The notes beneath the pieces are model-generated. The model searched no databases. It was not told the origin of the DNA and saw nothing but the letters and a program-made list of their open reading frames with translations. The position numbers and the translations under genes are program-made. DNA of 64,000 nt from Nitrosococcus halophilus Nc 4 (lineage in GTDB: Bacteria > Pseudomonadota > Gammaproteobacteria > Nitrosococcales > Nitrosococcaceae): contig NC_013960.1 of NCBI RefSeq assembly GCF_000024725.1, positions 3,520,001-3,584,000 on the forward strand. Direction: 5' to 3'. This document shows, one piece after another, positions 1 through 64,000 of the stretch. Every line of letters starts with the position of its first letter. The first letter of the stretch is position 1.

Positions 1-517
1 ACAGCAATATTCTTCACCCTTCCACCTATCAGCTTATTGCCTAAGCCTATGGTCAGCAGGATCGCCTAAACTTTTTTCAGTTCCAGCGCGGTTTATCATC
101 ATAATAACCTCAAGGCTACTCGTTACTTCTCGCAAAACCTTGTTCTCTCGCCGCAGCCTTGACACCATCCTATGATCACCAGGAACTGGTACGGCGCGGC
201 CTGTAAAAATCCCTCACTATGTTCTATCGGACATATAGCTTATATGTCTTACATGAAGACAAGGGCCTAGCCATGTTAAGCCCAAAAGTTTGATCTTATT
301 TCAATCAATAGTGCCGCCCTATGGAAACCCATTGCTTAATTACAGGCGGGCAGTCACCCCCCCATGTTATACATGATTAGACAATTTTTTTTAAAAACAG
401 TGCCTTCAAACGGGTACCTCCACTACTCACACCACGGTCTTTGGGGTGATGAAGCAACTCTTTGCAATATATCAGGCTGCCCCTTTAGCATCAAATACAA
501 GAGAAAGAACCATAAAC
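1..517. other. stretch without an intact gene, left end of window
   Basis: No convincing open gene is visible downstream of rarA. Short open frames on the plus strand have no recognisable content. The only coding-like trace is a minus-strand fragment near 61-181, listed separately. The real boundary may lie outside the window. Confidence 0.5.
61..181 (-). pseudogene. possible IS3-type transposase OrfA remnant
   Basis: Read on the minus strand, this piece contains the charged string RLRRENKVLREV. It resembles the leucine-zipper segment of IS3-family OrfA proteins (LRRENxxLREE type). The similarity stops within about 20 residues, and I see no OrfB, no terminal repeats and no start codon. It could be a decayed insertion sequence or a chance match. 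The call rests on one motif only. Confidence 0.2.
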
Positions 518-1852
518 TCAGCGAGGTTTGCGCCCTATTCGGTCCAACTCCCTCAAGCGCGCAAGCTTTTCGGCGATCTTGATCTCCAACCCCTGAGAAA
601 CTGGCTCATAGTAGCAAGGCTGCCCCATCTCCTCGGGAAAATAATGCTCGCCCGCTGCATAGGCTTCAGGTTCATCATGGGGATAACGATACCGGTTGCC
701 ATAACCAAGCTCTTTCAAAAGCTTAGTGGGCGCATTCCGCAAATGCAAAGGCACGCCGAGGGAGCCATAAGCCTTAGCGTCCCGGGTAGCGGCGTTCAGG
801 GCCTTATAGGTGGCATTGCTCTTGGGAGCACAGGAAAGAAATATCACCGCCTGGGCAAGGGCCAATTCACCCTCGGGGCTACCGAGGCGTTCATAGGCCT
901 CCCAAGCATCAAGGGCAAGGCGTAAAGCTCTGGGATCAGCATTGCCGATATCCTCGCTCGCGATTCGCACCAAGCGCCGAGCTAGGTAGGAAGGATCACA
1001 ACCCCCATCCAGCATACGGCAAAGCCAATATAAAGCGGCATCCGGCGCGGAACCCCGTACGGCTTTATGGAGCGCCGAAATTTGCTCATAAAAGGCCTCA
1101 CCCCCCTTATCAAAGCGCCGAACTCCCCCTCTTAACACTTGGTTCAGCAGTTCCTCCGGGATCGTCTTTTTCTCTGCCAGATCGCTAGCAATTTCAAGCA
1201 AGTTGAGAGCCCGGCGGGCATCCCCATCCGCCGCCTCGGCAAGCCGCTGGCATAGGGTTTCAGCCATTGTCAGCGAACGCCTCCCCAGCCCCTGCTCTGG
1301 ATCCGCCAGGGCACGATTGATCAGGGTGCAGATATCTCCCACCCGAAGGCATTTAAGGACATAAACCCGGCACCGGGATAAAAGCGCATTATTCAATTCA
1401 AAGGAGGGATTTTCTGTGGTCGCACCAATGAAAATAAAGGTGCCATTTTCCACATAGGGTAGAAAAGCATCCTGTTGGCTTTTATTGAAACGGTGCACTT
1501 CATCCACAAAAAGGACGGTCCCATACCCTTCCTCGGACCGGACTCGCTGGGCCTTATCCACCGCAGCTCGCACTTCTTTCACCCCGGCCAGCACCGCAGA
1601 AAGACTGATAAATTGGGCCTGGCAGTAGTGGGCGATAAGGCGAGCCAAGGTGGTTTTGCCAGTACCCGGAGGCCCCCACAGCACCATGGAGTGGGGACGG
1701 CCTGTTTCAATCGCCTGGCGCAGAGGCGCCCCCTTGTCCAGGAGATGACTTTGGCCAACAAAGTCATCCAATTTCTGGGGCCGCATCCGATCGGCTAAAG
1801 GGCAGCCGGCAACGTCCACAGAAAATGGGCTCTTTTCACCATGCAGAGACAT
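518..1852 (-). CDS. rarA: replication-associated recombination protein RarA (MgsA)
   Basis: A clamp-loader-like AAA+ ATPase of 444 residues that acts at stalled replication forks. Visible are Walker A GPPGTGKT at about residues 60-67, Walker B with the family string DEVHRFNK, the sensor segment GATTENPSF, and a C-terminal half of the length expected for the tetramerisation domain. The open frame runs upstream to 2137, but that extension only shadows lolA. The start chosen at 1852 follows the lolA stop (1857) by four bases, with a GGAGGAG sequence about 15 bases upstream. A 444-residue product matches the family. The ftsK-lolA-rarA order is common in gammaproteobacteria and suggests one transcript. 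Confidence 0.95.
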
Positions 1853-1856
1853 CACC

Positions 1857-2516
1857 CTAGGGGGAGTCTCCTCCCATGACATCCACCCCTTCTGGCGGCG
1901 TAAATACAAACAGTGAGGAGTCAAGGGATAGGTTGACCTCAACCTCAGAAAAGGAAAGACGGGTGATTTGGCCAAAACTATCGTGCAGTTCCATCTGACG
2001 TAAAGTATTATTATCAAATCCCAGCAATAACCGTTCGAAGGCGGCCTCTTTATTACGGGGTAGCAATTCCACCCAAGCCAAATGATTATGGGAGGCCAGG
2101 TTATTGATTTGGAAAGTCTCTTCCGGTAAGCGCTCACCAGAAAGCAGCAAAGCCGGGGTATCTCCTAGGGCCAATTTCTGGTTTTTGACCGTCACTTGTT
2201 CTAAGTCGGGATCATAGAACCAGATACGCTCACCATCTGCCACGATTGCTTGAGTGAATGGCTCATGATAATCCCAACGGAATTTACCAGGGCGCTGAAG
2301 GAAAAAGATTCCCCTGCTCTCCTCTAGGGGCTCGTTATACTCGTCTAGTAAAATCTGATGAAACTCAGCGCGTAAGCTATGGACCCTTTCCAAGAATGTT
2401 TCCAAACGCGCCCCCGGTTCCTCAGCCTTGAGGGCAAAGGCCATGCTGCCTAAGACAATCCCCCAGAGCACCCTTCGGAGCCATTGTCGCCTTCGACAGG
2501 AGTTTTTAATAAACAC
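1857..2516 (-). CDS. lolA: outer-membrane lipoprotein carrier protein LolA
   Basis: Periplasmic chaperone that accepts lipoproteins from LolCDE and carries them to LolB at the outer membrane. The 219-residue product begins with a basic stretch and a hydrophobic signal segment, with a plausible cleavage site after ALKA near residue 31. The family pattern follows: FLERVHSLRAEFHQ, then FFLQRPGKFRWDY, then WFYDPDLEQVTV. The gene ends four bases before rarA and starts six bases after ftsK, so the three genes are probably cotranscribed. The length is normal. Confidence 0.95.
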   Translation of the reverse strand: MFIKNSCRRRQWLRRVLWGIVLGSMAFALKAEEPGARLETFLERVHSLRAEFHQILLDEYNEPLEESRGIFFLQRPGKFRWDYHEPFTQAIVADGERIWFYDPDLEQVTVKNQKLALGDTPALLLSGERLPEETFQINNLASHNHLAWVELLPRNKEAAFERLLLGFDNNTLRQMELHDSFGQITRLSFSEVEVNLSLDSSLFVFTPPEGVDVMGGDSP

Positions 2517-2522
2517 TCGTTC

Positions 2523-5219
2523 TCAACTCTCCGGTGGAGGGGGAGCCAAGACTTCTCGGCTCCCATTAGACTGCATGGGGCCTACGACACCGCTTTGCTC
2601 CATGGCCTCGACCAGCCGCGCCGCGCGGTTATAACCAATTCGCAATCGCCGCTGAACCCCCGATACAGAGGCCCGCTGAGTCTCAGTAACCACCCGCACC
2701 GCCTGGTCATAAAGGGGATCATTCTCCGCCTCAGCACCACCGGCGGCTAGATTAGCGCCGTCTCCAAATTCATCCATCCCCTGGGTAATTTCTTCCAAAT
2801 ATTGGGGAGCGCCCTGCTGCTTAAGAAACTCTACCACATTATGGACTTCGTGATCGTCCACGAACGCGCCATGTATCCGTTCAGGCATAGCCGTTCCAGG
2901 GGGGAGGTAGAGCATATCCCCCTGCCCCAGAAGTTGCTCGGCGCCCATTTGGTCCAAGATGGTCCTGGAATCCACCCGTGATGAAACCTGAAAGGCCATC
3001 CGGGCCGGAATATTGGCCTTAATAAGTCCCGTGATTACATCCACTGAAGGCCGTTGAGTAGCAAGGATTAAATGAATACCAGAAGCTCGGGCTTTTTGTG
3101 CCAAGCGGGCAATGAGTTCCTCCACTTTCTTACCCACCACCATCATCATGTCCGCAAGCTCATCTATCACGACCACGATTAAGGGTAAGGGTTCCAGCAG
3201 TAATGGCTCTTCCTCTGGAAGTGGTGAATGGAGGGGATCTTTCAGCGGTTGGCCTGCCTTAATGGCATCCCGCACTTTACGGTTAAACCCGGCCAAATTG
3301 CGAACCCCCAATGCAGCCATCAGCCGGTAGCGTCGCTCCATCTCCGCCACACACCAGCGCAAGGCGTGCCCTGCCTCATTCATATCGATGACGACGGGAG
3401 CCAGCAGGTGAGGGATACCCTCATAAACCGACAACTCCAGCATTTTAGGGTCAATGAGGATCAGGCGTACCATCTGGGGAGTGGTCTTATACAACAGGCT
3501 CAAAATCATGGCGTTAATGGCGACCGACTTACCTGACCCGGTGGCTCCCGCTACTAGCAAGTGGGGCATCTTGGCAAGATCGGCGACCACTGGATCACCG
3601 CTGATATCCTTGCCCAAGGCCAAGGTCAGAAAGGCTCGGCTCTCAAGGTAGACGGCACTATGCACCACTTCTGAAAGATGCACAATTTCCCGGGTTTCAT
3701 TAGGAATCTCCAGGCCCACCACCGGCTTACCGGGAATGACTTCGACCACCCGAACGCTCAGCACGGACAAAGCCCGTGCCAAATCCTTCGCCAATCCAGA
3801 GATTCGGCTGACTTTAACCCCAGGGGCCGGTTGCAACTCAAAACGGGTAATGACAGGCCCCGGATTGACCGCCACTACTTGCACCTCAACCCCAAAGTCT
3901 TTGAGCTTTTCCTCCACTTGGCGGGACAAGTTTTCCAGGATTTCCCCTGAATAGCTTCCCTGGGAGGAAGAAGGTTTATCCAAAAGAGAGAGGGGCGGAA
4001 GCCTCCCTTCTTCTGAAGGTTGAAATAAAGGCGGCTGACATTTCTGTGGTTGCTGTAGATTCGTCCCCCTTCGTGGCCCTACCTCCATGGGTGGAGCCAC
4101 TACCCTCGGTAGGGATGTCTCCTGAGGCGGAATGGTCTCCTGAGGTGGAATAGCCTCCTGAGGTGGAATAGCCTCCTGAGGTGGAATAGCCTCCTGAGGT
4201 GGAATAGCCTCCTGAGGTGGAATAGCCTCCTGAGGTGGAATAGCCTCCTGAGGTGGAATAGCCTCCTGAGGTGGAATAGCCTCCTGAGGTGGAATAGCCT
4301 CCTGAGGTGGAATAGCCTCCTGAGGTGGAATAGCCTCCTGAGGTGGAATAGTCTCCTGAGGCGGAATAGTCTCCTGAGGCGGAATGGTCTCCTGAGGTGG
4401 ACTAGCCTCCTGAGGTAGAATTGGCTCTCCAGGTAGGGTGGGTTCCAGTTCGCCAATAACCGGTTCAATACGCACTTTACCTCGTTGCTTCTCAGATTTG
4501 GGCTTGCCCCCCTTTAAGCCACCGGGCATCACCTTCATTTTGGGTATCGGAAGAGAGGGGTTGGCAAACCGCCCACGAAGTGGCTGGCCCCAACCTCCTA
4601 TACTCCGAGATAGGTCTAGGGTATAACGACCAATAAAATCCATCAGCCATAACCAAGAAAGCCCCGTAAGTAAGGTCACACCGGTAAGAAACAAAGCTAA
4701 TAGCAACAGAGTCGTCCCCAGGGGACCAAACATACCCAATAGGCCACGCCCGACCATCTCACCTAGAATGCCTCCCTCGGCTACCGGTAGAGTTCCCGGA
4801 GGCACAGGAAAATGTAGCGCAGCAAGGCCGCAAGCTGCTCCTAAGGCCACGGTAAACCCAACCACCTTAAGCAGCCAGAATTGAATCGAACCCCCGTCCT
4901 GATTTTTCCTGCCACGGACTAACAAAAAATAGCCACTGTAAGCCGCCACGAGGGGCAACAGATAGGCCGGATGGCCCAACAAATAGAGCAGAAGATCAGC
5001 AAGCCAGGCTCCAACCCTCCCTCCTTTGTTATGCACGACCTCAGTAGTGCCTGTATGGGACCACCCGGGATCGGTAGCAGTATAAGTCAATAAAGACAAC
5101 AATAAATAGGTTGCCAACGCCAAGCACACGATGAAGGCGGCTTCTTTAAGGCGATGACGGATATGAAGACTAATCGGGGTACGCTTGGAACGTTTAGTGA
5201 CGGTCGAAGCTTGGGCCAT
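2523..5219 (-). CDS. ftsK: DNA translocase FtsK with repeat-expanded linker
   Basis: Septum-anchored motor that pumps DNA and promotes chromosome dimer resolution at division. The 898-residue protein has several N-terminal membrane segments (about residues 28-195). A proline/glutamine-rich linker follows, then the motor with Walker A GATGSGKS, Walker [16 protein letters not shown] and the downstream [12 protein letters not shown] segment. A C-terminal winged-helix gamma domain ends the protein ([19 protein letters not shown]). The linker contains 17 tandem hexapeptides of the type IPPQEA, encoded by an 18-bp DNA repeat (separate entry). The unit is a multiple of three, so copy changes would stay in frame. 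First gene of the ftsK-lolA-rarA group. Confidence 0.96.
4120..4425 (-). repeat. 18-bp tandem repeat, 17 units, inside ftsK
   Basis: The string tcctgagg recurs exactly every 18 bases from 4120 to 4408, giving 17 consecutive units. Eleven central units (4156 to 4336) read IPPQEA on the minus strand. The flanking units read IPPQET, SPPQET or ILPQEA. The central copies are almost identical at DNA level, which indicates recent expansion. The array keeps other frames open too, but those frames are not genes. Confidence 0.97.
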
Positions 5220-5384
5220 AATTTTTTTAATGTTGTTGCGCTACTAAAACTTAAGCTGGGATCTTAACAAAATGTCTCATCATATAACGGCTATATTCTC
5301 ACAAGGACAATAGCACTCCATAAACTTGAGGATGGGATTGTTTACTCTGATCCCCTATGCGTTCCAATGGGATACCCTCTGAAA
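5220..5384. other. ftsK upstream region / ald downstream region
   Basis: AT-rich intergenic sequence between two minus-strand genes. It should contain the ftsK promoter, but no promoter or terminator stands out clearly enough to call. Confidence 0.4.
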
Positions 5385-6458
5385 CTAAGTGCTGGCCGTC
5401 AGAGACTCCTGCACTGCTGGATGAACCACTTCTCCCGTCTTAATATTAATTCCCGCCGCCAGTGGAGGATAATTTTCCCAGCTTTCTTGAGCAAGGGTCA
5501 AAACATAGGGCAAGAGCGCTGAAGACAAGGCTTGAGAAGCACTGCGGGGGACAGCGCCAGGCATATTCGTCACTGCAAAATGGACCACTTCCTCCCAAAT
5601 ATAAGTGGGTTCAGCATAGGTGGTGGGGCGTGTTGTCTCGATACAGCCACCTTGATCAACAGAGATATCCACCACCACACTACCTGGCTGCATGCTGCGG
5701 ACCATCTCCGCGCTGACTAGCCGCGGCGTTCGAGCTCCGGCTTGCAATACGGCTCCGATAAGCAGATCCGCGCTCGCAATAGCTTCCTTTAGCATCTCTT
5801 GGTAGGGATAAAGAGCTGTCACATTCTCGCCCAGCTCATACATTTGCGCCAAGCGATCACGGCGACGCTCGAACACAATGACTTCGCTGCCCAAAGCGGC
5901 AGCCACTCTAGCGGCATTGCTCCCTGCCGTCCCCGCCCCCAAGATAACCACTCGTCCTCGAGGCGCCCCCGGCAATCCGCCAAGCAGCAAACCTTTTCCC
6001 CCTTGGGGACTGTGTAACAAAGTTGCTCCAATTTGAATGCTCAGACGACCGGCAATATCACTCATGGGGATGAGCAACGGTAATTCGCCCTCGACCGCCA
6101 CGGTTTCAAAACCCACCGCCGTGAGGCCAATCTTCATTAAGCGCTGGGTTAATTTCGGTTCCGCCGCCAAATGCAAAAAGGAAAATAATAAATGGTCCGA
6201 GCGTAACAGCTCCAGCTCCGGACCAACAGGCTCTTTAACCTTAACGATGAGCTCTGCAGTCCCATAAAGAGAGGGGGCATCAGGGACAATAGTGACCCCG
6301 ACGGCTTGGTAGGCCGTATCGGGATAACCACTCAGCTCTCCCGCGGTACACTCGATAAAAACTTCATGTCCCTGTTGCACCAGCTCCGCGGTCGCCTCAG
6401 GCACTAAAGCGACCCGTCCTTCCAAGGTTTTGATCTCTCGGGGGATACCTATGCGCAT
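5385..6458 (-). CDS. ald: alanine dehydrogenase
   Basis: NAD-dependent interconversion of L-alanine with pyruvate plus ammonia. The 357-residue product starts MRIGIPREIKTLEGRVALVP, the typical AlaDH/PNT N-terminal signature. It has the nucleotide-binding loop GAGTAGSNAARVAAALG and the catalytic segment DISVDQGGCIETT. Length is close to the usual 360-370 residues. A GGAG-like ribosome site precedes the ATG. It stands alone between ftsK and the divergent trxB. In an ammonia-rich autotroph it could assimilate ammonia or balance pyruvate, but that role is inference. Confidence 0.93.
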   Translation of the reverse strand: MRIGIPREIKTLEGRVALVPEATAELVQQGHEVFIECTAGELSGYPDTAYQAVGVTIVPDAPSLYGTAELIVKVKEPVGPELELLRSDHLLFSFLHLAAEPKLTQRLMKIGLTAVGFETVAVEGELPLLIPMSDIAGRLSIQIGATLLHSPQGGKGLLLGGLPGAPRGRVVILGAGTAGSNAARVAAALGSEVIVFERRRDRLAQMYELGENVTALYPYQEMLKEAIASADLLIGAVLQAGARTPRLVSAEMVRSMQPGSVVVDISVDQGGCIETTRPTTYAEPTYIWEEVVHFAVTNMPGAVPRSASQALSSALLPYVLTLAQESWENYPPLAAGINIKTGEVVHPAVQESLTAST

Positions 6459-6675
6459 GCTATCTCCTTTACGTATTTAATGACTACGCGTAACATTTGG
6501 AGTTTGCCACAAGCAATCTCTGTACTCGATGAGTTTAAAATCGATAACAGAATTCTGCCGCTTTCTCACGCTGCGATAGTGCCCGGTTGAAGTTTCATAG
6601 CTGAAATATACCGGAACACTCCCCATGAGAAGACGGTTTTAAAGCTTGAATGTCGAAACAAACGAGCCCAATTAA

Positions 6676-7671
<996 letters not shown>

Positions 7672-7717
7672 ACCTCTACCCATACTTGGCTTTTTCTATC
7701 TGTCCGTAACGCCGCCC

Positions 7718-8551
7718 ATGTCCTCAGATAACACTTCGGGTGGGGGGTACCAACGCCCCTTCCTGAAGTGGGCGGGGAACAAATATCGCCTTTTAACCCA
7801 GATCATTCAGGTACTTCCCCAAGGAAAGCGTCTCATTGAACCCTTTGCAGGATCGGCGGCGCTTTTTCTCAACACGGAATATGAACGCTATCTGGTGAAT
7901 GATATTAATCCTGACCTCATTGCGCTTTACCAAATCCTACAACAAGAAGGCAAAGATTTTATCCACTATGCGGGCAGCTTTTTCACCCCCCGCCACAATA
8001 CGCCTGAGGCTTACTATAGGTTACGAACCCGCTTCAATACTACCGATGATTCTGCTGAAAAAGCCGCGCTTTTCGTCTACCTAAACCGTCACGGCTACAA
8101 CGGTCTCTGCCGCTACAGCGCTTCCGGTGTGTTTAATGTCCCCTTCGGTCGTTACAAACGGCCTTATTTTCCGCGTAAGGAGATGGTGGCCTTCCACCTC
8201 AAAGCACGGCGGGCTAAATTTACTTGCCTAGATTTCCGAAAAGTCTTTGCGCGGGCTAGACATGGCACCGTCGTCTATGCCGACCCGCCTTATGTTCCCT
8301 TAAGCGGCACCGCCCGCTTCACTCACTATAGCGGTCATTCCTTTGGCCCCGAGGAGCAAGAGGCATTGTCTCAAAACGCGGAACGGCTCGCCAAACGGGG
8401 AATTCCCGTTTTGATTTCCAACCATGACACCCCGTCTACCCGCCAGGCTTACCGCAATGCCAAACTAATAGGCTTTTCGGTAACTCGCTTTATCAGTTGC
8501 AAGGGCGATCAACGGGCCCCGGTGAACGAAGTCCTTGCCCTCTTCACCTAG
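7718..8551 (+). CDS. dam: DNA adenine methylase Dam (GATC type)
   Basis: N6-adenine methyltransferase of the Dam/DpnM family, 277 residues. The AdoMet-binding motif FLKWAGNK is at residues 15-22, with FAGSAALF after it. The catalytic DPPY is at residues 189-192. The middle carries the DNA-contact segment NRHGYNGLCRYSASGVFNVPFG, typical of GATC enzymes. No restriction endonuclease is next to it, so it looks like a solitary housekeeping methylase. mutL (15.7 kb) and mutH (58.7 kb) in the same window support a role in strand discrimination for mismatch repair. Confidence 0.92.
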   Translation: MSSDNTSGGGYQRPFLKWAGNKYRLLTQIIQVLPQGKRLIEPFAGSAALFLNTEYERYLVNDINPDLIALYQILQQEGKDFIHYAGSFFTPRHNTPEAYYRLRTRFNTTDDSAEKAALFVYLNRHGYNGLCRYSASGVFNVPFGRYKRPYFPRKEMVAFHLKARRAKFTCLDFRKVFARARHGTVVYADPPYVPLSGTARFTHYSGHSFGPEEQEALSQNAERLAKRGIPVLISNHDTPSTRQAYRNAKLIGFSVTRFISCKGDQRAPVNEVLALFT

Positions 8552-8559
8552 CCCTTTTC

Positions 8560-8868
8560 TCATCGGAAATGATAATAGGATTGATTAAGGTAGGCGATGA
8601 CCTCCTCCAGGGCTTGCTGGGACCAATTCACCCCCGCCGCCACACTACAACGCTGGACCCGCTTTCTCAGGGCAGCCAGAGACTGAATGTGACGATCCTC
8701 ACGGGTATATATCAAAGAAGGCTGCCCTTTCATCAAAGAAGCATGGCAGGTGATGCATGCCTTATCGTGAAGAATTTTGCCCCGTTCAGTATCCGCTGCC
8801 CAAAGGGAATTAGTCCCTAGACAAAGCATCCAGAGACTCCAAGCGCAAATTACCCTAATTCGCGCCAT
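8560..8868 (-). CDS. small secreted monohaem cytochrome c
   Basis: A 102-residue protein with a signal segment (MARIRVICAWSLWMLCL, probable cleavage after SLWA near residue 24). There is a single haem-binding site CITCH at residues 38-42. The distal ligand is not certain: the only Met shortly after the haem site is in SLMKGQP. The start at 8868 gives a good leader. A longer frame to 8916 only adds residues read through the end of the upstream protease gene. It overlaps that gene by 14 bases, so the two are probably cotranscribed. It is convergent with dam, eight bases apart. Electron-transfer partner unknown. Confidence 0.75.
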   Translation of the reverse strand: MARIRVICAWSLWMLCLGTNSLWAADTERGKILHDKACITCHASLMKGQPSLIYTREDRHIQSLAALRKRVQRCSVAAGVNWSQQALEEVIAYLNQSYYHFR

Positions 8869-10108
8869 GGGCCTGAAGATGCGCCAGCCGCACCGGTGCG
8901 GGGGGATGGGAATCATAAACCGCCGAGTGAATAGGATCGGGGGTTAAGGTACTTGCATTTTCTTTATAGAGCTTTACTAGCGCCTGGACCAAAGCCTGGC
9001 TGTCGGCCATGTTAGCGGCAAACTCATCCGCTTCAAACTCATAACGGCGAGAAATATAGGCTAATAAGGGGTGTAGGAAAAAGGTCAACACAGGCGTCAC
9101 CAACATAAACAGGGCCAAAGCCATATAGTTGGAGGGTTGGCTCCCCCCTAAACCTTGATAAAACGCGGGCTGGGCGCTCAACCAGCCTAACAGGGCCAGC
9201 CCCCCTAAGCCAAGCATAGCCATGACAATGAGATTTTTGAAAATATGGCGACGCTTAAAATGACCGAGTTCATGGGCCAACACGGCCTCGATTTGATCAG
9301 GATCGAGGGATTCCAGCAGGGTATCAAAGAAGACAATACGCTTATTGCTTCCAAGCCCGGTGAAATAGGCATTGCCATGTCCAGAGCGGCGCGAACCGTC
9401 CATCACAAAAATGCCTTGGCTTTTAAAGCCGCAGCGGGATAGCAAATCTTCGACCCGATGCCTAAGATTCTCATCCGCAAGGGGAGTAAAAGTATTAAAA
9501 AGCGGCGCAATAAAAGCAGGATAAGCCCACATCATGAACACGGCAAGGCTTAACCATGCCAACCATAGAGACAACCACCAATAGCTCCCTGCGTGCCCCA
9601 TGAGCCACAGAGCGCCGGCCGCAATAGGAATACCCAGCATGAATATCAGTACTCCTTGCTTGAAGAGATCTTGTAAGAATAAACGCCCGGTGGTCCGATT
9701 AAAGCCAAAACGCTGCTCTAGAACAAAAATCCGATAAATCCTCAACGGCAGCTCAATCACCGCCCCGATAAGTATAAAGCTAAGGAGCACGGCAACGCCG
9801 GTGCCAAGCTCACCCCAACCCCAATCTCGCCAGAAACCATCGAGCCAGGCCAAGCCCCCCCCCAAAGTCCAGAGTAACAACACCAGGACGCCGAAGACCT
9901 CGCTCACAATGCCTAGCCGAAGCTTAGCCACCGTATAGTCAGCTGCTTTCTGGTGCGCAGCCAGGGAAATATGATCCTCAAAAGGCGAAGGAACCTGACC
10001 TCGGTGTAAACGCACGTGACGAAGCTGACGGCGTGCCAACCATAGCTCTAAGCCCAGCATCAAACCAACAAAAACTAAAAATAAGAAACTGTAAGTATTC
10101 ATATTCAT
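8855..10108 (-). CDS. M48-family membrane metalloprotease, Ste24/CaaX type
   Basis: Integral-membrane zinc peptidase of 417 residues. The zinc motif HELGH is at residues 279-283, with the third ligand probably in EADEFA near residue 359. An N-terminal region with an early hydrophobic segment and the string RLGIVSEVF matches the Ste24-like N-terminal domain. At least six hydrophobic segments are visible. In bacteria this family is linked to membrane-protein quality control rather than prenyl processing. Start is ambiguous between 10108 and 10102 (MNMN). It overlaps the cytochrome c gene downstream by 14 bases. Confidence 0.88.
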   Translation of the reverse strand: MNMNTYSFLFLVFVGLMLGLELWLARRQLRHVRLHRGQVPSPFEDHISLAAHQKAADYTVAKLRLGIVSEVFGVLVLLLWTLGGGLAWLDGFWRDWGWGELGTGVAVLLSFILIGAVIELPLRIYRIFVLEQRFGFNRTTGRLFLQDLFKQGVLIFMLGIPIAAGALWLMGHAGSYWWLSLWLAWLSLAVFMMWAYPAFIAPLFNTFTPLADENLRHRVEDLLSRCGFKSQGIFVMDGSRRSGHGNAYFTGLGSNKRIVFFDTLLESLDPDQIEAVLAHELGHFKRRHIFKNLIVMAMLGLGGLALLGWLSAQPAFYQGLGGSQPSNYMALALFMLVTPVLTFFLHPLLAYISRRYEFEADEFAANMADSQALVQALVKLYKENASTLTPDPIHSAVYDSHPPAPVRLAHLQAHGAN

Positions 10109-10198
10109 AGCGATTATCTTAAATTAAAACCTGTGAGGGAGATTAGCTTCTGGTAGAATGCGGTGCAAGTAATTACACAACAATTGGCAACTCATCAT

Positions 10199-10750
10199 AT
10201 GGCTCAGGCCCCCCCCAACTTAATCTGGTTAGATCTAGAAATGAGCGGTCTTGATACGACTCAGGATGTCATTCTCGAGATCGCTACCGTAGTCACGGAT
10301 AGTGACCTCAATATTATCGAGGAAGGCCCGGTGTTCGCCATCCATCAAAACGACGCCATCCTCGACAATATGGACGAATGGAATACTCGACAGCATACTA
10401 AATCCGGTTTAGTTGAACGAGTACGCCACAGCCTTATAGACGAGGCAACAGCGGAACAACGGACCCTGGAATTTCTCGGTCAACACACCCATGCGAATAG
10501 CTCTCCTCTGTGCGGCAACAGCATTTGTCAGGACCGACGTTTTCTCGCCCGTTACATGCCTCAGCTAGAGGCCTACCTTCACTACCGTAACCTGGATGTC
10601 AGTTCCATTAAGGAACTGGCTAAACGTTGGGCACCAGAAGTTGCCAAAGGTTTCAAGAAGGAAAGCGCTCATCTCGCCTTAGCCGATATCCGGGAATCCA
10701 TCGAGGAATTGGCTTACTATCGAGCCCATTTCTTTCGCTTGCCCGGTTAA
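10199..10750 (+). CDS. orn: oligoribonuclease
   Basis: 3'-to-5' exoribonuclease that degrades di- to pentanucleotides, including pGpG from c-di-GMP breakdown. The 183-residue product carries the DEDDh residues in [10 protein letters not shown] (Exo I), [11 protein letters not shown] (Exo II) and [10 protein letters not shown] (Exo III). The frame is open from a GTG at 10163, but the ATG at 10199 gives [14 protein letters not shown], matching the normal family length. It is convergent with queG, three bases apart, and divergent from the M48 protease gene. Confidence 0.96.
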
Positions 10751-10753
10751 GAC

Positions 10754-11875
10754 TTAATTTTCTTCCGTCGGGGCTGCGGCACGGCTCTTGCGGGCCTGCT
10801 CCCCGAGGGCCCAGGCCACGTGCTCCCGCACCAGGGCCGAGGAGTGATCGGCGCGGGACTGGAGGGCGCGGATGATATGAGGATGGGGTGCGGCATTGCC
10901 CAGTGCCACGGCAATATTGCGCAACCAACCCAGATAACCGATTCGGCGAATCGCCGAGCCTTCGGTACGGGATAGAAACTCTTCCTCGCTCCAGGCAAAC
11001 AAATCCAGCAATTGCGGGGCGGCCAACCCATGACGAGGACTAAAATCCTTCTCTCTTGTCACCTGGGCATAGCGATTCCAGGGACAAACGAGCTGGCAGT
11101 CGTCACAGCCGTAGATCCGGTTGCCAATCAAAGGCCGCAAGGGCTCTGGAATAGAACCGCGCAGCTCAATGGTCAGATAGGAAATACAACGCCGCGCATC
11201 TAATTGGTAGGGGGCCACAATCGCCTGGGTTGGACAGATATCAATACAAGCCTGACAAGTCCCACAATGGCTAGTAGTGGCGGAATCCGGTGGCAAGGGT
11301 AAGTCGGTGTAGATTTCCCCGAGAAAGAACCACGACCCAGCATCACGGGCCAGTAGATTGGTATGCTTACCCACCCAGCCTAGCCCTGCTTTTTCCGCCA
11401 AAGCCTTTTCCATCACCGGCGCACTGTCACTAAAGACCCGGTAACCAAAAGGCCCGATAGCCGCCTCCATTTGCTTTGCCAACCGCTGGAGTCGTTTCCG
11501 CAAGACCTTATGATAGTCTCGCCCCAGGGCATAGCGGGAAATATAACCGAGGGAATCATCTTCCAGGATGCGCCAAGGATCATCATCCGCCTCGGGCCAA
11601 TAATCCATCCGCGCCGAGATTATCCGAACGGTTCCCGGCACCAACTCCCCGGGCCGAGTACGCTTGAGACCATGCCGGGCCATATAGGCCATTTCTCCGT
11701 GGCGCCCGGCCTGGAGCCAATCCAGCAAATGTTTTTCCGCCTCCCCTAGCGCAATATCCGCAATCCCTATGTGCTGAAAACCCAATTTACGGCCCCACTG
11801 TTTGATATCAGCGGCCAGGGCATTGAGGTCCAGTGTTCCGCTCTCCCTTCCATGCATGGTGTCTATGATACTCAT
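10754..11875 (-). CDS. queG: epoxyqueuosine reductase QueG
   Basis: Cobalamin-dependent last step of queuosine tRNA modification. About 373 residues with two ferredoxin-like cysteine groups: CGTCQACIDICP and, further on, CDDCQLVC. The N-terminal half has SDSAPVMEKALAEKAGLGWVGKHT and the C-terminal half HEAT-like helices. The start is uncertain. The open frame begins at a TTG (11908), ATG codons follow at 11875 and 11857, and none has a clear ribosome site. Comparison with the short N-terminus of E. coli QueG also allows 11857. It is divergent from nnr, as yjeS is from yjeF in E. coli. Confidence 0.93.
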   Translation of the reverse strand: MSIIDTMHGRESGTLDLNALAADIKQWGRKLGFQHIGIADIALGEAEKHLLDWLQAGRHGEMAYMARHGLKRTRPGELVPGTVRIISARMDYWPEADDDPWRILEDDSLGYISRYALGRDYHKVLRKRLQRLAKQMEAAIGPFGYRVFSDSAPVMEKALAEKAGLGWVGKHTNLLARDAGSWFFLGEIYTDLPLPPDSATTSHCGTCQACIDICPTQAIVAPYQLDARRCISYLTIELRGSIPEPLRPLIGNRIYGCDDCQLVCPWNRYAQVTREKDFSPRHGLAAPQLLDLFAWSEEEFLSRTEGSAIRRIGYLGWLRNIAVALGNAAPHPHIIRALQSRADHSSALVREHVAWALGEQARKSRAAAPTEEN

Positions 11876-12015
11876 TTCTGCTAAAAATGGGCTGGATTCA
11901 CGGGGCAACTCGGTGTAGAACAGCCCTTTAGCCTTTAAAATTCCAGTCAGCCAGCAGCTGCAAAAACGCTATCGCCTATTATTTCAGGATTACAGCTTAC
12001 ATAGAGGTACCCAAA

Positions 12016-13506
12016 ATGGCCATTCTCCCCCTTGCCTTATACACCGCTGCCCAAGTACGCGAATTGGACCGATGTACTATTGAAGAATTCGGGATCTCGG
12101 GTGCCACGCTAATGGAACGAGCCGGTACGGCTACCTTGGAACAACTACGTAAGCACTGGCCTCAGGCTCAACGCCTAGTGGTTATCTGTGGCATTGGCAA
12201 CAACGGCGGCGATGGCTACGTCCTTGCCCGCCTGGCCCGCAAAGCGGAAATGTATGTGGCAGTCTATCAAGTCGGCGATGCGGACAAACTCAGCGCCGAT
12301 GCCCGCGCTGCCCGACAAGCTCTGCTTGATAGCGGAATAAAGATCCTCCCCTTCCGGCCCCAGGCCCTCCACTCTGCAGATGTGGTGGCGGATGCCATTT
12401 TCGGTACCGGGCTCAGCCGCGAAGTCGCTGGCCCCTGGGCTGACGCTATCCATGCCATTAATGCCTCCGGACATCCGGTACTTTCCCTCGATATTCCTTC
12501 TGGCCTCCATGCTGATACAGGGAGCATCTTGGGGGCTGCGGTCAAAGCCCAAGTGACCGCCACCTTCGTGGGCCTCAAACAAGGCCTGTTTACCCATCTC
12601 GGTCCCGATTACTGTGGTGAGATTGCTTTTGACTCCCTTCGGATCCCCCCTGAGGTCTATAAGCGAGTCACCCCTTCTGCCTATCGCATTATCCTTGAGG
12701 AAAGAATTGCTAAATTACCCCCCCGTGCCCGGGCGGGGCACAAAGGCGACTATGGCCATGTTCTGATCATCGGAGGGGAACAAGGGATGCCAGGGGCCGC
12801 GCGCATGGCGGGAGAAGCCGCTTATCGAGTGGGTGCAGGGCTGGTCAGTCTTGCTACCCGAGGGCAGCACGCTTCCCTACTCAACATGGCCCGCCCAGAG
12901 TTGATGTGCTATGGAGTGGAAAGCCCTGAGGATCTCAAACCCCTGCTGGAACGGGCCACAGTCGTGGTGGTGGGTCCCGGCCTGGGCCAAGGGGCTTGGG
13001 GTCAAATGATGCTCAATGAAGCCTTGAACACTGTCCATCCCCTGGTTGTCGATGCCGATGCCCTCAACCTATTGGCTAAACAACCCCGCCAACATAACCA
13101 TTGGATCATCACCCCCCATCCAGGGGAAGCATCCCGGTTGCTGGCTCGCAACATTGAGGAAATACAGGCGAACCGCTTTGTTGCCGTCCGTGACCTCCAT
13201 CAACGCTACGGGGGGGTTGCTGTCCTCAAGGGCAATGGGACCCTGATATGCCCCGGCGATTTACCACTGGGACTGTGCACGGCAGGCAACCCCGGGATGG
13301 CCAGTGGAGGCATGGGCGATGTCCTCTCCGGGACCATCGCCGGCCTTCTAGCCCAAGGCCTTACCCTCAGCGAAGCGGCGCATCTTGGGGTTACGATCCA
13401 TGCCATGGCCGGCGATCGGGCTGCCCGCGAAGGAGGCGAACGGGGACTGCTGGCAGGAGATTTGATGTTCTATCTGCGGCGTCTAGCCAACCTCCAAATC
13501 AGCTAA
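12016..13506 (+). CDS. nnr: bifunctional NAD(P)H-hydrate repair enzyme Nnr
   Basis: Repairs hydrated NAD(P)H. The 496-residue protein joins an N-terminal epimerase (YjeF_N) with [15 protein letters not shown] and [13 protein letters not shown] to a C-terminal ribokinase-like ADP-dependent dehydratase. The dehydratase part carries [22 protein letters not shown] and [16 protein letters not shown]. The ATG has AGAGGT upstream. The stop overlaps the tsaE start by one base (TAATG), so the two are translationally coupled. First gene of an nnr-tsaE-amiB-mutL series. Confidence 0.95.
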
Positions 13507-13979
13507 TGGTTGAGATTACTTTAACTGGCCAGGAGGCCACGCTAGCGCTGGGTGCCCGCTTGGCCCGTACCTGTGAGAAGGAAGGGGCGGTTATTTTCCT
13601 CATTGGAACCTTGGGCGTAGGGAAAACCACATTAGCCCGGGGATTCCTGCAAGCCCTTGGACACCGAGGGGCGGTCAAAAGCCCCACTTATACCCTAGTG
13701 GAGCCCTATACCTTGGGCCAACGGCAACTGTATCACTTTGATCTCTATCGCTTAAGCGATCCACAAGAGCTGGAATTCATGGGCATTCAAGATTATTTCA
13801 GCCCGGACGCTATTTGCCTCGTGGAATGGCCGGAACGGGGAACAAGCTTACTGCCGCTTCCCGATCTCCAGGTGACCCTGGAATACCAGGGAACCCATAG
13901 CCGGTTAGCCCGTTTAGAGGCTAGAACGGAGCGGGGAAAGCAGTTGCTCCACCACCTTAAAACTGGAATTAGTTTCTAG
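13506..13979 (+). CDS. tsaE: tRNA threonylcarbamoyladenosine synthesis ATPase TsaE
   Basis: P-loop ATPase partner of TsaB/TsaD in making t6A on ANN-decoding tRNAs. 157 residues. Walker A is GTLGVGKTT, followed by the family strings [11 protein letters not shown] and YHFDLYRL and later LVEWPERG. The start at 13506 shares its A with the nnr stop codon. The longer frame upstream is a shadow of nnr. TsaC of the same pathway is at 53.1 kb. Confidence 0.95.
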
Positions 13980-14061
13980 AAAGCTTGACAAGAACAAATC
14001 CTATCTATAAAAAAACAAAGAAAAATAAACTTAATTCCATCCTAGCCAGGTGGGAATAAAG

Positions 14062-15402
14062 ATGGGTCCTACAATAGTCGATATTCCAGTTACCGTGAGA
14101 AGAATAACGTGTCTATTATTACTCTGCCTAGCGCCTGTCTTAGCCTTTGCTAGTACCCAGGTGCATGGTGTCCGGGTATGGCCTGCCGCGGAAAAAACGC
14201 GGCTCGTCTTCGATTTAAGCGCCCCTGCCCAACACCGGGTCTTTACCCTGACAAATCCCCACCGGATTGTGATTGACCTGGCCAATACCCGCTTGGCCCA
14301 CTCCCTACCTAAGCGTAGCTTTGGCGGCGATCTTCTCCGCGGACTCCGTAGCGCCGATAAGAGCACTGGAATCCTGCGAGTAGTGCTTGATCTAGCCCAT
14401 GCCGCACACCCCAAAAGCTTTTTACTTAAACCCTATAAAAATTACGGTCATCGCCTAGTCATTGATCTCACCCGAACCGAAATCAAAAAACCCCAACCAA
14501 AATCGGTAAAGCCAGTAAAACTAGTAAAAAAGGTAACCCCTGTCACCACGGAGAAGCTCCGAGACATTGTGATTGCAATTGACGCCGGTCATGGGGGCGA
14601 AGACCCAGGCGCCATCGGCCCCCAGGGTACCCAAGAAAAGGATGTGGTACTGGCCATCGCTCGGGAATTGGCTCGGTTGGTGGAGCGAGAACCTGGCATG
14701 CGTCCAGTGATGATTCGCAACGGCGATTACTATGTCGGTTTGAGAGAGCGGATCAATGAGGCCCGCCAACACAAAGCCGATCTTTTCATTTCTATCCACG
14801 CCGATGCCTTTACTCATCCTAAAGCCCGGGGCGCTTCCGTCTATGTCCTCTCAGGAAAAGGGGCGAGCAGTGAAGCGGCGCGCTACCTAGCCAAAAAAGA
14901 AAATGAATCGGATCTCATCGGTGGCGTGAGCTTGAATGACAAAGGCGACCTCTTAGCCCAAGTGCTGCTTGATTTGTCTCAAACCTCCAGCCGCGAAGCA
15001 AGCCTTGAAACCGCCGAGGCGATCCTCGCCGGCCTCGGGAAAGTCGGTCAAGTCCATAACCGCAATGTGCAACACGCGGGTTTTGCCGTACTCAAATCTC
15101 CCGATGTCCCTTCGGTGTTGGTAGAAACCGCCTTTATTTCCAACCCCCAGGAAGAGCGTAAGTTACGCAGCCGACACCACCAGCGGAGATTAGCTAAAGC
15201 CATGATGGATGGTATCCGCCGCTATTTCTACCGCAACCCCCTGCCAGGTACTCTGCTTGCCCAACGTCGCCATATCATCAGTCGTGGCGATACCCTCTCT
15301 GAGGTTGCCCAGCACTATGACGTCAATCTCAATCAATTGCGCCTAGTCAATGGCCTTGAAGGGGACCGCATCAAGGTAGGGGATATCCTGCTGATTCCTT
15401 AA
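14062..15402 (+). CDS. amiB: N-acetylmuramoyl-L-alanine amidase AmiB/AmiC type with LysM
   Basis: Periplasmic zinc amidase that splits septal peptidoglycan, about 446 residues. In order: a signal segment (LLLLCLAPVLAFA); an AMIN domain starting VHGVRVWPAAEKTRLVFDLS; a Lys/Pro/Val-rich linker near residues 145-170; the Amidase_3 domain with AIDAGHGGEDPGAIG, ISIHADAF and the catalytic Glu in LVETAFISN; and a C-terminal LysM repeat (ISRGDTLSEVAQHYDVN). The start at 14062 has AGGTGG eight bases upstream; a GTG at 14050 is an alternative. Placement between tsaE and mutL supports the amiB name. Confidence 0.93.
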   Translation: MGPTIVDIPVTVRRITCLLLLCLAPVLAFASTQVHGVRVWPAAEKTRLVFDLSAPAQHRVFTLTNPHRIVIDLANTRLAHSLPKRSFGGDLLRGLRSADKSTGILRVVLDLAHAAHPKSFLLKPYKNYGHRLVIDLTRTEIKKPQPKSVKPVKLVKKVTPVTTEKLRDIVIAIDAGHGGEDPGAIGPQGTQEKDVVLAIARELARLVEREPGMRPVMIRNGDYYVGLRERINEARQHKADLFISIHADAFTHPKARGASVYVLSGKGASSEAARYLAKKENESDLIGGVSLNDKGDLLAQVLLDLSQTSSREASLETAEAILAGLGKVGQVHNRNVQHAGFAVLKSPDVPSVLVETAFISNPQEERKLRSRHHQRRLAKAMMDGIRRYFYRNPLPGTLLAQRRHIISRGDTLSEVAQHYDVNLNQLRLVNGLEGDRIKVGDILLIP

Positions 15403-15728
15403 CTCGAAGCTCGAAACCTCATTCAAGCTCCGGATTACGGCTCTCCGTGCCCGAATAATTCACCGGCTGGCCACCCAGGCACCCCAAACAGAAAGAAAAT
15501 GAGGAGGGGCGATAGAGGAGGTTTCGCTGCTTACTCTTATACTTTAATAGGTCATGTTTTAAATGGGGAGAATTTAACAAATGAAAGGGAGGCTAAGCCT
15601 ATCCATTGCGGGCAATGACCTTGCCTAGGAATCTCTAATAAATAGTCCGTAGGCTGGATTAAGCGTCGCGTATCCGGCAAAACAATACTTGGAATCTCCA
15701 GATCTGGAAGATTAGCCTTTAAATAGAC
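15403..15728. other. amiB-mutL intergenic region
   Basis: 326 bases without a coding frame I would trust. It holds the imperfect palindromic repeat at 15642-15682. A short minus-strand frame (15552-15758) overlaps the mutL start and has no recognisable content. Confidence 0.5.
15642..15682. repeat. imperfect palindromic intergenic repeat
   Basis: The half-sites ggctggatta and tatccggc face each other around a GCGTCGCG-like centre. This is the layout of the widespread gammaproteobacterial family that reads roughly GTAGG.xGGAT...GCG...ATCCx. It looks like a REP-like repeat unit. Only one copy is evident here. Confidence 0.4.
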
Positions 15729-17543
15729 ATGGTTGCTCCTTCCCTTCCCCGTATTCAACTTCTGCCCCCCGCCCTCGCTAATCAGATTGCCGCCGGCGAG
15801 GTAGTGGAACGCCCCGCTTCAGTGCTCAAGGAACTGGTGGAAAACGCCTTGGATGCCGGGGCGCAACGCATCGAGATCGAAAGTGAGGCAGGGGGAATTG
15901 GGCTCATCCGAGTCCGCGATGACGGTTGCGGTATTCATCCTGAGGATCTGTGCTTGGCCTTAAGTTCTCATGCAACCAGTAAAATCCGCCAGCAAGAACA
16001 ATTACTCAACATCACCACCTTAGGCTTTCGCGGCGAAGCCTTGGCAAGCATTAGTGCGGTTTCCCACCTCAGCCTCAACTCCCGAGTGGTCAATGAGGAA
16101 TACGGCTGGTGTCTTCGAGAAAATACAGCAGTCCAACCCGTGGCTCATCCTGTTGGCACTACCGTTGAAGTCCGTGATCTATTTTACAATACCCCCGCCC
16201 GGCGGCGCTTTCTGCGGGGGGAAAAAACGGAGTTTATGCACCTCCGTGCTACCCTAGAGCGGCTGGCCCTCAGCCACTTCGAGGTCAGCTTCCGGGTGAG
16301 CTATAACCGCCGCCCTCTTTTCACCTTGCCTTCCTGCCTCCGCTCCCCGGACCAGTTAAAACGGATCGCCAAGATCTGCGGGCAGGCTTTTACCGAGCAC
16401 AGTTTATATTTCAAGCGGGAAATAGAGGGACTGCGCCTATGGGGCTGGTTAGGGCATCCAGAATTCTGCCGTAGCCAAACTAACCTCCAGTACTTCTACG
16501 TCAACCAGCGCATGGTTCGAGACCGGCTGTTAACTCACGCGACTCGCCAAGCCTATGGCAACCGCCTTCCTCCAGGACGCCACCCGGCCTATTTACTCTA
16601 TCTGGAGTTGCCCCCTAGCCAAGTGGATGTTAATGCCCACCCCGCCAAAAATGAGGTCCGGTTTCGAGAAGCCCGACAAGTCCATGGTTTTGTTGTTCGC
16701 ACCTTAACCGAGATACTAGAACAAGCTGAGTCAGAAGGGGCACCCAAGCCAACCGCTGATGCCCCCCTTTCAGGGGATGCACCTCACGGATCTCCTTTGG
16801 AGGTCCCCATTTGCTCTCAGCAAACCGGGCAGGCCCTTCAACCAAAGCCCCATGGCACTCCCCACAAAGGACGGCTTTACCCGGTGGCAGAAGCCGCGGA
16901 GCACTATAGCCCCCTCCCCAGGGGAAGTCGTATCCCTTCCCGCAAGGGAAACCACAATGAATCATCATTGCTTGGCCAAGCCCAGGCTTTGGTTCTCGGA
17001 CGCTATCTGCTGGCAGAAAACCACCAAGGTTTAGTGCTCGTCGACCTTCCTGCAGCCCGCGCCCGCCTCGCCCAAGCGCGCCTGCGTGCTGCCTATGCCA
17101 GAGACCATATCACCCGACAACCTTTACTGCTTCCACTCACTTTCAAGGTCTCTCCGCAGCAGGCAGAGTGGACAGAACAACATGCCTCTGAACTATTAAC
17201 ACTCGGTTTCGGGTTACATCGGCTAGGGCCTAGCGTTGTTGTTCTTCGGGAAATACCCGCTTCTCTCCGAGAACTTAACTTAGAGCAGTGGCTGCCTGCC
17301 TTGCTTACCCGATTGACCGAGCAGCAACAAGAAAAGCTGGAAGAAACTCCATTAAAGGAAATCATTGTTAGCTTTACGGGGCGGTATCCAGCACCCACAA
17401 TATCCCCTCCCTCCTTACAAGAAATGAATGTTCTTCTGCGAGAATTGGAAAAGCTTTATCAGAACGAGCCAGACCTTAAAAGCAAGCCTCCCTGGCACGC
17501 ATTACCCAAGAACAAAATCGAAGAGTGGTTTGCTCCGGACTAG
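15729..17543 (+). CDS. mutL: DNA mismatch repair protein MutL (MutH-dependent type)
   Basis: GHKL ATPase that links MutS to the nicking step. 604 residues. ATPase motifs are ELVENALDAGA, RDDGCGI and GFRGEALASI, then NTPARRRFLR and NAHPAKNEVRF. A variable proline-rich linker covers about residues 345-410, and the C-terminal dimerisation domain follows. Where endonuclease-type MutL proteins carry DQHAxxxR(I/L)xxE, this one reads VLVDLPAARARLAQ. So the metal-binding endonuclease motif appears absent, as in E. coli MutL. That fits the presence of mutH and dam in the window. Confidence 0.96.
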   Translation: MVAPSLPRIQLLPPALANQIAAGEVVERPASVLKELVENALDAGAQRIEIESEAGGIGLIRVRDDGCGIHPEDLCLALSSHATSKIRQQEQLLNITTLGFRGEALASISAVSHLSLNSRVVNEEYGWCLRENTAVQPVAHPVGTTVEVRDLFYNTPARRRFLRGEKTEFMHLRATLERLALSHFEVSFRVSYNRRPLFTLPSCLRSPDQLKRIAKICGQAFTEHSLYFKREIEGLRLWGWLGHPEFCRSQTNLQYFYVNQRMVRDRLLTHATRQAYGNRLPPGRHPAYLLYLELPPSQVDVNAHPAKNEVRFREARQVHGFVVRTLTEILEQAESEGAPKPTADAPLSGDAPHGSPLEVPICSQQTGQALQPKPHGTPHKGRLYPVAEAAEHYSPLPRGSRIPSRKGNHNESSLLGQAQALVLGRYLLAENHQGLVLVDLPAARARLAQARLRAAYARDHITRQPLLLPLTFKVSPQQAEWTEQHASELLTLGFGLHRLGPSVVVLREIPASLRELNLEQWLPALLTRLTEQQQEKLEETPLKEIIVSFTGRYPAPTISPPSLQEMNVLLRELEKLYQNEPDLKSKPPWHALPKNKIEEWFAPD

Positions 17544-17590
17544 GCACTCCAAGGCGCACCGACTTTATTCCCCCTACTAGAATGGTGGGA

Positions 17591-20498
17591 CTAAGCTAGC
17601 TTCCCCTCGGAACATGGAGCTTCGATAATATGTGGGGCCGGCCGACCGATATAGTAACCTTGGGCATAATCCACTCCATATTCGCGGAGTAATATCAAGG
17701 CCTCGGCATCTTCTACAAATTCCGCAATGGCTTTCTTGCCAAGACCTTTGGCAATCTCGCTTAGCGCCTTGACGAAAACCCGATCTTGATGGTTTTCAAC
17801 TAATTGCCGGACGAACATACCATCAATTTTGACATAATCAACCGGCAACTGCTTAAGGTGGAAAAAAGAGGAAAAACCCACCCCAAAATCGTCCAAGGCA
17901 AATTGGCAGCCATGAGCTTTTATTTTATGCATCAGATTCGCCGCGGCCATCATATCGGCCACCGCTGCCGTCTCGGTCACCTCAAACATCAACGAAGAAG
18001 GATCAACACCGGTCGTTCTTAATAAATCTTCTAATATAGGCACCAATTCGGGATCATCTACTACCCGTCCTGAAAGATTAATAGACAGCGTCAACTTATA
18101 CCCTTGGGACCACAATCTAGCTTGCTTGGTAATGGCCTTTTGCAACACCAAATGATCGATAGAATGGATCAAACCTGATTGCTCGGCCACCGGAATAAAC
18201 TGGCCTGGAGAAATAATTCTGCCCCGAGGATCACGCATTCGTAGCAGAACTTCATAATGGCCTATGGTATTGGTACAGATATCCAATACCGGCTGGAAAT
18301 AAAGCAAAAAGCGATCTTCCCGAAGCGCTTGCTCGATCTGCTCTTTCCAATAGACTCGATTCTGCATCCGTTCACGAACTCGCTCATCGCTCGAGAATAA
18401 ATGCCACCCCCCTCTCCCTTCTTCCTTGGCCTGGTACATGGCTAAATCAGCGTTGGCCATGAGATCATGGACGGTAGTACCATGGAGCGGGAAAAGCGCA
18501 ATACCAATACTGGCAGAGATGGAATGATTACGACCTCGAGCGGGAAATTCTAAGGTACCCAACTGGGCACGGACTTTTCTTGCCACTTGGACCGCGCCGT
18601 CAGCGTCACACTCGCGAATCACCACCGCAAATTCGTCTCCCCCTAGACGGGCGATGACATCACTCGCCCGAACGACTTGGCGTAGCTTGTCAGCCACCAT
18701 TCGCAACAGAGCGTCTCCGGCTTGATGACCGCTGGTATCGTTAATATATTTGAATTGGTCGAGATCAAAATACAGCAGGCCGCCACTGTGCTTATAACGC
18801 TTGGAAGCCATGAGAATTTGCTCGAATTCACCTTGGAAACGGCGCCGATTAAATAATTCTGTCAAAGGATCATGATCCGCCAGCCAGGCCAGTTGCTGCT
18901 CTGCCTGCTCCCTTTCAGTCACATCATGCCCCACGCTAAGCACCACGGCATCACGGGGTGAACGGACCAGCAAGCGAGAGTGGAACCAAGAAATAGTACG
19001 CTGGCTGCCATCCCGGCACTGAAGCCCAGCATCTACGCGCACCTGCTCTCGGCGACCCAGCCGTAGCTCTTCTAATTCCTGGAGCACCTCGGGAGAAATT
19101 TTATCGCCCGCCAATAGTTCGTTAAAGGGTCGGCCTTCAATTTCATCGGCACTATAGCCTGTAATCACCAACCCTTGCCGGTTTAACATCACCACCCGCC
19201 CAGCGGCATTCTGGGTCAGAATGATGACCTGAGCCGTATTCAACAACCCGGTGACAAAGTCCCGCTCCCGCGCTAAATCATCCCCCCGCTCAGCTAAATT
19301 GCGGGTCCGCTCTCGTATCTGTGCCTGTAAGGCTTCTAGCTGATAGGATAAGGTGATGGCGGTGTTATTAAGGACATCGATTTCATCTCGACCCCAGAAG
19401 CGTCGAACCGATTGACCAAGGTGCGTCCGGACTTTCTCGAAAGCGTGCTCCGCCAAATAAGGCAGACTTAGGGCAACCCGTTGCAAACGAGCCATGGGTT
19501 TCCACAGCAAGAGCAACAACAGAATCTCGGAAACCAAGAGGCCGATCAAGCCACCGAGCAGGCTCTGCCGAGTCGCGACCCGAATATCAGCAAGGGCACT
19601 GGTCACATCACTAATGACCACTAACTGGGCCTGATTTTCTCCATCCGTTCCATTAATGGGTATCAGACGAACTTCATATTCCCGACCTGAATGGTGGTGC
19701 CACACATGTTGCTCCCCTACCGCGGCAAGGGAATGGTCTTCAGAAACCGAACGTAACACAAGCAAATTGCGCTCTGCATGGGTCAAGGCCGTCACCCGCA
19801 TGTTCCATTCAGGCAACAATCGACTCGGCTCAATCCCTCCCCTCGGATATAATCGGCTAGCCGTAATGATACCGACATCATCGCCGGAGATTTGATGGAA
19901 GGCGAGTACCACATCGGCAAGAGAGCGGCCAAGCAACAAAACACCGGCGCGCTCATTATTGGCAAGCAAAGGAACCGCTACGTACTGGATGCATTTATCC
20001 TTACAATCTAGCCCGGTAACCGGTTGTTCCGTTTTATTGGCTGCATACACCCATTCCAAAACCTGACCCGTGTCGGCCCGCTGCTCCCAAGACACCAATA
20101 ATTCATTTTCAGAAGAATAGAAACTCGCTATCTCGACCCCCCAGACCATTTGCAACAAGTGCCCATGCCGATTGAATATCGACTCAATCTGCCTAATCAA
20201 AGAGCCATCGTCACCATGGCCTCCCCGCAATAGCGGCACGATATCGGCAAGTTGTTCCATGCGCTGGTAAGAGTTTTTAATAAGCCCCTGAATTTTCTCA
20301 ATATGATCCAACCTGAATTTTCTCAATATGATCCAAATAGACTTGCTCACGCTGCAAAGCAAATTGGCGTTGCAACCCTAAATAAGCAAGCCCCGCCAAA
20401 GACGCATTAATCGTGACCAGAACCAGACTAAACACCAAAACAGCCTTCCATTTAAGACTGAGGAAATGGGGGGTGGGGGCTTGTTCAGGATCTGACAT
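17591..20498 (-). pseudogene. frameshifted GGDEF/EAL membrane protein
   Basis: A c-di-GMP turnover protein that would be about 960 residues if one copy of a 25-bp duplication were removed. The N-terminal fragment (ATG at 20498) has one membrane segment (AVLVFSLVLVTINASLAGLAYLG) and shifts frame at 20312-20336. The rest stays open to 17591. It has a periplasmic sensor region, a second membrane segment (GLLVSEILLLLLLW), a coiled linker, a PAS domain, a GGDEF domain with intact RLGGDEFAVVI, and an EAL domain. The EAL motif reads EVLLR, and DDFGVGFSS is conserved. The second frame could start at a TTG (20362) or at internal Met codons, but would lack the first membrane segment. Confidence 0.85.
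20287..20336 (-). repeat. exact 25-bp tandem duplication causing a frameshift
   Basis: The same 25 bases occur twice back to back, at 20287-20311 and 20312-20336. On the minus strand each copy reads LDHIEKIQ in its own frame. Since 25 is not a multiple of three, the second copy shifts the frame. One copy (or four) would restore a continuous GGDEF/EAL gene. Confidence 0.97.
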
Positions 20499-20819
20499 CA
20501 ATACTTTCCGCAGAAAATGCTACCTCCTCAAGCATCCATCGCCTTTTCCGCCAGAGTAAGGTCACCAGAGAGGAGAGGCCCTAAGGGATCACATCGAAGA
20601 CGGATATTTTGCACTAAGCTCTTCAAGATCTCGGACACTTTAGTTTTTCTTTTAACGCTTTATTTTAAATCGGCAAGTTTTTAGAAAAATCTCTTCATTG
20701 GAATCAACGGACTATTGCCTTTGTCGAAGCAAGGGTAGCTTAACCCCCGAATTGACAAGACATTTTAACCCTTTTCACTCCATCCTAAGAGGGAGTACCA
20801 ATAAAATTTCTGATTTTAT
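20499..20819. other. intergenic region between cbbR and the GGDEF/EAL gene
   Basis: About 320 bases without a supported gene. The left part should hold the promoter of the GGDEF/EAL gene. The right end holds a hairpin that may end cbbR transcription (separate entry). Nothing else stands out. Confidence 0.5.
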
Positions 20820-20820
20820 T
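20801..20820 (-). terminator. possible terminator hairpin at the end of cbbR
   Basis: AATAAAAT and ATTTTATT form a perfect 8-bp stem with a short loop, starting at the cbbR stop codon. The stem is all A/T and weak, so termination is uncertain. Confidence 0.35.
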
Positions 20821-21722
20821 TAGGCGTTGCGCACCAACCCCTGGGCCTCTTCAGTGACCAAATCCTTGAAGGCCTGGTGCAGGGCGGTGAAGCGCTTGCT
20901 TTTTCGGTGCATAATGTACCAATGGCGCATAATAGGGAAGGAATCAACGTCTAGGATTACCAACCGCTGTAAAGCAATCTCCTTCTCCAACGTATGTTGA
21001 GAGACGATCCCCAGACCAAGCCCGGCCTGTACTGCCTGTTTGATGGCCTCGTTACTGCTAATTTCCATGCTAGAAGTAATCGTGGCTCCCAGATGGGCAA
21101 AGAAACGTTCCATCGCGATCCGGGTACCCGAGCCACGCTCACGCAGGATAAAAGTCTCTTGCTGCAATACGGTTAAGGGTACCCGCTGCCCTACCAGTGG
21201 ATGTGCCGGCGGGGCAATAACAACCAGTGGATTATCCATGAAGGGCTCCGCTACCACCTCCAAACTCTCTGGAGGTTTTCCCATGATCACCATATCAACT
21301 GTATTTTCTTCCAAATGCCTCAACAAAGCTTCGCGGTTAGTCACATCGAGGCTAATATTGGCCCCAGGAAAACGCTGATGAAACCGACCCAGCAAATGGA
21401 GAGCAAAATAAGTGGCGGTAGTGGCTACAGCAATCGTAAGGGTACCCCGCCGACTTCCCTTTAGCTCCTCCAGAACATCCTCAACCTCACTTAGCTGCCG
21501 GGAAATCTGCTGGCTGTAATGGTAAAGCTCCTGACCTGCCTCGGTAAGGAAAATTTTTTTTCCCAGTTGCTCAAATAGCGCCAAACCCACGTTATCTTCC
21601 AATTGTTTGATCTGCATGGACACCGCCGGCTGACTCAGATGGAGTTCTTCTGCCGCCCGGGTATAGCTAAGGTGACGGGTCACTGCTTCAAACACATAAA
21701 GTTGACGAAGAGTTACATGCAT
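20820..21722 (-). CDS. cbbR: LysR-type regulator CbbR
   Basis: Transcription regulator of Calvin-cycle genes, 300 residues. The N-terminal winged helix-turn-helix reads TLRQLYVFEAVTRHLSYTRAAEELHLSQPAVSMQIKQLE in outline. The C-terminal half is a LysR substrate-binding domain (FMDNPLVVIAPPAHPL, FILRERGSGTR). It is divergent from the form IA RuBisCO operon, the standard cbbR position. The ATG at 21722 is better placed after GAGAG than the one at 21728. Identification as CbbR rests on family features plus position. It is the only such regulator in the window, so it may serve both RuBisCO operons (inference). Confidence 0.9.
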   Translation of the reverse strand: MHVTLRQLYVFEAVTRHLSYTRAAEELHLSQPAVSMQIKQLEDNVGLALFEQLGKKIFLTEAGQELYHYSQQISRQLSEVEDVLEELKGSRRGTLTIAVATTATYFALHLLGRFHQRFPGANISLDVTNREALLRHLEENTVDMVIMGKPPESLEVVAEPFMDNPLVVIAPPAHPLVGQRVPLTVLQQETFILRERGSGTRIAMERFFAHLGATITSSMEISSNEAIKQAVQAGLGLGIVSQHTLEKEIALQRLVILDVDSFPIMRHWYIMHRKSKRFTALHQAFKDLVTEEAQGLVRNA

Positions 21723-21754
21723 GTTCATGCTCTCGAGAAATATTGATAAGCATT

Positions 21755-21826
21755 TTATTATGAGAATAATAAAAATTATTGAATATTAATTATATCGAAA
21801 GCTTACTATAATTATCGGGATTGTAA
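21755..21826. promoter_or_regulatory. candidate CbbR operators between cbbR and cbbL
   Basis: Two dyads suit a LysR protein. TTATTAT-GAGA-ATAATAA at 21755-21772 lies close to the cbbR start and is a perfect 7-bp palindrome. TTA-N9-TAA at 21812-21826 contains a T-N11-A box and sits on the cbbL side. A TATATA sequence at 21866-21871 could be part of the cbbL promoter, but I see no good -35 partner. Confidence 0.45.
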
Positions 21827-21962
21827 AATTGAAAGTCTGTTTTCGCCCATCATATTGAATTTTTGTATATAACCTGCCAGGGAACAGCACTCAACCCTGA
21901 CGGAGCCCATTAAAGTTAAGTTCTGTCCTTACTAAAAACATAGAGGAGTAAAAAAGCTAATC

Positions 21963-23384
21963 ATGGCGAAAAAAACTTATACCGCGGGCGTTAAAGAGTA
22001 CCGCGAAACTTACTGGATGCCAGAATATACCCCAGCCGATACTGACATCCTGGCCTGTTTTAAGGTGACTCCACAGCCTGGGGTACCCCGTGAAGAAGCT
22101 GCCGCAGCGGTTGCCGCAGAAAGTTCCACCGGAACATGGACCACAGTATGGACCGATCTGCTCACCGATCTCGATTACTATAAAGGACGTGCCTACGCTA
22201 TCGAGGACGTTCCCGGCGATGATGAATCCTTTTATGCCTTTATCGCCTATCCTATCGATCTGTTTGAAGAAGGTTCGGTAGTCAATGTATTTACTTCCCT
22301 GGTCGGTAATGTCTTTGGCTTTAAGGCCCTTCGCGCCCTGCGTCTGGAAGACGTCCGTTTTCCCATCGCCTATGTAAAGACCTGCGGCGGTCCACCCAAT
22401 GGTATCCAAGTCGAGCGGGACAAAATGGACAAATATGGCCGTCCCCTACTGGGTTGTACCATCAAGCCGAAGCTGGGCCTCTCCGCCAAGAACTATGGCC
22501 GTGCCGTATACGAGTGCCTGCGCGGCGGCTTGGACTTCACCAAGGACGACGAAAATGTCAACTCCCAACCCTTCATGCGCTGGCGGCAACGGTTTGAGTT
22601 TGTCATGGAGGCTATTCACAAGGCGGAGGCCGAAACCGGCGAGCGCAAAGGCCATTATTTGAACGTCACCGCACCTACCCCGGAAGAAATGTACAAGCGG
22701 GCCGAATTCGCCAAGGAATTAAAAGCCCCCATCATCATGCACGACTATATCACCGGCGGCTTCTGCGCCAACACGGGCCTGGCCAACTGGTGCCGAGATA
22801 ACGGGATGCTGCTGCACATCCACCGCGCCATGCACGCCGTACTCGATCGCCACCCCAAGCATGGCATCCACTTCCGGGTGTTGGCCAAAATTCTGCGCCT
22901 GTCCGGCGGCGACCACCTGCACTCCGGCACCGTCGTGGGCAAACTCGAAGGTGACCGGGCGGCAACCCTAGGCTGGATTGATATCATGCGGGATAAATTC
23001 ATCAAGGAAGACCGCAGCCGCGGTATCTTCTTCGACCAGGATTGGGGCTCCATGCCTGGCGTCTTCCCGGTCGCTTCCGGCGGTATCCATGTCTGGCACA
23101 TGCCCGCGTTGACCGCCATCTTCGGCGATGACTCGGTACTTCAGTTTGGTGGCGGCACTTTAGGTCACCCCTGGGGCAACGCAGCGGGTGCTGCGGCTAA
23201 CCGCGTCTCTCTGGAAGCCTGCGTCGAGGCCCGCAACCAAGGCCGCCCGATAGAGAAGGAAGGCAAGGAAATCCTAACGACAGCGGCCAAAAACAGCCCC
23301 GAGCTCAAAGTCGCCATGGAAACTTGGAAGGAAATTAAATTCGAGTTTGACACCGTTGACAAACTAGACGTGGCCCACAAATAA
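21963..23384 (+). CDS. cbbL: RuBisCO large subunit, form IA (green type)
   Basis: Fixes CO2 onto ribulose-1,5-bisphosphate; forms L8S8 with CbbS. 473 residues, the normal form IA length. The carbamylated lysine and metal ligands are in DFTKDDEN (Lys194). Loop 6 is GTVVGKLEG, and the C-terminal half has [14 protein letters not shown]. Sequence style ([20 protein letters not shown]) is form IA, distinct from the form IC enzyme at 29.4 kb. The small subunit and cbbQ/cbbO follow. No carboxysome shell gene is present, so it looks like the non-carboxysomal, CbbQO-associated subtype. A GAGG-type ribosome site precedes the ATG. Confidence 0.97.
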
Positions 23385-23412
23385 GCGACCCCTTCCCAGC
23401 TTTCAATCAATG

Positions 23413-23491
23413 CTCTCGGCGGTCATTGCCTCTATCTAGCGGGCCGCTGAGAGTCCAGCCCCCCTGAGGCTATCCTATTCTGGGGGGCTGG
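23413..23491 (+). promoter_or_regulatory. two hairpins between cbbL and cbbS
   Basis: First hairpin: CTCTCGGCGG (23413-23422) against CCGCTGAGAG (23444-23453), one mismatch. Second: CCAGCCCCCC (23455-23464) against GGGGGGCTGG (23482-23491), a perfect 10-bp stem followed by TATATTTTT. They may protect the cbbL 3' end or partly stop transcription and so tune L:S message levels. The effect is inferred. Confidence 0.7.
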
Positions 23492-23533
23492 TATATTTTT
23501 AGTGAAGCACTCAATATCAGAGGAAATATTTTA

Positions 23534-23893
23534 ATGAGTGAGATGCACGATTATCAGTCCAGTTTGGGCGATCCCTCGAGCCGCAGGTTTGAGACCTTCT
23601 CCTACTTGCCGGAAATGGACACGGATCAGATTCGCAAACAGGTGGAATACATTGTCAGCAAGGGTTGGAATCCGGCCATAGAGCATACTGAGCCAGAGAA
23701 TGCCTTCAGTTATTACTGGTATATGTGGAAACTGCCCATGTTCGGTGAAACGGACGTGGACACTATCTTGGCGGAAGCGGAAGCCTGCCACAAGGCCCAT
23801 CCCACGCACCATGTGCGCCTGATTGGGTATGACAACTATAAGCAGTCCCAAGGCGCAGCCATGGTGATCTTCCGGGGCCCCATGAAAAACTGA
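23534..23893 (+). CDS. cbbS: RuBisCO small subunit, form IA
   Basis: Small subunit capping the L8 core of the form IA enzyme. 119 residues with the family strings [38 protein letters not shown] and [15 protein letters not shown]. It has the normal form IA length and lacks the C-terminal extension seen in the form IC small subunit at 30.9 kb. AGAGGAAAT precedes the ATG. Two hairpins separate it from cbbL, and a terminator-like hairpin separates it from cbbQ. Confidence 0.97.
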
Positions 23894-23916
23894 CTGTTCT
23901 GACCGAGCAGAAACAG

Positions 23917-23950
23917 GCCCCTGCCCGGTCTGCCGGCTAGGGGCTTTTTT
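23917..23950 (+). terminator. terminator-like hairpin between cbbS and cbbQ
   Basis: GCCCCT (23917-23922) pairs with AGGGGC (23939-23944), with an inner GCC/GGC pairing possible. It is followed directly by six T. It looks like an intrinsic terminator that could reduce transcription into cbbQO relative to cbbLS. Confidence 0.75.
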
Positions 23951-23984
23951 CTGTCCCCTATCTACCTGTCTAAGGCGAAATAAC

Positions 23985-24785
23985 ATGAGCGATCGTGAGC
24001 AATTCCTCATTTCAGAAGAACCCTATTATCGTGAAGTCCATAAGGAAATCGAACTCTATGAGGCCGCCTATGCGGTGCGGATGCCTTTAATGTTGAAAGG
24101 CCCGACCGGCTGCGGCAAAACCCGCTTCATCGAATACATGGCTTGGAAGCTCGGGCGCCCCTTAATCACTGTGGCCTGTAACGAAGACATGACCGCCTCC
24201 GACTTGATAGGCCGCTTCTTGCTTGATGCTAACGGAACCCGCTGGCAAGACGGCCCCCTGACCACCGCCGCTCGAATTGGTGCTATCTGCTACCTTGACG
24301 AAGTGGTGGAGGCACGCCAAGACACCACCGTGGTCATTCATCCCTTAACCGATCATCGACGCACCCTGCTCTTGGACAAAAAAGGGGAGCTGATCTCCGC
24401 CCACCCAGATTTCCAACTGGTGATTTCTTATAATCCCGGCTACCAGAACCTGATGAAAGACCTCAAGCAGTCTACCAAGCAGCGCTTCGGGGCCCTTGAT
24501 TTTGACTACCCGAGCGCTGACATTGAAAGCGAGATTATCGCCCATGAGACGGGGCTAGAGCAGGAGGCGGCTAGTAAGCTGGTTCAGATCGCCCACCGGG
24601 GTCGCAATCTAAAAGGCCACGGGCTGGACGAAGGGATCTCCACCCGCTTATTGGTGTATGCCGGACAGTTGGTCGCCAAAGGCATTGATCCTAAGGCAGC
24701 CTGCCAAATGACCCTGGTACGGCCCTTGACCGATGACCCTGATATGCGCGACACCTTGGACGCCGCCGTCAGCACCTTTTTTTAA
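23985..24785 (+). CDS. cbbQ: RuBisCO activase motor subunit CbbQ
   Basis: MoxR-group AAA+ ATPase that, with CbbO, removes inhibitory sugar phosphates from form IA or form II RuBisCO. 266 residues. Walker A is GPTGCGKT (residues 39-46). Walker B is ICYLDEVVEA and the sensor is VISYNPGY. A C-terminal CbbQ segment (RGRNLKGHGLDEGISTRLLVYAGQL) completes it. It lies 91 bases after cbbS beyond a terminator-like hairpin and 64 bases before cbbO. Confidence 0.95.
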   Translation: MSDREQFLISEEPYYREVHKEIELYEAAYAVRMPLMLKGPTGCGKTRFIEYMAWKLGRPLITVACNEDMTASDLIGRFLLDANGTRWQDGPLTTAARIGAICYLDEVVEARQDTTVVIHPLTDHRRTLLLDKKGELISAHPDFQLVISYNPGYQNLMKDLKQSTKQRFGALDFDYPSADIESEIIAHETGLEQEAASKLVQIAHRGRNLKGHGLDEGISTRLLVYAGQLVAKGIDPKAACQMTLVRPLTDDPDMRDTLDAAVSTFF

Positions 24786-24849
24786 CAGCTTGAACCGCTA
24801 TCTCGATCAATCTTTTGTCTCATCCGTCACTAAATAAAGCGCGACCCAC

Positions 24850-27198
24850 ATGAAGCTCTCCATAGAAGACTATCGCCAATACCTGGAGGATGCGGATCCC
24901 ACCATCCACGATACTTTTGAGGCCAGCTTTGCCGAAGCGGCCCGATTGATGTCCCCCGCTGGGCTGCATAATTACCTGGAAGGGGCTCGAGCTCTAGTGC
25001 AGTTGGGACGGAGTTCGGATCTAGTCATCACCTATCTCCAGGAGATGCCTTTAGTCGTCAAAGAGGTCGGTGAAGAGATTATTCAAGACGTGGTCACTGG
25101 CGCCATGAAACTTTCCTCCATGACCAGTGGGGAAGTCATTGGACTGCTTTTCGCCAGCCTTCCCCTGGTGAGCCGTCGCCTTGGAGATGCGGAGTTGCTG
25201 CGGGGTTACCTCAGCCTTATCCACCAACTTTCCGCCAAAGCACCTCGGGGACTACGCCCCATGCTCGCTCACCTGGACCAGCTATTTGAAAAGTTGACTT
25301 TGGGTGGACTGCGACGCTGGGCCATGTGGGGCATCCAAGCCCATGGCCAGGACTTCAAGGCCCTCGCCGATTACTTCAATCTGGCCTCGGCAGATAGCTT
25401 AGCGGTGCTAAAACGGGAGCGCCGGGGAACCCTGTTCGTCGACTCCCACCGCAAGCTTAACTTTTATTTGCGCGCTTTATGGGGGCGGGATTTCTTTCTC
25501 CGTCCCACCTCCGGGGATTTTGAAACCCGCCAAGGCATGCCCGTATATATTGAACAACGGGTGATTCACCTACCTGACGCCTATGACGACTACGCGGAAC
25601 TCCCGGGTGTTGAACTCTATCGGGCTGCCGCTGCCCATGCCGCTGCCCACTTGGTGTATATGACTCAGCCTATTTCAGCGGAGGCCCTCAGTCCAATCCA
25701 AATGTTCTTTATTGGGGTCTTTGAAGATGCCCGTATCGAACACCTGGCTATCCGCCAATTTCCCGGCCTCAAACAGCTTTGGTTGCAATTTCACCAGGCT
25801 AACCCCACAGAGGAAACCCAATCCAACGCTGATCCGGTGCTGGTGCGAGTTGAATGCCTGGCCCAAGCCCTCTTGGATGAAAACTATGAGGTCTCAGATC
25901 CCTGGGTAATGGCTGCCGCCACCGAGTTTCGGCAACGCTTTTTGGAGACCCCGGAAAACTCCCAAATCAGTTGGGATCTAGGAGTCACCTTCTATAACCG
26001 GTTAGCGGAAAATGCCGCCATTCCCAGCTTACGAGTCCTAGAGAGCCTGGATATCCCCTATCGGGATGATAACCGCTATATCTGGGCTTTTGCCGAGCAA
26101 GTTTGGCATGAAGCCGAGTATATTCCTGCCAGCCAGCGACAGGTCCGCAAGCAAGTCAATGTCATGGAAATGATCAATGAATTAGATTGCGAGCTGGCCG
26201 ATGACGACGCCCAGGAAATCTGGACCCTGGAAAGTGAATTTTTCCGGGATGGAGACCCCATCGGGGTCAGCATTAACCAACTCGAAGGGAAAGAGCCGGT
26301 CAGCGAACCTTACCACTACCCGGAGTGGGATTATCAGGTCCAACTTCATCGGCCCGACTGGGTCACGGTACTAGAACGGCGCCAATCCAAAGGAAATCCC
26401 GATATTGTAGCCAACACCCTGCTTGAATACCGCCCGGTGGCCAACCGGCTGAAGCACATTATTGATGCGCTCCAGCCCCAAGGGGTTATCCGTCAGCGGC
26501 ATCAAGAAGAAGGAGATGACATCGATATCAATGCCGCCATTCGGGCCATGGTGGATCTGCGCATGGGCATCACCCCGGATCTGCGGATCAACATCCGCTA
26601 TCTGCGCAAGACCCGGGATCTGGCAGTGCTGGTGTTGTTGGATCTTTCCGAATCCACCAATGAAATCCTGCCGGGAACGGACCGTCCAGTACGACAACTG
26701 GCCCAGGAAGCCACCAGCCTTTTAGGCTGGGCTATCGATGGTTTGGGGGATCCTTTCGCTATTCATGGCTTTGCCTCCGATGGCCGCCATGATGTCCAGT
26801 ACTACCGCTTCAAAGATTTTGATCAACCTTTCAATGATGACGCCAAAGCGCGCCTAGCGGGGATGCAAGGAGGCCTATCTACCCGGATGGGGGCCGCCCT
26901 CCGCCATGCCGGACATTACCTGCAACAGCAGCCTCAACAGAAAAAATTGCTGCTCTTGGTCTCTGACGGCGAGCCCTCCGACATCGATGTCCGAGATCCC
27001 CAATATCTACGCCAGGATACCAAGAAAGCCGTAGAAGAGCTCCACACCCACGGGGTAACGAGCTATTGCTTGACCCTTGATCCCGACGCCGATGCCTATG
27101 TCGCCCGCATTTTTGGCAACAATGGCTATACTATTATTGATCATGTGCAGCGTCTGCCGGAGAAATTACCGCTCCTATTTATGGGTTTAACCCGTTAG
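24850..27198 (+). CDS. cbbO: RuBisCO activase adaptor CbbO with VWA domain
   Basis: Partner of CbbQ that docks the activase on RuBisCO. 782 residues, the usual CbbO size. The N-terminal part is helical. The C-terminal von Willebrand factor A domain has a complete MIDAS site DLSES near residue 600 and the later segments GFASDGRHDVQYYRFKDF and LLVSDGEPSDID. The ATG (24850) follows cbbQ by 64 bases. The fragment of a TiaS-like gene begins 37 bases after the stop and may once have been part of the operon. Confidence 0.95.
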   Translation: MKLSIEDYRQYLEDADPTIHDTFEASFAEAARLMSPAGLHNYLEGARALVQLGRSSDLVITYLQEMPLVVKEVGEEIIQDVVTGAMKLSSMTSGEVIGLLFASLPLVSRRLGDAELLRGYLSLIHQLSAKAPRGLRPMLAHLDQLFEKLTLGGLRRWAMWGIQAHGQDFKALADYFNLASADSLAVLKRERRGTLFVDSHRKLNFYLRALWGRDFFLRPTSGDFETRQGMPVYIEQRVIHLPDAYDDYAELPGVELYRAAAAHAAAHLVYMTQPISAEALSPIQMFFIGVFEDARIEHLAIRQFPGLKQLWLQFHQANPTEETQSNADPVLVRVECLAQALLDENYEVSDPWVMAAATEFRQRFLETPENSQISWDLGVTFYNRLAENAAIPSLRVLESLDIPYRDDNRYIWAFAEQVWHEAEYIPASQRQVRKQVNVMEMINELDCELADDDAQEIWTLESEFFRDGDPIGVSINQLEGKEPVSEPYHYPEWDYQVQLHRPDWVTVLERRQSKGNPDIVANTLLEYRPVANRLKHIIDALQPQGVIRQRHQEEGDDIDINAAIRAMVDLRMGITPDLRINIRYLRKTRDLAVLVLLDLSESTNEILPGTDRPVRQLAQEATSLLGWAIDGLGDPFAIHGFASDGRHDVQYYRFKDFDQPFNDDAKARLAGMQGGLSTRMGAALRHAGHYLQQQPQQKKLLLLVSDGEPSDIDVRDPQYLRQDTKKAVEELHTHGVTSYCLTLDPDADAYVARIFGNNGYTIIDHVQRLPEKLPLLFMGLTR

Positions 27199-27235
27199 GG
27201 AGCAAACCCACTCACCCTGGTCTTACTTAGGACCT

Positions 27236-27447
27236 ATGCCATCCATTGAGCCTTTGTCTACCCGCTACTTCATTGGCATCGATGATACCGATAACCGGGA
27301 GAGTCGCGGCACCGGTTATCGGGCCCGAACCCTAGGGGCTCAACTCGAGGAAAAAGGCCTGGCAATCCTAGAAGGAGTCACCCGCCACCAACTGTTGGTC
27401 AGCCCCGCCATTCCCTATACTTCCCATAACAGCGCCGCCTGCTACTC
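27236..27447 (+). pseudogene. 5' fragment of a TiaS-like (IDDTD motif) gene
   Basis: The first ~70 residues read FIGIDDTDNRESRGTGYRAR and then VTRHQLLVSPAIPYTSHNSAAC. This is the N-terminal nucleotide-binding signature of the COG1571 family that includes archaeal tRNA-Ile agmatidine synthetase TiaS. At 27448 it enters a MITE-like element that supplies a stop (27505), so the rest of the gene is gone. It has its own ATG with AGGA upstream, 37 bases after cbbO. The N. europaea cbb operon is described as cbbLSQON; whether this fragment corresponds to cbbN I cannot tell. The bacterial function of the family is not established to my knowledge. Confidence 0.75.
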
Positions 27448-27539
27448 ATACCAATTTAATCAAAGAATGCAATTTATTAAGACCTCAAGTGCTTGTTTAA
27501 GCTGAATTTATACAATGCAAAATTAGATGAAATTGGTAT
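27448..27539. mobile_element. MITE-like element, 92 bp, 14-bp terminal inverted repeats
   Basis: ATACCAATTTAATC at the left end matches the reverse complement of GATGAAATTGGTAT at the right end in 13 of 14 positions. The outer TA on both sides could be the target duplication typical of IS630/Tc1-type elements. The inside is AT-rich and has no gene. It lies exactly where the TiaS-like gene breaks off. Confidence 0.7.
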
Positions 27540-27581
27540 CAAAGACTTGGTTTTTTTGGGCTCGGGTGTTGTTTCTGCGCC

Positions 27582-29148
27582 CTTTTCTTTGGGACGGCAA
27601 TAGCCACACCCCCTACCGAATTTGATGGCCAATTTGACCCGACCCTCATTCCCACAGAGCAAATCGCCGAGATTAAATTCACCACCGGCGCTAGTTCCGA
27701 ATTATACGGCGAAGGCCCCATCGGCGCCGTGATTAACATTATCACCCGCAAGGGGGTGACAGGGTTGCGGGCAGTGCTTAGTGCCGAGCGGGAGGACGGC
27801 GATCACCACCGCGTATGGGGCCGCCTCAGTGGGGCCAAACAGGATACGGACTTCTTTATTAGCGTCAGCCATCAAAACCAACAGGGATTCCCGCTTTCCG
27901 ACGACTTTGAACCCACCGCTCTTCAAGGCCAAGGACTGCGGGAAAACAGCGACCGGGAACGCGCTAATCTCTTTGCCAACCTGGGCTATCGCCCGAACCA
28001 AGACTGGCAACTGGGCCTGACCTTCAACCATACCCACGGCGAGCAGGGAGTTCCCCCTATCGTCATTGACGATAACAAAGATCCTTTCGCATCCAGACCC
28101 CGATTTGAACGGGTCGATGACTTGGAAGGCTACTCGGTTCAGCTAGCGGCCACCTTTGACCCTACGGTACCTTGGGCAGCCCGATCCTGGCTTTACTTCA
28201 ATAGCCTGGATCAAGAAGAAAATCGATACGATGATAATCAATATAATACGATTACTGACCGGAACAATTTTCACAAAGAGAATACTAACCGGGTCATGGG
28301 CTTCCATGTCCAGCCCAGTTTTGAGTTTGGTCCCGAAGGCTTATTGTCTGTTGCTTTCGATGGCCGTCGCGAAAGCTTTGATGAAACGGGATTTATCCAG
28401 ACCGCCCGTAATCGCAGCCAACCCCTTGCTCAAGATAATGAAGTCTTCGTCTATTCCGCAGCCTTGGAATACAGCTTCAAGCCCTTACCGAAGCTGGGAT
28501 TAATCTTCAGTTATGGACATCACTGGCAGGCTCGGGAACAGGGCTCCAGCGATAACAGCAACAGCTTCATTACGGGCGCCTATTATGATCTTAGCCCTCA
28601 GACTCGATTCCGGGCCTCAGTATCCCGGAAAGTGCGGGTTCCCTCCATCCGCCAACTCTATGAGAGCATTTCCGGCGATCCCAATCTAAATTTTGAAACG
28701 GCTTACCTCTATGAAATCGGCGCCCGCTACCAGTTTAATTCTGCTAACTCCGTCGATCTCGTCCTTTCCTACACCGATGTGGAAGACTTCATCGAAAAAA
28801 AACCGCTTAACGGATCGCTTCGAAAACAACCAGGAATACCGTTTCCGGGGCATTGAACTGACCGGGGAAACCCGACCTTGGGAACGCCTGCGATTACGGG
28901 TCCGCTATACCCATTTAGACAACGAGGATCGCTCTTCCGGCAGTGAAATTGATGAGCTGCAATACCGGCCAGAAAACAAAGTTTCTTTCGAGGCGTTCAC
29001 CGATTTCGGATATGGCTTCCAAGGATATTTGTCCCTCCTCCATGTGGCCGATCAATTCTTCTATTCTCGCCAGGAACCGGTTCAAAAAGCCCAATTGGAC
29101 AACTTTACTCTGCCTCTCCAAAGCCATAAAACTAGCAGAGAGTCATAG
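27582..29148 (+). pseudogene. decayed TonB-dependent outer-membrane receptor
   Basis: The sequence starts inside the plug domain (FDGQFDPTLIPTEQIAEIK, then GASSELYGEGPIGAVINI). So the signal peptide, TonB box and most of the plug are missing. The beta-barrel part continues to a run of eight A at 28795-28802, where the frame shifts. Seven A would join DFIEK to NRLTDRFENNQEYRF. The barrel resumes to about LDNFTL near 29110, then leaves the family and stops at 29148, so the last strands are missing too. Three independent lesions make function very unlikely. The exact left border is uncertain; the TonB-like reading begins around 27580-27600. Confidence 0.88.
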
Positions 29149-29197
29149 GCACATTCGCATCATTATAAGTATTAACTTATCAAAATAATCAAAAGTA

Positions 29198-30867
<1,670 letters not shown>

Positions 30868-30886
30868 GCCTAGGAGGATTTAGCTT

Positions 30887-31321
30887 ATGATGACCAATCA
30901 CGGAAACCGTATCACCCAGGGGCAGTTCTCGTTCCTGCCCGATCTGACGGACGATCAGATCCTCGCGCAGATCAAGTATGCGCTGAAAAATAACTGGGCG
31001 GTCAATGTGGAGTACACCGATGATCCCCATCCACGCAATACCTATTGGGAAATGTTTGGCATGCCCATGTTCGACCTGAAGGATCCCGCCGGGATTCTGA
31101 TGGAAGTTAACGATTGCCGTAAAACTTTCCCCAACCACTACATCCGAGTAACGGCGTTTAACAGTGACCGTGGGGTCGAATCGCCCTGCATGTCGTTTAT
31201 CGTCAATCGCCCCGAAAACGAGCCTGGCTTCGGGCTAGTGCGGCAGGAAGTGGAAGGGCGCCATATCAACTATACCGTACGCAGCTATGCGACGGATAAG
31301 CCGGAAGGCGAGCGGTATTAA
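30887..31321 (+). CDS. cbbS: RuBisCO small subunit, form IC
   Basis: Small subunit of the red-type enzyme, 144 residues. The core has [34 protein letters not shown] and [13 protein letters not shown]. The extra C-terminal segment ([21 protein letters not shown]) is the beta-hairpin extension typical of red-type small subunits, important for L8S8 assembly in that lineage. AGGAGG precedes tandem ATG codons 19 bases after cbbL. The gene ends 71 bases before the cbbX start. Confidence 0.97.
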
Positions 31322-31392
31322 TAGAGTTGCTGGTGACGGGTCCACAATGGCCCGTCACCAGCGATGATAACGCTGCAATGGGAGCGGATGTC

Positions 31393-32346
31393 ATGAATTA
31401 TTCCGAGAATACTGAGGCCAGTGAACGCTCAGCCGAACTCACGGATGAGGCGCAAGTAGATCTGGAGGCTGAATTCAAGGCTTCCAATATCCAAGAAGTG
31501 CTGGACAAACTAGACCGGGAGCTGATTGGCTTGAAACCGATTAAGACCCGTATCCGTGAAATTGCGGCACTTCTGCTGGTGGATCGATTGCGGAGGCAAT
31601 TCGAACTAACCTCCGAGACACCCACCCTACATATGAGTTTCACCGGTAATCCCGGCACCGGCAAAACCACAGTAGCATTGCGCATGGGTGAGATCTTGAA
31701 AAGGCTCGGCTATGTGCGCGAGGGCCATTTAGTCACCGTGACCCGCGACGATCTGGTCGGCCAATACATCGGCCATACAGCGCCCAAGACTAAGGAAGTC
31801 ATTAAAAAGGCCATGGGCGGCGTGCTGTTCATTGATGAGGCTTATTATCTCTATAAGCCGGAAAACGAGCGCGATTACGGCCAAGAGTCGATCGAAATTC
31901 TACTGCAAGTGATGGAAAACAACCGTGATGACCTGGTGGTGGTTTTAGCCGGCTACAAGGATAAAATGGATCGCTTTTTCCAAAGCAATCCTGGTATGCG
32001 CTCGCGCATCGCCCACCATCTTGATTTTCCCGACTATTCGCCAGAAGAACTCATGGCCATTGCCAAGCTCATGCTGGCGGACCAGAACTATCGTTTAAGC
32101 CCGGAGGGTGAAAAGGCGCTTGCCGAGTACATTCCAGTGCGCATGAAACTACCCCATTTTGCCAATGCACGCTCTATCCGCAATGCTTTGGATCGGGCAC
32201 GCTTGCGTCAGGCAAACCGGCTTTTTGCATCGCGCAGCAGTAAACTGACTAAACTCGATTTAATCACGATCGAAGCCGAGGATATCCTTGCAAGTCGCGT
32301 GTTTAAGGAAGGCAAGCTCGATACAAATAGTGTTTACGAAGCCTGA
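31393..32346 (+). CDS. cbbX: red-type RuBisCO activase CbbX
   Basis: AAA+ ATPase that reactivates form IC RuBisCO by pulling on the large-subunit C-terminus; allosterically activated by RuBP in the studied family member. 317 residues. Walker A is GNPGTGKT (residues 85-92), with Walker [14 protein letters not shown] and the family string [15 protein letters not shown]. The open frame starts at a TTG (31327). The ATG at 31393 has GGGAG at the right distance and gives the normal family length; an ATG at 31378 is the alternative. Confidence 0.95.
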
Positions 32347-32369
32347 AGACAGCATAGGTACTGAGAGCC

Positions 32370-32732
32370 GTGAAGATATCTAGCGAGACATCACCCCTGC
32401 GGGTGCTGCCAAAAACGATTGAAGCGACTGATTTCAATCGTGTGCGGCTCGCGCTGCGGCGGCTAGGGCGGCCCTTGCGAGTTGCATTACCCGCCCACCG
32501 CGGGCTTGAAGTCATCTTGGATAACCATATGTGGTTATGCGTGGATAGCTTTCATCAAGATCAACCGGTCCTTGCCTGGCGCTCTTTTGAAACCATCGAT
32601 CGCTATGGCCTTCACGAACCGGTGCGCTGTGAACTTTGCCTTTACCATACCCATGCGGGACTTATTATGGGATCGGCGATCGAGCAATTGAGCGAGGCGT
32701 TGGCAAAACGCCTTACCGAAGCCGAAGCTTGA
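32370..32732 (+). CDS. uncharacterised 120-residue protein downstream of cbbX
   Basis: I do not recognise this protein. It begins at a GTG 23 bases after cbbX, on the same strand, and appears to be the last gene of the form IC operon. It has no membrane segment or signal peptide. It is predicted mixed alpha/beta: a basic N-terminal half (NRVRLALRRLGRPLRVALP), a middle with VILDNHMWLCVDSF, a compact CELCLYHTHAG segment with two Cys and two His that might bind metal, and a C-terminal helix (SAIEQLSEALAKRL). A strong bidirectional hairpin lies about 200 bases beyond. Position suggests a role in red-type RuBisCO function or regulation; this is inference only. Confidence 0.75.
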   Translation: MKISSETSPLRVLPKTIEATDFNRVRLALRRLGRPLRVALPAHRGLEVILDNHMWLCVDSFHQDQPVLAWRSFETIDRYGLHEPVRCELCLYHTHAGLIMGSAIEQLSEALAKRLTEAEA

Positions 32733-32928
32733 GTGCTCATTAACCCCTACGGATATCACCGGTCAGGCGCTTTCAACAAGTCTAGCCCAAGGCAGGAATT
32801 ATTTTTCAGGGCGATAGCAGTTTTCCAGTGGCGGATGCTCTCCTGGTGTGAGCACCCTCAATGGCAGGCCAATGAGTTTCGTTTATCGCTCTCCATCTAG
32901 GTTCGTGCAAAACACCCGGGCTAGATAC

Positions 32929-32958
32929 ACAAAGGGCGGGATTAAACCCGCCCTTTGT
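32929..32958. terminator. bidirectional terminator between the cbb operon and fba
   Basis: ACAAAGGGCGGG and CCCGCCCTTTGT form a perfect 12-bp stem with a six-base loop. It lies between the convergent form IC operon and the tkt-to-fba cluster and can serve both. The T-runs beside it are short. Confidence 0.8.
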
Positions 32959-32987
32959 TACCGTTTCCCCACTAGGGGAACCCATCA

Positions 32988-34052
32988 TCAGTTCACTCGC
33001 GGGTCTAATTCACCGCTCGCATAGCGCTTGGAGATAACTTCCAAGGAAAGGGGTTTAATCTTGGAAGCGTGACCGGCACAACCAAAAGCCTCAAAACGGG
33101 CCTGACAAATATCCTTCATAGCCGCCGTCGAAGCCTTAAGGTATTTGCGGGGATCGAAATTTTTCGGATTCTCCGCCAAATTCTTGCGGACAGCACCAGT
33201 CGCCGCTAGACGCAAATCGGTGTCCACATTGACCTTCCGCACCCCGTGCCGGATTCCTTCTTGGATTTCCTCTACAGGCACGCCATAAGTCTCACCAATA
33301 TCGCCGCCGAACTCATGGATGATCTTTAACCATTCCTGGGGCACTGAGCTAGAACCATGCATCACCAAATGAGTGTCAGGAATCCGAGCATGGATCTCCT
33401 TAATTCGCTCAATGGCCAAAATGTCCCCAGTCGGTGGGCGGGTAAATTTGTAAGCTCCGTGGCTGGTGCCAATGGCAATGGCTAAAGCATCCACCTTAGT
33501 CTTCTTGACAAAATCAGCCGCTTCTTCGGGATCGGTGAGCAATTGATCGTGGCTGAGCTGACCTTCAGCACCGGATCCATCTTCCTCTCCCGCCATACCG
33601 GTTTCCAGGGAACCTAAGCAACCCAACTCGCCTTCCACGGAAACCCCGCCACCGTGGGCCATATCCACCACTTGTCGGGTCACATTGACGTTGTACTCAT
33701 AGCTTGATGGAGTCTTCATATCCGGCATCAAAGAACCATCCATCATCACCGAGGTAAAACCAGACTGGATGGAGCGCAAGCACACTGCAGGTTCCGCCCC
33801 GTGATCCTGGTGCATACAAATCGGAATCTGGGGGTACTGCTCCACCGCCGCCGCAATCAAGTGACGCAAAAACGGCTCACCGGCATAGGAGCGGGCCCCA
33901 GCCGAAGCCTGCATGATGACCGGGCTGTCGACAGCCTCAGCCGCCTGCATGATTGCATGCACCTGCTCCATGTTGTTGACATTAAATGCTGGGATACCAA
34001 AGTTATGCTCCGCAGCATAGTCAAGCAATTGACGCAACGTAATTAAGGCCAT
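32988..34052 (-). CDS. fba: fructose-1,6-bisphosphate aldolase, class II (Calvin type)
   Basis: Zinc aldolase joining triose phosphates to fructose-1,6-bisphosphate (and, in Calvin-type enzymes, sedoheptulose bisphosphate). 354 residues. Zinc-binding and catalytic segments are [35 protein letters not shown] and [11 protein letters not shown]. The N-terminus [19 protein letters not shown] is the long-form CbbA-like style. Last gene of tkt-gap-pgk-pyk-fba; ends just before the shared terminator at 32929-32958. Confidence 0.96.
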
Positions 34053-34195
34053 TTTTTTGTCCTCACACAGTTAGCAATATAATCTGATTAAGCTTCTAAA
34101 ATGATAGTTCTTATTAAATCCTGTAAGTGGCGATTGCCTTATAAAGGCTATTTTATAGCGATCTTGAAGCGCCGATAGGGCGTTGAGGCCTTGAG

Positions 34196-35662
34196 TCATA
34201 ATCCCGCAGGCTTGACCATATCGCCGACCTGGACCACCTTCAGCGCATTGGTGCCTCCCTGCACGCCGGTAAGGTCACCCTTAGTAATAATCACCCAGTC
34301 TCCATCACGCACCGCCCCTCGACGTTGTAATTCACTGATCGCCTCAGAGTTGATGAGGGCATGATCAGAAGAATTTACATCGAAACTTACGGGGCAAACA
34401 CCACGATATAGGGTTACCTTTCTACGCGTCTCCACATGCCGCGTCAAGGCATAAATCGGGATAGCGGAACTGATACGGGACATCCATAGGGGGGTAGAAC
34501 CGGACTCGGTAAGCGCTGCGATCGCCTTGATATCAAAATGATTGGCCAAATACATGGCCGCCATGGCAATCCCCTCATCTACCCGATTAAAACGGGTATT
34601 AATACGATGGGTGGAGACGGTAACCTGGTATTGCTTTTCAGCCTCGCGGCAGATTCGGTCCATCGCCGCTACGGCTTTGCTTGGAAAATCACCGGACGCC
34701 GTTTCCGCAGACAGCATCACCGCATCGGTACCATCCAATACCGCATTGGCCACATCAAAAACCTCGGCTCGAGTGGGAACCGGGCTTTTAATCATCGTCT
34801 CCATCATCTGGGTGGCGGTGATCACCACCCTATTCATCTTCCGTGCCAAGTGGATGATATTTTTCTGCACTGGCGGCAGGGCGGCATCCCCAATCTCAAC
34901 ACCGAGATCTCCCCGGGCAACCATTACCGCCTCAGAGGCAGCAATCATCTCTTCCAAATTCTCTAAGGCTTCGGCACGTTCGATTTTGGCCACAATTCCA
35001 CCCCGGCCACCTGCAGCCTGAAATAGCTCTCGGGCTTCATTGAGGTCATCGGCACTGCGGGGAAAAGACACGGCCAAATAATCGGCCTGAAGCTTAGCAG
35101 CACATTGGATATAGTCCCGGTCCCTAGACGTCAGCGCTTTGGCTGAAAGACCGCCCCCTTGGCGATTGATGCCTTTGTTATTTAACAAAACGCCACCGAT
35201 CACCACCCGACAAACAATCCTCGGGCCTATGACCTCCTCCACCCACAGCACAATCCGGCCATCGTCCAGAAGTAAAGTATCACCTCGATTCACATCATCC
35301 GCCAAGCCTTTGTAATCTACGCCAACTTGGCTTTCATCACCTGACTCGTCCGGCAGACTAACGTCGAGGGTAAAGCGGGCCTTATCCTCCAAATTTGCTT
35401 TACCAACCTTGAACTTGGCAATGCGGATTTTCGGCCCTTGCAAATCGGCCAATACCCCCACTTGCCGCCCATAGGCTTGGGCCCGGCTCCGTACCAATTC
35501 CACCCGTTCTCGGTGTAATTCACAGGCCCGGTCTAATTCACGGGGACCATGGGAAAAATTCAAACGGACCACATCAACTCCCGCTTCGATGATCTGATCT
35601 AAGATCTTCGGATCATCCGTCGCTGGACCTAGAGTGGCGACGATTTTGGTTCGTCTTAGCAT
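34196..35662 (-). CDS. pyk: pyruvate kinase
   Basis: Converts phosphoenolpyruvate and ADP to pyruvate and ATP. 488 residues. Motifs are RTKIVATLGPATDD, RLNFSHG, KIERAEALENLEEM and VARGDLGVEIG, then the ATATQMMETM-type segment and a C-terminal allosteric domain. The frame is open from 35716, but the ATG at 35662 (MLRRTKIVAT) fits the family. It sits inside the Calvin cluster between pgk and fba. That is notable because it drains phosphoglycerate toward pyruvate rather than back to RuBP. Confidence 0.96.
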   Translation of the reverse strand: MLRRTKIVATLGPATDDPKILDQIIEAGVDVVRLNFSHGPRELDRACELHRERVELVRSRAQAYGRQVGVLADLQGPKIRIAKFKVGKANLEDKARFTLDVSLPDESGDESQVGVDYKGLADDVNRGDTLLLDDGRIVLWVEEVIGPRIVCRVVIGGVLLNNKGINRQGGGLSAKALTSRDRDYIQCAAKLQADYLAVSFPRSADDLNEARELFQAAGGRGGIVAKIERAEALENLEEMIAASEAVMVARGDLGVEIGDAALPPVQKNIIHLARKMNRVVITATQMMETMIKSPVPTRAEVFDVANAVLDGTDAVMLSAETASGDFPSKAVAAMDRICREAEKQYQVTVSTHRINTRFNRVDEGIAMAAMYLANHFDIKAIAALTESGSTPLWMSRISSAIPIYALTRHVETRRKVTLYRGVCPVSFDVNSSDHALINSEAISELQRRGAVRDGDWVIITKGDLTGVQGGTNALKVVQVGDMVKPAGL

Positions 35663-35740
35663 AATTTTTCCGGAGCCCTCCCCGATATTATTCTTTGCAA
35701 CCGAGCAAAACCCCAAAGAATAGACAAAACAGCATTCTAA

Positions 35741-36919
35741 TTACTGGCTTGCACGCTCTTCAAGGATAGCAACTGCCGGTAGTTTCTTCCCTTCCAGAAA
35801 CTCCAGAAAGGCCCCCCCACCGGTAGAAATATAGGAAACCTGATCACTCACACCATATTTTGCCACTGCCGCTAAGGTATCTCCGCCGCCTGCAATAGAA
35901 AAAGCTGGGCTTTCAGCAATTGCCAGTGACAGCGCTTTAGTCCCTTCACCGAATTGATCGAACTCGAACACCCCCACAGGACCATTCCAGACGATAGTCC
36001 CTGCCCCCTTTAATATTTGCGCAAAATGCTTCGAGGTCTCAGGGCCAACGTCGAAAATCATATCATCCTCTGTCACCTCGCCGATCCGCTTCAAGGTGGC
36101 TTCCGCACTCTCAGAAAATTCCTTACCGCATACCACATCGACGGGCAGCGGGATATCCCCACCCCGCTCCTGGGCCGCAACTCTCAACTGCTTGGCAGTC
36201 TCCAATAGATCCGCTTCATAGAGGGATTTGCCCACATTGTAACCTGCCGCGGCGATAAAGGTATTGGCAATACCGCCCCCCACAATCAGCTGATCGACCA
36301 CCTGTGACAGGCTTTCCAATACCGTTAACTTAGTAGAAACCTTGGAGCCACCCACAATGGCGACGAGGGGCCGTGCAGGATTATCCAAGGCCTTCTCCAA
36401 AGCCTCCAACTCTCCTGCCAGCAAAGGCCCCGCACAAGCGGTCGGCGCGTACTGGGCGACCCCGTGGGTAGAGGCCTGCGCCCGATGGGCGCTGCCAAAG
36501 GCATCCATCACATAAATATCACAGAGAGCAGCCATTTTCTTGGCTAGGGCCTCATCGTTTTTCTTCTCTCCCGGGTTAAACCGGACATTCTCACATAGAG
36601 CCACCTGCCCTTCACTAAGCTCTATGCCCTCTAGCCAATCTGAGACCAAACGGACTTCCTGGCCCAATAAATGAGACAAATGATCGGCCACGGGAGCCAA
36701 AGAAAAGGCTGGATCAAATTCACCCTCGGTGGGACGCCCTAGGTGTGACATTAACATAACCTTAGCACCAGCCTGCATCGCCTGTTGAATCGTTGGCAGG
36801 GATGCTCGGATACGGGTATCGTCGGCAACCTTACCCCCTTTCAAGGGCACGTTAAGGTCTTCCCGAATCAGGACCCGCTTTCCGGCAAGATCCAAATCGG
36901 TCATCTTTAGAATGGACAT
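35741..36919 (-). CDS. pgk: phosphoglycerate kinase
   Basis: Phosphorylates 3-phosphoglycerate made by RuBisCO. 392 residues. Motifs are [22 protein letters not shown], the hinge and catalytic segments [12 protein letters not shown] and [11 protein letters not shown], and [14 protein letters not shown]. The start at 36919 has GGAG eight bases upstream and gives [15 protein letters not shown]; the upstream frame to 36943 is discounted. Between gap and pyk in the cluster. Confidence 0.97.
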
Positions 36920-37018
36920 GGAGCTCACTCCTTGTAAAGGCATGGCCTAAAGGCGAATCGCCCAACTAGGCTAGACTAAGCGTCTCTCAATGTTAATTTC
37001 AATGGGATTGCGGTGTGA

Positions 37019-37038
37019 GGCCGTCCCGAGGGACAGCC
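37019..37038 (-). terminator. hairpin between gap and pgk
   Basis: A GC-rich hairpin (GGC-C-GTCCC against GGGAC-A-GCC) lies just downstream of the gap stop codon. It has no T-run, so it is more likely a processing or stability element than a full terminator. Confidence 0.4.
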
Positions 37039-37057
37039 CCACGCCCCATTGGCTAAC

Positions 37058-38071
37058 TCACTTGGCATTCATCAGGGCAACGGTGGCATCCAGCATGCGA
37101 TTGGAGAAGCCCCACTCGTTATCATACCATGCCAATACCTTGACCAAATTGCCTTGCATCACCTTAGTCAGGCTAGCCTCGTACACTGAAGAGGCAGGAT
37201 CGTGATTGAAGTCCATGGAAACAAGCGGCTTGTCGTTATAAGCGAGCACCCCTTGCAAGTCACCTGTAGCCGCCTCCCGCATCATTCCATCAATGCTCTC
37301 CTTGCTGGTATTACGGGAGGCCACAAAAGTCAGGTCAACCAAGGAAACATTAATGGTCGGCACCCGCACCGCAAAACCATCCAATTTGCCATTCAGTTCT
37401 GGCAGTACCAATCCGACTGCTGCCGCCGCCCCCGTTTTAGTGGGGATCATGGACTGGGTAGCAGAGCGGGCCCGACGGAGATCCTTATGGTAAACGTCAG
37501 TTAATACCTGATCATTGGTGTAAGAGTGGACCGTCGTCATCAACCCATGCTCGACCCCAATATTATCTTGGAGCACCTTAACGAGAGGCGCCAAGCAGTT
37601 GGTCGTACAAGAGGCGTTGGAGATCACCGTATCAGAGGCCTTTAAGGAATTATGGTTGACACCATAGACGATAGTGGCATCCACATCTCCACCCCCCGGC
37701 GCGGAGATAATCACTTTTTTAGCTCCCGCCTGAAGGTGGGCCGAGGCTTTTTCCTTGGTAGCGAACAAACCTGTACACTCGTGTACCACGTCCACGCCCA
37801 ATTCCCCCCAGGGCAATTTAGCCGGGTCTCTTTCGGCCAACACCCGAATTTTATCGCCGTTGACGATCAGATAATCGCCATCGACGGAGACTTCACCGGG
37901 AAACTTACCATGTACGGTATCGTACTGGGTTAAATAGGCATTGGTATTGGCATCTCCCAGATCATTAATGGCTACGATCTGGATCTCACTGGTACGATTG
38001 CGCTCGTACAAAGCGCGCAAAACATTGCGACCAATACGGCCGTAACCGTTGATTGCAACTTTAATCGCCAT
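37058..38071 (-). CDS. gap: glyceraldehyde-3-phosphate dehydrogenase
   Basis: Reduces 1,3-bisphosphoglycerate in the Calvin cycle or runs glycolytically. 337 residues. The NAD(P)-binding N-terminus is [19 protein letters not shown]. The catalytic cysteine lies in [12 protein letters not shown], and the C-terminus has [12 protein letters not shown]. Cofactor preference cannot be settled by eye; the second strand ends in AINDLGD. Placed between tkt and pgk. Confidence 0.97.
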
Positions 38072-38169
38072 GGCTCTATCTCCGTTTATTTCAAAAAATT
38101 ACACTAGCGCTGTTGGAAACGGCCTTGCCACTTTTCCAGGCAGCGTACTGAATAGAAAATTTTACCCGT

Positions 38170-40167
38170 TTAAGAAATCAACCCTTCGGCAATCTTGGCC
38201 AGATTCTCCGCGGTAAGGCCAAAGTGTTTGTACACTTCTGGGGCTGGGGCCGATTCTCCAAAAGTATCAATACCCAACACTTTACCTTCGAGCCCAACAT
38301 ATTTCCGCCAATAGTCGGTGACTCCCGCTTCCACTGCCACTCGAGCCCTAACCTCAGAAGGCAGAACCGCTTCACGATAGGTTTCGTCTTGGGCATCGAA
38401 AACATCCGTACAAGGCATAGAAACCACCCGCGCTTTGATGCCCTTGCCGCCCAGCGTTTCAGCAGCTTCCATTGCCAAGGCAACCTCAGAGCCAGTGGCA
38501 ATCATGATGACATCTGGCTTGCCATCCGTATCACGCAGGATATAGCCGCCACGGCGAATATCTTCCATCTGTTTAGGGGTTCGCTGCTGATGGGGCACCC
38601 CCTGGCGAGTAAGCAGCAAAGAGGTGGGTCCATCTCTGCGCTCAATAGCCGCCCTCCAGGAGACCAGACTTTCCACCGCATCACAGGGGCGCCATACCGA
38701 CATGCGTGGAATATAGCGCAAGGTGGCCGCCTGCTCCACCGCTTGGTGGGTCGGACCATCCTCACCCAAACCGATGGAATCGTGGGTATAGACAAAAATA
38801 CTTTGCACCCCCATGAGCGCAGACATCCGCACCGCATTACGGGCATATTCGGAAAACATTAAAAAGGTTCCGCCATAGGGAATGAAACCACCATGTAGGG
38901 CAACCCCGTTCATAATGGCCGACATCCCAAACTCCCGCACCCCGTAGTGGAGGTAATTACCATCAGCAGCCGTTTTGCCGATCACCTTTGAACCCGACCA
39001 ATGGGTGAGATTGGAGCCCGTTAAATCCGCCGATCCGCCCAATAGCTCCGGCAGGACAGGGGCATAAGCTTCAATAGCGTTTTGAGAGGCCTTGCGGGTC
39101 GCAATTTTCTCGGCCTTGCTATCAGCCGCCTGGAGAACCTCGGCGACGGTAGCCTCCCAACTCTCAGGAAGTTTATTTTGGAGCCGGCGCTGAAATTCCG
39201 CCGCCAACTCTGGGTAAGCGGCTTTATAGGCGGCAAACTTTTCATCCCAAGCCGCTTCTGCTGCCTTGCCTTTCTCAGCTACATTCCAGCCCCCATAAAT
39301 TTCCTCTGGAATCTCAAAAGGAGGATGGGACCAACCTAATTTGTCACGGGTCGCCGCAATCTCATCCTCTCCAAGGGGCGCTCCATGACAATCATGGCTC
39401 CCAGCTAAATTAGGGGCGCCATAACCAATCAAAGTCTTACAACAAATCAAGGTGGGCTTATCGGTAGCTGAACGGGCCTCTTCAATGGCTTGGCGTACGG
39501 CCTCTGGGTCATGCCCATCGACACCGCGCACAACCTGCCACCCATAGGCCTCGAAACGTTTCGGCGTGTCGTCGGTAAACCATCCGTCCACATCCCCATC
39601 AATGGAGATACCGTTGTCGTCATAAAAAGCAATCAGCTTCCCTAATCCCCAAGTACCCGCCAAGGAACAGGCCTCATGGGAGATCCCTTCCATCAAGCAG
39701 CCATCTCCGAGGAACACATAAGTGTAATGATCAACGATTTCATGACCATCGCGGTTGAACTGACTCGCTAATATTTTTTCAGCTAGAGCCATGCCCACGG
39801 CATTGCTAAGGCCTTGACCCAACGGTCCAGTGGTGGTCTCAACACCTGGGGCATACCCGTATTCGGGATGGCCCGGAGTCTTGGAATGAAGCTGGCGGAA
39901 CTGCTTGATGTCCTCCATACTTACGTCATAACCGCTCAGGTGAAGCAAAGAATAGAGCAGCATAGAGCCATGCCCATTAGACAGTACGAATCGATCCCGA
40001 TCCACCCATTGGGGGTTATTAGGGTTATGCCTGAGAAAATCATTCCATAAAACCTCAGCGATATCCGCCATCCCCATGGGGGCACCAGGGTGACCGGATT
40101 TCGCCTTTTGCACTGCGTCCATGCTAAGCGCACGGATGGCATTAGCCAATTCTCTGCGAGAAGGCAT
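38170..40167 (-). CDS. tkt: transketolase
   Basis: Thiamine-diphosphate enzyme moving two-carbon units in the regeneration phase of the Calvin cycle. 665 residues, normal length. Visible are [16 protein letters not shown], the ThDP motif from [13 protein letters not shown] to the [13 protein letters not shown] segment, the His-rich [13 protein letters not shown], and the pyrimidine-domain strings [14 protein letters not shown]-like and [15 protein letters not shown]. First gene of the tkt-gap-pgk-pyk-fba cluster; AGGAGG-like sequence precedes the ATG. Confidence 0.97.
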
Positions 40168-40356
40168 TGCTTACCTCCTAAATTACGTTAAATTAATCTT
40201 GTCTTAAATCTTGCCTTGGCGCGTAGCCTTACCCTACTGCGCTCCTTCGCCAGACAATGACTTTAGGAATTCTATAGGCCCAAGCCTTCTAAAGTGCTCT
40301 TATATAACGGGGCGCAATACTCTAGCAGAGAAGCGCCAAAAACGCGAAAAAAACTC

Positions 40357-41196
<840 letters not shown>

Positions 41197-41297
41197 CTAT
41201 GAACAAAAATAACAAACCCGAGGGGGTAAAAATACCTCAAGCCACCTCGGGGGATAGGGTTCGCGTACTTAAATATTTAGGATGAGTTCAAAGGATA

Positions 41298-42443
41298 TCA
41301 GAACTTCATTTCTTCAAAGAAGTGTTTTACACCTTCCAGCCAGGAATGATGCTTAGGGCTATGTTTCTTGTTCCGATTCATGGAAGCTTCGAATTTTTCC
41401 AGCAATTCCTTTTGTTCTTCGTTTAAATTCACTGGTGTTTCTACCATCACCCGACACAGCAAATCACCTGTGGGTCCGCCACGAACAGGTGCGACGCCCT
41501 TACCTCTTAAGCGGAAAACCTGCCCTGACTGAGTCCCTGCCGGGATCTTGAGCTTTGCCCGACCGCTCAAGGTAGGCACATCCAACTCTCCGCCTAAGGC
41601 GGCAGTGACAAAACTGACCGGCACTTCGCAGTGGAGAGCATCGCCCTCCCGAGAAAAGATCGGATGCGCTTTGATTTGTATCTGAACATAAAGATCACCT
41701 GGCGGCCCACCACTTTCCCCGGCTTCTCCTTCTCCAGCCAGACGGATCCGATCGCCAGTATCTACACCTGGCGGAATCTTCACCGAGAGCGTTTTATGCT
41801 CCCGGACCCGACCTTCACCGTGGCAATCAGAGCAAGGAGAACTCACGATCTGGCCACTGCCATGACAACGTGGACAAGTCTGTTGCAGGGAAAAGAAACC
41901 CTGTTGCATCCGCACTTGACCATGGCCATCACAAGTAGGACAGGTAATGGGCGAGGTTCCTGGCTTGGCCCCGCTACCCTCACAGGTTTTGCATTTTACA
42001 TAAGTGGGAATGCGGATCTTGGCGGTGGTGCCTGCAACTGCCTCTTCCAAAGTGAGATCCAAATTATAGCGAAGATCAGCACCCCGATAGGCCTGCCGTC
42101 TACCCCCGCGGCCTGCGGCAGCACCAAAGATATCATTGAAAACATCACCAAAGATGTCACCAAAGTTGGGGCCGCCCTCAAAACCATATCCCCCTCCAGC
42201 TCCAGGGCCTGCACCCGCACCTACCCCAGCGTGCCCAAACTGATCATAGGCCGTGCGCTTCCTGGCGTCGGAGAGAACATCATAGGCCTCCTGAACCTCT
42301 TTGAATTGGTCCTCGGCAGTCTTGTCACCAGGATTGCGATCCGGATGATATTTCATGGCCAGGCGTCGATAGGCCTTCTTAATTTCAGGGTCGGAGGCAT
42401 TCCGCGCCACCCCCAGAATTTCGTAGTAATCTTGCTTTGCCAT
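41298..42443 (-). CDS. dnaJ: chaperone protein DnaJ
   Basis: Hsp40 co-chaperone of DnaK. 381 residues. J-domain with [14 protein letters not shown], a glycine-rich region, then four zinc-binding CxxCxGxG repeats ([32 protein letters not shown]), then substrate-binding and dimerisation parts. All zinc cysteines are present. It ends the hrcA-grpE-dnaK-dnaJ series and is separated from dnaK by a strong stem-loop. Confidence 0.97.
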
Positions 42444-42547
42444 TCTCCGAACTATCAGCTCTCCGCCTTTTAGCGCTCAAAACCTCAGCTACCACGGCCA
42501 GCATTAAAGCTTTGGCCCATAGCCGTGTTGATCGCTAGATACACCAA

Positions 42548-42578
42548 GGCACAGGCGCCCTCAGGTTACGCCTGTGCC
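42548..42578 (-). promoter_or_regulatory. stem-loop between dnaK and dnaJ
   Basis: GGCACAGGCG and CGCCTGTGCC form a perfect 10-bp stem with an 11-base loop. No T-run follows on the minus strand, so it is probably a message-stability or partial-attenuation element lowering dnaJ relative to dnaK. Confidence 0.65.
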
Positions 42579-42608
42579 ACCCTCGTTGGGTTACCATCGC
42601 TTTTTTTG

Positions 42609-44525
42609 CTATTTTTTATCTTCCTTGACTTCCTCAAACTCAGCGTCCACAACCCCTTCTTCGGCTGCCTTGCTTTCTTCCCCTTTGGCTTCTTTGGGCT
42701 CTTCAGCTTGTTGCCCATAAATGCGTTCGGCCATTTTAGCAGAGGCATCGGTCAACTCCTTGATCCGGGCTTCAATTGCCGCTTTATCATCGCCTTTCAT
42801 AGCAGTCTTGAGCTCTTCAATCGCTTTCTCAATCCTGCTCTTTTCATCGGCCTCAAGCTTATCGCCTAGCTCCTCCATGGACTTTTCCGTAGCATGAATC
42901 AAATTATCACCCTGATTCCGGACATCAATCAGCTCCCGGAACTTGCGATCTTCCTCCGCATGGGTTTCAGCATCCTTAACCATGCCTTCGATTTCATCCT
43001 CTGATAGCCCGCTTGAGGCCTTAATGACAATGGACTGTTCCTTGCCTGTCGCCTTGTCCTTAGCGGAGACATTCAAGATGCCATTGGCATCGATGTCAAA
43101 GGTGACCTCGATTTGGGGCATACCCCGCGGTGCAGGGGGAATACCAACCAGGTCAAAGCGGCCTAGGGACTTATTATCTGCTGCTCGCTCCCGCTCGCCC
43201 TGGAGAACATGAACGGTGACTGCCGTTTGGTTGTCCTCGGCGGTGGAAAAAACCTGCGCTTTGCGGGTGGGAATGGTGGTGTTTTTCTCAATCAACTTAG
43301 TCATGACCCCCCCCAGAGTCTCGATACCTAGAGACAGGGGCGTCACATCCAACAACAGCACTTCCTTGACTTCACCCGCCAGGACTCCAGCCTGAATGGC
43401 AGCACCCACGGCCACCGCTTCATCCGGATTCACGTCTTTACGGGGCTCCTTGCCAAAAAATTCCTTGACCGCTTCTTGGGCCTTGGGCATGCGGGTTTGT
43501 CCACCCACCAAGATCACTTCGTCGATTTCAGAAGCACTGAGTCCCGCATCCTGGAGGGCAATTTTACAAGGCTCAATAGTGCGGGCAATCAAGTCTTCCA
43601 CCAAAGCTTCCAGCTTGGCCCGCGTGATCCGAATATTGAGATGCTTAGGACCTGAAGCATCCGCCGTCACATAGGGTAAATTGACTTCTGTTTGTTGGCT
43701 AGAGGAAAGTTCAATCTTGGCCTTCTCCGCCGCATCCTTGAGGCGCTGCATCGCTAAGGGATCGCCGCGTAAGTCGATACCTTGCTCTTTTTTAAACTCA
43801 TCGGCGATATAATCAATAACTCGCTTGTCGAAATCTTCGCCGCCGAGGAAAGTATCGCCATTGGTGGATAACACTTCAAACTGGTGCTCTCCCTCCACCT
43901 CTGCGATCTCAATAATAGAAATATCAAAGGTACCACCGCCCAGGTCATAGACCGCAATCTTTTGATCGCCCCGTTTCTTGTCTAGGCCGTAGGCCAAGGC
44001 CGCTGCTGTAGGCTCATTGATAATACGCTTCACTTCAAGCCCGGCTATCCGGCCCGCATCCTTGGTGGCTTGACGCTGGGAATCGTTAAAATAAGCCGGT
44101 ACCGTGATGACCGCCTCGGTCACTTCTTCGCCCAGATAGTCCTCCGCCGTTTTCTTCATTTTGCGGAGCACGTTCGCTGAGATTTCCGGCGGGGCCATTT
44201 TTTTGCCCATCGCCTCCACCCAGGCATCCCCATTGTCGGCCTTTACAATGTTATAGGACACCATTTTAATGTCCCGCTGGACCACGTCCTCATCAAAACG
44301 GCGCCCGATGAGACGTTTAATTGCATACAGGGTATTTTGAGGGTTGGTGATCGCTTGCCGTTTAGCAGATTGGCCCACCAATGTTTCGCCCTCTTTGGTA
44401 AAGGCCACCACTGAAGGGGTGGTGCGATCACCCTCAGCATTCTCGATCACGCGGGTCTTATTCCCCTCCATGATAGCCACGCAAGAATTGGTGGTCCCCA
44501 AGTCAATGCCAATAATCTTTCCCAT
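42609..44525 (-). CDS. dnaK: chaperone protein DnaK (Hsp70)
   Basis: ATP-dependent folding chaperone, 638 residues. It has the signatures [26 protein letters not shown] and [17 protein letters not shown]. The interdomain linker [13 protein letters not shown] leads into the beta-sandwich and a charged lid ending in [14 protein letters not shown] lies upstream of the ATG. It lies 108 bases after grpE and is controlled with hrcA, presumably through CIRCE. Confidence 0.98.
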
Positions 44526-44633
44526 GACTCCTCTACTCCAAAAATTCGGTATTCATTCTCTACCGGCGGTTATCCTCCTACCGGCGCCTTATGCTCTACG
44601 CTATACCTGACTATGGGGGCACACTAGCCAATT

Positions 44634-45266
44634 TCAAGCCTGGGTATCCACCCCAGGCGGGATTTGCTCACTCGGTTTAGAGACGACCACCATGGCCGGA
44701 CGTAACAGGCGGCCGTTTAAAACATAACCCTTGCGAACAACGATCAGTACGGTGTTAGGCGCAACCTCGTCGTTCTCCTGGGTCGATATAGCCTGGTGTA
44801 GTTCAGGATTAAAGGATTCGCCTTGAGGGTCTACGGTTTCAATGCCAAATCGGGTTGTGACTTCATCGAACATTTTGAGGATCAATTCGCTCCCTTCTCG
44901 CAAAGCAGCCACATCGGCATCTTCAGCCTGGGCCGCCGCCAACCCCATCTCTAGGCTATCCTTAACCGGCAACAGCTCCTGGGCAAACTTCTCCAAAGCA
45001 TACTTGCGGGCCTTCTCTAATTCCCGCTCATGGCGTCGACGCTGGTTTTCCAACTCGGCTCGTGCCCGGAGCAACTCGTTCCAATGCTCATCCGCTTTGG
45101 AGCGGGCATCCTCCAAAAGCCGTTGGATATCCTCCATCTCAGTGGTTTCCGGTGCCGACTCCTGGGCCTTTTCACCACCTTCGGTTGGCACCTCGGATTC
45201 TACAGGAGTTTCCGACTGCTCGGTTGCAATGTTGGTTTCCGGAGTAGTTTTCTCTTCGTTGGCCAT
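44634..45266 (-). CDS. grpE: nucleotide exchange factor GrpE
   Basis: Releases ADP from DnaK. About 210 residues: an acidic, disordered N-terminus rich in Glu/Thr, a long helix (WNELLRARAELENQRRRHER), and the C-terminal beta-domain with GVETVDPQGE-like and FNPELHQAIS strings. The ATG at 45266 with GGAG about ten bases upstream is preferred to the TTG at 45281. Between hrcA and dnaK. Confidence 0.95.
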   Translation of the reverse strand: MANEEKTTPETNIATEQSETPVESEVPTEGGEKAQESAPETTEMEDIQRLLEDARSKADEHWNELLRARAELENQRRRHERELEKARKYALEKFAQELLPVKDSLEMGLAAAQAEDADVAALREGSELILKMFDEVTTRFGIETVDPQGESFNPELHQAISTQENDEVAPNTVLIVVRKGYVLNGRLLRPAMVVVSKPSEQIPPGVDTQA

Positions 45267-45344
45267 ACCAATATTCTCCAAGTTGCTAGGGCCTGTTAAC
45301 AGGTCCTAGGGCTTCTACCTAAAACCACAACAGGTGGGGATGGT

Positions 45345-46394
45345 TTACCTCGGATTCAAGGCTGCGCCTAGTAATCGGGCGGTCACATCCACTAGAGAAA
45401 TCACCCGCTCATAATCCATTCGGGTAGGTCCAATCACCCCAAGCACCCCCAGCGCGCCTTCGGCAGAGCCATAACGGGCAGTGACCACGCTGCAATCGTC
45501 AAATACTTGGTAGCCAGATTCTTCACCAATAAAGATCTGGATCCCCCCGGCATGCAAACACTGATCTAATAGAAGCAGAATATCCTGCTTCTCATTGAAG
45601 GCATTAAATAATAAACGCAGGCGTTCTTTATCCGATAGATCCATATAATCTAACAGGTTAGTCTGTCCTGCGACCACACAATCTTCCACCTCTTTCTCAG
45701 AAAGAAAAACCTGTCTCGCCATCTCCACCGCTGTTCCCATAATTCGGTCCATATCTTCACGCACCTCGCTCATCTCGGCTAGGAGGTGCTCCCGAACCTC
45801 ATAAAAATCTTTCCCTTTAAAGATAGCGTTAAGGTAATTGGCCGCCTGCTGCAATTCCGAGTCTGAGTATGGACGGCTGGGATGGATAATACGGTTTTGC
45901 ACCTCTTGTTCATTCACCACTAAGATAGCGAGCACCCGATTTTCTGACAGTGGCAAGAACTCCACCTGGCGCAGCGCACAGCATTCTCGCCGTGGCACCA
46001 TCACCACCCCTGCAAAGCGGCTGATTTCGGACAATAATTGGGAAGCTGTGGTCAGCAGTGCCGGAGGTTCCGCCTCCACTTCAAACTGGGCCGCTAGCTC
46101 GCGAATGGTGTTGGCACCCAGCCTCTTAGGTCTCAGCAAAGCGTCAATAAAGAAACGATAACCTTTGACAGTAGGAACCCTTCCCGCCGAAGTATGGGGA
46201 GAAAACACCAACCCCAACTCTTCCAGATCGGCCATGACATTGCGAATAGTCGCTGGGCTAAGGTCCAATTGACACTCACGGGAAAGAGTCCGGGAACCCA
46301 CGGGTTCCCCGTCGCGGATATAACACTCTACCATGGCCTTGAGCAGATGCTGGGAGCGCTCGTTTAGCACTAATAGGCTATTGGATCGTGCCAT
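45345..46394 (-). CDS. hrcA: heat-inducible transcription repressor HrcA
   Basis: Represses heat-shock operons by binding CIRCE. 349 residues. The winged-helix N-terminus is ERSQHLLKAMVECYIRDGEPVGSRTL in outline, and SPATIRNVMADLEELG is the recognition part. A GAF-like middle and dimerisation segments follow. A perfect CIRCE operator lies 41 bases upstream of the start, implying autoregulation of hrcA-grpE-dnaK-dnaJ. HrcA is absent from enterobacteria, so this is a lineage marker. Confidence 0.96.
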   Translation of the reverse strand: MARSNSLLVLNERSQHLLKAMVECYIRDGEPVGSRTLSRECQLDLSPATIRNVMADLEELGLVFSPHTSAGRVPTVKGYRFFIDALLRPKRLGANTIRELAAQFEVEAEPPALLTTASQLLSEISRFAGVVMVPRRECCALRQVEFLPLSENRVLAILVVNEQEVQNRIIHPSRPYSDSELQQAANYLNAIFKGKDFYEVREHLLAEMSEVREDMDRIMGTAVEMARQVFLSEKEVEDCVVAGQTNLLDYMDLSDKERLRLLFNAFNEKQDILLLLDQCLHAGGIQIFIGEESGYQVFDDCSVVTARYGSAEGALGVLGVIGPTRMDYERVISLVDVTARLLGAALNPR

Positions 46395-46435
46395 AAACTA
46401 GACAACCCCTCTGCTACCTAAAGAAACTCCTCATA

Positions 46436-46462
46436 TTAGCACTCATGCCTACAGAGTGCTAA
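46436..46462. promoter_or_regulatory. CIRCE operator
   Basis: TTAGCACTC-N9-GAGTGCTAA is exact on both arms. It lies upstream of hrcA and overlaps the last four bases of dnaQ, so the hrcA operon promoter must lie close by. It is the binding site for HrcA. Confidence 0.96.
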
Positions 46463-47187
46463 TCTGGCGACTCAATTTGATGCCACAAACAAGCACCGCC
46501 ACTCACCTTATCAATAGCGGCAAGACGGGCCTGATGGGCCGACCGCTCTTCTTCGCTTGCCCGCACCACTTTAAGGGGCGGCCGCTTAGCCGCGACGGGC
46601 CGATATTTCCCCTCTCCCGGTTGAGACTGGCTGTCCTCGCCACCATACCCTCGCAGGCTTAAACTGGCTTGACCCCCAGTCATGGCCAAATACACTCCAG
46701 CCAAGATTTCCGCATCCAAGAGAGCGCCGTGTAAATCCCGCCGGGAGTTATCCACCCCATAGCGCTTGCAGAGGGCATCTAGACTGTTTTTCTGGCCTGG
46801 ATGACGTTGCCGCGCTAGGACCAACGTATCCAGCACCTGACAGTAGAGACTTACTTTTCCCCACTGAGACCCCAATAAGCTCAACTCATGATCCAGAAAA
46901 CCCACATCGAAAGGGGCATTATGGATGACCAATTCCGCCTCTCTAATAAAAGCTAAAAATTCCTCGGCAACCTCCACAAAACGTGGCTTATCCGATAAAA
47001 ACTCATTGCTCAAGCCGTGGACTTTCAAAGCCCCTTCATCCACCCGCCGCTCCGGGTTTAGATAGCAATGAAAAGTCTGCCCCGTACGGCGTCGATTGAT
47101 CAGTTCAACCCCCCCAATTTCAATGATTCGATGTCCCTCTTTAGGCTCCAGCCCGGTGGTCTCAGTATCGAGTATAATTTGCCTCAT
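46459..47187 (-). CDS. dnaQ: DNA polymerase III epsilon subunit (proofreading)
   Basis: 3'-to-5' exonuclease of the replicase core, 242 residues. Exo I is ILDTETTGLEPKEGHRIIEI, Exo II HNAPFDVGFLDHEL, Exo III HGALLDAEILAGVYLAM. The C-terminal tail (about residues 180-242) should bind the alpha subunit. The ATG at 47187 shares a base with the rnhA stop (TGATG), so the two are coupled. The stop codon lies inside the CIRCE operator. Confidence 0.95.
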   Translation of the reverse strand: MRQIILDTETTGLEPKEGHRIIEIGGVELINRRRTGQTFHCYLNPERRVDEGALKVHGLSNEFLSDKPRFVEVAEEFLAFIREAELVIHNAPFDVGFLDHELSLLGSQWGKVSLYCQVLDTLVLARQRHPGQKNSLDALCKRYGVDNSRRDLHGALLDAEILAGVYLAMTGGQASLSLRGYGGEDSQSQPGEGKYRPVAAKRPPLKVVRASEEERSAHQARLAAIDKVSGGACLWHQIESPD

Positions 47188-47630
47188 CAACCTTCCTCCA
47201 ATTCGGTAATGGCCTTCCGGGCCAAGGCATCAGCCCGCTCGTTTTCTGGATGCCCCTCATGTCCCCGGACCCAAAACCATTCGACCTGATGGGGGGCGAC
47301 AGCCCGTTCCAGGCGCTGCCATAGATCTCTGTTCTTCACTGGCTGCCGATTGGCCGTTTTCCAACCACGCTGCTTCCAACGGGGCATCCAGCAGGTAATT
47401 CCCTGGCGCAGATATTGGGAGTCCGTCGTCAGTCGGACTCGACAGGGTCGCTTGAGGGATTCTAGGGCTTGGATCGCTGCCATCAACTCCATCCGATTAT
47501 TAGTCGTCCTTGTCTCCATCCCCGACAGGGTTTTTTCTCGTCCCCGGTAGCGCAGCAGGGCCCCCCACCCCCCAGGGCCAGGATTTCCACGGCACGCTCC
47601 GTCGGTAAAAATCTCCACAGCCTCAGTCAC
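47187..47630 (-). CDS. rnhA: ribonuclease HI
   Basis: Degrades RNA in RNA-DNA hybrids. 147 residues. Active-site residues are in [37 protein letters not shown] and [12 protein letters not shown]. It starts at a GTG that overlaps the methyltransferase gene by eight bases. The methyltransferase-rnhA-dnaQ order equals yafS-rnhA-dnaQ known from enterobacteria, although there rnhA and dnaQ are divergent. Confidence 0.96.
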
Positions 47631-48429
47631 GGATACGCTCCCGGGCCGTGGGTTCCGCCAGACCAGGTATTTCCAAGCCTTCTTCCTTACGCCAGAGAGG
47701 GTCCACCGGATTCAAACGCATCACTTGCTTTTTGGCCACCACCAAATAGCCTCCCGCCAGAAATGGCCACCAGCGCTGCCCTACCCCCTCCAAAAAACGC
47801 AATCGCCGCATCAGCCGTGGATGCTGCAAGGGGGGGCGAAATAAAAAATAGCGCAATTCCACCGTTTCAAAACCCAATAGCGCCAACCAATCCCGGAGAC
47901 GGGTGAGACTATAGAAACGCCCACACCAGGGCACCTGCCCCCACCGCCATAAAAAAAGCCGCCAAAGCCCCCATAAGCTCCAGGGATTGAAGCCTAAAAC
48001 CACTAAGGTGCCATAAGGGACCAGTACCCGTTGGACTTCTCGCAACACCTGGTGGGGATTAGCCTCATACTCCAATACATGGGGCAGGACCATCCCATCA
48101 ACGGTCGCGCTGGCAAAGGGCAAAGTATCCGCTCGGGACAATAGACTGGGGGGCTGGGCCTCTGACCAGGTCCCCGTTTCCAATACCACCTGATGCCAAA
48201 TGCGGCTGGAAGAGAGCAAATCCGTTCCTTTGCGCACGGCACCTAGCTGAACCAAATGGTAACCAAAGAGACCCGGTAGAATTCTCTCCAGCTCCGCCCG
48301 TTCGGTTTTCAGCAAACGCCGGCCTAAGGGCTTCTCCAACCAGGCGCAAAAAGCTTGACGGGAAGGATAATCCCGCTTCTGTGACGAACTCTTTGCCTTA
48401 GGCCAGATCGGCTCAAAGGTAAGCATCAT
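47623..48429 (-). CDS. class I SAM-dependent methyltransferase, YafS-like
   Basis: 268 residues of the Methyltransf_11 type. The core is weakly conserved: [17 protein letters not shown], then [21 protein letters not shown] (motif around the post-I acidic loop), then [22 protein letters not shown] basic C-terminal tail follows. Substrate unknown. The position next to rnhA fits E. coli YafS. It overlaps rnhA by eight bases and has GGGAG upstream of tandem ATG codons. Confidence 0.8.
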
Positions 48430-48583
48430 TCAATACTCCCTTCTAAAATGAGAACCTGTGGGGCAACTTAACCTCTATTATTATTGCACCCTAATCGCAT
48501 ACTATTAAGTGATTAAGATTAAAACGACTACCGTCCCAGAGGACTGCTACACTTTCACTAAACTCAATAACAGGAGATCAGCC

Positions 48584-49225
48584 ATGGAGGAAGCTGTCAG
48601 CACCCGTGATATCATCCTTGATGCCGCCTTGGAACTGGCTGAAGAAACTTCCTGGGAGAATGTGCGCCTGCACCATATTGCCCAACGGACAGGTCTAAGC
48701 TTGAATCACATTCGCCAATACTTCAGGGAAAAAGAAGAATTGGTGGATGCCTGGCTAGACCGAGCCGATCAGGCGATGCTGGAGGAAACAAGCCGCCCTT
48801 ACTTTCCCGCCATTTCTCCCCGGGAGCGACTCAACCGCCTATTTATGGCCTGGTTAGAAGCCCTTTCCCCCCATCGCCAAGTGATGCGCCAAATGGTTTT
48901 CAATCGGCTTGAACCGGGGCATTTACACATGCAACTCGCAAGCCTATTACGTATCAGCCGCACCGTGCAATGGGCTCGCGAGGCCGCCCAGCGGGATCAA
49001 ACCTTTATGTTTCGGGCGCTAGATGAAACCGCCTTGACCTCCATCTATCTCATTACCTTTCTCTGCTGGCTGAACGATTCCACCGAATATCACCGGCGAA
49101 CCCGCCGGTTACTGGATAGAATCCTCCGCACAGGCGAGATCATAGGGTCGCTCAAGCCCCCGTTTTTACGGTCAAAAAAGCAGGAACAAAGTTTCACCGA
49201 TACCCCCTTCCCCAGCGGTCCTTGA
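48584..49225 (+). CDS. TetR-family regulator (COQ9-like C-terminal part possible)
   Basis: 213 residues. The N-terminal helix-turn-helix reads STRDIILDAALELAEETSWE, then LHHIAQRTGLSLNHIRQYFREKEELVDAWLDRA, the usual TetR pattern. The C-terminal part (RLNRLFMAWLEALSPHRQVMRQM) also resembles the COQ9/RpsU-divergent family, which shares this fold. The ATG at 48584 has AGGAGA upstream; the longer frame from 48509 lacks a site. It is divergent from the methyltransferase gene. Target unknown. Confidence 0.75.
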   Translation: MEEAVSTRDIILDAALELAEETSWENVRLHHIAQRTGLSLNHIRQYFREKEELVDAWLDRADQAMLEETSRPYFPAISPRERLNRLFMAWLEALSPHRQVMRQMVFNRLEPGHLHMQLASLLRISRTVQWAREAAQRDQTFMFRALDETALTSIYLITFLCWLNDSTEYHRRTRRLLDRILRTGEIIGSLKPPFLRSKKQEQSFTDTPFPSGP

Positions 49226-49295
49226 GAACCTAAGAAGAAGAGAACCCCAAAAAATTTTCCCCTATGCAGTGAAATTGAGTCAATTAATCAATTAA

Positions 49296-50345
49296 ATGGA
49301 CACCCTGACCCATGCCTTGAGCGGTACCCTGCTGGCGCGGGCCACGGCCCCTTCCCAGCGCCACCAGGACCCACTTGCGCTAGGAGAACGGGTCCTGGTG
49401 GGAACCTTGGCCGCGGCCTTTCCCGATAGCGATTTTATTCTCCGCTGGGTCACCGACTTGCTCACCTACCTTAATTGGCATCGGGGCATCACCCATTCCG
49501 TGATCATGCTCCCCTTCTGGGGAATGTTACTGGCCACCTTGTTTTGGTGGTTTGGAGGAAAACAAAAACCCTGGCGGGCCTATTTGGGGGTATCCCTATT
49601 AGGGCTCAGTATTCATATCGCCGGGGATCTCATCACCGCCTATGGCACCCAAATCCTCGCTCCCCTTTCAAATTACAAAGCGGCTTGGCCCACCACTTTT
49701 GTCATCGACCCCTGGTTTACCGGTATCATCGTCATGGGATTATTAGGCAGTTGGTATTGGCGTCGCTCCCGCCTGCCAGCGATGGCAGGCTTAGCCCTCC
49801 TGGTGACCTATGTGGGCTTTCAGGGGATACTTCGAACTCAGGCATTGGCCCTAGGGGATGAATATGCGCGCCAGCAATCCCTGACCACGATTCAAGTCCA
49901 TGCCTTGCCTCAACCCCTGTCCCCTTTTAACTGGAAAATTGTGGTGGTAACACCCCAGGAGTATTACCTCAGTCAAGTCAACCTGCTACGCAAGCAACTT
50001 GCCGTTCCCGCTTCACCCAATCCCCCTTTTTGGGTTCGCCTCTATACGGCCTACCCGCCACCGGCAGCCATGCGATGGGCTCAATACCGGCTTTACGGAA
50101 ATCCTGATCAGGAAACCCTGGCCCGCACTGTTTGGCACCAAGAGGCCCTGCAAGGCTACCGCCGGTTTGCTTTATTGCCGGCCCTCTATGCCATCGATCG
50201 GGGGGCCGACCATCTGTGTGTTTGGTTCGTGGACTTGCGTTTTACCCTTCCCAGCCTCACTCCACCCTTCCGCTACGGGGGATGCCGTCAAGAAAACGAC
50301 TCCAGCTGGAAATTGCGCCAATTACTTGGAAATCTCGGCTCTTAG
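49296..50345 (+). CDS. DUF457/YdjM-family membrane-bound metal-dependent hydrolase
   Basis: 349 residues starting MDTLTHALSGTLLARA, the family signature. DSDFILRW and HRGITHSV supply Asp and His residues likely to bind metal, followed by HIAGDLITAYGTQILAPLS. Several membrane helices span about residues 70-190; the last ~150 residues look extracytoplasmic. Enzyme activity in the family is predicted, not proven to my knowledge. The gene overlaps the convergent dehydrogenase gene by four bases at the stop codons. Confidence 0.85.
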   Translation: MDTLTHALSGTLLARATAPSQRHQDPLALGERVLVGTLAAAFPDSDFILRWVTDLLTYLNWHRGITHSVIMLPFWGMLLATLFWWFGGKQKPWRAYLGVSLLGLSIHIAGDLITAYGTQILAPLSNYKAAWPTTFVIDPWFTGIIVMGLLGSWYWRRSRLPAMAGLALLVTYVGFQGILRTQALALGDEYARQQSLTTIQVHALPQPLSPFNWKIVVVTPQEYYLSQVNLLRKQLAVPASPNPPFWVRLYTAYPPPAAMRWAQYRLYGNPDQETLARTVWHQEALQGYRRFALLPALYAIDRGADHLCVWFVDLRFTLPSLTPPFRYGGCRQENDSSWKLRQLLGNLGS

Positions 50346-51337
50346 CCACTGATACTGCACCCCGAGACTTCCCCCTCTAGGCGCAAACTGCCGGTCAACT
50401 GCGCCACTGTAGCCACTTCATGGCGCTTGAGATAATCCACGATTCCCCCGTTAATTTTGGAGCAAAGGAGGGGATCATAAAACAAGGCCGTGCCTACCCC
50501 CACGGTAGTCGCACCCGCAATCAGAAATTCCAGGGCATCCTCACTTGAGGCCACCCCCCCTTGGCCAATAATCGGAATACCATGCTGCCGACATACCTGA
50601 TAGACCTGGCGCACTTTGAGTAAGGCAATCGGCTTTATGGCGGGTCCCGATACCCCCCCTTGAATATTCCCAAGCAGGGGAGTTCGCTGCTCTATATCAA
50701 TAGCCATTCCCATCAGGGTATTAATGACGGCAAAGGCATCCGTTCCTGCCTCAATGCAGCGGCGGGCATTTTCTTCAATCGAGGTTTGGTTAGGGGAAAG
50801 CTTGGTGATTAGAGGTTTGTGGGTCACCTTGCGGCAAGCCTCCACCACCCGCGCCGACATATCGGGATCATTGCCAAAAGCAACCCCCCCTTCTTTTACA
50901 TTAGGGCAGGAAATATTGATCTCAATAGCATCGATAGGAGAATCGTCAAAGCCGCGGGTAACCTCCACATACTCTTCAACGGTGGAACCGGAAACATTGG
51001 CAATATACCGGGTCTCGGTGAAATCCAACTCTGGTAGAATATGCTTGACCACATAATCCACACCGGGGTTTTGCAAACCAATGGCATTAAGCATCCCCAT
51101 AGGCGTTTCATAAATCCGATGGGGTCGATTTCCCAAGCGAGGAGCTGCCGTTGTCCCCTTGAGGCACACCGCGCCCACCTCCCGGTTAGAGAAACCCGCC
51201 ACCCGCGTGTATTCTTCCCCAAAGCCGACACAACCTGAAAGTAACACCAATGGACTTTGTAACCCCAGCCCACAAAAATCAACTTTCAATCTTGCCCGAT
51301 CGGCCTCGCTTAACTCAGTAGTTAATGTCGCCACCAT
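50342..51337 (-). CDS. dihydroorotate dehydrogenase, class 1 type
   Basis: FMN-dependent TIM-barrel enzyme, 331 residues. Features are DFCGLGLQSPLVLLSGCVG, the catalytic cysteine in EINISCPNV (class 1, whereas class 2 enzymes have Ser), KLSPNQTSIEENARRC, and the FMN phosphate segments GQGGVASSEDALEFL and GATTVGVGTALF. The style is that of class 1B PyrD or related dehydrogenases. No pyrK electron-transfer partner is adjacent. Pyrimidine synthesis is the likely role, but a related substrate cannot be excluded. Confidence 0.82.
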   Translation of the reverse strand: MVATLTTELSEADRARLKVDFCGLGLQSPLVLLSGCVGFGEEYTRVAGFSNREVGAVCLKGTTAAPRLGNRPHRIYETPMGMLNAIGLQNPGVDYVVKHILPELDFTETRYIANVSGSTVEEYVEVTRGFDDSPIDAIEINISCPNVKEGGVAFGNDPDMSARVVEACRKVTHKPLITKLSPNQTSIEENARRCIEAGTDAFAVINTLMGMAIDIEQRTPLLGNIQGGVSGPAIKPIALLKVRQVYQVCRQHGIPIIGQGGVASSEDALEFLIAGATTVGVGTALFYDPLLCSKINGGIVDYLKRHEVATVAQLTGSLRLEGEVSGCSISG

Positions 51338-51353
51338 TTTTTACTACGCCGCA

Positions 51354-51869
51354 ATGTTTCATATCGTGCTATTTGAACCTGAAATTCCACCCAATACGGG
51401 TAATATCATACGCCTTTGTGCCAATACGGGCGCTCATCTTCACTTAATTCAACCGTTGGGCTTCGATCTCGACGATAGACGGTTGCGCCGCGCCGGCTTG
51501 GACTACCATGAATGGGCCAGGGTTAAGGTTCATCCAAGCCTGGAGCATTTTTCAAGGCGGGTCCAGCCTCGGCAGGTATGGGCCTGCTCTAGCCGCGGAC
51601 AGCAACCTTATGATAAAGCCCATTTCCATCCGGGTGACGCTCTCTTATTTGGCCCCGAAACCCGCGGCCTCCCACGGAAACTCCTGAATACCCTGTCTCC
51701 AAAGCAGGTGCTGCGAATTCCCATGCTCCCCGCTAGCCGCAGTCTTAATCTTTCCAACGCGGTTGCGGTGGTGCTCTATGAAGCTTGGCGACAGCACAAC
51801 TTTCCCGGGAGCAGGGATGCCGGCGAAGTAGCGCCAGAGCCTCATGGGGACCTCATCTCTAACGGGTAA
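51354..51869 (+). CDS. trmL: tRNA (cytidine(34)-2'-O)-methyltransferase TrmL
   Basis: SPOUT methyltransferase that methylates the wobble ribose of tRNA-Leu species. 171 residues. Motifs are FEPEIPPNTGNIIRLCANTG, LLFGPETRGLP and the trefoil-knot segment LPASRSLNLSNAVAVVLYEAW. The ATG at 51354 gives the classical N-terminus MFHIVLFEPEIPPNTGN; the open frame upstream overlaps the divergent dehydrogenase gene and is rejected. Convergent with hemF. Confidence 0.95.
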   Translation: MFHIVLFEPEIPPNTGNIIRLCANTGAHLHLIQPLGFDLDDRRLRRAGLDYHEWARVKVHPSLEHFSRRVQPRQVWACSSRGQQPYDKAHFHPGDALLFGPETRGLPRKLLNTLSPKQVLRIPMLPASRSLNLSNAVAVVLYEAWRQHNFPGSRDAGEVAPEPHGDLISNG

Positions 51870-51900
51870 AGCGTCCCTGTTCACCGCTTCGGACGGCAGC

Positions 51901-52917
<1,017 letters not shown>

Positions 52918-52952
52918 CTATAGCGGTTCCCATTTAGGTGGAACTTCATTGG

Positions 52953-53050
52953 GCTTGGGGTCAGCGTAACCAGACCGTCGGCGGCAGGGACGCCGACGTC
53001 GAGCTTCCAAGGACGGATTGACAGCGTGTCTGGCCACGCCTACCCCAAGC
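52953..53050. repeat. 98-base imperfect palindrome with inner hairpin
   Basis: Between hemF and tsaC. The outer arms are GCTTGGGGT (52953-52961) and ACCCCAAGC (53042-53050). A GCGT/ACGC step and CCAGAC/GTCTGG (52970-52975, 53028-53033) follow, then an inner perfect hairpin CGTCGGCG/CGCCGACG (52976-52983, 52991-52998). Nineteen of the left-arm bases pair in order with the right arm. It has the look of a folded RNA element or a dispersed palindromic repeat. No T-run and no coding content. Identity unknown. Confidence 0.6.
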
Positions 53051-53100
53051 GCCTTAGGTCTCATTTAAACGAAAAATACTATAAAAAAACTTACCTCGCT

Positions 53101-53661
53101 TCATCGAATCCGCTGTCCCGTTCTCCCATCGCGGATCTCACTGGGGCCAGCCCGCCGCCCTATTGCACCTGGGAGAATATAGTCGATGCCAGCGCCCAAG
53201 GATCTACGAACCTGTAAGGTCGTGCGCGCCGGGGGACGTCCAGCGCGGTTGGCGCTGGTGGAGACAATGGCAGACCCCACCCTTTGACAGAGGCATGCCG
53301 CCAGGGGGTGAGCGGTAACCCGAACAGCCAGGGTATCATGCCGACCTCTCAACCAGCGGGGAACATCCGCCCGAGCGGGCAATAACCAAGTGACCGGCCC
53401 CGGCCAAGTCCCTTCAAGACGGGCCCGAATTTGAGCCGTTAAGGGCAACAAATAAGATTGTAATTGGGCAAAATCAGCCGCAATCAAAATTAAGCCCTTA
53501 TCGACAGAACGCCCCTTAAGCTTAAGGATACGCTCAACGGCTGCCCCTTGCAGGGGATCACAACCCAGGCCAAACACCCCCTCCGTCGGATAAGCGACAA
53601 CGCCGCCCCCATGAATCATGCGGGCGGCTAATCGCACCGGCCAACTGGGGCATGACCTCAC
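53101..53661 (-). CDS. tsaC: threonylcarbamoyl-AMP synthase TsaC
   Basis: First step of t6A tRNA modification, 186 residues. Features are AYPTEGVFGLGCDP, LKGRSVDKGLILIA (substrate-binding Lys/Arg/Ser), WPGPVTWLLPA and the IVSTSANRAG motif. The start is a GTG six bases after the prkB stop, so it is cotranscribed with phosphoribulokinase. TsaE of the same pathway is at 13.5 kb. Confidence 0.94.
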   Translation of the reverse strand: MRSCPSWPVRLAARMIHGGGVVAYPTEGVFGLGCDPLQGAAVERILKLKGRSVDKGLILIAADFAQLQSYLLPLTAQIRARLEGTWPGPVTWLLPARADVPRWLRGRHDTLAVRVTAHPLAACLCQRVGSAIVSTSANRAGRPPARTTLQVRRSLGAGIDYILPGAIGRRAGPSEIRDGRTGQRIR

Positions 53662-53667
53662 AAATTC

Positions 53668-54540
53668 TTAACCCCGGGCGCGTTTTTTCTCCATCATGTC
53701 GTGGATAATCGGCGTGAGCACAATCTCCATGGCAAGCCCCATTTTACCGCCAGGCACGACCAGGGTATTGGGCCGGGACATAAACGAATCTTTGAGCATA
53801 CTTAAATAATAGGGGAAATCCGCCATATGGGGATCCCGGAAGCGAATCACCACATTGCTTTCATCCGGCGTTGGAATATCCCGGGCGATGAAAGGGTTGG
53901 AGGTATCCACCAAAGGCACCCGCTGAAAATTAATATGGGCACGGGAGAATTGAGGGCAGATATAGTGCACGTAATCCGGCATGCGCTTGAGAATAATCTG
54001 GACGACCGCCTCGGAAGAATAGCCCCGATTGAGGCAATCCCGATGAATTTTCTGGATCCACTCCAGGTTCACTACCGGCACTACTCCCACCAACAAATCC
54101 ACATACTGGGCCACATTAACCTGATCCGTCACCGCACCGCCATGGAGCCCCTCATAAAAGAGCAAATGGCTGTCCGGATCAATAGGCTCCCAGGGCGTAA
54201 AGGTCCCTGGGGCCTGGCCATAGGGTTCACCCTCTTCCTCGCTGTGAATATAGAGGCGCTTTTTCCCAGTGCCACGTTCGGAGTATTCACGGAACAAGGC
54301 CTCTAGCTTATCTAATTCATTGGCTTCCGGCCCAAAATGAGTCAGGATCTTCCCCTGCTCCTCATATTCCGCGACCTTTTCCTTCATGGCCTGGCGATCA
54401 TAGCGATGGAAACTATCGCCTTCGATCACCACAGGCTTGATGCCTTCCCGCCGAAACATATCGCTGAAAGCATGCTTAACCGTAGATGTGCCTGCTCCGG
54501 ACGAGCCAGTCACAGCGACAATAGGATGTGCTACGGACAT
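53668..54540 (-). CDS. prkB: phosphoribulokinase
   Basis: Makes ribulose-1,5-bisphosphate, the substrate of both RuBisCO enzymes. 290 residues, the proteobacterial (class I) size. The P-loop is GSSGAGTSTVKHAF. Other segments are VIEGDSFHRYDR, HFGPEANELDKLEALF and YEGLHGGAVTDQVNVAQYVDL. It stands about 13 kb from the Calvin cluster and 21-30 kb from the RuBisCO operons, in front of tsaC. GAGG lies upstream of the ATG. Confidence 0.96.
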   Translation of the reverse strand: MSVAHPIVAVTGSSGAGTSTVKHAFSDMFRREGIKPVVIEGDSFHRYDRQAMKEKVAEYEEQGKILTHFGPEANELDKLEALFREYSERGTGKKRLYIHSEEEGEPYGQAPGTFTPWEPIDPDSHLLFYEGLHGGAVTDQVNVAQYVDLLVGVVPVVNLEWIQKIHRDCLNRGYSSEAVVQIILKRMPDYVHYICPQFSRAHINFQRVPLVDTSNPFIARDIPTPDESNVVIRFRDPHMADFPYYLSMLKDSFMSRPNTLVVPGGKMGLAMEIVLTPIIHDMMEKKRARG

Positions 54541-54626
54541 GTGTCCCTCCTCAATGCTAATTGGATTGCTTTTGATTGAACTGAAATAATTGGAAATTTA
54601 TGCTTGCAGAAAGGCCCTGCCCCTGG

Positions 54627-55940
54627 TTACTGAGGATCACCGGGATCCTTCACCCGGCCTGCCTCCCTGGCAACGGCGCGATAGCCAATATCGGTCCGGT
54701 AGTAGGCTTCCTTCCAGGTAATTTGCTGAACAAGGGCATAGGCGGTTGCTTGGGCCTGAGTTACCGAATCACCGAGACCGCAGACGCAAAGGACACGGCC
54801 TCCAGCCGTCACGATGCGGCCCTCTTTTTCGGCCGTACCCCCATGAAATACTTTGCTATCCTCACGCTCCGGGGCGGGTAAGCCATAGATAGGATCACCA
54901 ACAGGATAGGAACCCGGGTAGCCCTTCGCCGCCATCACTACGCCCAAGGCTGCGCGGGAATCCCAGGTCACATCGACCTCATGTAAGCGCCCTTCCAAGG
55001 CGGCCTGGCATAACGCCACTAAATCCGACCGCAACCGCATCATGATAGGCTGGGCTTCCGGATCTCCAAAACGGCAATTGTACTCTAGCACCCTGGGAGA
55101 CCCATCCTCAGCAATCATCAGCCCGGCATATAAAAATCCTCGATAAGGATATCCTTCTTCGGCCATCCCTCGCACGGTGGGCACGATCACTTCCTGCATG
55201 ACCCGCTTGTGAACCGCCTCTGTCACCACCGGTGCCGGAGAATAAGCTCCCATTCCCCCCGTATTAGGCCCCGTGTCTCCACGATCACGAGCCTTATGAT
55301 CCTGAGAGCTGGCCAAAGGCAAGATGTGTTCACCATCAGTCAAGACAATGAAACTGACTTCTTCACCTCTTAAAAACTCTTCTACCACTACCCGGCGGCC
55401 GGCCTCGCCAAAGGCCCCGCCCGCCAACATGCCATGAACCGCATCAATGGCTTCCTGCTCGGTCTGGGCCACCACCACACCCTTGCCCGCCGCCAAGCCA
55501 TCGGCTTTTACCACAATGGGAGCGCCCTGCATTTTTATGTAAGCGACGGCCGATTCCACCTCGCTAAAAGTCCGGTAACGGGCCGTTGGAATCCCGCAAC
55601 GCATTAGAAAATCTTTGGCGAAGGATTTAGCGCCTTCTAGGCGGGCAGCTTCGCGATGGGGTCCCAAGCAGCCTAGCCCAGCCTCCTCAAAAGCATCCAC
55701 AATCCCCAACACTAAGGGAGCTTCTGGTCCCACCACGGTCAATCCGATTTGCTCTGCTGAAGCAAAAGCCACCAGGGCCGGGATATTATCCGGTTTAATG
55801 GCGACATTTTCCAATTTAGGCTCCAATGCGGTCCCGGCATTACCTGGCGCCACATAAACCCGATCAACCTTGGGTGACTGGGCCAGCTTCCAGGCAAGGG
55901 CATGCTCGCGACCCCCTCCCCCAATCACCAAAACCTTCAT
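54627..55940 (-). CDS. purD: phosphoribosylamine-glycine ligase
   Basis: Purine synthesis step 2, ATP-grasp enzyme of about 437 residues. Features are VLVIGGGGREHALAWKL, VGPEAPLVLGIVDAFE, VKADGLAAGKGVVVA, the ATP-grasp segment VEEFLRGEEVSFIVL, DRGDTGPNTGGMGAYSP and EYNCRFGDPEAQ. The ATG at 55940 is chosen by family length; another ATG lies at 55955 and neither has a strong ribosome site. No purH is adjacent in this window. Confidence 0.95.
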   Translation of the reverse strand: MKVLVIGGGGREHALAWKLAQSPKVDRVYVAPGNAGTALEPKLENVAIKPDNIPALVAFASAEQIGLTVVGPEAPLVLGIVDAFEEAGLGCLGPHREAARLEGAKSFAKDFLMRCGIPTARYRTFSEVESAVAYIKMQGAPIVVKADGLAAGKGVVVAQTEQEAIDAVHGMLAGGAFGEAGRRVVVEEFLRGEEVSFIVLTDGEHILPLASSQDHKARDRGDTGPNTGGMGAYSPAPVVTEAVHKRVMQEVIVPTVRGMAEEGYPYRGFLYAGLMIAEDGSPRVLEYNCRFGDPEAQPIMMRLRSDLVALCQAALEGRLHEVDVTWDSRAALGVVMAAKGYPGSYPVGDPIYGLPAPEREDSKVFHGGTAEKEGRIVTAGGRVLCVCGLGDSVTQAQATAYALVQQITWKEAYYRTDIGYRAVAREAGRVKDPGDPQ

Positions 55941-56131
55941 ATTTGACTGCACCATCTGTTAAAAAAATGTGCAAATAATAGCCCAGGAAAGCTCAAAGCC
56001 CAAATGGGCAATGCTAAAATAACCACCAAACGCCTTCTCAACTCCCTTGAAAAGAGCCTCTCATCAAAGTTTGATGAAATATGGGCTAGCCGTTGCAAGG
56101 AACCGCACAATCCTTTATTGTCACAGAACAG

Positions 56132-58157
<2,026 letters not shown>

Positions 58158-58186
58158 TCTCTTCGCTTTTCTCAACGGGACCGAGA

Positions 58187-58212
58187 GGATGGGGTCCGGG
58201 AGGACTCCATCC
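58187..58212 (+). terminator. hairpin after thiC
   Basis: GGATGGGGTCC and GGACTCCATCC pair over 11 positions (one G-T) with a GGGA loop. It lies 29 bases after the thiC stop and is followed by a short T-rich piece; a likely transcription end or mRNA 3' protection element. Confidence 0.6.
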
Positions 58213-58296
58213 CCTTATTGCTAAGAGCAGCCGTCACCACGTCCCTCTCCTGCCACAACCACGCGGTGCCCCGCACGCCACACGAAATTGCTACTG

Positions 58297-58692
58297 TTAA
58301 AACGGCTTCTGAGTCTCCCACAAGCGCTCTAGACGCCTTAAGGTAGTCCCAGCAGGGGTACGGGCCAGCAGATACCCTCCGACGATCCCCGAAACATTGG
58401 CGAGCATATCCCCATATTCAAAGTACCGATAGCCCACCACATCTTGCAAAATTTCTAAAACCGCTCCTAAAGCCGCCAGGAAAAGACCAAAAAAACCATG
58501 GAGTCGCAAAGGATAAGCCTGACTAAACCACCAAGCCAACAACCCATAGGTGAGAAAGTGTCCAAACTTATCTTGTGCCGGAACCCCTAACCTCACCTCC
58601 GCAAGTGACGGAGTAAGGCTTAAATAAACCACGCCAACGACCAACAACCATCCCACCCAACGCCAAAATCTTGTAAACCGTAAGCGCTCCAT
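58297..58692 (-). CDS. VanZ-like small membrane protein
   Basis: 131 residues with four hydrophobic helices. The pattern DKFGHFLTYGLLAWWFS then GYRYFEYGDMLANVSG is typical of VanZ-like (DUF family) proteins. The conserved acidic residues in QDVVGYRYFEYGDML sit at a membrane edge. Function in Gram-negative bacteria is unknown. Eight bases separate it from mutH on the same strand. Confidence 0.8.
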   Translation of the reverse strand: MERLRFTRFWRWVGWLLVVGVVYLSLTPSLAEVRLGVPAQDKFGHFLTYGLLAWWFSQAYPLRLHGFFGLFLAALGAVLEILQDVVGYRYFEYGDMLANVSGIVGGYLLARTPAGTTLRRLERLWETQKPF

Positions 58693-58700
58693 TGCCCATT

Positions 58701-59396
58701 TTACCTCTCGGAAAAAGACCCGGTAGCGTAATAACGCCCTAACAAGGTGGTTGTAAAACCGGAACGCAGATAAAAGCCGCGGGGAAGGGTCAAAACCGGC
58801 TCGCCATTGGTCCCAATCCCCTCACAGAGGGCACGTCCATTAGCGGCCTTGGGGCGTATCTGGAGATAAACGCCATGGTGAGCCGTAATACTTTCCAATT
58901 GCCCTAGGCAAACCATCTCCATCAACTCTTCCCAATCCGCCCTCAGAATAGCTTCTTCCTCAGCGCTGGGGCTCCACAGCAAGGCCATGCCTACCCGACG
59001 TTCTGACAGCGGCACCCCAGTATCAGCTTCCACAGGCACCCATAGCACCCGGCTTAGCTTACGCCGGACCCAACTGGTCTCCCAGCAGATATCGAAGCCC
59101 GTGAGCGGCACGGTACAGACATAGGTGGATTCTTTAGGCCGGCCATCTGCCCGTAGCGGAAGGGTCTTCATTTCCACGCCCAAATGGGGAAAATCCGGGG
59201 CGGCTTGGGAGCCCGAAGTGGCCCCCAGGGCGAGTTCCAGCAACTCTCCTACCCACCCTTTGGCGCGCCGCAAATTCCCAGGCATCCGCCGACCCAAATG
59301 GGCCGCGATCTGGCCAAGGGGCAGTCCAGCCAATGCCTGGACCCGTGCCAAAACCTCGTCCTCACTGGTAGGGGGAGCAATAGAAAATACCGCCAT
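58701..59396 (-). CDS. mutH: DNA mismatch repair endonuclease MutH
   Basis: Nicks the unmethylated strand at hemimethylated GATC. 231 residues. The catalytic Asp/Glu/Lys lie in DFPHLGVEMKT. Other family strings are KGWVGELLELALGA, LTGFDICWETSWVRRKL, RVLWVPVEAD, LLWSPSAEEE and ITAHHGVYLQIRPKAA. The ATG at 59396 (MAVFSIAPPTSED) gives the usual length; the frame runs open to 59510 without a better start. Dam (7.7 kb) and MutL (15.7 kb) are in the same window. Confidence 0.95.
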   Translation of the reverse strand: MAVFSIAPPTSEDEVLARVQALAGLPLGQIAAHLGRRMPGNLRRAKGWVGELLELALGATSGSQAAPDFPHLGVEMKTLPLRADGRPKESTYVCTVPLTGFDICWETSWVRRKLSRVLWVPVEADTGVPLSERRVGMALLWSPSAEEEAILRADWEELMEMVCLGQLESITAHHGVYLQIRPKAANGRALCEGIGTNGEPVLTLPRGFYLRSGFTTTLLGRYYATGSFSER

Positions 59397-59493
59397 AGGG
59401 GCCCAGTATGGGCAACAATGGGAGTCCTGTCGAGACCCTACTGGCCCATGCATGATAGGATATTTGCCTAGGAAAATTTGCTGCTCATTAGTA

Positions 59494-60420
59494 ATGAAAG
59501 CACTGGTCATTGAAAATCTACAAAAGATCTATGGTAACCATTCCGTGGCCCTCAAGGGAATCGATCTGGAGGTGGAGCAAGGAGATTTCTTTGCCCTACT
59601 AGGCCCCAATGGGGCGGGTAAATCCACTACCATTGGCATTATTTCCTCCCTGGTGACCAAGAGCGCCGGCAAAGTCACCGTCTTTGGCATGGACCTCGGG
59701 CGGGCACCGGAAGAAGCCAAACGGATCATTGGCCTCGTTCCCCAAGAGTTCAACTGCAATGGCTTCGAAAAGGTCTTTGATATCCTCGTCACGCAGGCGG
59801 GATATTATGGAATCGAGCCTAAAATCGCCGGCGCCCGGGCCGAACAGCGACTAAAGCAGTTGGGACTGTGGGATAAGCGCAACGAATGCGCCCGCACCCT
59901 TTCTGGGGGAATGAAGCGCCGCCTGATGATTGCGCGCGCCCTCGTTCATGAACCCCAACTCTTAATCCTGGATGAACCCACTGCCGGCGTGGATATCGAA
60001 TTGCGCCGTTCCATGTGGCAATTCCTCCAGGAAATCAACGCCATGGGCACCACGATCATCTTAACGACCCATTATCTGGAAGAAGCCGAGCAACTCTGCC
60101 GCAACATTGCCATCATTGACCGCGGCACCATCATTGAGCACGGCCCCATGAAAACCTTATTGGCCAAACTCAACCGGGAAACCTTCATCCTCTATCTCAA
60201 AGAACCCCTGAATTTTGCGCCCACTATCCCTAATTATCCCCTTCACCGCGTAGATGACACGACTTTGGAGGCGGAAGTGCGCAAGGAAGATGATCTCAAT
60301 ACCCTTTTTGAGGCCCTTTCCAAGGAAGGGATTCGGGTGCTGAGTATGCGGAACAAGGCCAATCGGCTAGAAGAACTCTTTATCGACCTTATCACCACCA
60401 ACGGTACCCTTGCTGCATGA
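59494..60420 (+). CDS. ABC transporter ATP-binding protein (YadG-like)
   Basis: 308 residues of the ABC-2 drug/polysaccharide exporter class. Walker A is GPNGAGKST, Q-loop LVPQEFNCN, signature LSGGMKRR and Walker B LLILDEPTAGVD. The C-terminal ~80 residues are the extension usual in YadG/CcmA-type proteins. The ATG at 59494 gives MKALVIENLQKIYG. Its stop overlaps the permease start by four bases (ATGA). Substrate unknown. Confidence 0.93.
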   Translation: MKALVIENLQKIYGNHSVALKGIDLEVEQGDFFALLGPNGAGKSTTIGIISSLVTKSAGKVTVFGMDLGRAPEEAKRIIGLVPQEFNCNGFEKVFDILVTQAGYYGIEPKIAGARAEQRLKQLGLWDKRNECARTLSGGMKRRLMIARALVHEPQLLILDEPTAGVDIELRRSMWQFLQEINAMGTTIILTTHYLEEAEQLCRNIAIIDRGTIIEHGPMKTLLAKLNRETFILYLKEPLNFAPTIPNYPLHRVDDTTLEAEVRKEDDLNTLFEALSKEGIRVLSMRNKANRLEELFIDLITTNGTLAA

Positions 60421-61193
60421 GCCGCGCCCAACGCCACTATATTGCCTTTAAAACCCTGGTATTCAAGGAAATCCGGCGCTTTACCCGTATCTGGATCCAA
60501 ACCCTATTGCCGCCGGCGGTGACCATGGCTTTGTATTTCATTATCTTCGGCAACCTCATTGGATCTCGCATTGGCCCCATGGAAGGATTCAGCTATATGG
60601 AGTACATCGCTCCTGGTCTCATTATGATGGCGGTCATCACCCATTCTTATTCCAACGTGGTGTCCTCCTTTTTCAGTTCAAAGTTCCAACACTACGTTGA
60701 GGAACTACTGGTCTCGCCAACCCCCAATAGTATTATTTTGGCGGGCTATGTGGTGGGCGGCGCGGCGCGAGGACTCATGGTCGGAGTGATTGTTTTGCTC
60801 ATCTCCCTCTTTTTCACCCATCTGAAGGTAGAACACCCCTTGATTACCTGTAGCATCGTTGTGCTAACCGCCATTGTGTTCGCCCTGGGAGGGTTTATCA
60901 ACGCTATCTTCGCCAACAACTTTGACGATATCTCCATCGTCCCCAATTTCGTGCTTACCCCCCTCACCTATCTGGGAGGCGTGTTTTATTCCATTAATCT
61001 GATGCCGGAATTCGGCCAGACGATTTCCCTATTTAACCCCATTCTCTATATGGTCAACGCCTTCCGCTATGGCATTTTGGGGGTCTCGGATATCGACATT
61101 CGAACTGCTTTTGCAATTATCCTAATATTCCTGGCAGGGCTAGCTAGCTTTGCCCTCTACTTATTGCACAAAGGAGTGGGGATCCGAAGCTAA
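60417..61193 (+). CDS. ABC-2 type transporter permease (YadH-like)
   Basis: 258 residues with about six membrane helices. It begins with a cytoplasmic amphipathic stretch (FKTLVFKEIRRFTRIW) and contains the ABC-2 signature region NFVLTPLTYLGGVFYSINLMP. It overlaps the ATPase gene by four bases, so the two form one transporter. It resembles E. coli YadH. Exported substrate unknown. Confidence 0.93.
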   Translation: MSRAQRHYIAFKTLVFKEIRRFTRIWIQTLLPPAVTMALYFIIFGNLIGSRIGPMEGFSYMEYIAPGLIMMAVITHSYSNVVSSFFSSKFQHYVEELLVSPTPNSIILAGYVVGGAARGLMVGVIVLLISLFFTHLKVEHPLITCSIVVLTAIVFALGGFINAIFANNFDDISIVPNFVLTPLTYLGGVFYSINLMPEFGQTISLFNPILYMVNAFRYGILGVSDIDIRTAFAIILIFLAGLASFALYLLHKGVGIRS

Positions 61194-61220
61194 CTGACGT
61201 CCCTCTCGCCTGCCATCCGG

Positions 61221-62054
61221 ATGTCCCCCCTGGAGTATTACACCGTCCGCCGCTTAAATCCCTATCTGGGGGTTCTTCAGGTGATTGATGCCGGCAGGGT
61301 GCGGGTCTATTCCAGCGAGGGTAAAACCTGGCGGCCACGTCGGGTGGCAGGTAGCGAACGTTTTTGGTCCGAGGCGGATACCGGCGGCAACGGCTATGGT
61401 CGTGCCGAAGTATCCAAAGAAGCCATCGCCAAAGCCCTCGAGTATCATCCCCCTCTCCCCTTTCCCTCCGGTGACCACTTTGAATTGTGGCTATTGCGCA
61501 AGGAAACCGGCTTACCTCTGGCACTGCTCAACAGCTGTCACTGGGAACAGGATATGGAAGAAGTCGCCGTTCCCACCTGGCGGGCATTTCCTCCGGGCGA
61601 CACGGCCTTTGAAGTTCCTGGTCTCGCTGCCACTCGCGGGGCGCGCCACCGGGAAATGCTGGAATGGTGGGTCAACGACGCCGCCCGGCCTCTGCCCGCC
61701 GCCCAATGGTTCTGGCGTGATCCCCGTGGTGAAGGCACCGGACTGGGCGGACTCCGGATCGAACCCCAGTGGCAGGGACGTATCCTGCCTGCCGCAGCAT
61801 TCCCAGAATTATTGATTGACGAGCACTGGGAAACGGAGGAAGCTGCCCTCTTAGTCCGGGGCTATCATGACTGGCACGGGGCACTGCTCCTGGCCCATGC
61901 CAACCTGTCGCGGCACACTCGACAACGGTTGGAGCGGGCCGCCCAGCAAAGACCGGATATGTTATTGGAAAGCTACCTTCTGCTCCCCGAAGTTCTGGAC
62001 CCTGAGGCTTTAGAGGTGGCCTTGGTGGCCGCCCGACTCATGCAAGCATTATAA
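61221..62054 (+). CDS. uncharacterised 277-residue protein
   Basis: I do not recognise this protein. No signal peptide or membrane helix is visible. It is rich in Trp, Arg and Glu. It has a beta-like N-terminus (YYTVRRLNPYLGVLQVIDAG), a middle with LPLALLNSCHWEQD and VPTWRAFPPGD, and helices at the end (RQRLERAAQQRPDMLLESYLLL). It begins 27 bases after the transporter permease on the same strand and precedes uppP by 31 bases, so cotranscription is likely. Codon use looks like its neighbours. Confidence 0.8.
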   Translation: MSPLEYYTVRRLNPYLGVLQVIDAGRVRVYSSEGKTWRPRRVAGSERFWSEADTGGNGYGRAEVSKEAIAKALEYHPPLPFPSGDHFELWLLRKETGLPLALLNSCHWEQDMEEVAVPTWRAFPPGDTAFEVPGLAATRGARHREMLEWWVNDAARPLPAAQWFWRDPRGEGTGLGGLRIEPQWQGRILPAAAFPELLIDEHWETEEAALLVRGYHDWHGALLLAHANLSRHTRQRLERAAQQRPDMLLESYLLLPEVLDPEALEVALVAARLMQAL

Positions 62055-62085
62055 TTAACTCATTGAAATAAAGGGGGGGTATCCG

Positions 62086-62883
62086 GTGGAACTTATCCAT
62101 ATTTTGGCGCTTGCCATCCTGCAGGGACTGACGGAATTTCTCCCTATTTCCAGTTCCGCCCATCTTATTCTCCTCCCCGTGCTAGCGGGCTGGAACGACC
62201 AAGGGATTGCCTTTGACGTGGCCGTTCACCTGGGAACCCTCACCGCCGTCATCACCTACTTCCGGATTGAGCTAACCAAGATAACGCGGGATTGGTTGCA
62301 CTCCCTCACTTCAGGCCAAATGATTGGGGAAAGCCGCCTGGCCTGGGCTATTCTCCTTGGCACCGTACCAGTCGGGTTAATCGGCATAACCCTCACCGAA
62401 ACAACCCAAGAGTCCCTCCGCTCCCCCCTGGTCATTGCCTGGAGCACGGTAGGTTTTGGCCTCCTCCTGGCCTATGCGGACAGCGTGGGAAAACGGCAAC
62501 GAGACGAGTATACCTTAAGCTGGCACGATGTCCTTTTCATCGGCTTTGCTCAAGTCCTGGCCCTGATTCCGGGCACCTCCCGTTCTGGCATCACTATCAC
62601 AGCCGGCTTGCTGTTAGGGCTGACCCGTGAAGGAGCCGCAAGGTTTTCCTTCCTGTTGGCCATCCCCGTGATTCTTCTTGCCGGGGCACTGGCGACCTTA
62701 GATCTCTTGGATCGAACTGAACCTGTCGATTGGGAAGCTTTGGCCCTGGGCACCTTTATCTCAGGTCTCTGCGCCTATACCTGTATTCACTATTTCCTCA
62801 AATTTCTTCAGCGTATGGGCATGCTTCCCTTCGTGGTATACCGATTGCTATTAGGCGGTCTATTATTTTACCTATTTTTATAA
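62086..62883 (+). CDS. uppP: undecaprenyl-diphosphatase UppP (BacA)
   Basis: Membrane enzyme recycling the C55 lipid carrier for cell-wall synthesis. 265 residues and about eight helices. Signature segments are LQGLTEFLPISSSAHL with DVAVHLGTL, and PGTSRSGITITAGLLLGL with its essential Ser/Arg. It starts with a GTG at 62086 preceded by GGGGGGT. Likely bacitracin tolerance as in the family. Confidence 0.96.
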   Translation: MELIHILALAILQGLTEFLPISSSAHLILLPVLAGWNDQGIAFDVAVHLGTLTAVITYFRIELTKITRDWLHSLTSGQMIGESRLAWAILLGTVPVGLIGITLTETTQESLRSPLVIAWSTVGFGLLLAYADSVGKRQRDEYTLSWHDVLFIGFAQVLALIPGTSRSGITITAGLLLGLTREGAARFSFLLAIPVILLAGALATLDLLDRTEPVDWEALALGTFISGLCAYTCIHYFLKFLQRMGMLPFVVYRLLLGGLLFYLFL

Positions 62884-62986
62884 GATACTCAGCTTGAGAA
62901 AGGGCTGCTGTATTGACAGTTTATGCAGCAGGCCATAAAATTTCCTGTTTTTTTAGGCCCTCAGCCAATTGCTGGAGCGATAACGG

Positions 62987-63415
62987 ATGAAAACCTTCAG
63001 TGCCAAACCCGAAGAAGTACGGCGCGACTGGTATCTAGTGGATGCCGATGGCAAAACCCTGGGGCGCTTGGCAAGCGAGATTGCCCGGCGTCTGCGAGGC
63101 AAACATAAAGCTACTTACACCCCCCATGTCGATACCGGGGATTACATTGTGGTGGTCAACGCGAAAAAAATTCGCTTTACAGGTAGGAAATTAGTTCAGA
63201 AACGCTATTATCGGCATACCGGCTATCCTGGTGGGATTAAATCACTCACCCTAGAGCAACTTCTCGAAAAAGCCCCAGAGCAGGCCATAGAGATAGCCGT
63301 TAAGGGCATGTTGCCAAAAAACCCCTTGGGCCGCGCAATGTTCCGCAAACTCAAGGTCTATAGGGGCGGCGAACATCCCCATACTGCCCAACAACCCCTA
63401 CCCTTAAAGATTTAA
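62987..63415 (+). CDS. rplM: 50S ribosomal protein L13
   Basis: 142 residues with the L13 signature from [15 protein letters not shown] through [16 protein letters not shown] to [23 protein letters not shown] at 62987. The usual rplM-rpsI pair follows; the region 62884-62986 should hold the promoter and any L13 autoregulatory leader, but I cannot define one. Confidence 0.98.
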
Positions 63416-63433
63416 AATTTGAGCATCTAAACC

Positions 63434-63823
63434 ATGGCAGAGACATATTACGCGACCGGCCGCCGCAAAACTTCCACCGCCCGTGTCTACTTGACCAGCG
63501 GTAGCGGCAACATCCTTATCAATAACCGTAGCATTGAAGATTATTTCGGCAGGGAAACCGCACGGATGATTGTCCGCCAGCCCCTAGAACTTGCGGAATT
63601 AGACGAGAAATTAGACACACGGATTTTCGTCCATGGGGGTGGGAATAGCGGTCAAGCTGGCGCCATTCGCCATGGCATTGCCCGGGCTCTGGTGAACTAT
63701 GACGAAACCCTCAAACCCGAACTGCGTAAGGCAGGTTATATTACCCGGGATGCCAGGGCTGTAGAGCGCAAGAAAATTGGCCTCCACAAGGCCCGCAAGG
63801 CACCCCAATACTCCAAGCGTTAA
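63434..63823 (+). CDS. rpsI: 30S ribosomal protein S9
   Basis: 129 residues. It begins [19 protein letters not shown] and ends [17 protein letters not shown], with the basic C-terminal tail that reaches the P-site tRNA. It lies 18 bases after rplM. The tRNA-Gln gene follows 10 bases after the stop and may be in the same transcript. Confidence 0.98.
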
Positions 63824-63833
63824 CGGTTTGTCT

Positions 63834-63907
63834 TGGGGGATCGTCTAGTGGTAGGACAGCGGACTCTGACTCCGTCAACCTAGGTTCGAATCCTAGTCCC
63901 CCAGCCA
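63834..63907 (+). tRNA. tRNA-Gln, anticodon CUG
   Basis: Cloverleaf of 74 bases. The acceptor stem TGGGGGA pairs with TCCCCCA, followed by G and an encoded CCA. The anticodon loop is CTCTGAC with CTG at positions 34-36. The T-arm is CCTAGGTTCGAATCCTAGG-like. The weak first pair is typical of tRNA-Gln. Confidence 0.96.
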
Positions 63908-63915
63908 AGGAAAGC

Positions 63916-63941
63916 AAAGGCCCGCAGTAATGCGGGCCTTT
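63916..63941 (+). terminator. terminator after tRNA-Gln
   Basis: AAAGGCCCGCA and TGCGGGCCTTT form a perfect 11-bp stem with a GTAA tetraloop, followed by TATT. Probably ends the rplM-rpsI-tRNA-Gln transcript. The remaining 59 bases show nothing I can call. Confidence 0.9.
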
Positions 63942-64000
63942 ATTCGTTGAGCGACATGTTAGGCTTACCCTGCGCTAATGCTCTAAGAACTGCCTTGGGT

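Follow-up and report, generated by a model that had tools for sequence, protein, structure and literature searches.

Slipped-strand phase variation at simple-sequence contingency loci relies on tracts of many short units, in which a change in the copy number of a unit not divisible by three alters the reading frame. Poussier and colleagues reportedly described, in 2003, a reversible tandem duplication within the regulatory gene phcA of Ralstonia solanacearum, and reversion is said to have been observed. Among the inactivating mutations of cultured bacteria, tandem duplications of 26-116 bp have been found in lrp mutants from prolonged Xenorhabdus cultures, and none of the eight lrp mutants that were followed, from the mutation set that includes these duplications, showed genetic reversion (PMC6786866). 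Deletion between short repeats is set by repeat length and proximity, RecA not being needed below 200 bp (PMC2991278). The literature that we searched yielded nothing useful on phase-variable diguanylate cyclases with tandem repeats, and no useful link between Nitrosococcus and c-di-GMP.

Here we analysed a stretch of 64,000 nucleotides (64 kb; the window) from the genome of the marine ammonia-oxidising bacterium Nitrosococcus halophilus, strain Nc4, which originates from a salt lagoon off Sardinia (Harms/Koops 1990; PMC4830845). A membrane-bound dCache-PAS-GGDEF-EAL gene in this window carries a 25-bp tandem duplication, which we consider likely to be a recent loss-of-function mutation, probably of strain or culture level.

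A 25-bp tandem duplication in a GGDEF/EAL gene

The gene occupies positions 17591-20498 on the minus strand and contains in its 5' part an exact direct repeat of the 25-bp unit CCTGAATTTTCTCAATATGATCCAA. Repeat search and TRF located both copies on the minus strand: the copy transcribed first, towards the 5' end of the gene, lies at 20312-20336, and the one transcribed second, towards the 3' end, at 20287-20311. They are 100% identical with a spacing of 25, and TRF reports 2.0 copies at 100% over 20287-20336. The period-25 match run measures exactly 25 bases, hence two full copies of the unit, with neither a partial third copy at 20287-20336 nor any microhomology flanking the unit. A chance origin was ruled out, since no perfect tandem with a unit length of at least 12 arose in 30 Markov shuffles of the 64-kb window. 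No stable hairpin was found at the repeat, whose single strand folds worse than its own shuffles, and hairpin-driven slippage was ruled out on these grounds.

As the unit length is not divisible by three, the 25 added bases change the frame by +1. In the two-copy allele, the frame that opens at the ATG at 20498 reads through the first copy and reaches the TGA at 20300-20298 after 66 aa, so that frame reading delimits an upstream fragment (20298-20498, minus strand) with TM helix 1. A downstream open frame of 923 aa extends on the same strand from a TTG at 20362 to 17591 and, according to the ORF list, Pfam and motif checks, encodes a dCache_3 sensor, TM helix 2, a PAS domain, a GGDEF domain with I-site and an EAL domain. 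Pfam places the dCache_3 (double Cache sensor) domain at residues 17-257 of this frame (19592-20314, minus strand; E 1.8e-23), the GGDEF domain at 18413-18880 (minus strand; E 5e-48) and the EAL domain at 17639-18343 (minus strand; E 8e-71). The GGDEF domain bears the RxxD-x5-GGDEF motif (RASDVIARLGGDEF) and the EAL domain the motifs EVLLR, NLS, FEVTE, DDFG and KID; the 923-aa frame retains the I-site and all GGDEF and EAL catalytic motifs (RASD-x5-GGDEF, EVLLR, DDFG, KID). With both domains and their catalytic motifs present, the locus at 17591-20498 is predicted to encode a hybrid GGDEF/EAL c-di-GMP protein.

For comparison only, we read the gene with one copy of the unit omitted: whichever copy is left out, the frame runs from the ATG at 20498 to the stop at 17591, giving 960 aa with no internal stops, and the duplication is its sole break. 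A preliminary description had claimed that two exact, adjacent 25-bp copies break a GGDEF/EAL gene, and that removal of one restores a single frame of about 960 residues; the two perfect copies, the split into a 66-aa ORF and a 923-aa frame, and the restored 960-aa frame bear this out. A second copy of the gene was not found elsewhere in the Nc4 genome, which has 14 GGDEF and 11 EAL matches in total; given the 13 and 10 that exist besides the broken gene, the cell may tolerate its loss.

Downstream, the gene converges on mutL (15729-17543, plus strand; ORF list), a neighbour kept in three congeners (neighbourhood comparison), and upstream it is flanked by a cbbR-like LysR-family gene (20820-21728, minus strand; Pfam). 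This LysR gene and the dCache-PAS-GGDEF-EAL gene (17591-21728) remain paired in G004, a further family member, as well as in all three congeners; around the homologues of Nitrosospira and others, no strong match to cbbR turned up. This conserved pairing may hint at a link between the control of carbon fixation and c-di-GMP. The RuBisCO large subunit encoded beside cbbR (21963-23384) shares only about 56% identity with its counterpart next to the cbbR orthologue of N. oceani and N. watsonii, although the cbbR genes themselves are 89-96% identical, and the N. wardiae stretch examined contains no RuBisCO large subunit; the RuBisCO genes beside cbbR seem to have been swapped or lost. Elsewhere in the window, an 18-bp minisatellite of about 17 copies (4119-4421) lies in frame within ftsK (2523-5219, minus strand), by its coordinates in the linker between the 4TM and alpha domains, and is likely to vary in length between strains. 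A TonB-dependent receptor beta-barrel is split over two overlapping plus-strand frames (27729-28856 and 28693-29148) and appears frameshifted near 28.8 kb; a plug domain was found in neither part.

Single-copy orthologues and the age of the duplication

In N. wardiae, N. watsonii, N. oceani and G004, each represented by one genome, the orthologous gene has a continuous frame of 960-993 aa and a single copy of the unit, which is diverged in sequence in all four. Outside the 3' end of the gene alignment, which is unreliable, every gap is a multiple of three except the 25-bp insertion of N. halophilus. More widely, the Nc4 protein aligns along nearly its whole length with the orthologous or closely homologous dCache-PAS-GGDEF-EAL membrane proteins of Nitrosococcus, Nitrosospira, Thiodiazotropha and Competibacter, at an amino acid identity of 92% for N. 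wardiae and about 46-49% for the others. Across 56 homologues scanned, a set gathered by similarity and biased towards intact genes, 55 have a continuous frame of at least 850 aa (several are cut by the locus end), whereas the duplication interrupts the frame in Nc4. At the duplication site, none of the 56 has a perfect tandem of 10-99 bp unit length; the single repeat found lies in another part of L047.

The only interrupted homologue of the 56 belongs to Nitrosospira sp. Nsp2 (L022, match 8001-10679), where an early in-frame stop limits the open frame at the match start to only 114 aa. In another locus (L129), a 682-aa frame ends exactly at a 16-bp tandem of 2.1 copies (9526-9559), and the following frame of that genome begins just after it; this tandem may have defined where one gene ends and the other begins.

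The unit itself differs between N. halophilus and N. wardiae at 6 of 25 positions, and all six differences are present in both copies, so that the duplication came after the split of these species. Over the gene, which is 89.6% identical to that of N. wardiae, a value equal to the published genome ANI of 89.5% for the two species (PMC4830845), dN is 0.040 and dS 0.406 (NG86). On codons where the outgroups agree, we counted 3 nonsynonymous and 41 synonymous changes on the N. halophilus branch, against 13 and 46 on that of N. wardiae. Had the whole N. halophilus branch been neutral, about 14-20 stops would be expected under a simple model that takes the branch as half the pairwise dS; none was seen besides the frameshift, and a neutral phase is estimated to account for less than about 15-21% of the branch.

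By these counts, the gene bears the signature of purifying selection, without relaxation. This selection, the lack of extra stops and the retained I-site, GGDEF and EAL motifs together suggest that the gene was working until very recently and that its break is very recent. Intact single-copy orthologues, no further inactivating changes and no relaxed selection characterise the locus as a probable recent pseudogene formed by tandem duplication. We infer that function has been lost, that the loss is recent, and that the cells do carry the mutation, as opposed to an assembly error.

Possible residual products, copy number and assembly

Duplication in tandem of a 25-bp stretch within the 5' part of the dCache-PAS-GGDEF-EAL gene would, through the +1 frame change, halt translation from the ATG at 20498 after 66 aa. 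Were the remainder translated, through a weak internal start or by reinitiating close to the upstream stop, the product would be without TM helix 1, and its sensor domain would then not be placed in the periplasm. Slippage that loses one copy could restore the gene, as it could for any short tandem duplication.

It may be argued that the function is changed rather than lost, the downstream frame being expressed through an internal start or reinitiation as an enzyme that lacks TM helix 1 and has altered c-di-GMP activity. The 923-aa frame with its intact motifs is consistent with such a split, as is a TTG at 20311, which sits 11 nt before the upstream stop, overlaps the stop region and has a GAG about 10 nt upstream. 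However, no candidate internal start of this frame has a good Shine-Dalgarno, none of the relatives has such an arrangement, and without TM helix 1 the large sensor domain would be stranded on the wrong face of the membrane. We therefore regard a functional split as very unlikely, while the long downstream frame may retain some function. Programmed frameshifting was also considered and rejected: the frame could be recovered only by shifting +1 (or -2), the unit contains an A-rich run that would favour -1, and none of the relatives requires frameshifting.

The preliminary description had offered three readings: an on/off switch, a recent mutation of the sequenced strain and an assembly error. 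In an evolved, phase-variable switch, slippage would flip the copy number and tune c-di-GMP output, the gene being on at one or four copies and off at two or three. The perfect tandem has a unit whose copy number does change the frame, and since RecA-independent deletion acts on repeats below 200 bp as a function of their length and proximity (PMC2991278), loss of one 25-bp copy is expected at some low rate. Such low-rate loss is, however, generic to every short tandem duplication, and the other observations do not favour a switch: the unit is single and diverged in all three congeners and in G004, none of the 56 relatives has a repeat at the site, and there are two copies only, with no stable hairpin. 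The flanking microhomology that could regenerate the duplication is absent, so that slippage would tend to remove a copy without a ready way to put it back, and the absence of reversion in the Xenorhabdus lrp mutants points the same way. An evolved switch is thus highly improbable. We give as little credence to the proposal that Nc4 populations mix one- and two-copy cells, with an equilibrium of duplication and loss acting as a low-frequency genetic switch of a c-di-GMP sensor whose gene, in this ammonia oxidiser, neighbours the CbbR/RuBisCO genes. Of the readings offered, a recent mutation of the sequenced strain fits best.

The cells may instead hold one copy and an intact gene, the second copy having been introduced in assembly or finishing. 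This would agree with the absence of any sign of relaxed selection and with the intact genes of all near relatives; the window also contains a second frame-broken gene, the TonB-dependent receptor, which fits either sequence errors or real pseudogenes. Against it, an exact 25-bp insertion would be an unusual type of error, repeat collapse being commoner than expansion, and the chromosome and plasmid are each assembled as one contig. Moreover, an 864-kb sample of the assembly contained other short perfect tandems, and in none of the six that were checked did omission of one copy restore a gene. The same sample dismisses a genome-wide tendency to gene-splitting tandems: none of the six joins a split gene, and the largest frame gain at a covering gene is from 197 to 203 aa. 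An assembly error is accordingly unlikely, though it deserves to be kept in mind, and a recent loss-of-function duplication is the reading that we retain.

The Nc4 duplication among known systems

In counts of c-di-GMP enzymes for Nc4, the locus is best treated as a probable recent break or a possible sequence error; neither two genes nor an evolved switch should be scored there. The locus also offers a clean example of a tandem duplication dated via close relatives.

Like the units of simple-sequence contingency loci, the Nc4 unit alters the frame when its copy number changes. Those loci have tracts of many short units, whereas Nc4 has two copies of a 25-mer absent in all relatives; across four relatives and 56 homologues the repeat is neither kept nor recurrent. 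The phcA gene of Ralstonia solanacearum is similar in that a tandem duplication within a regulatory gene can be lost and the frame restored, although reversion is reported to have been observed there and is possible only in principle in Nc4. In the lrp null mutants of Xenorhabdus nematophila, selection in prolonged culture has been demonstrated (PMC6786866), whereas the Nc4 case is known from one genome sequence; in both, a short head-to-tail duplication appears as the lesion that inactivates a regulatory gene.
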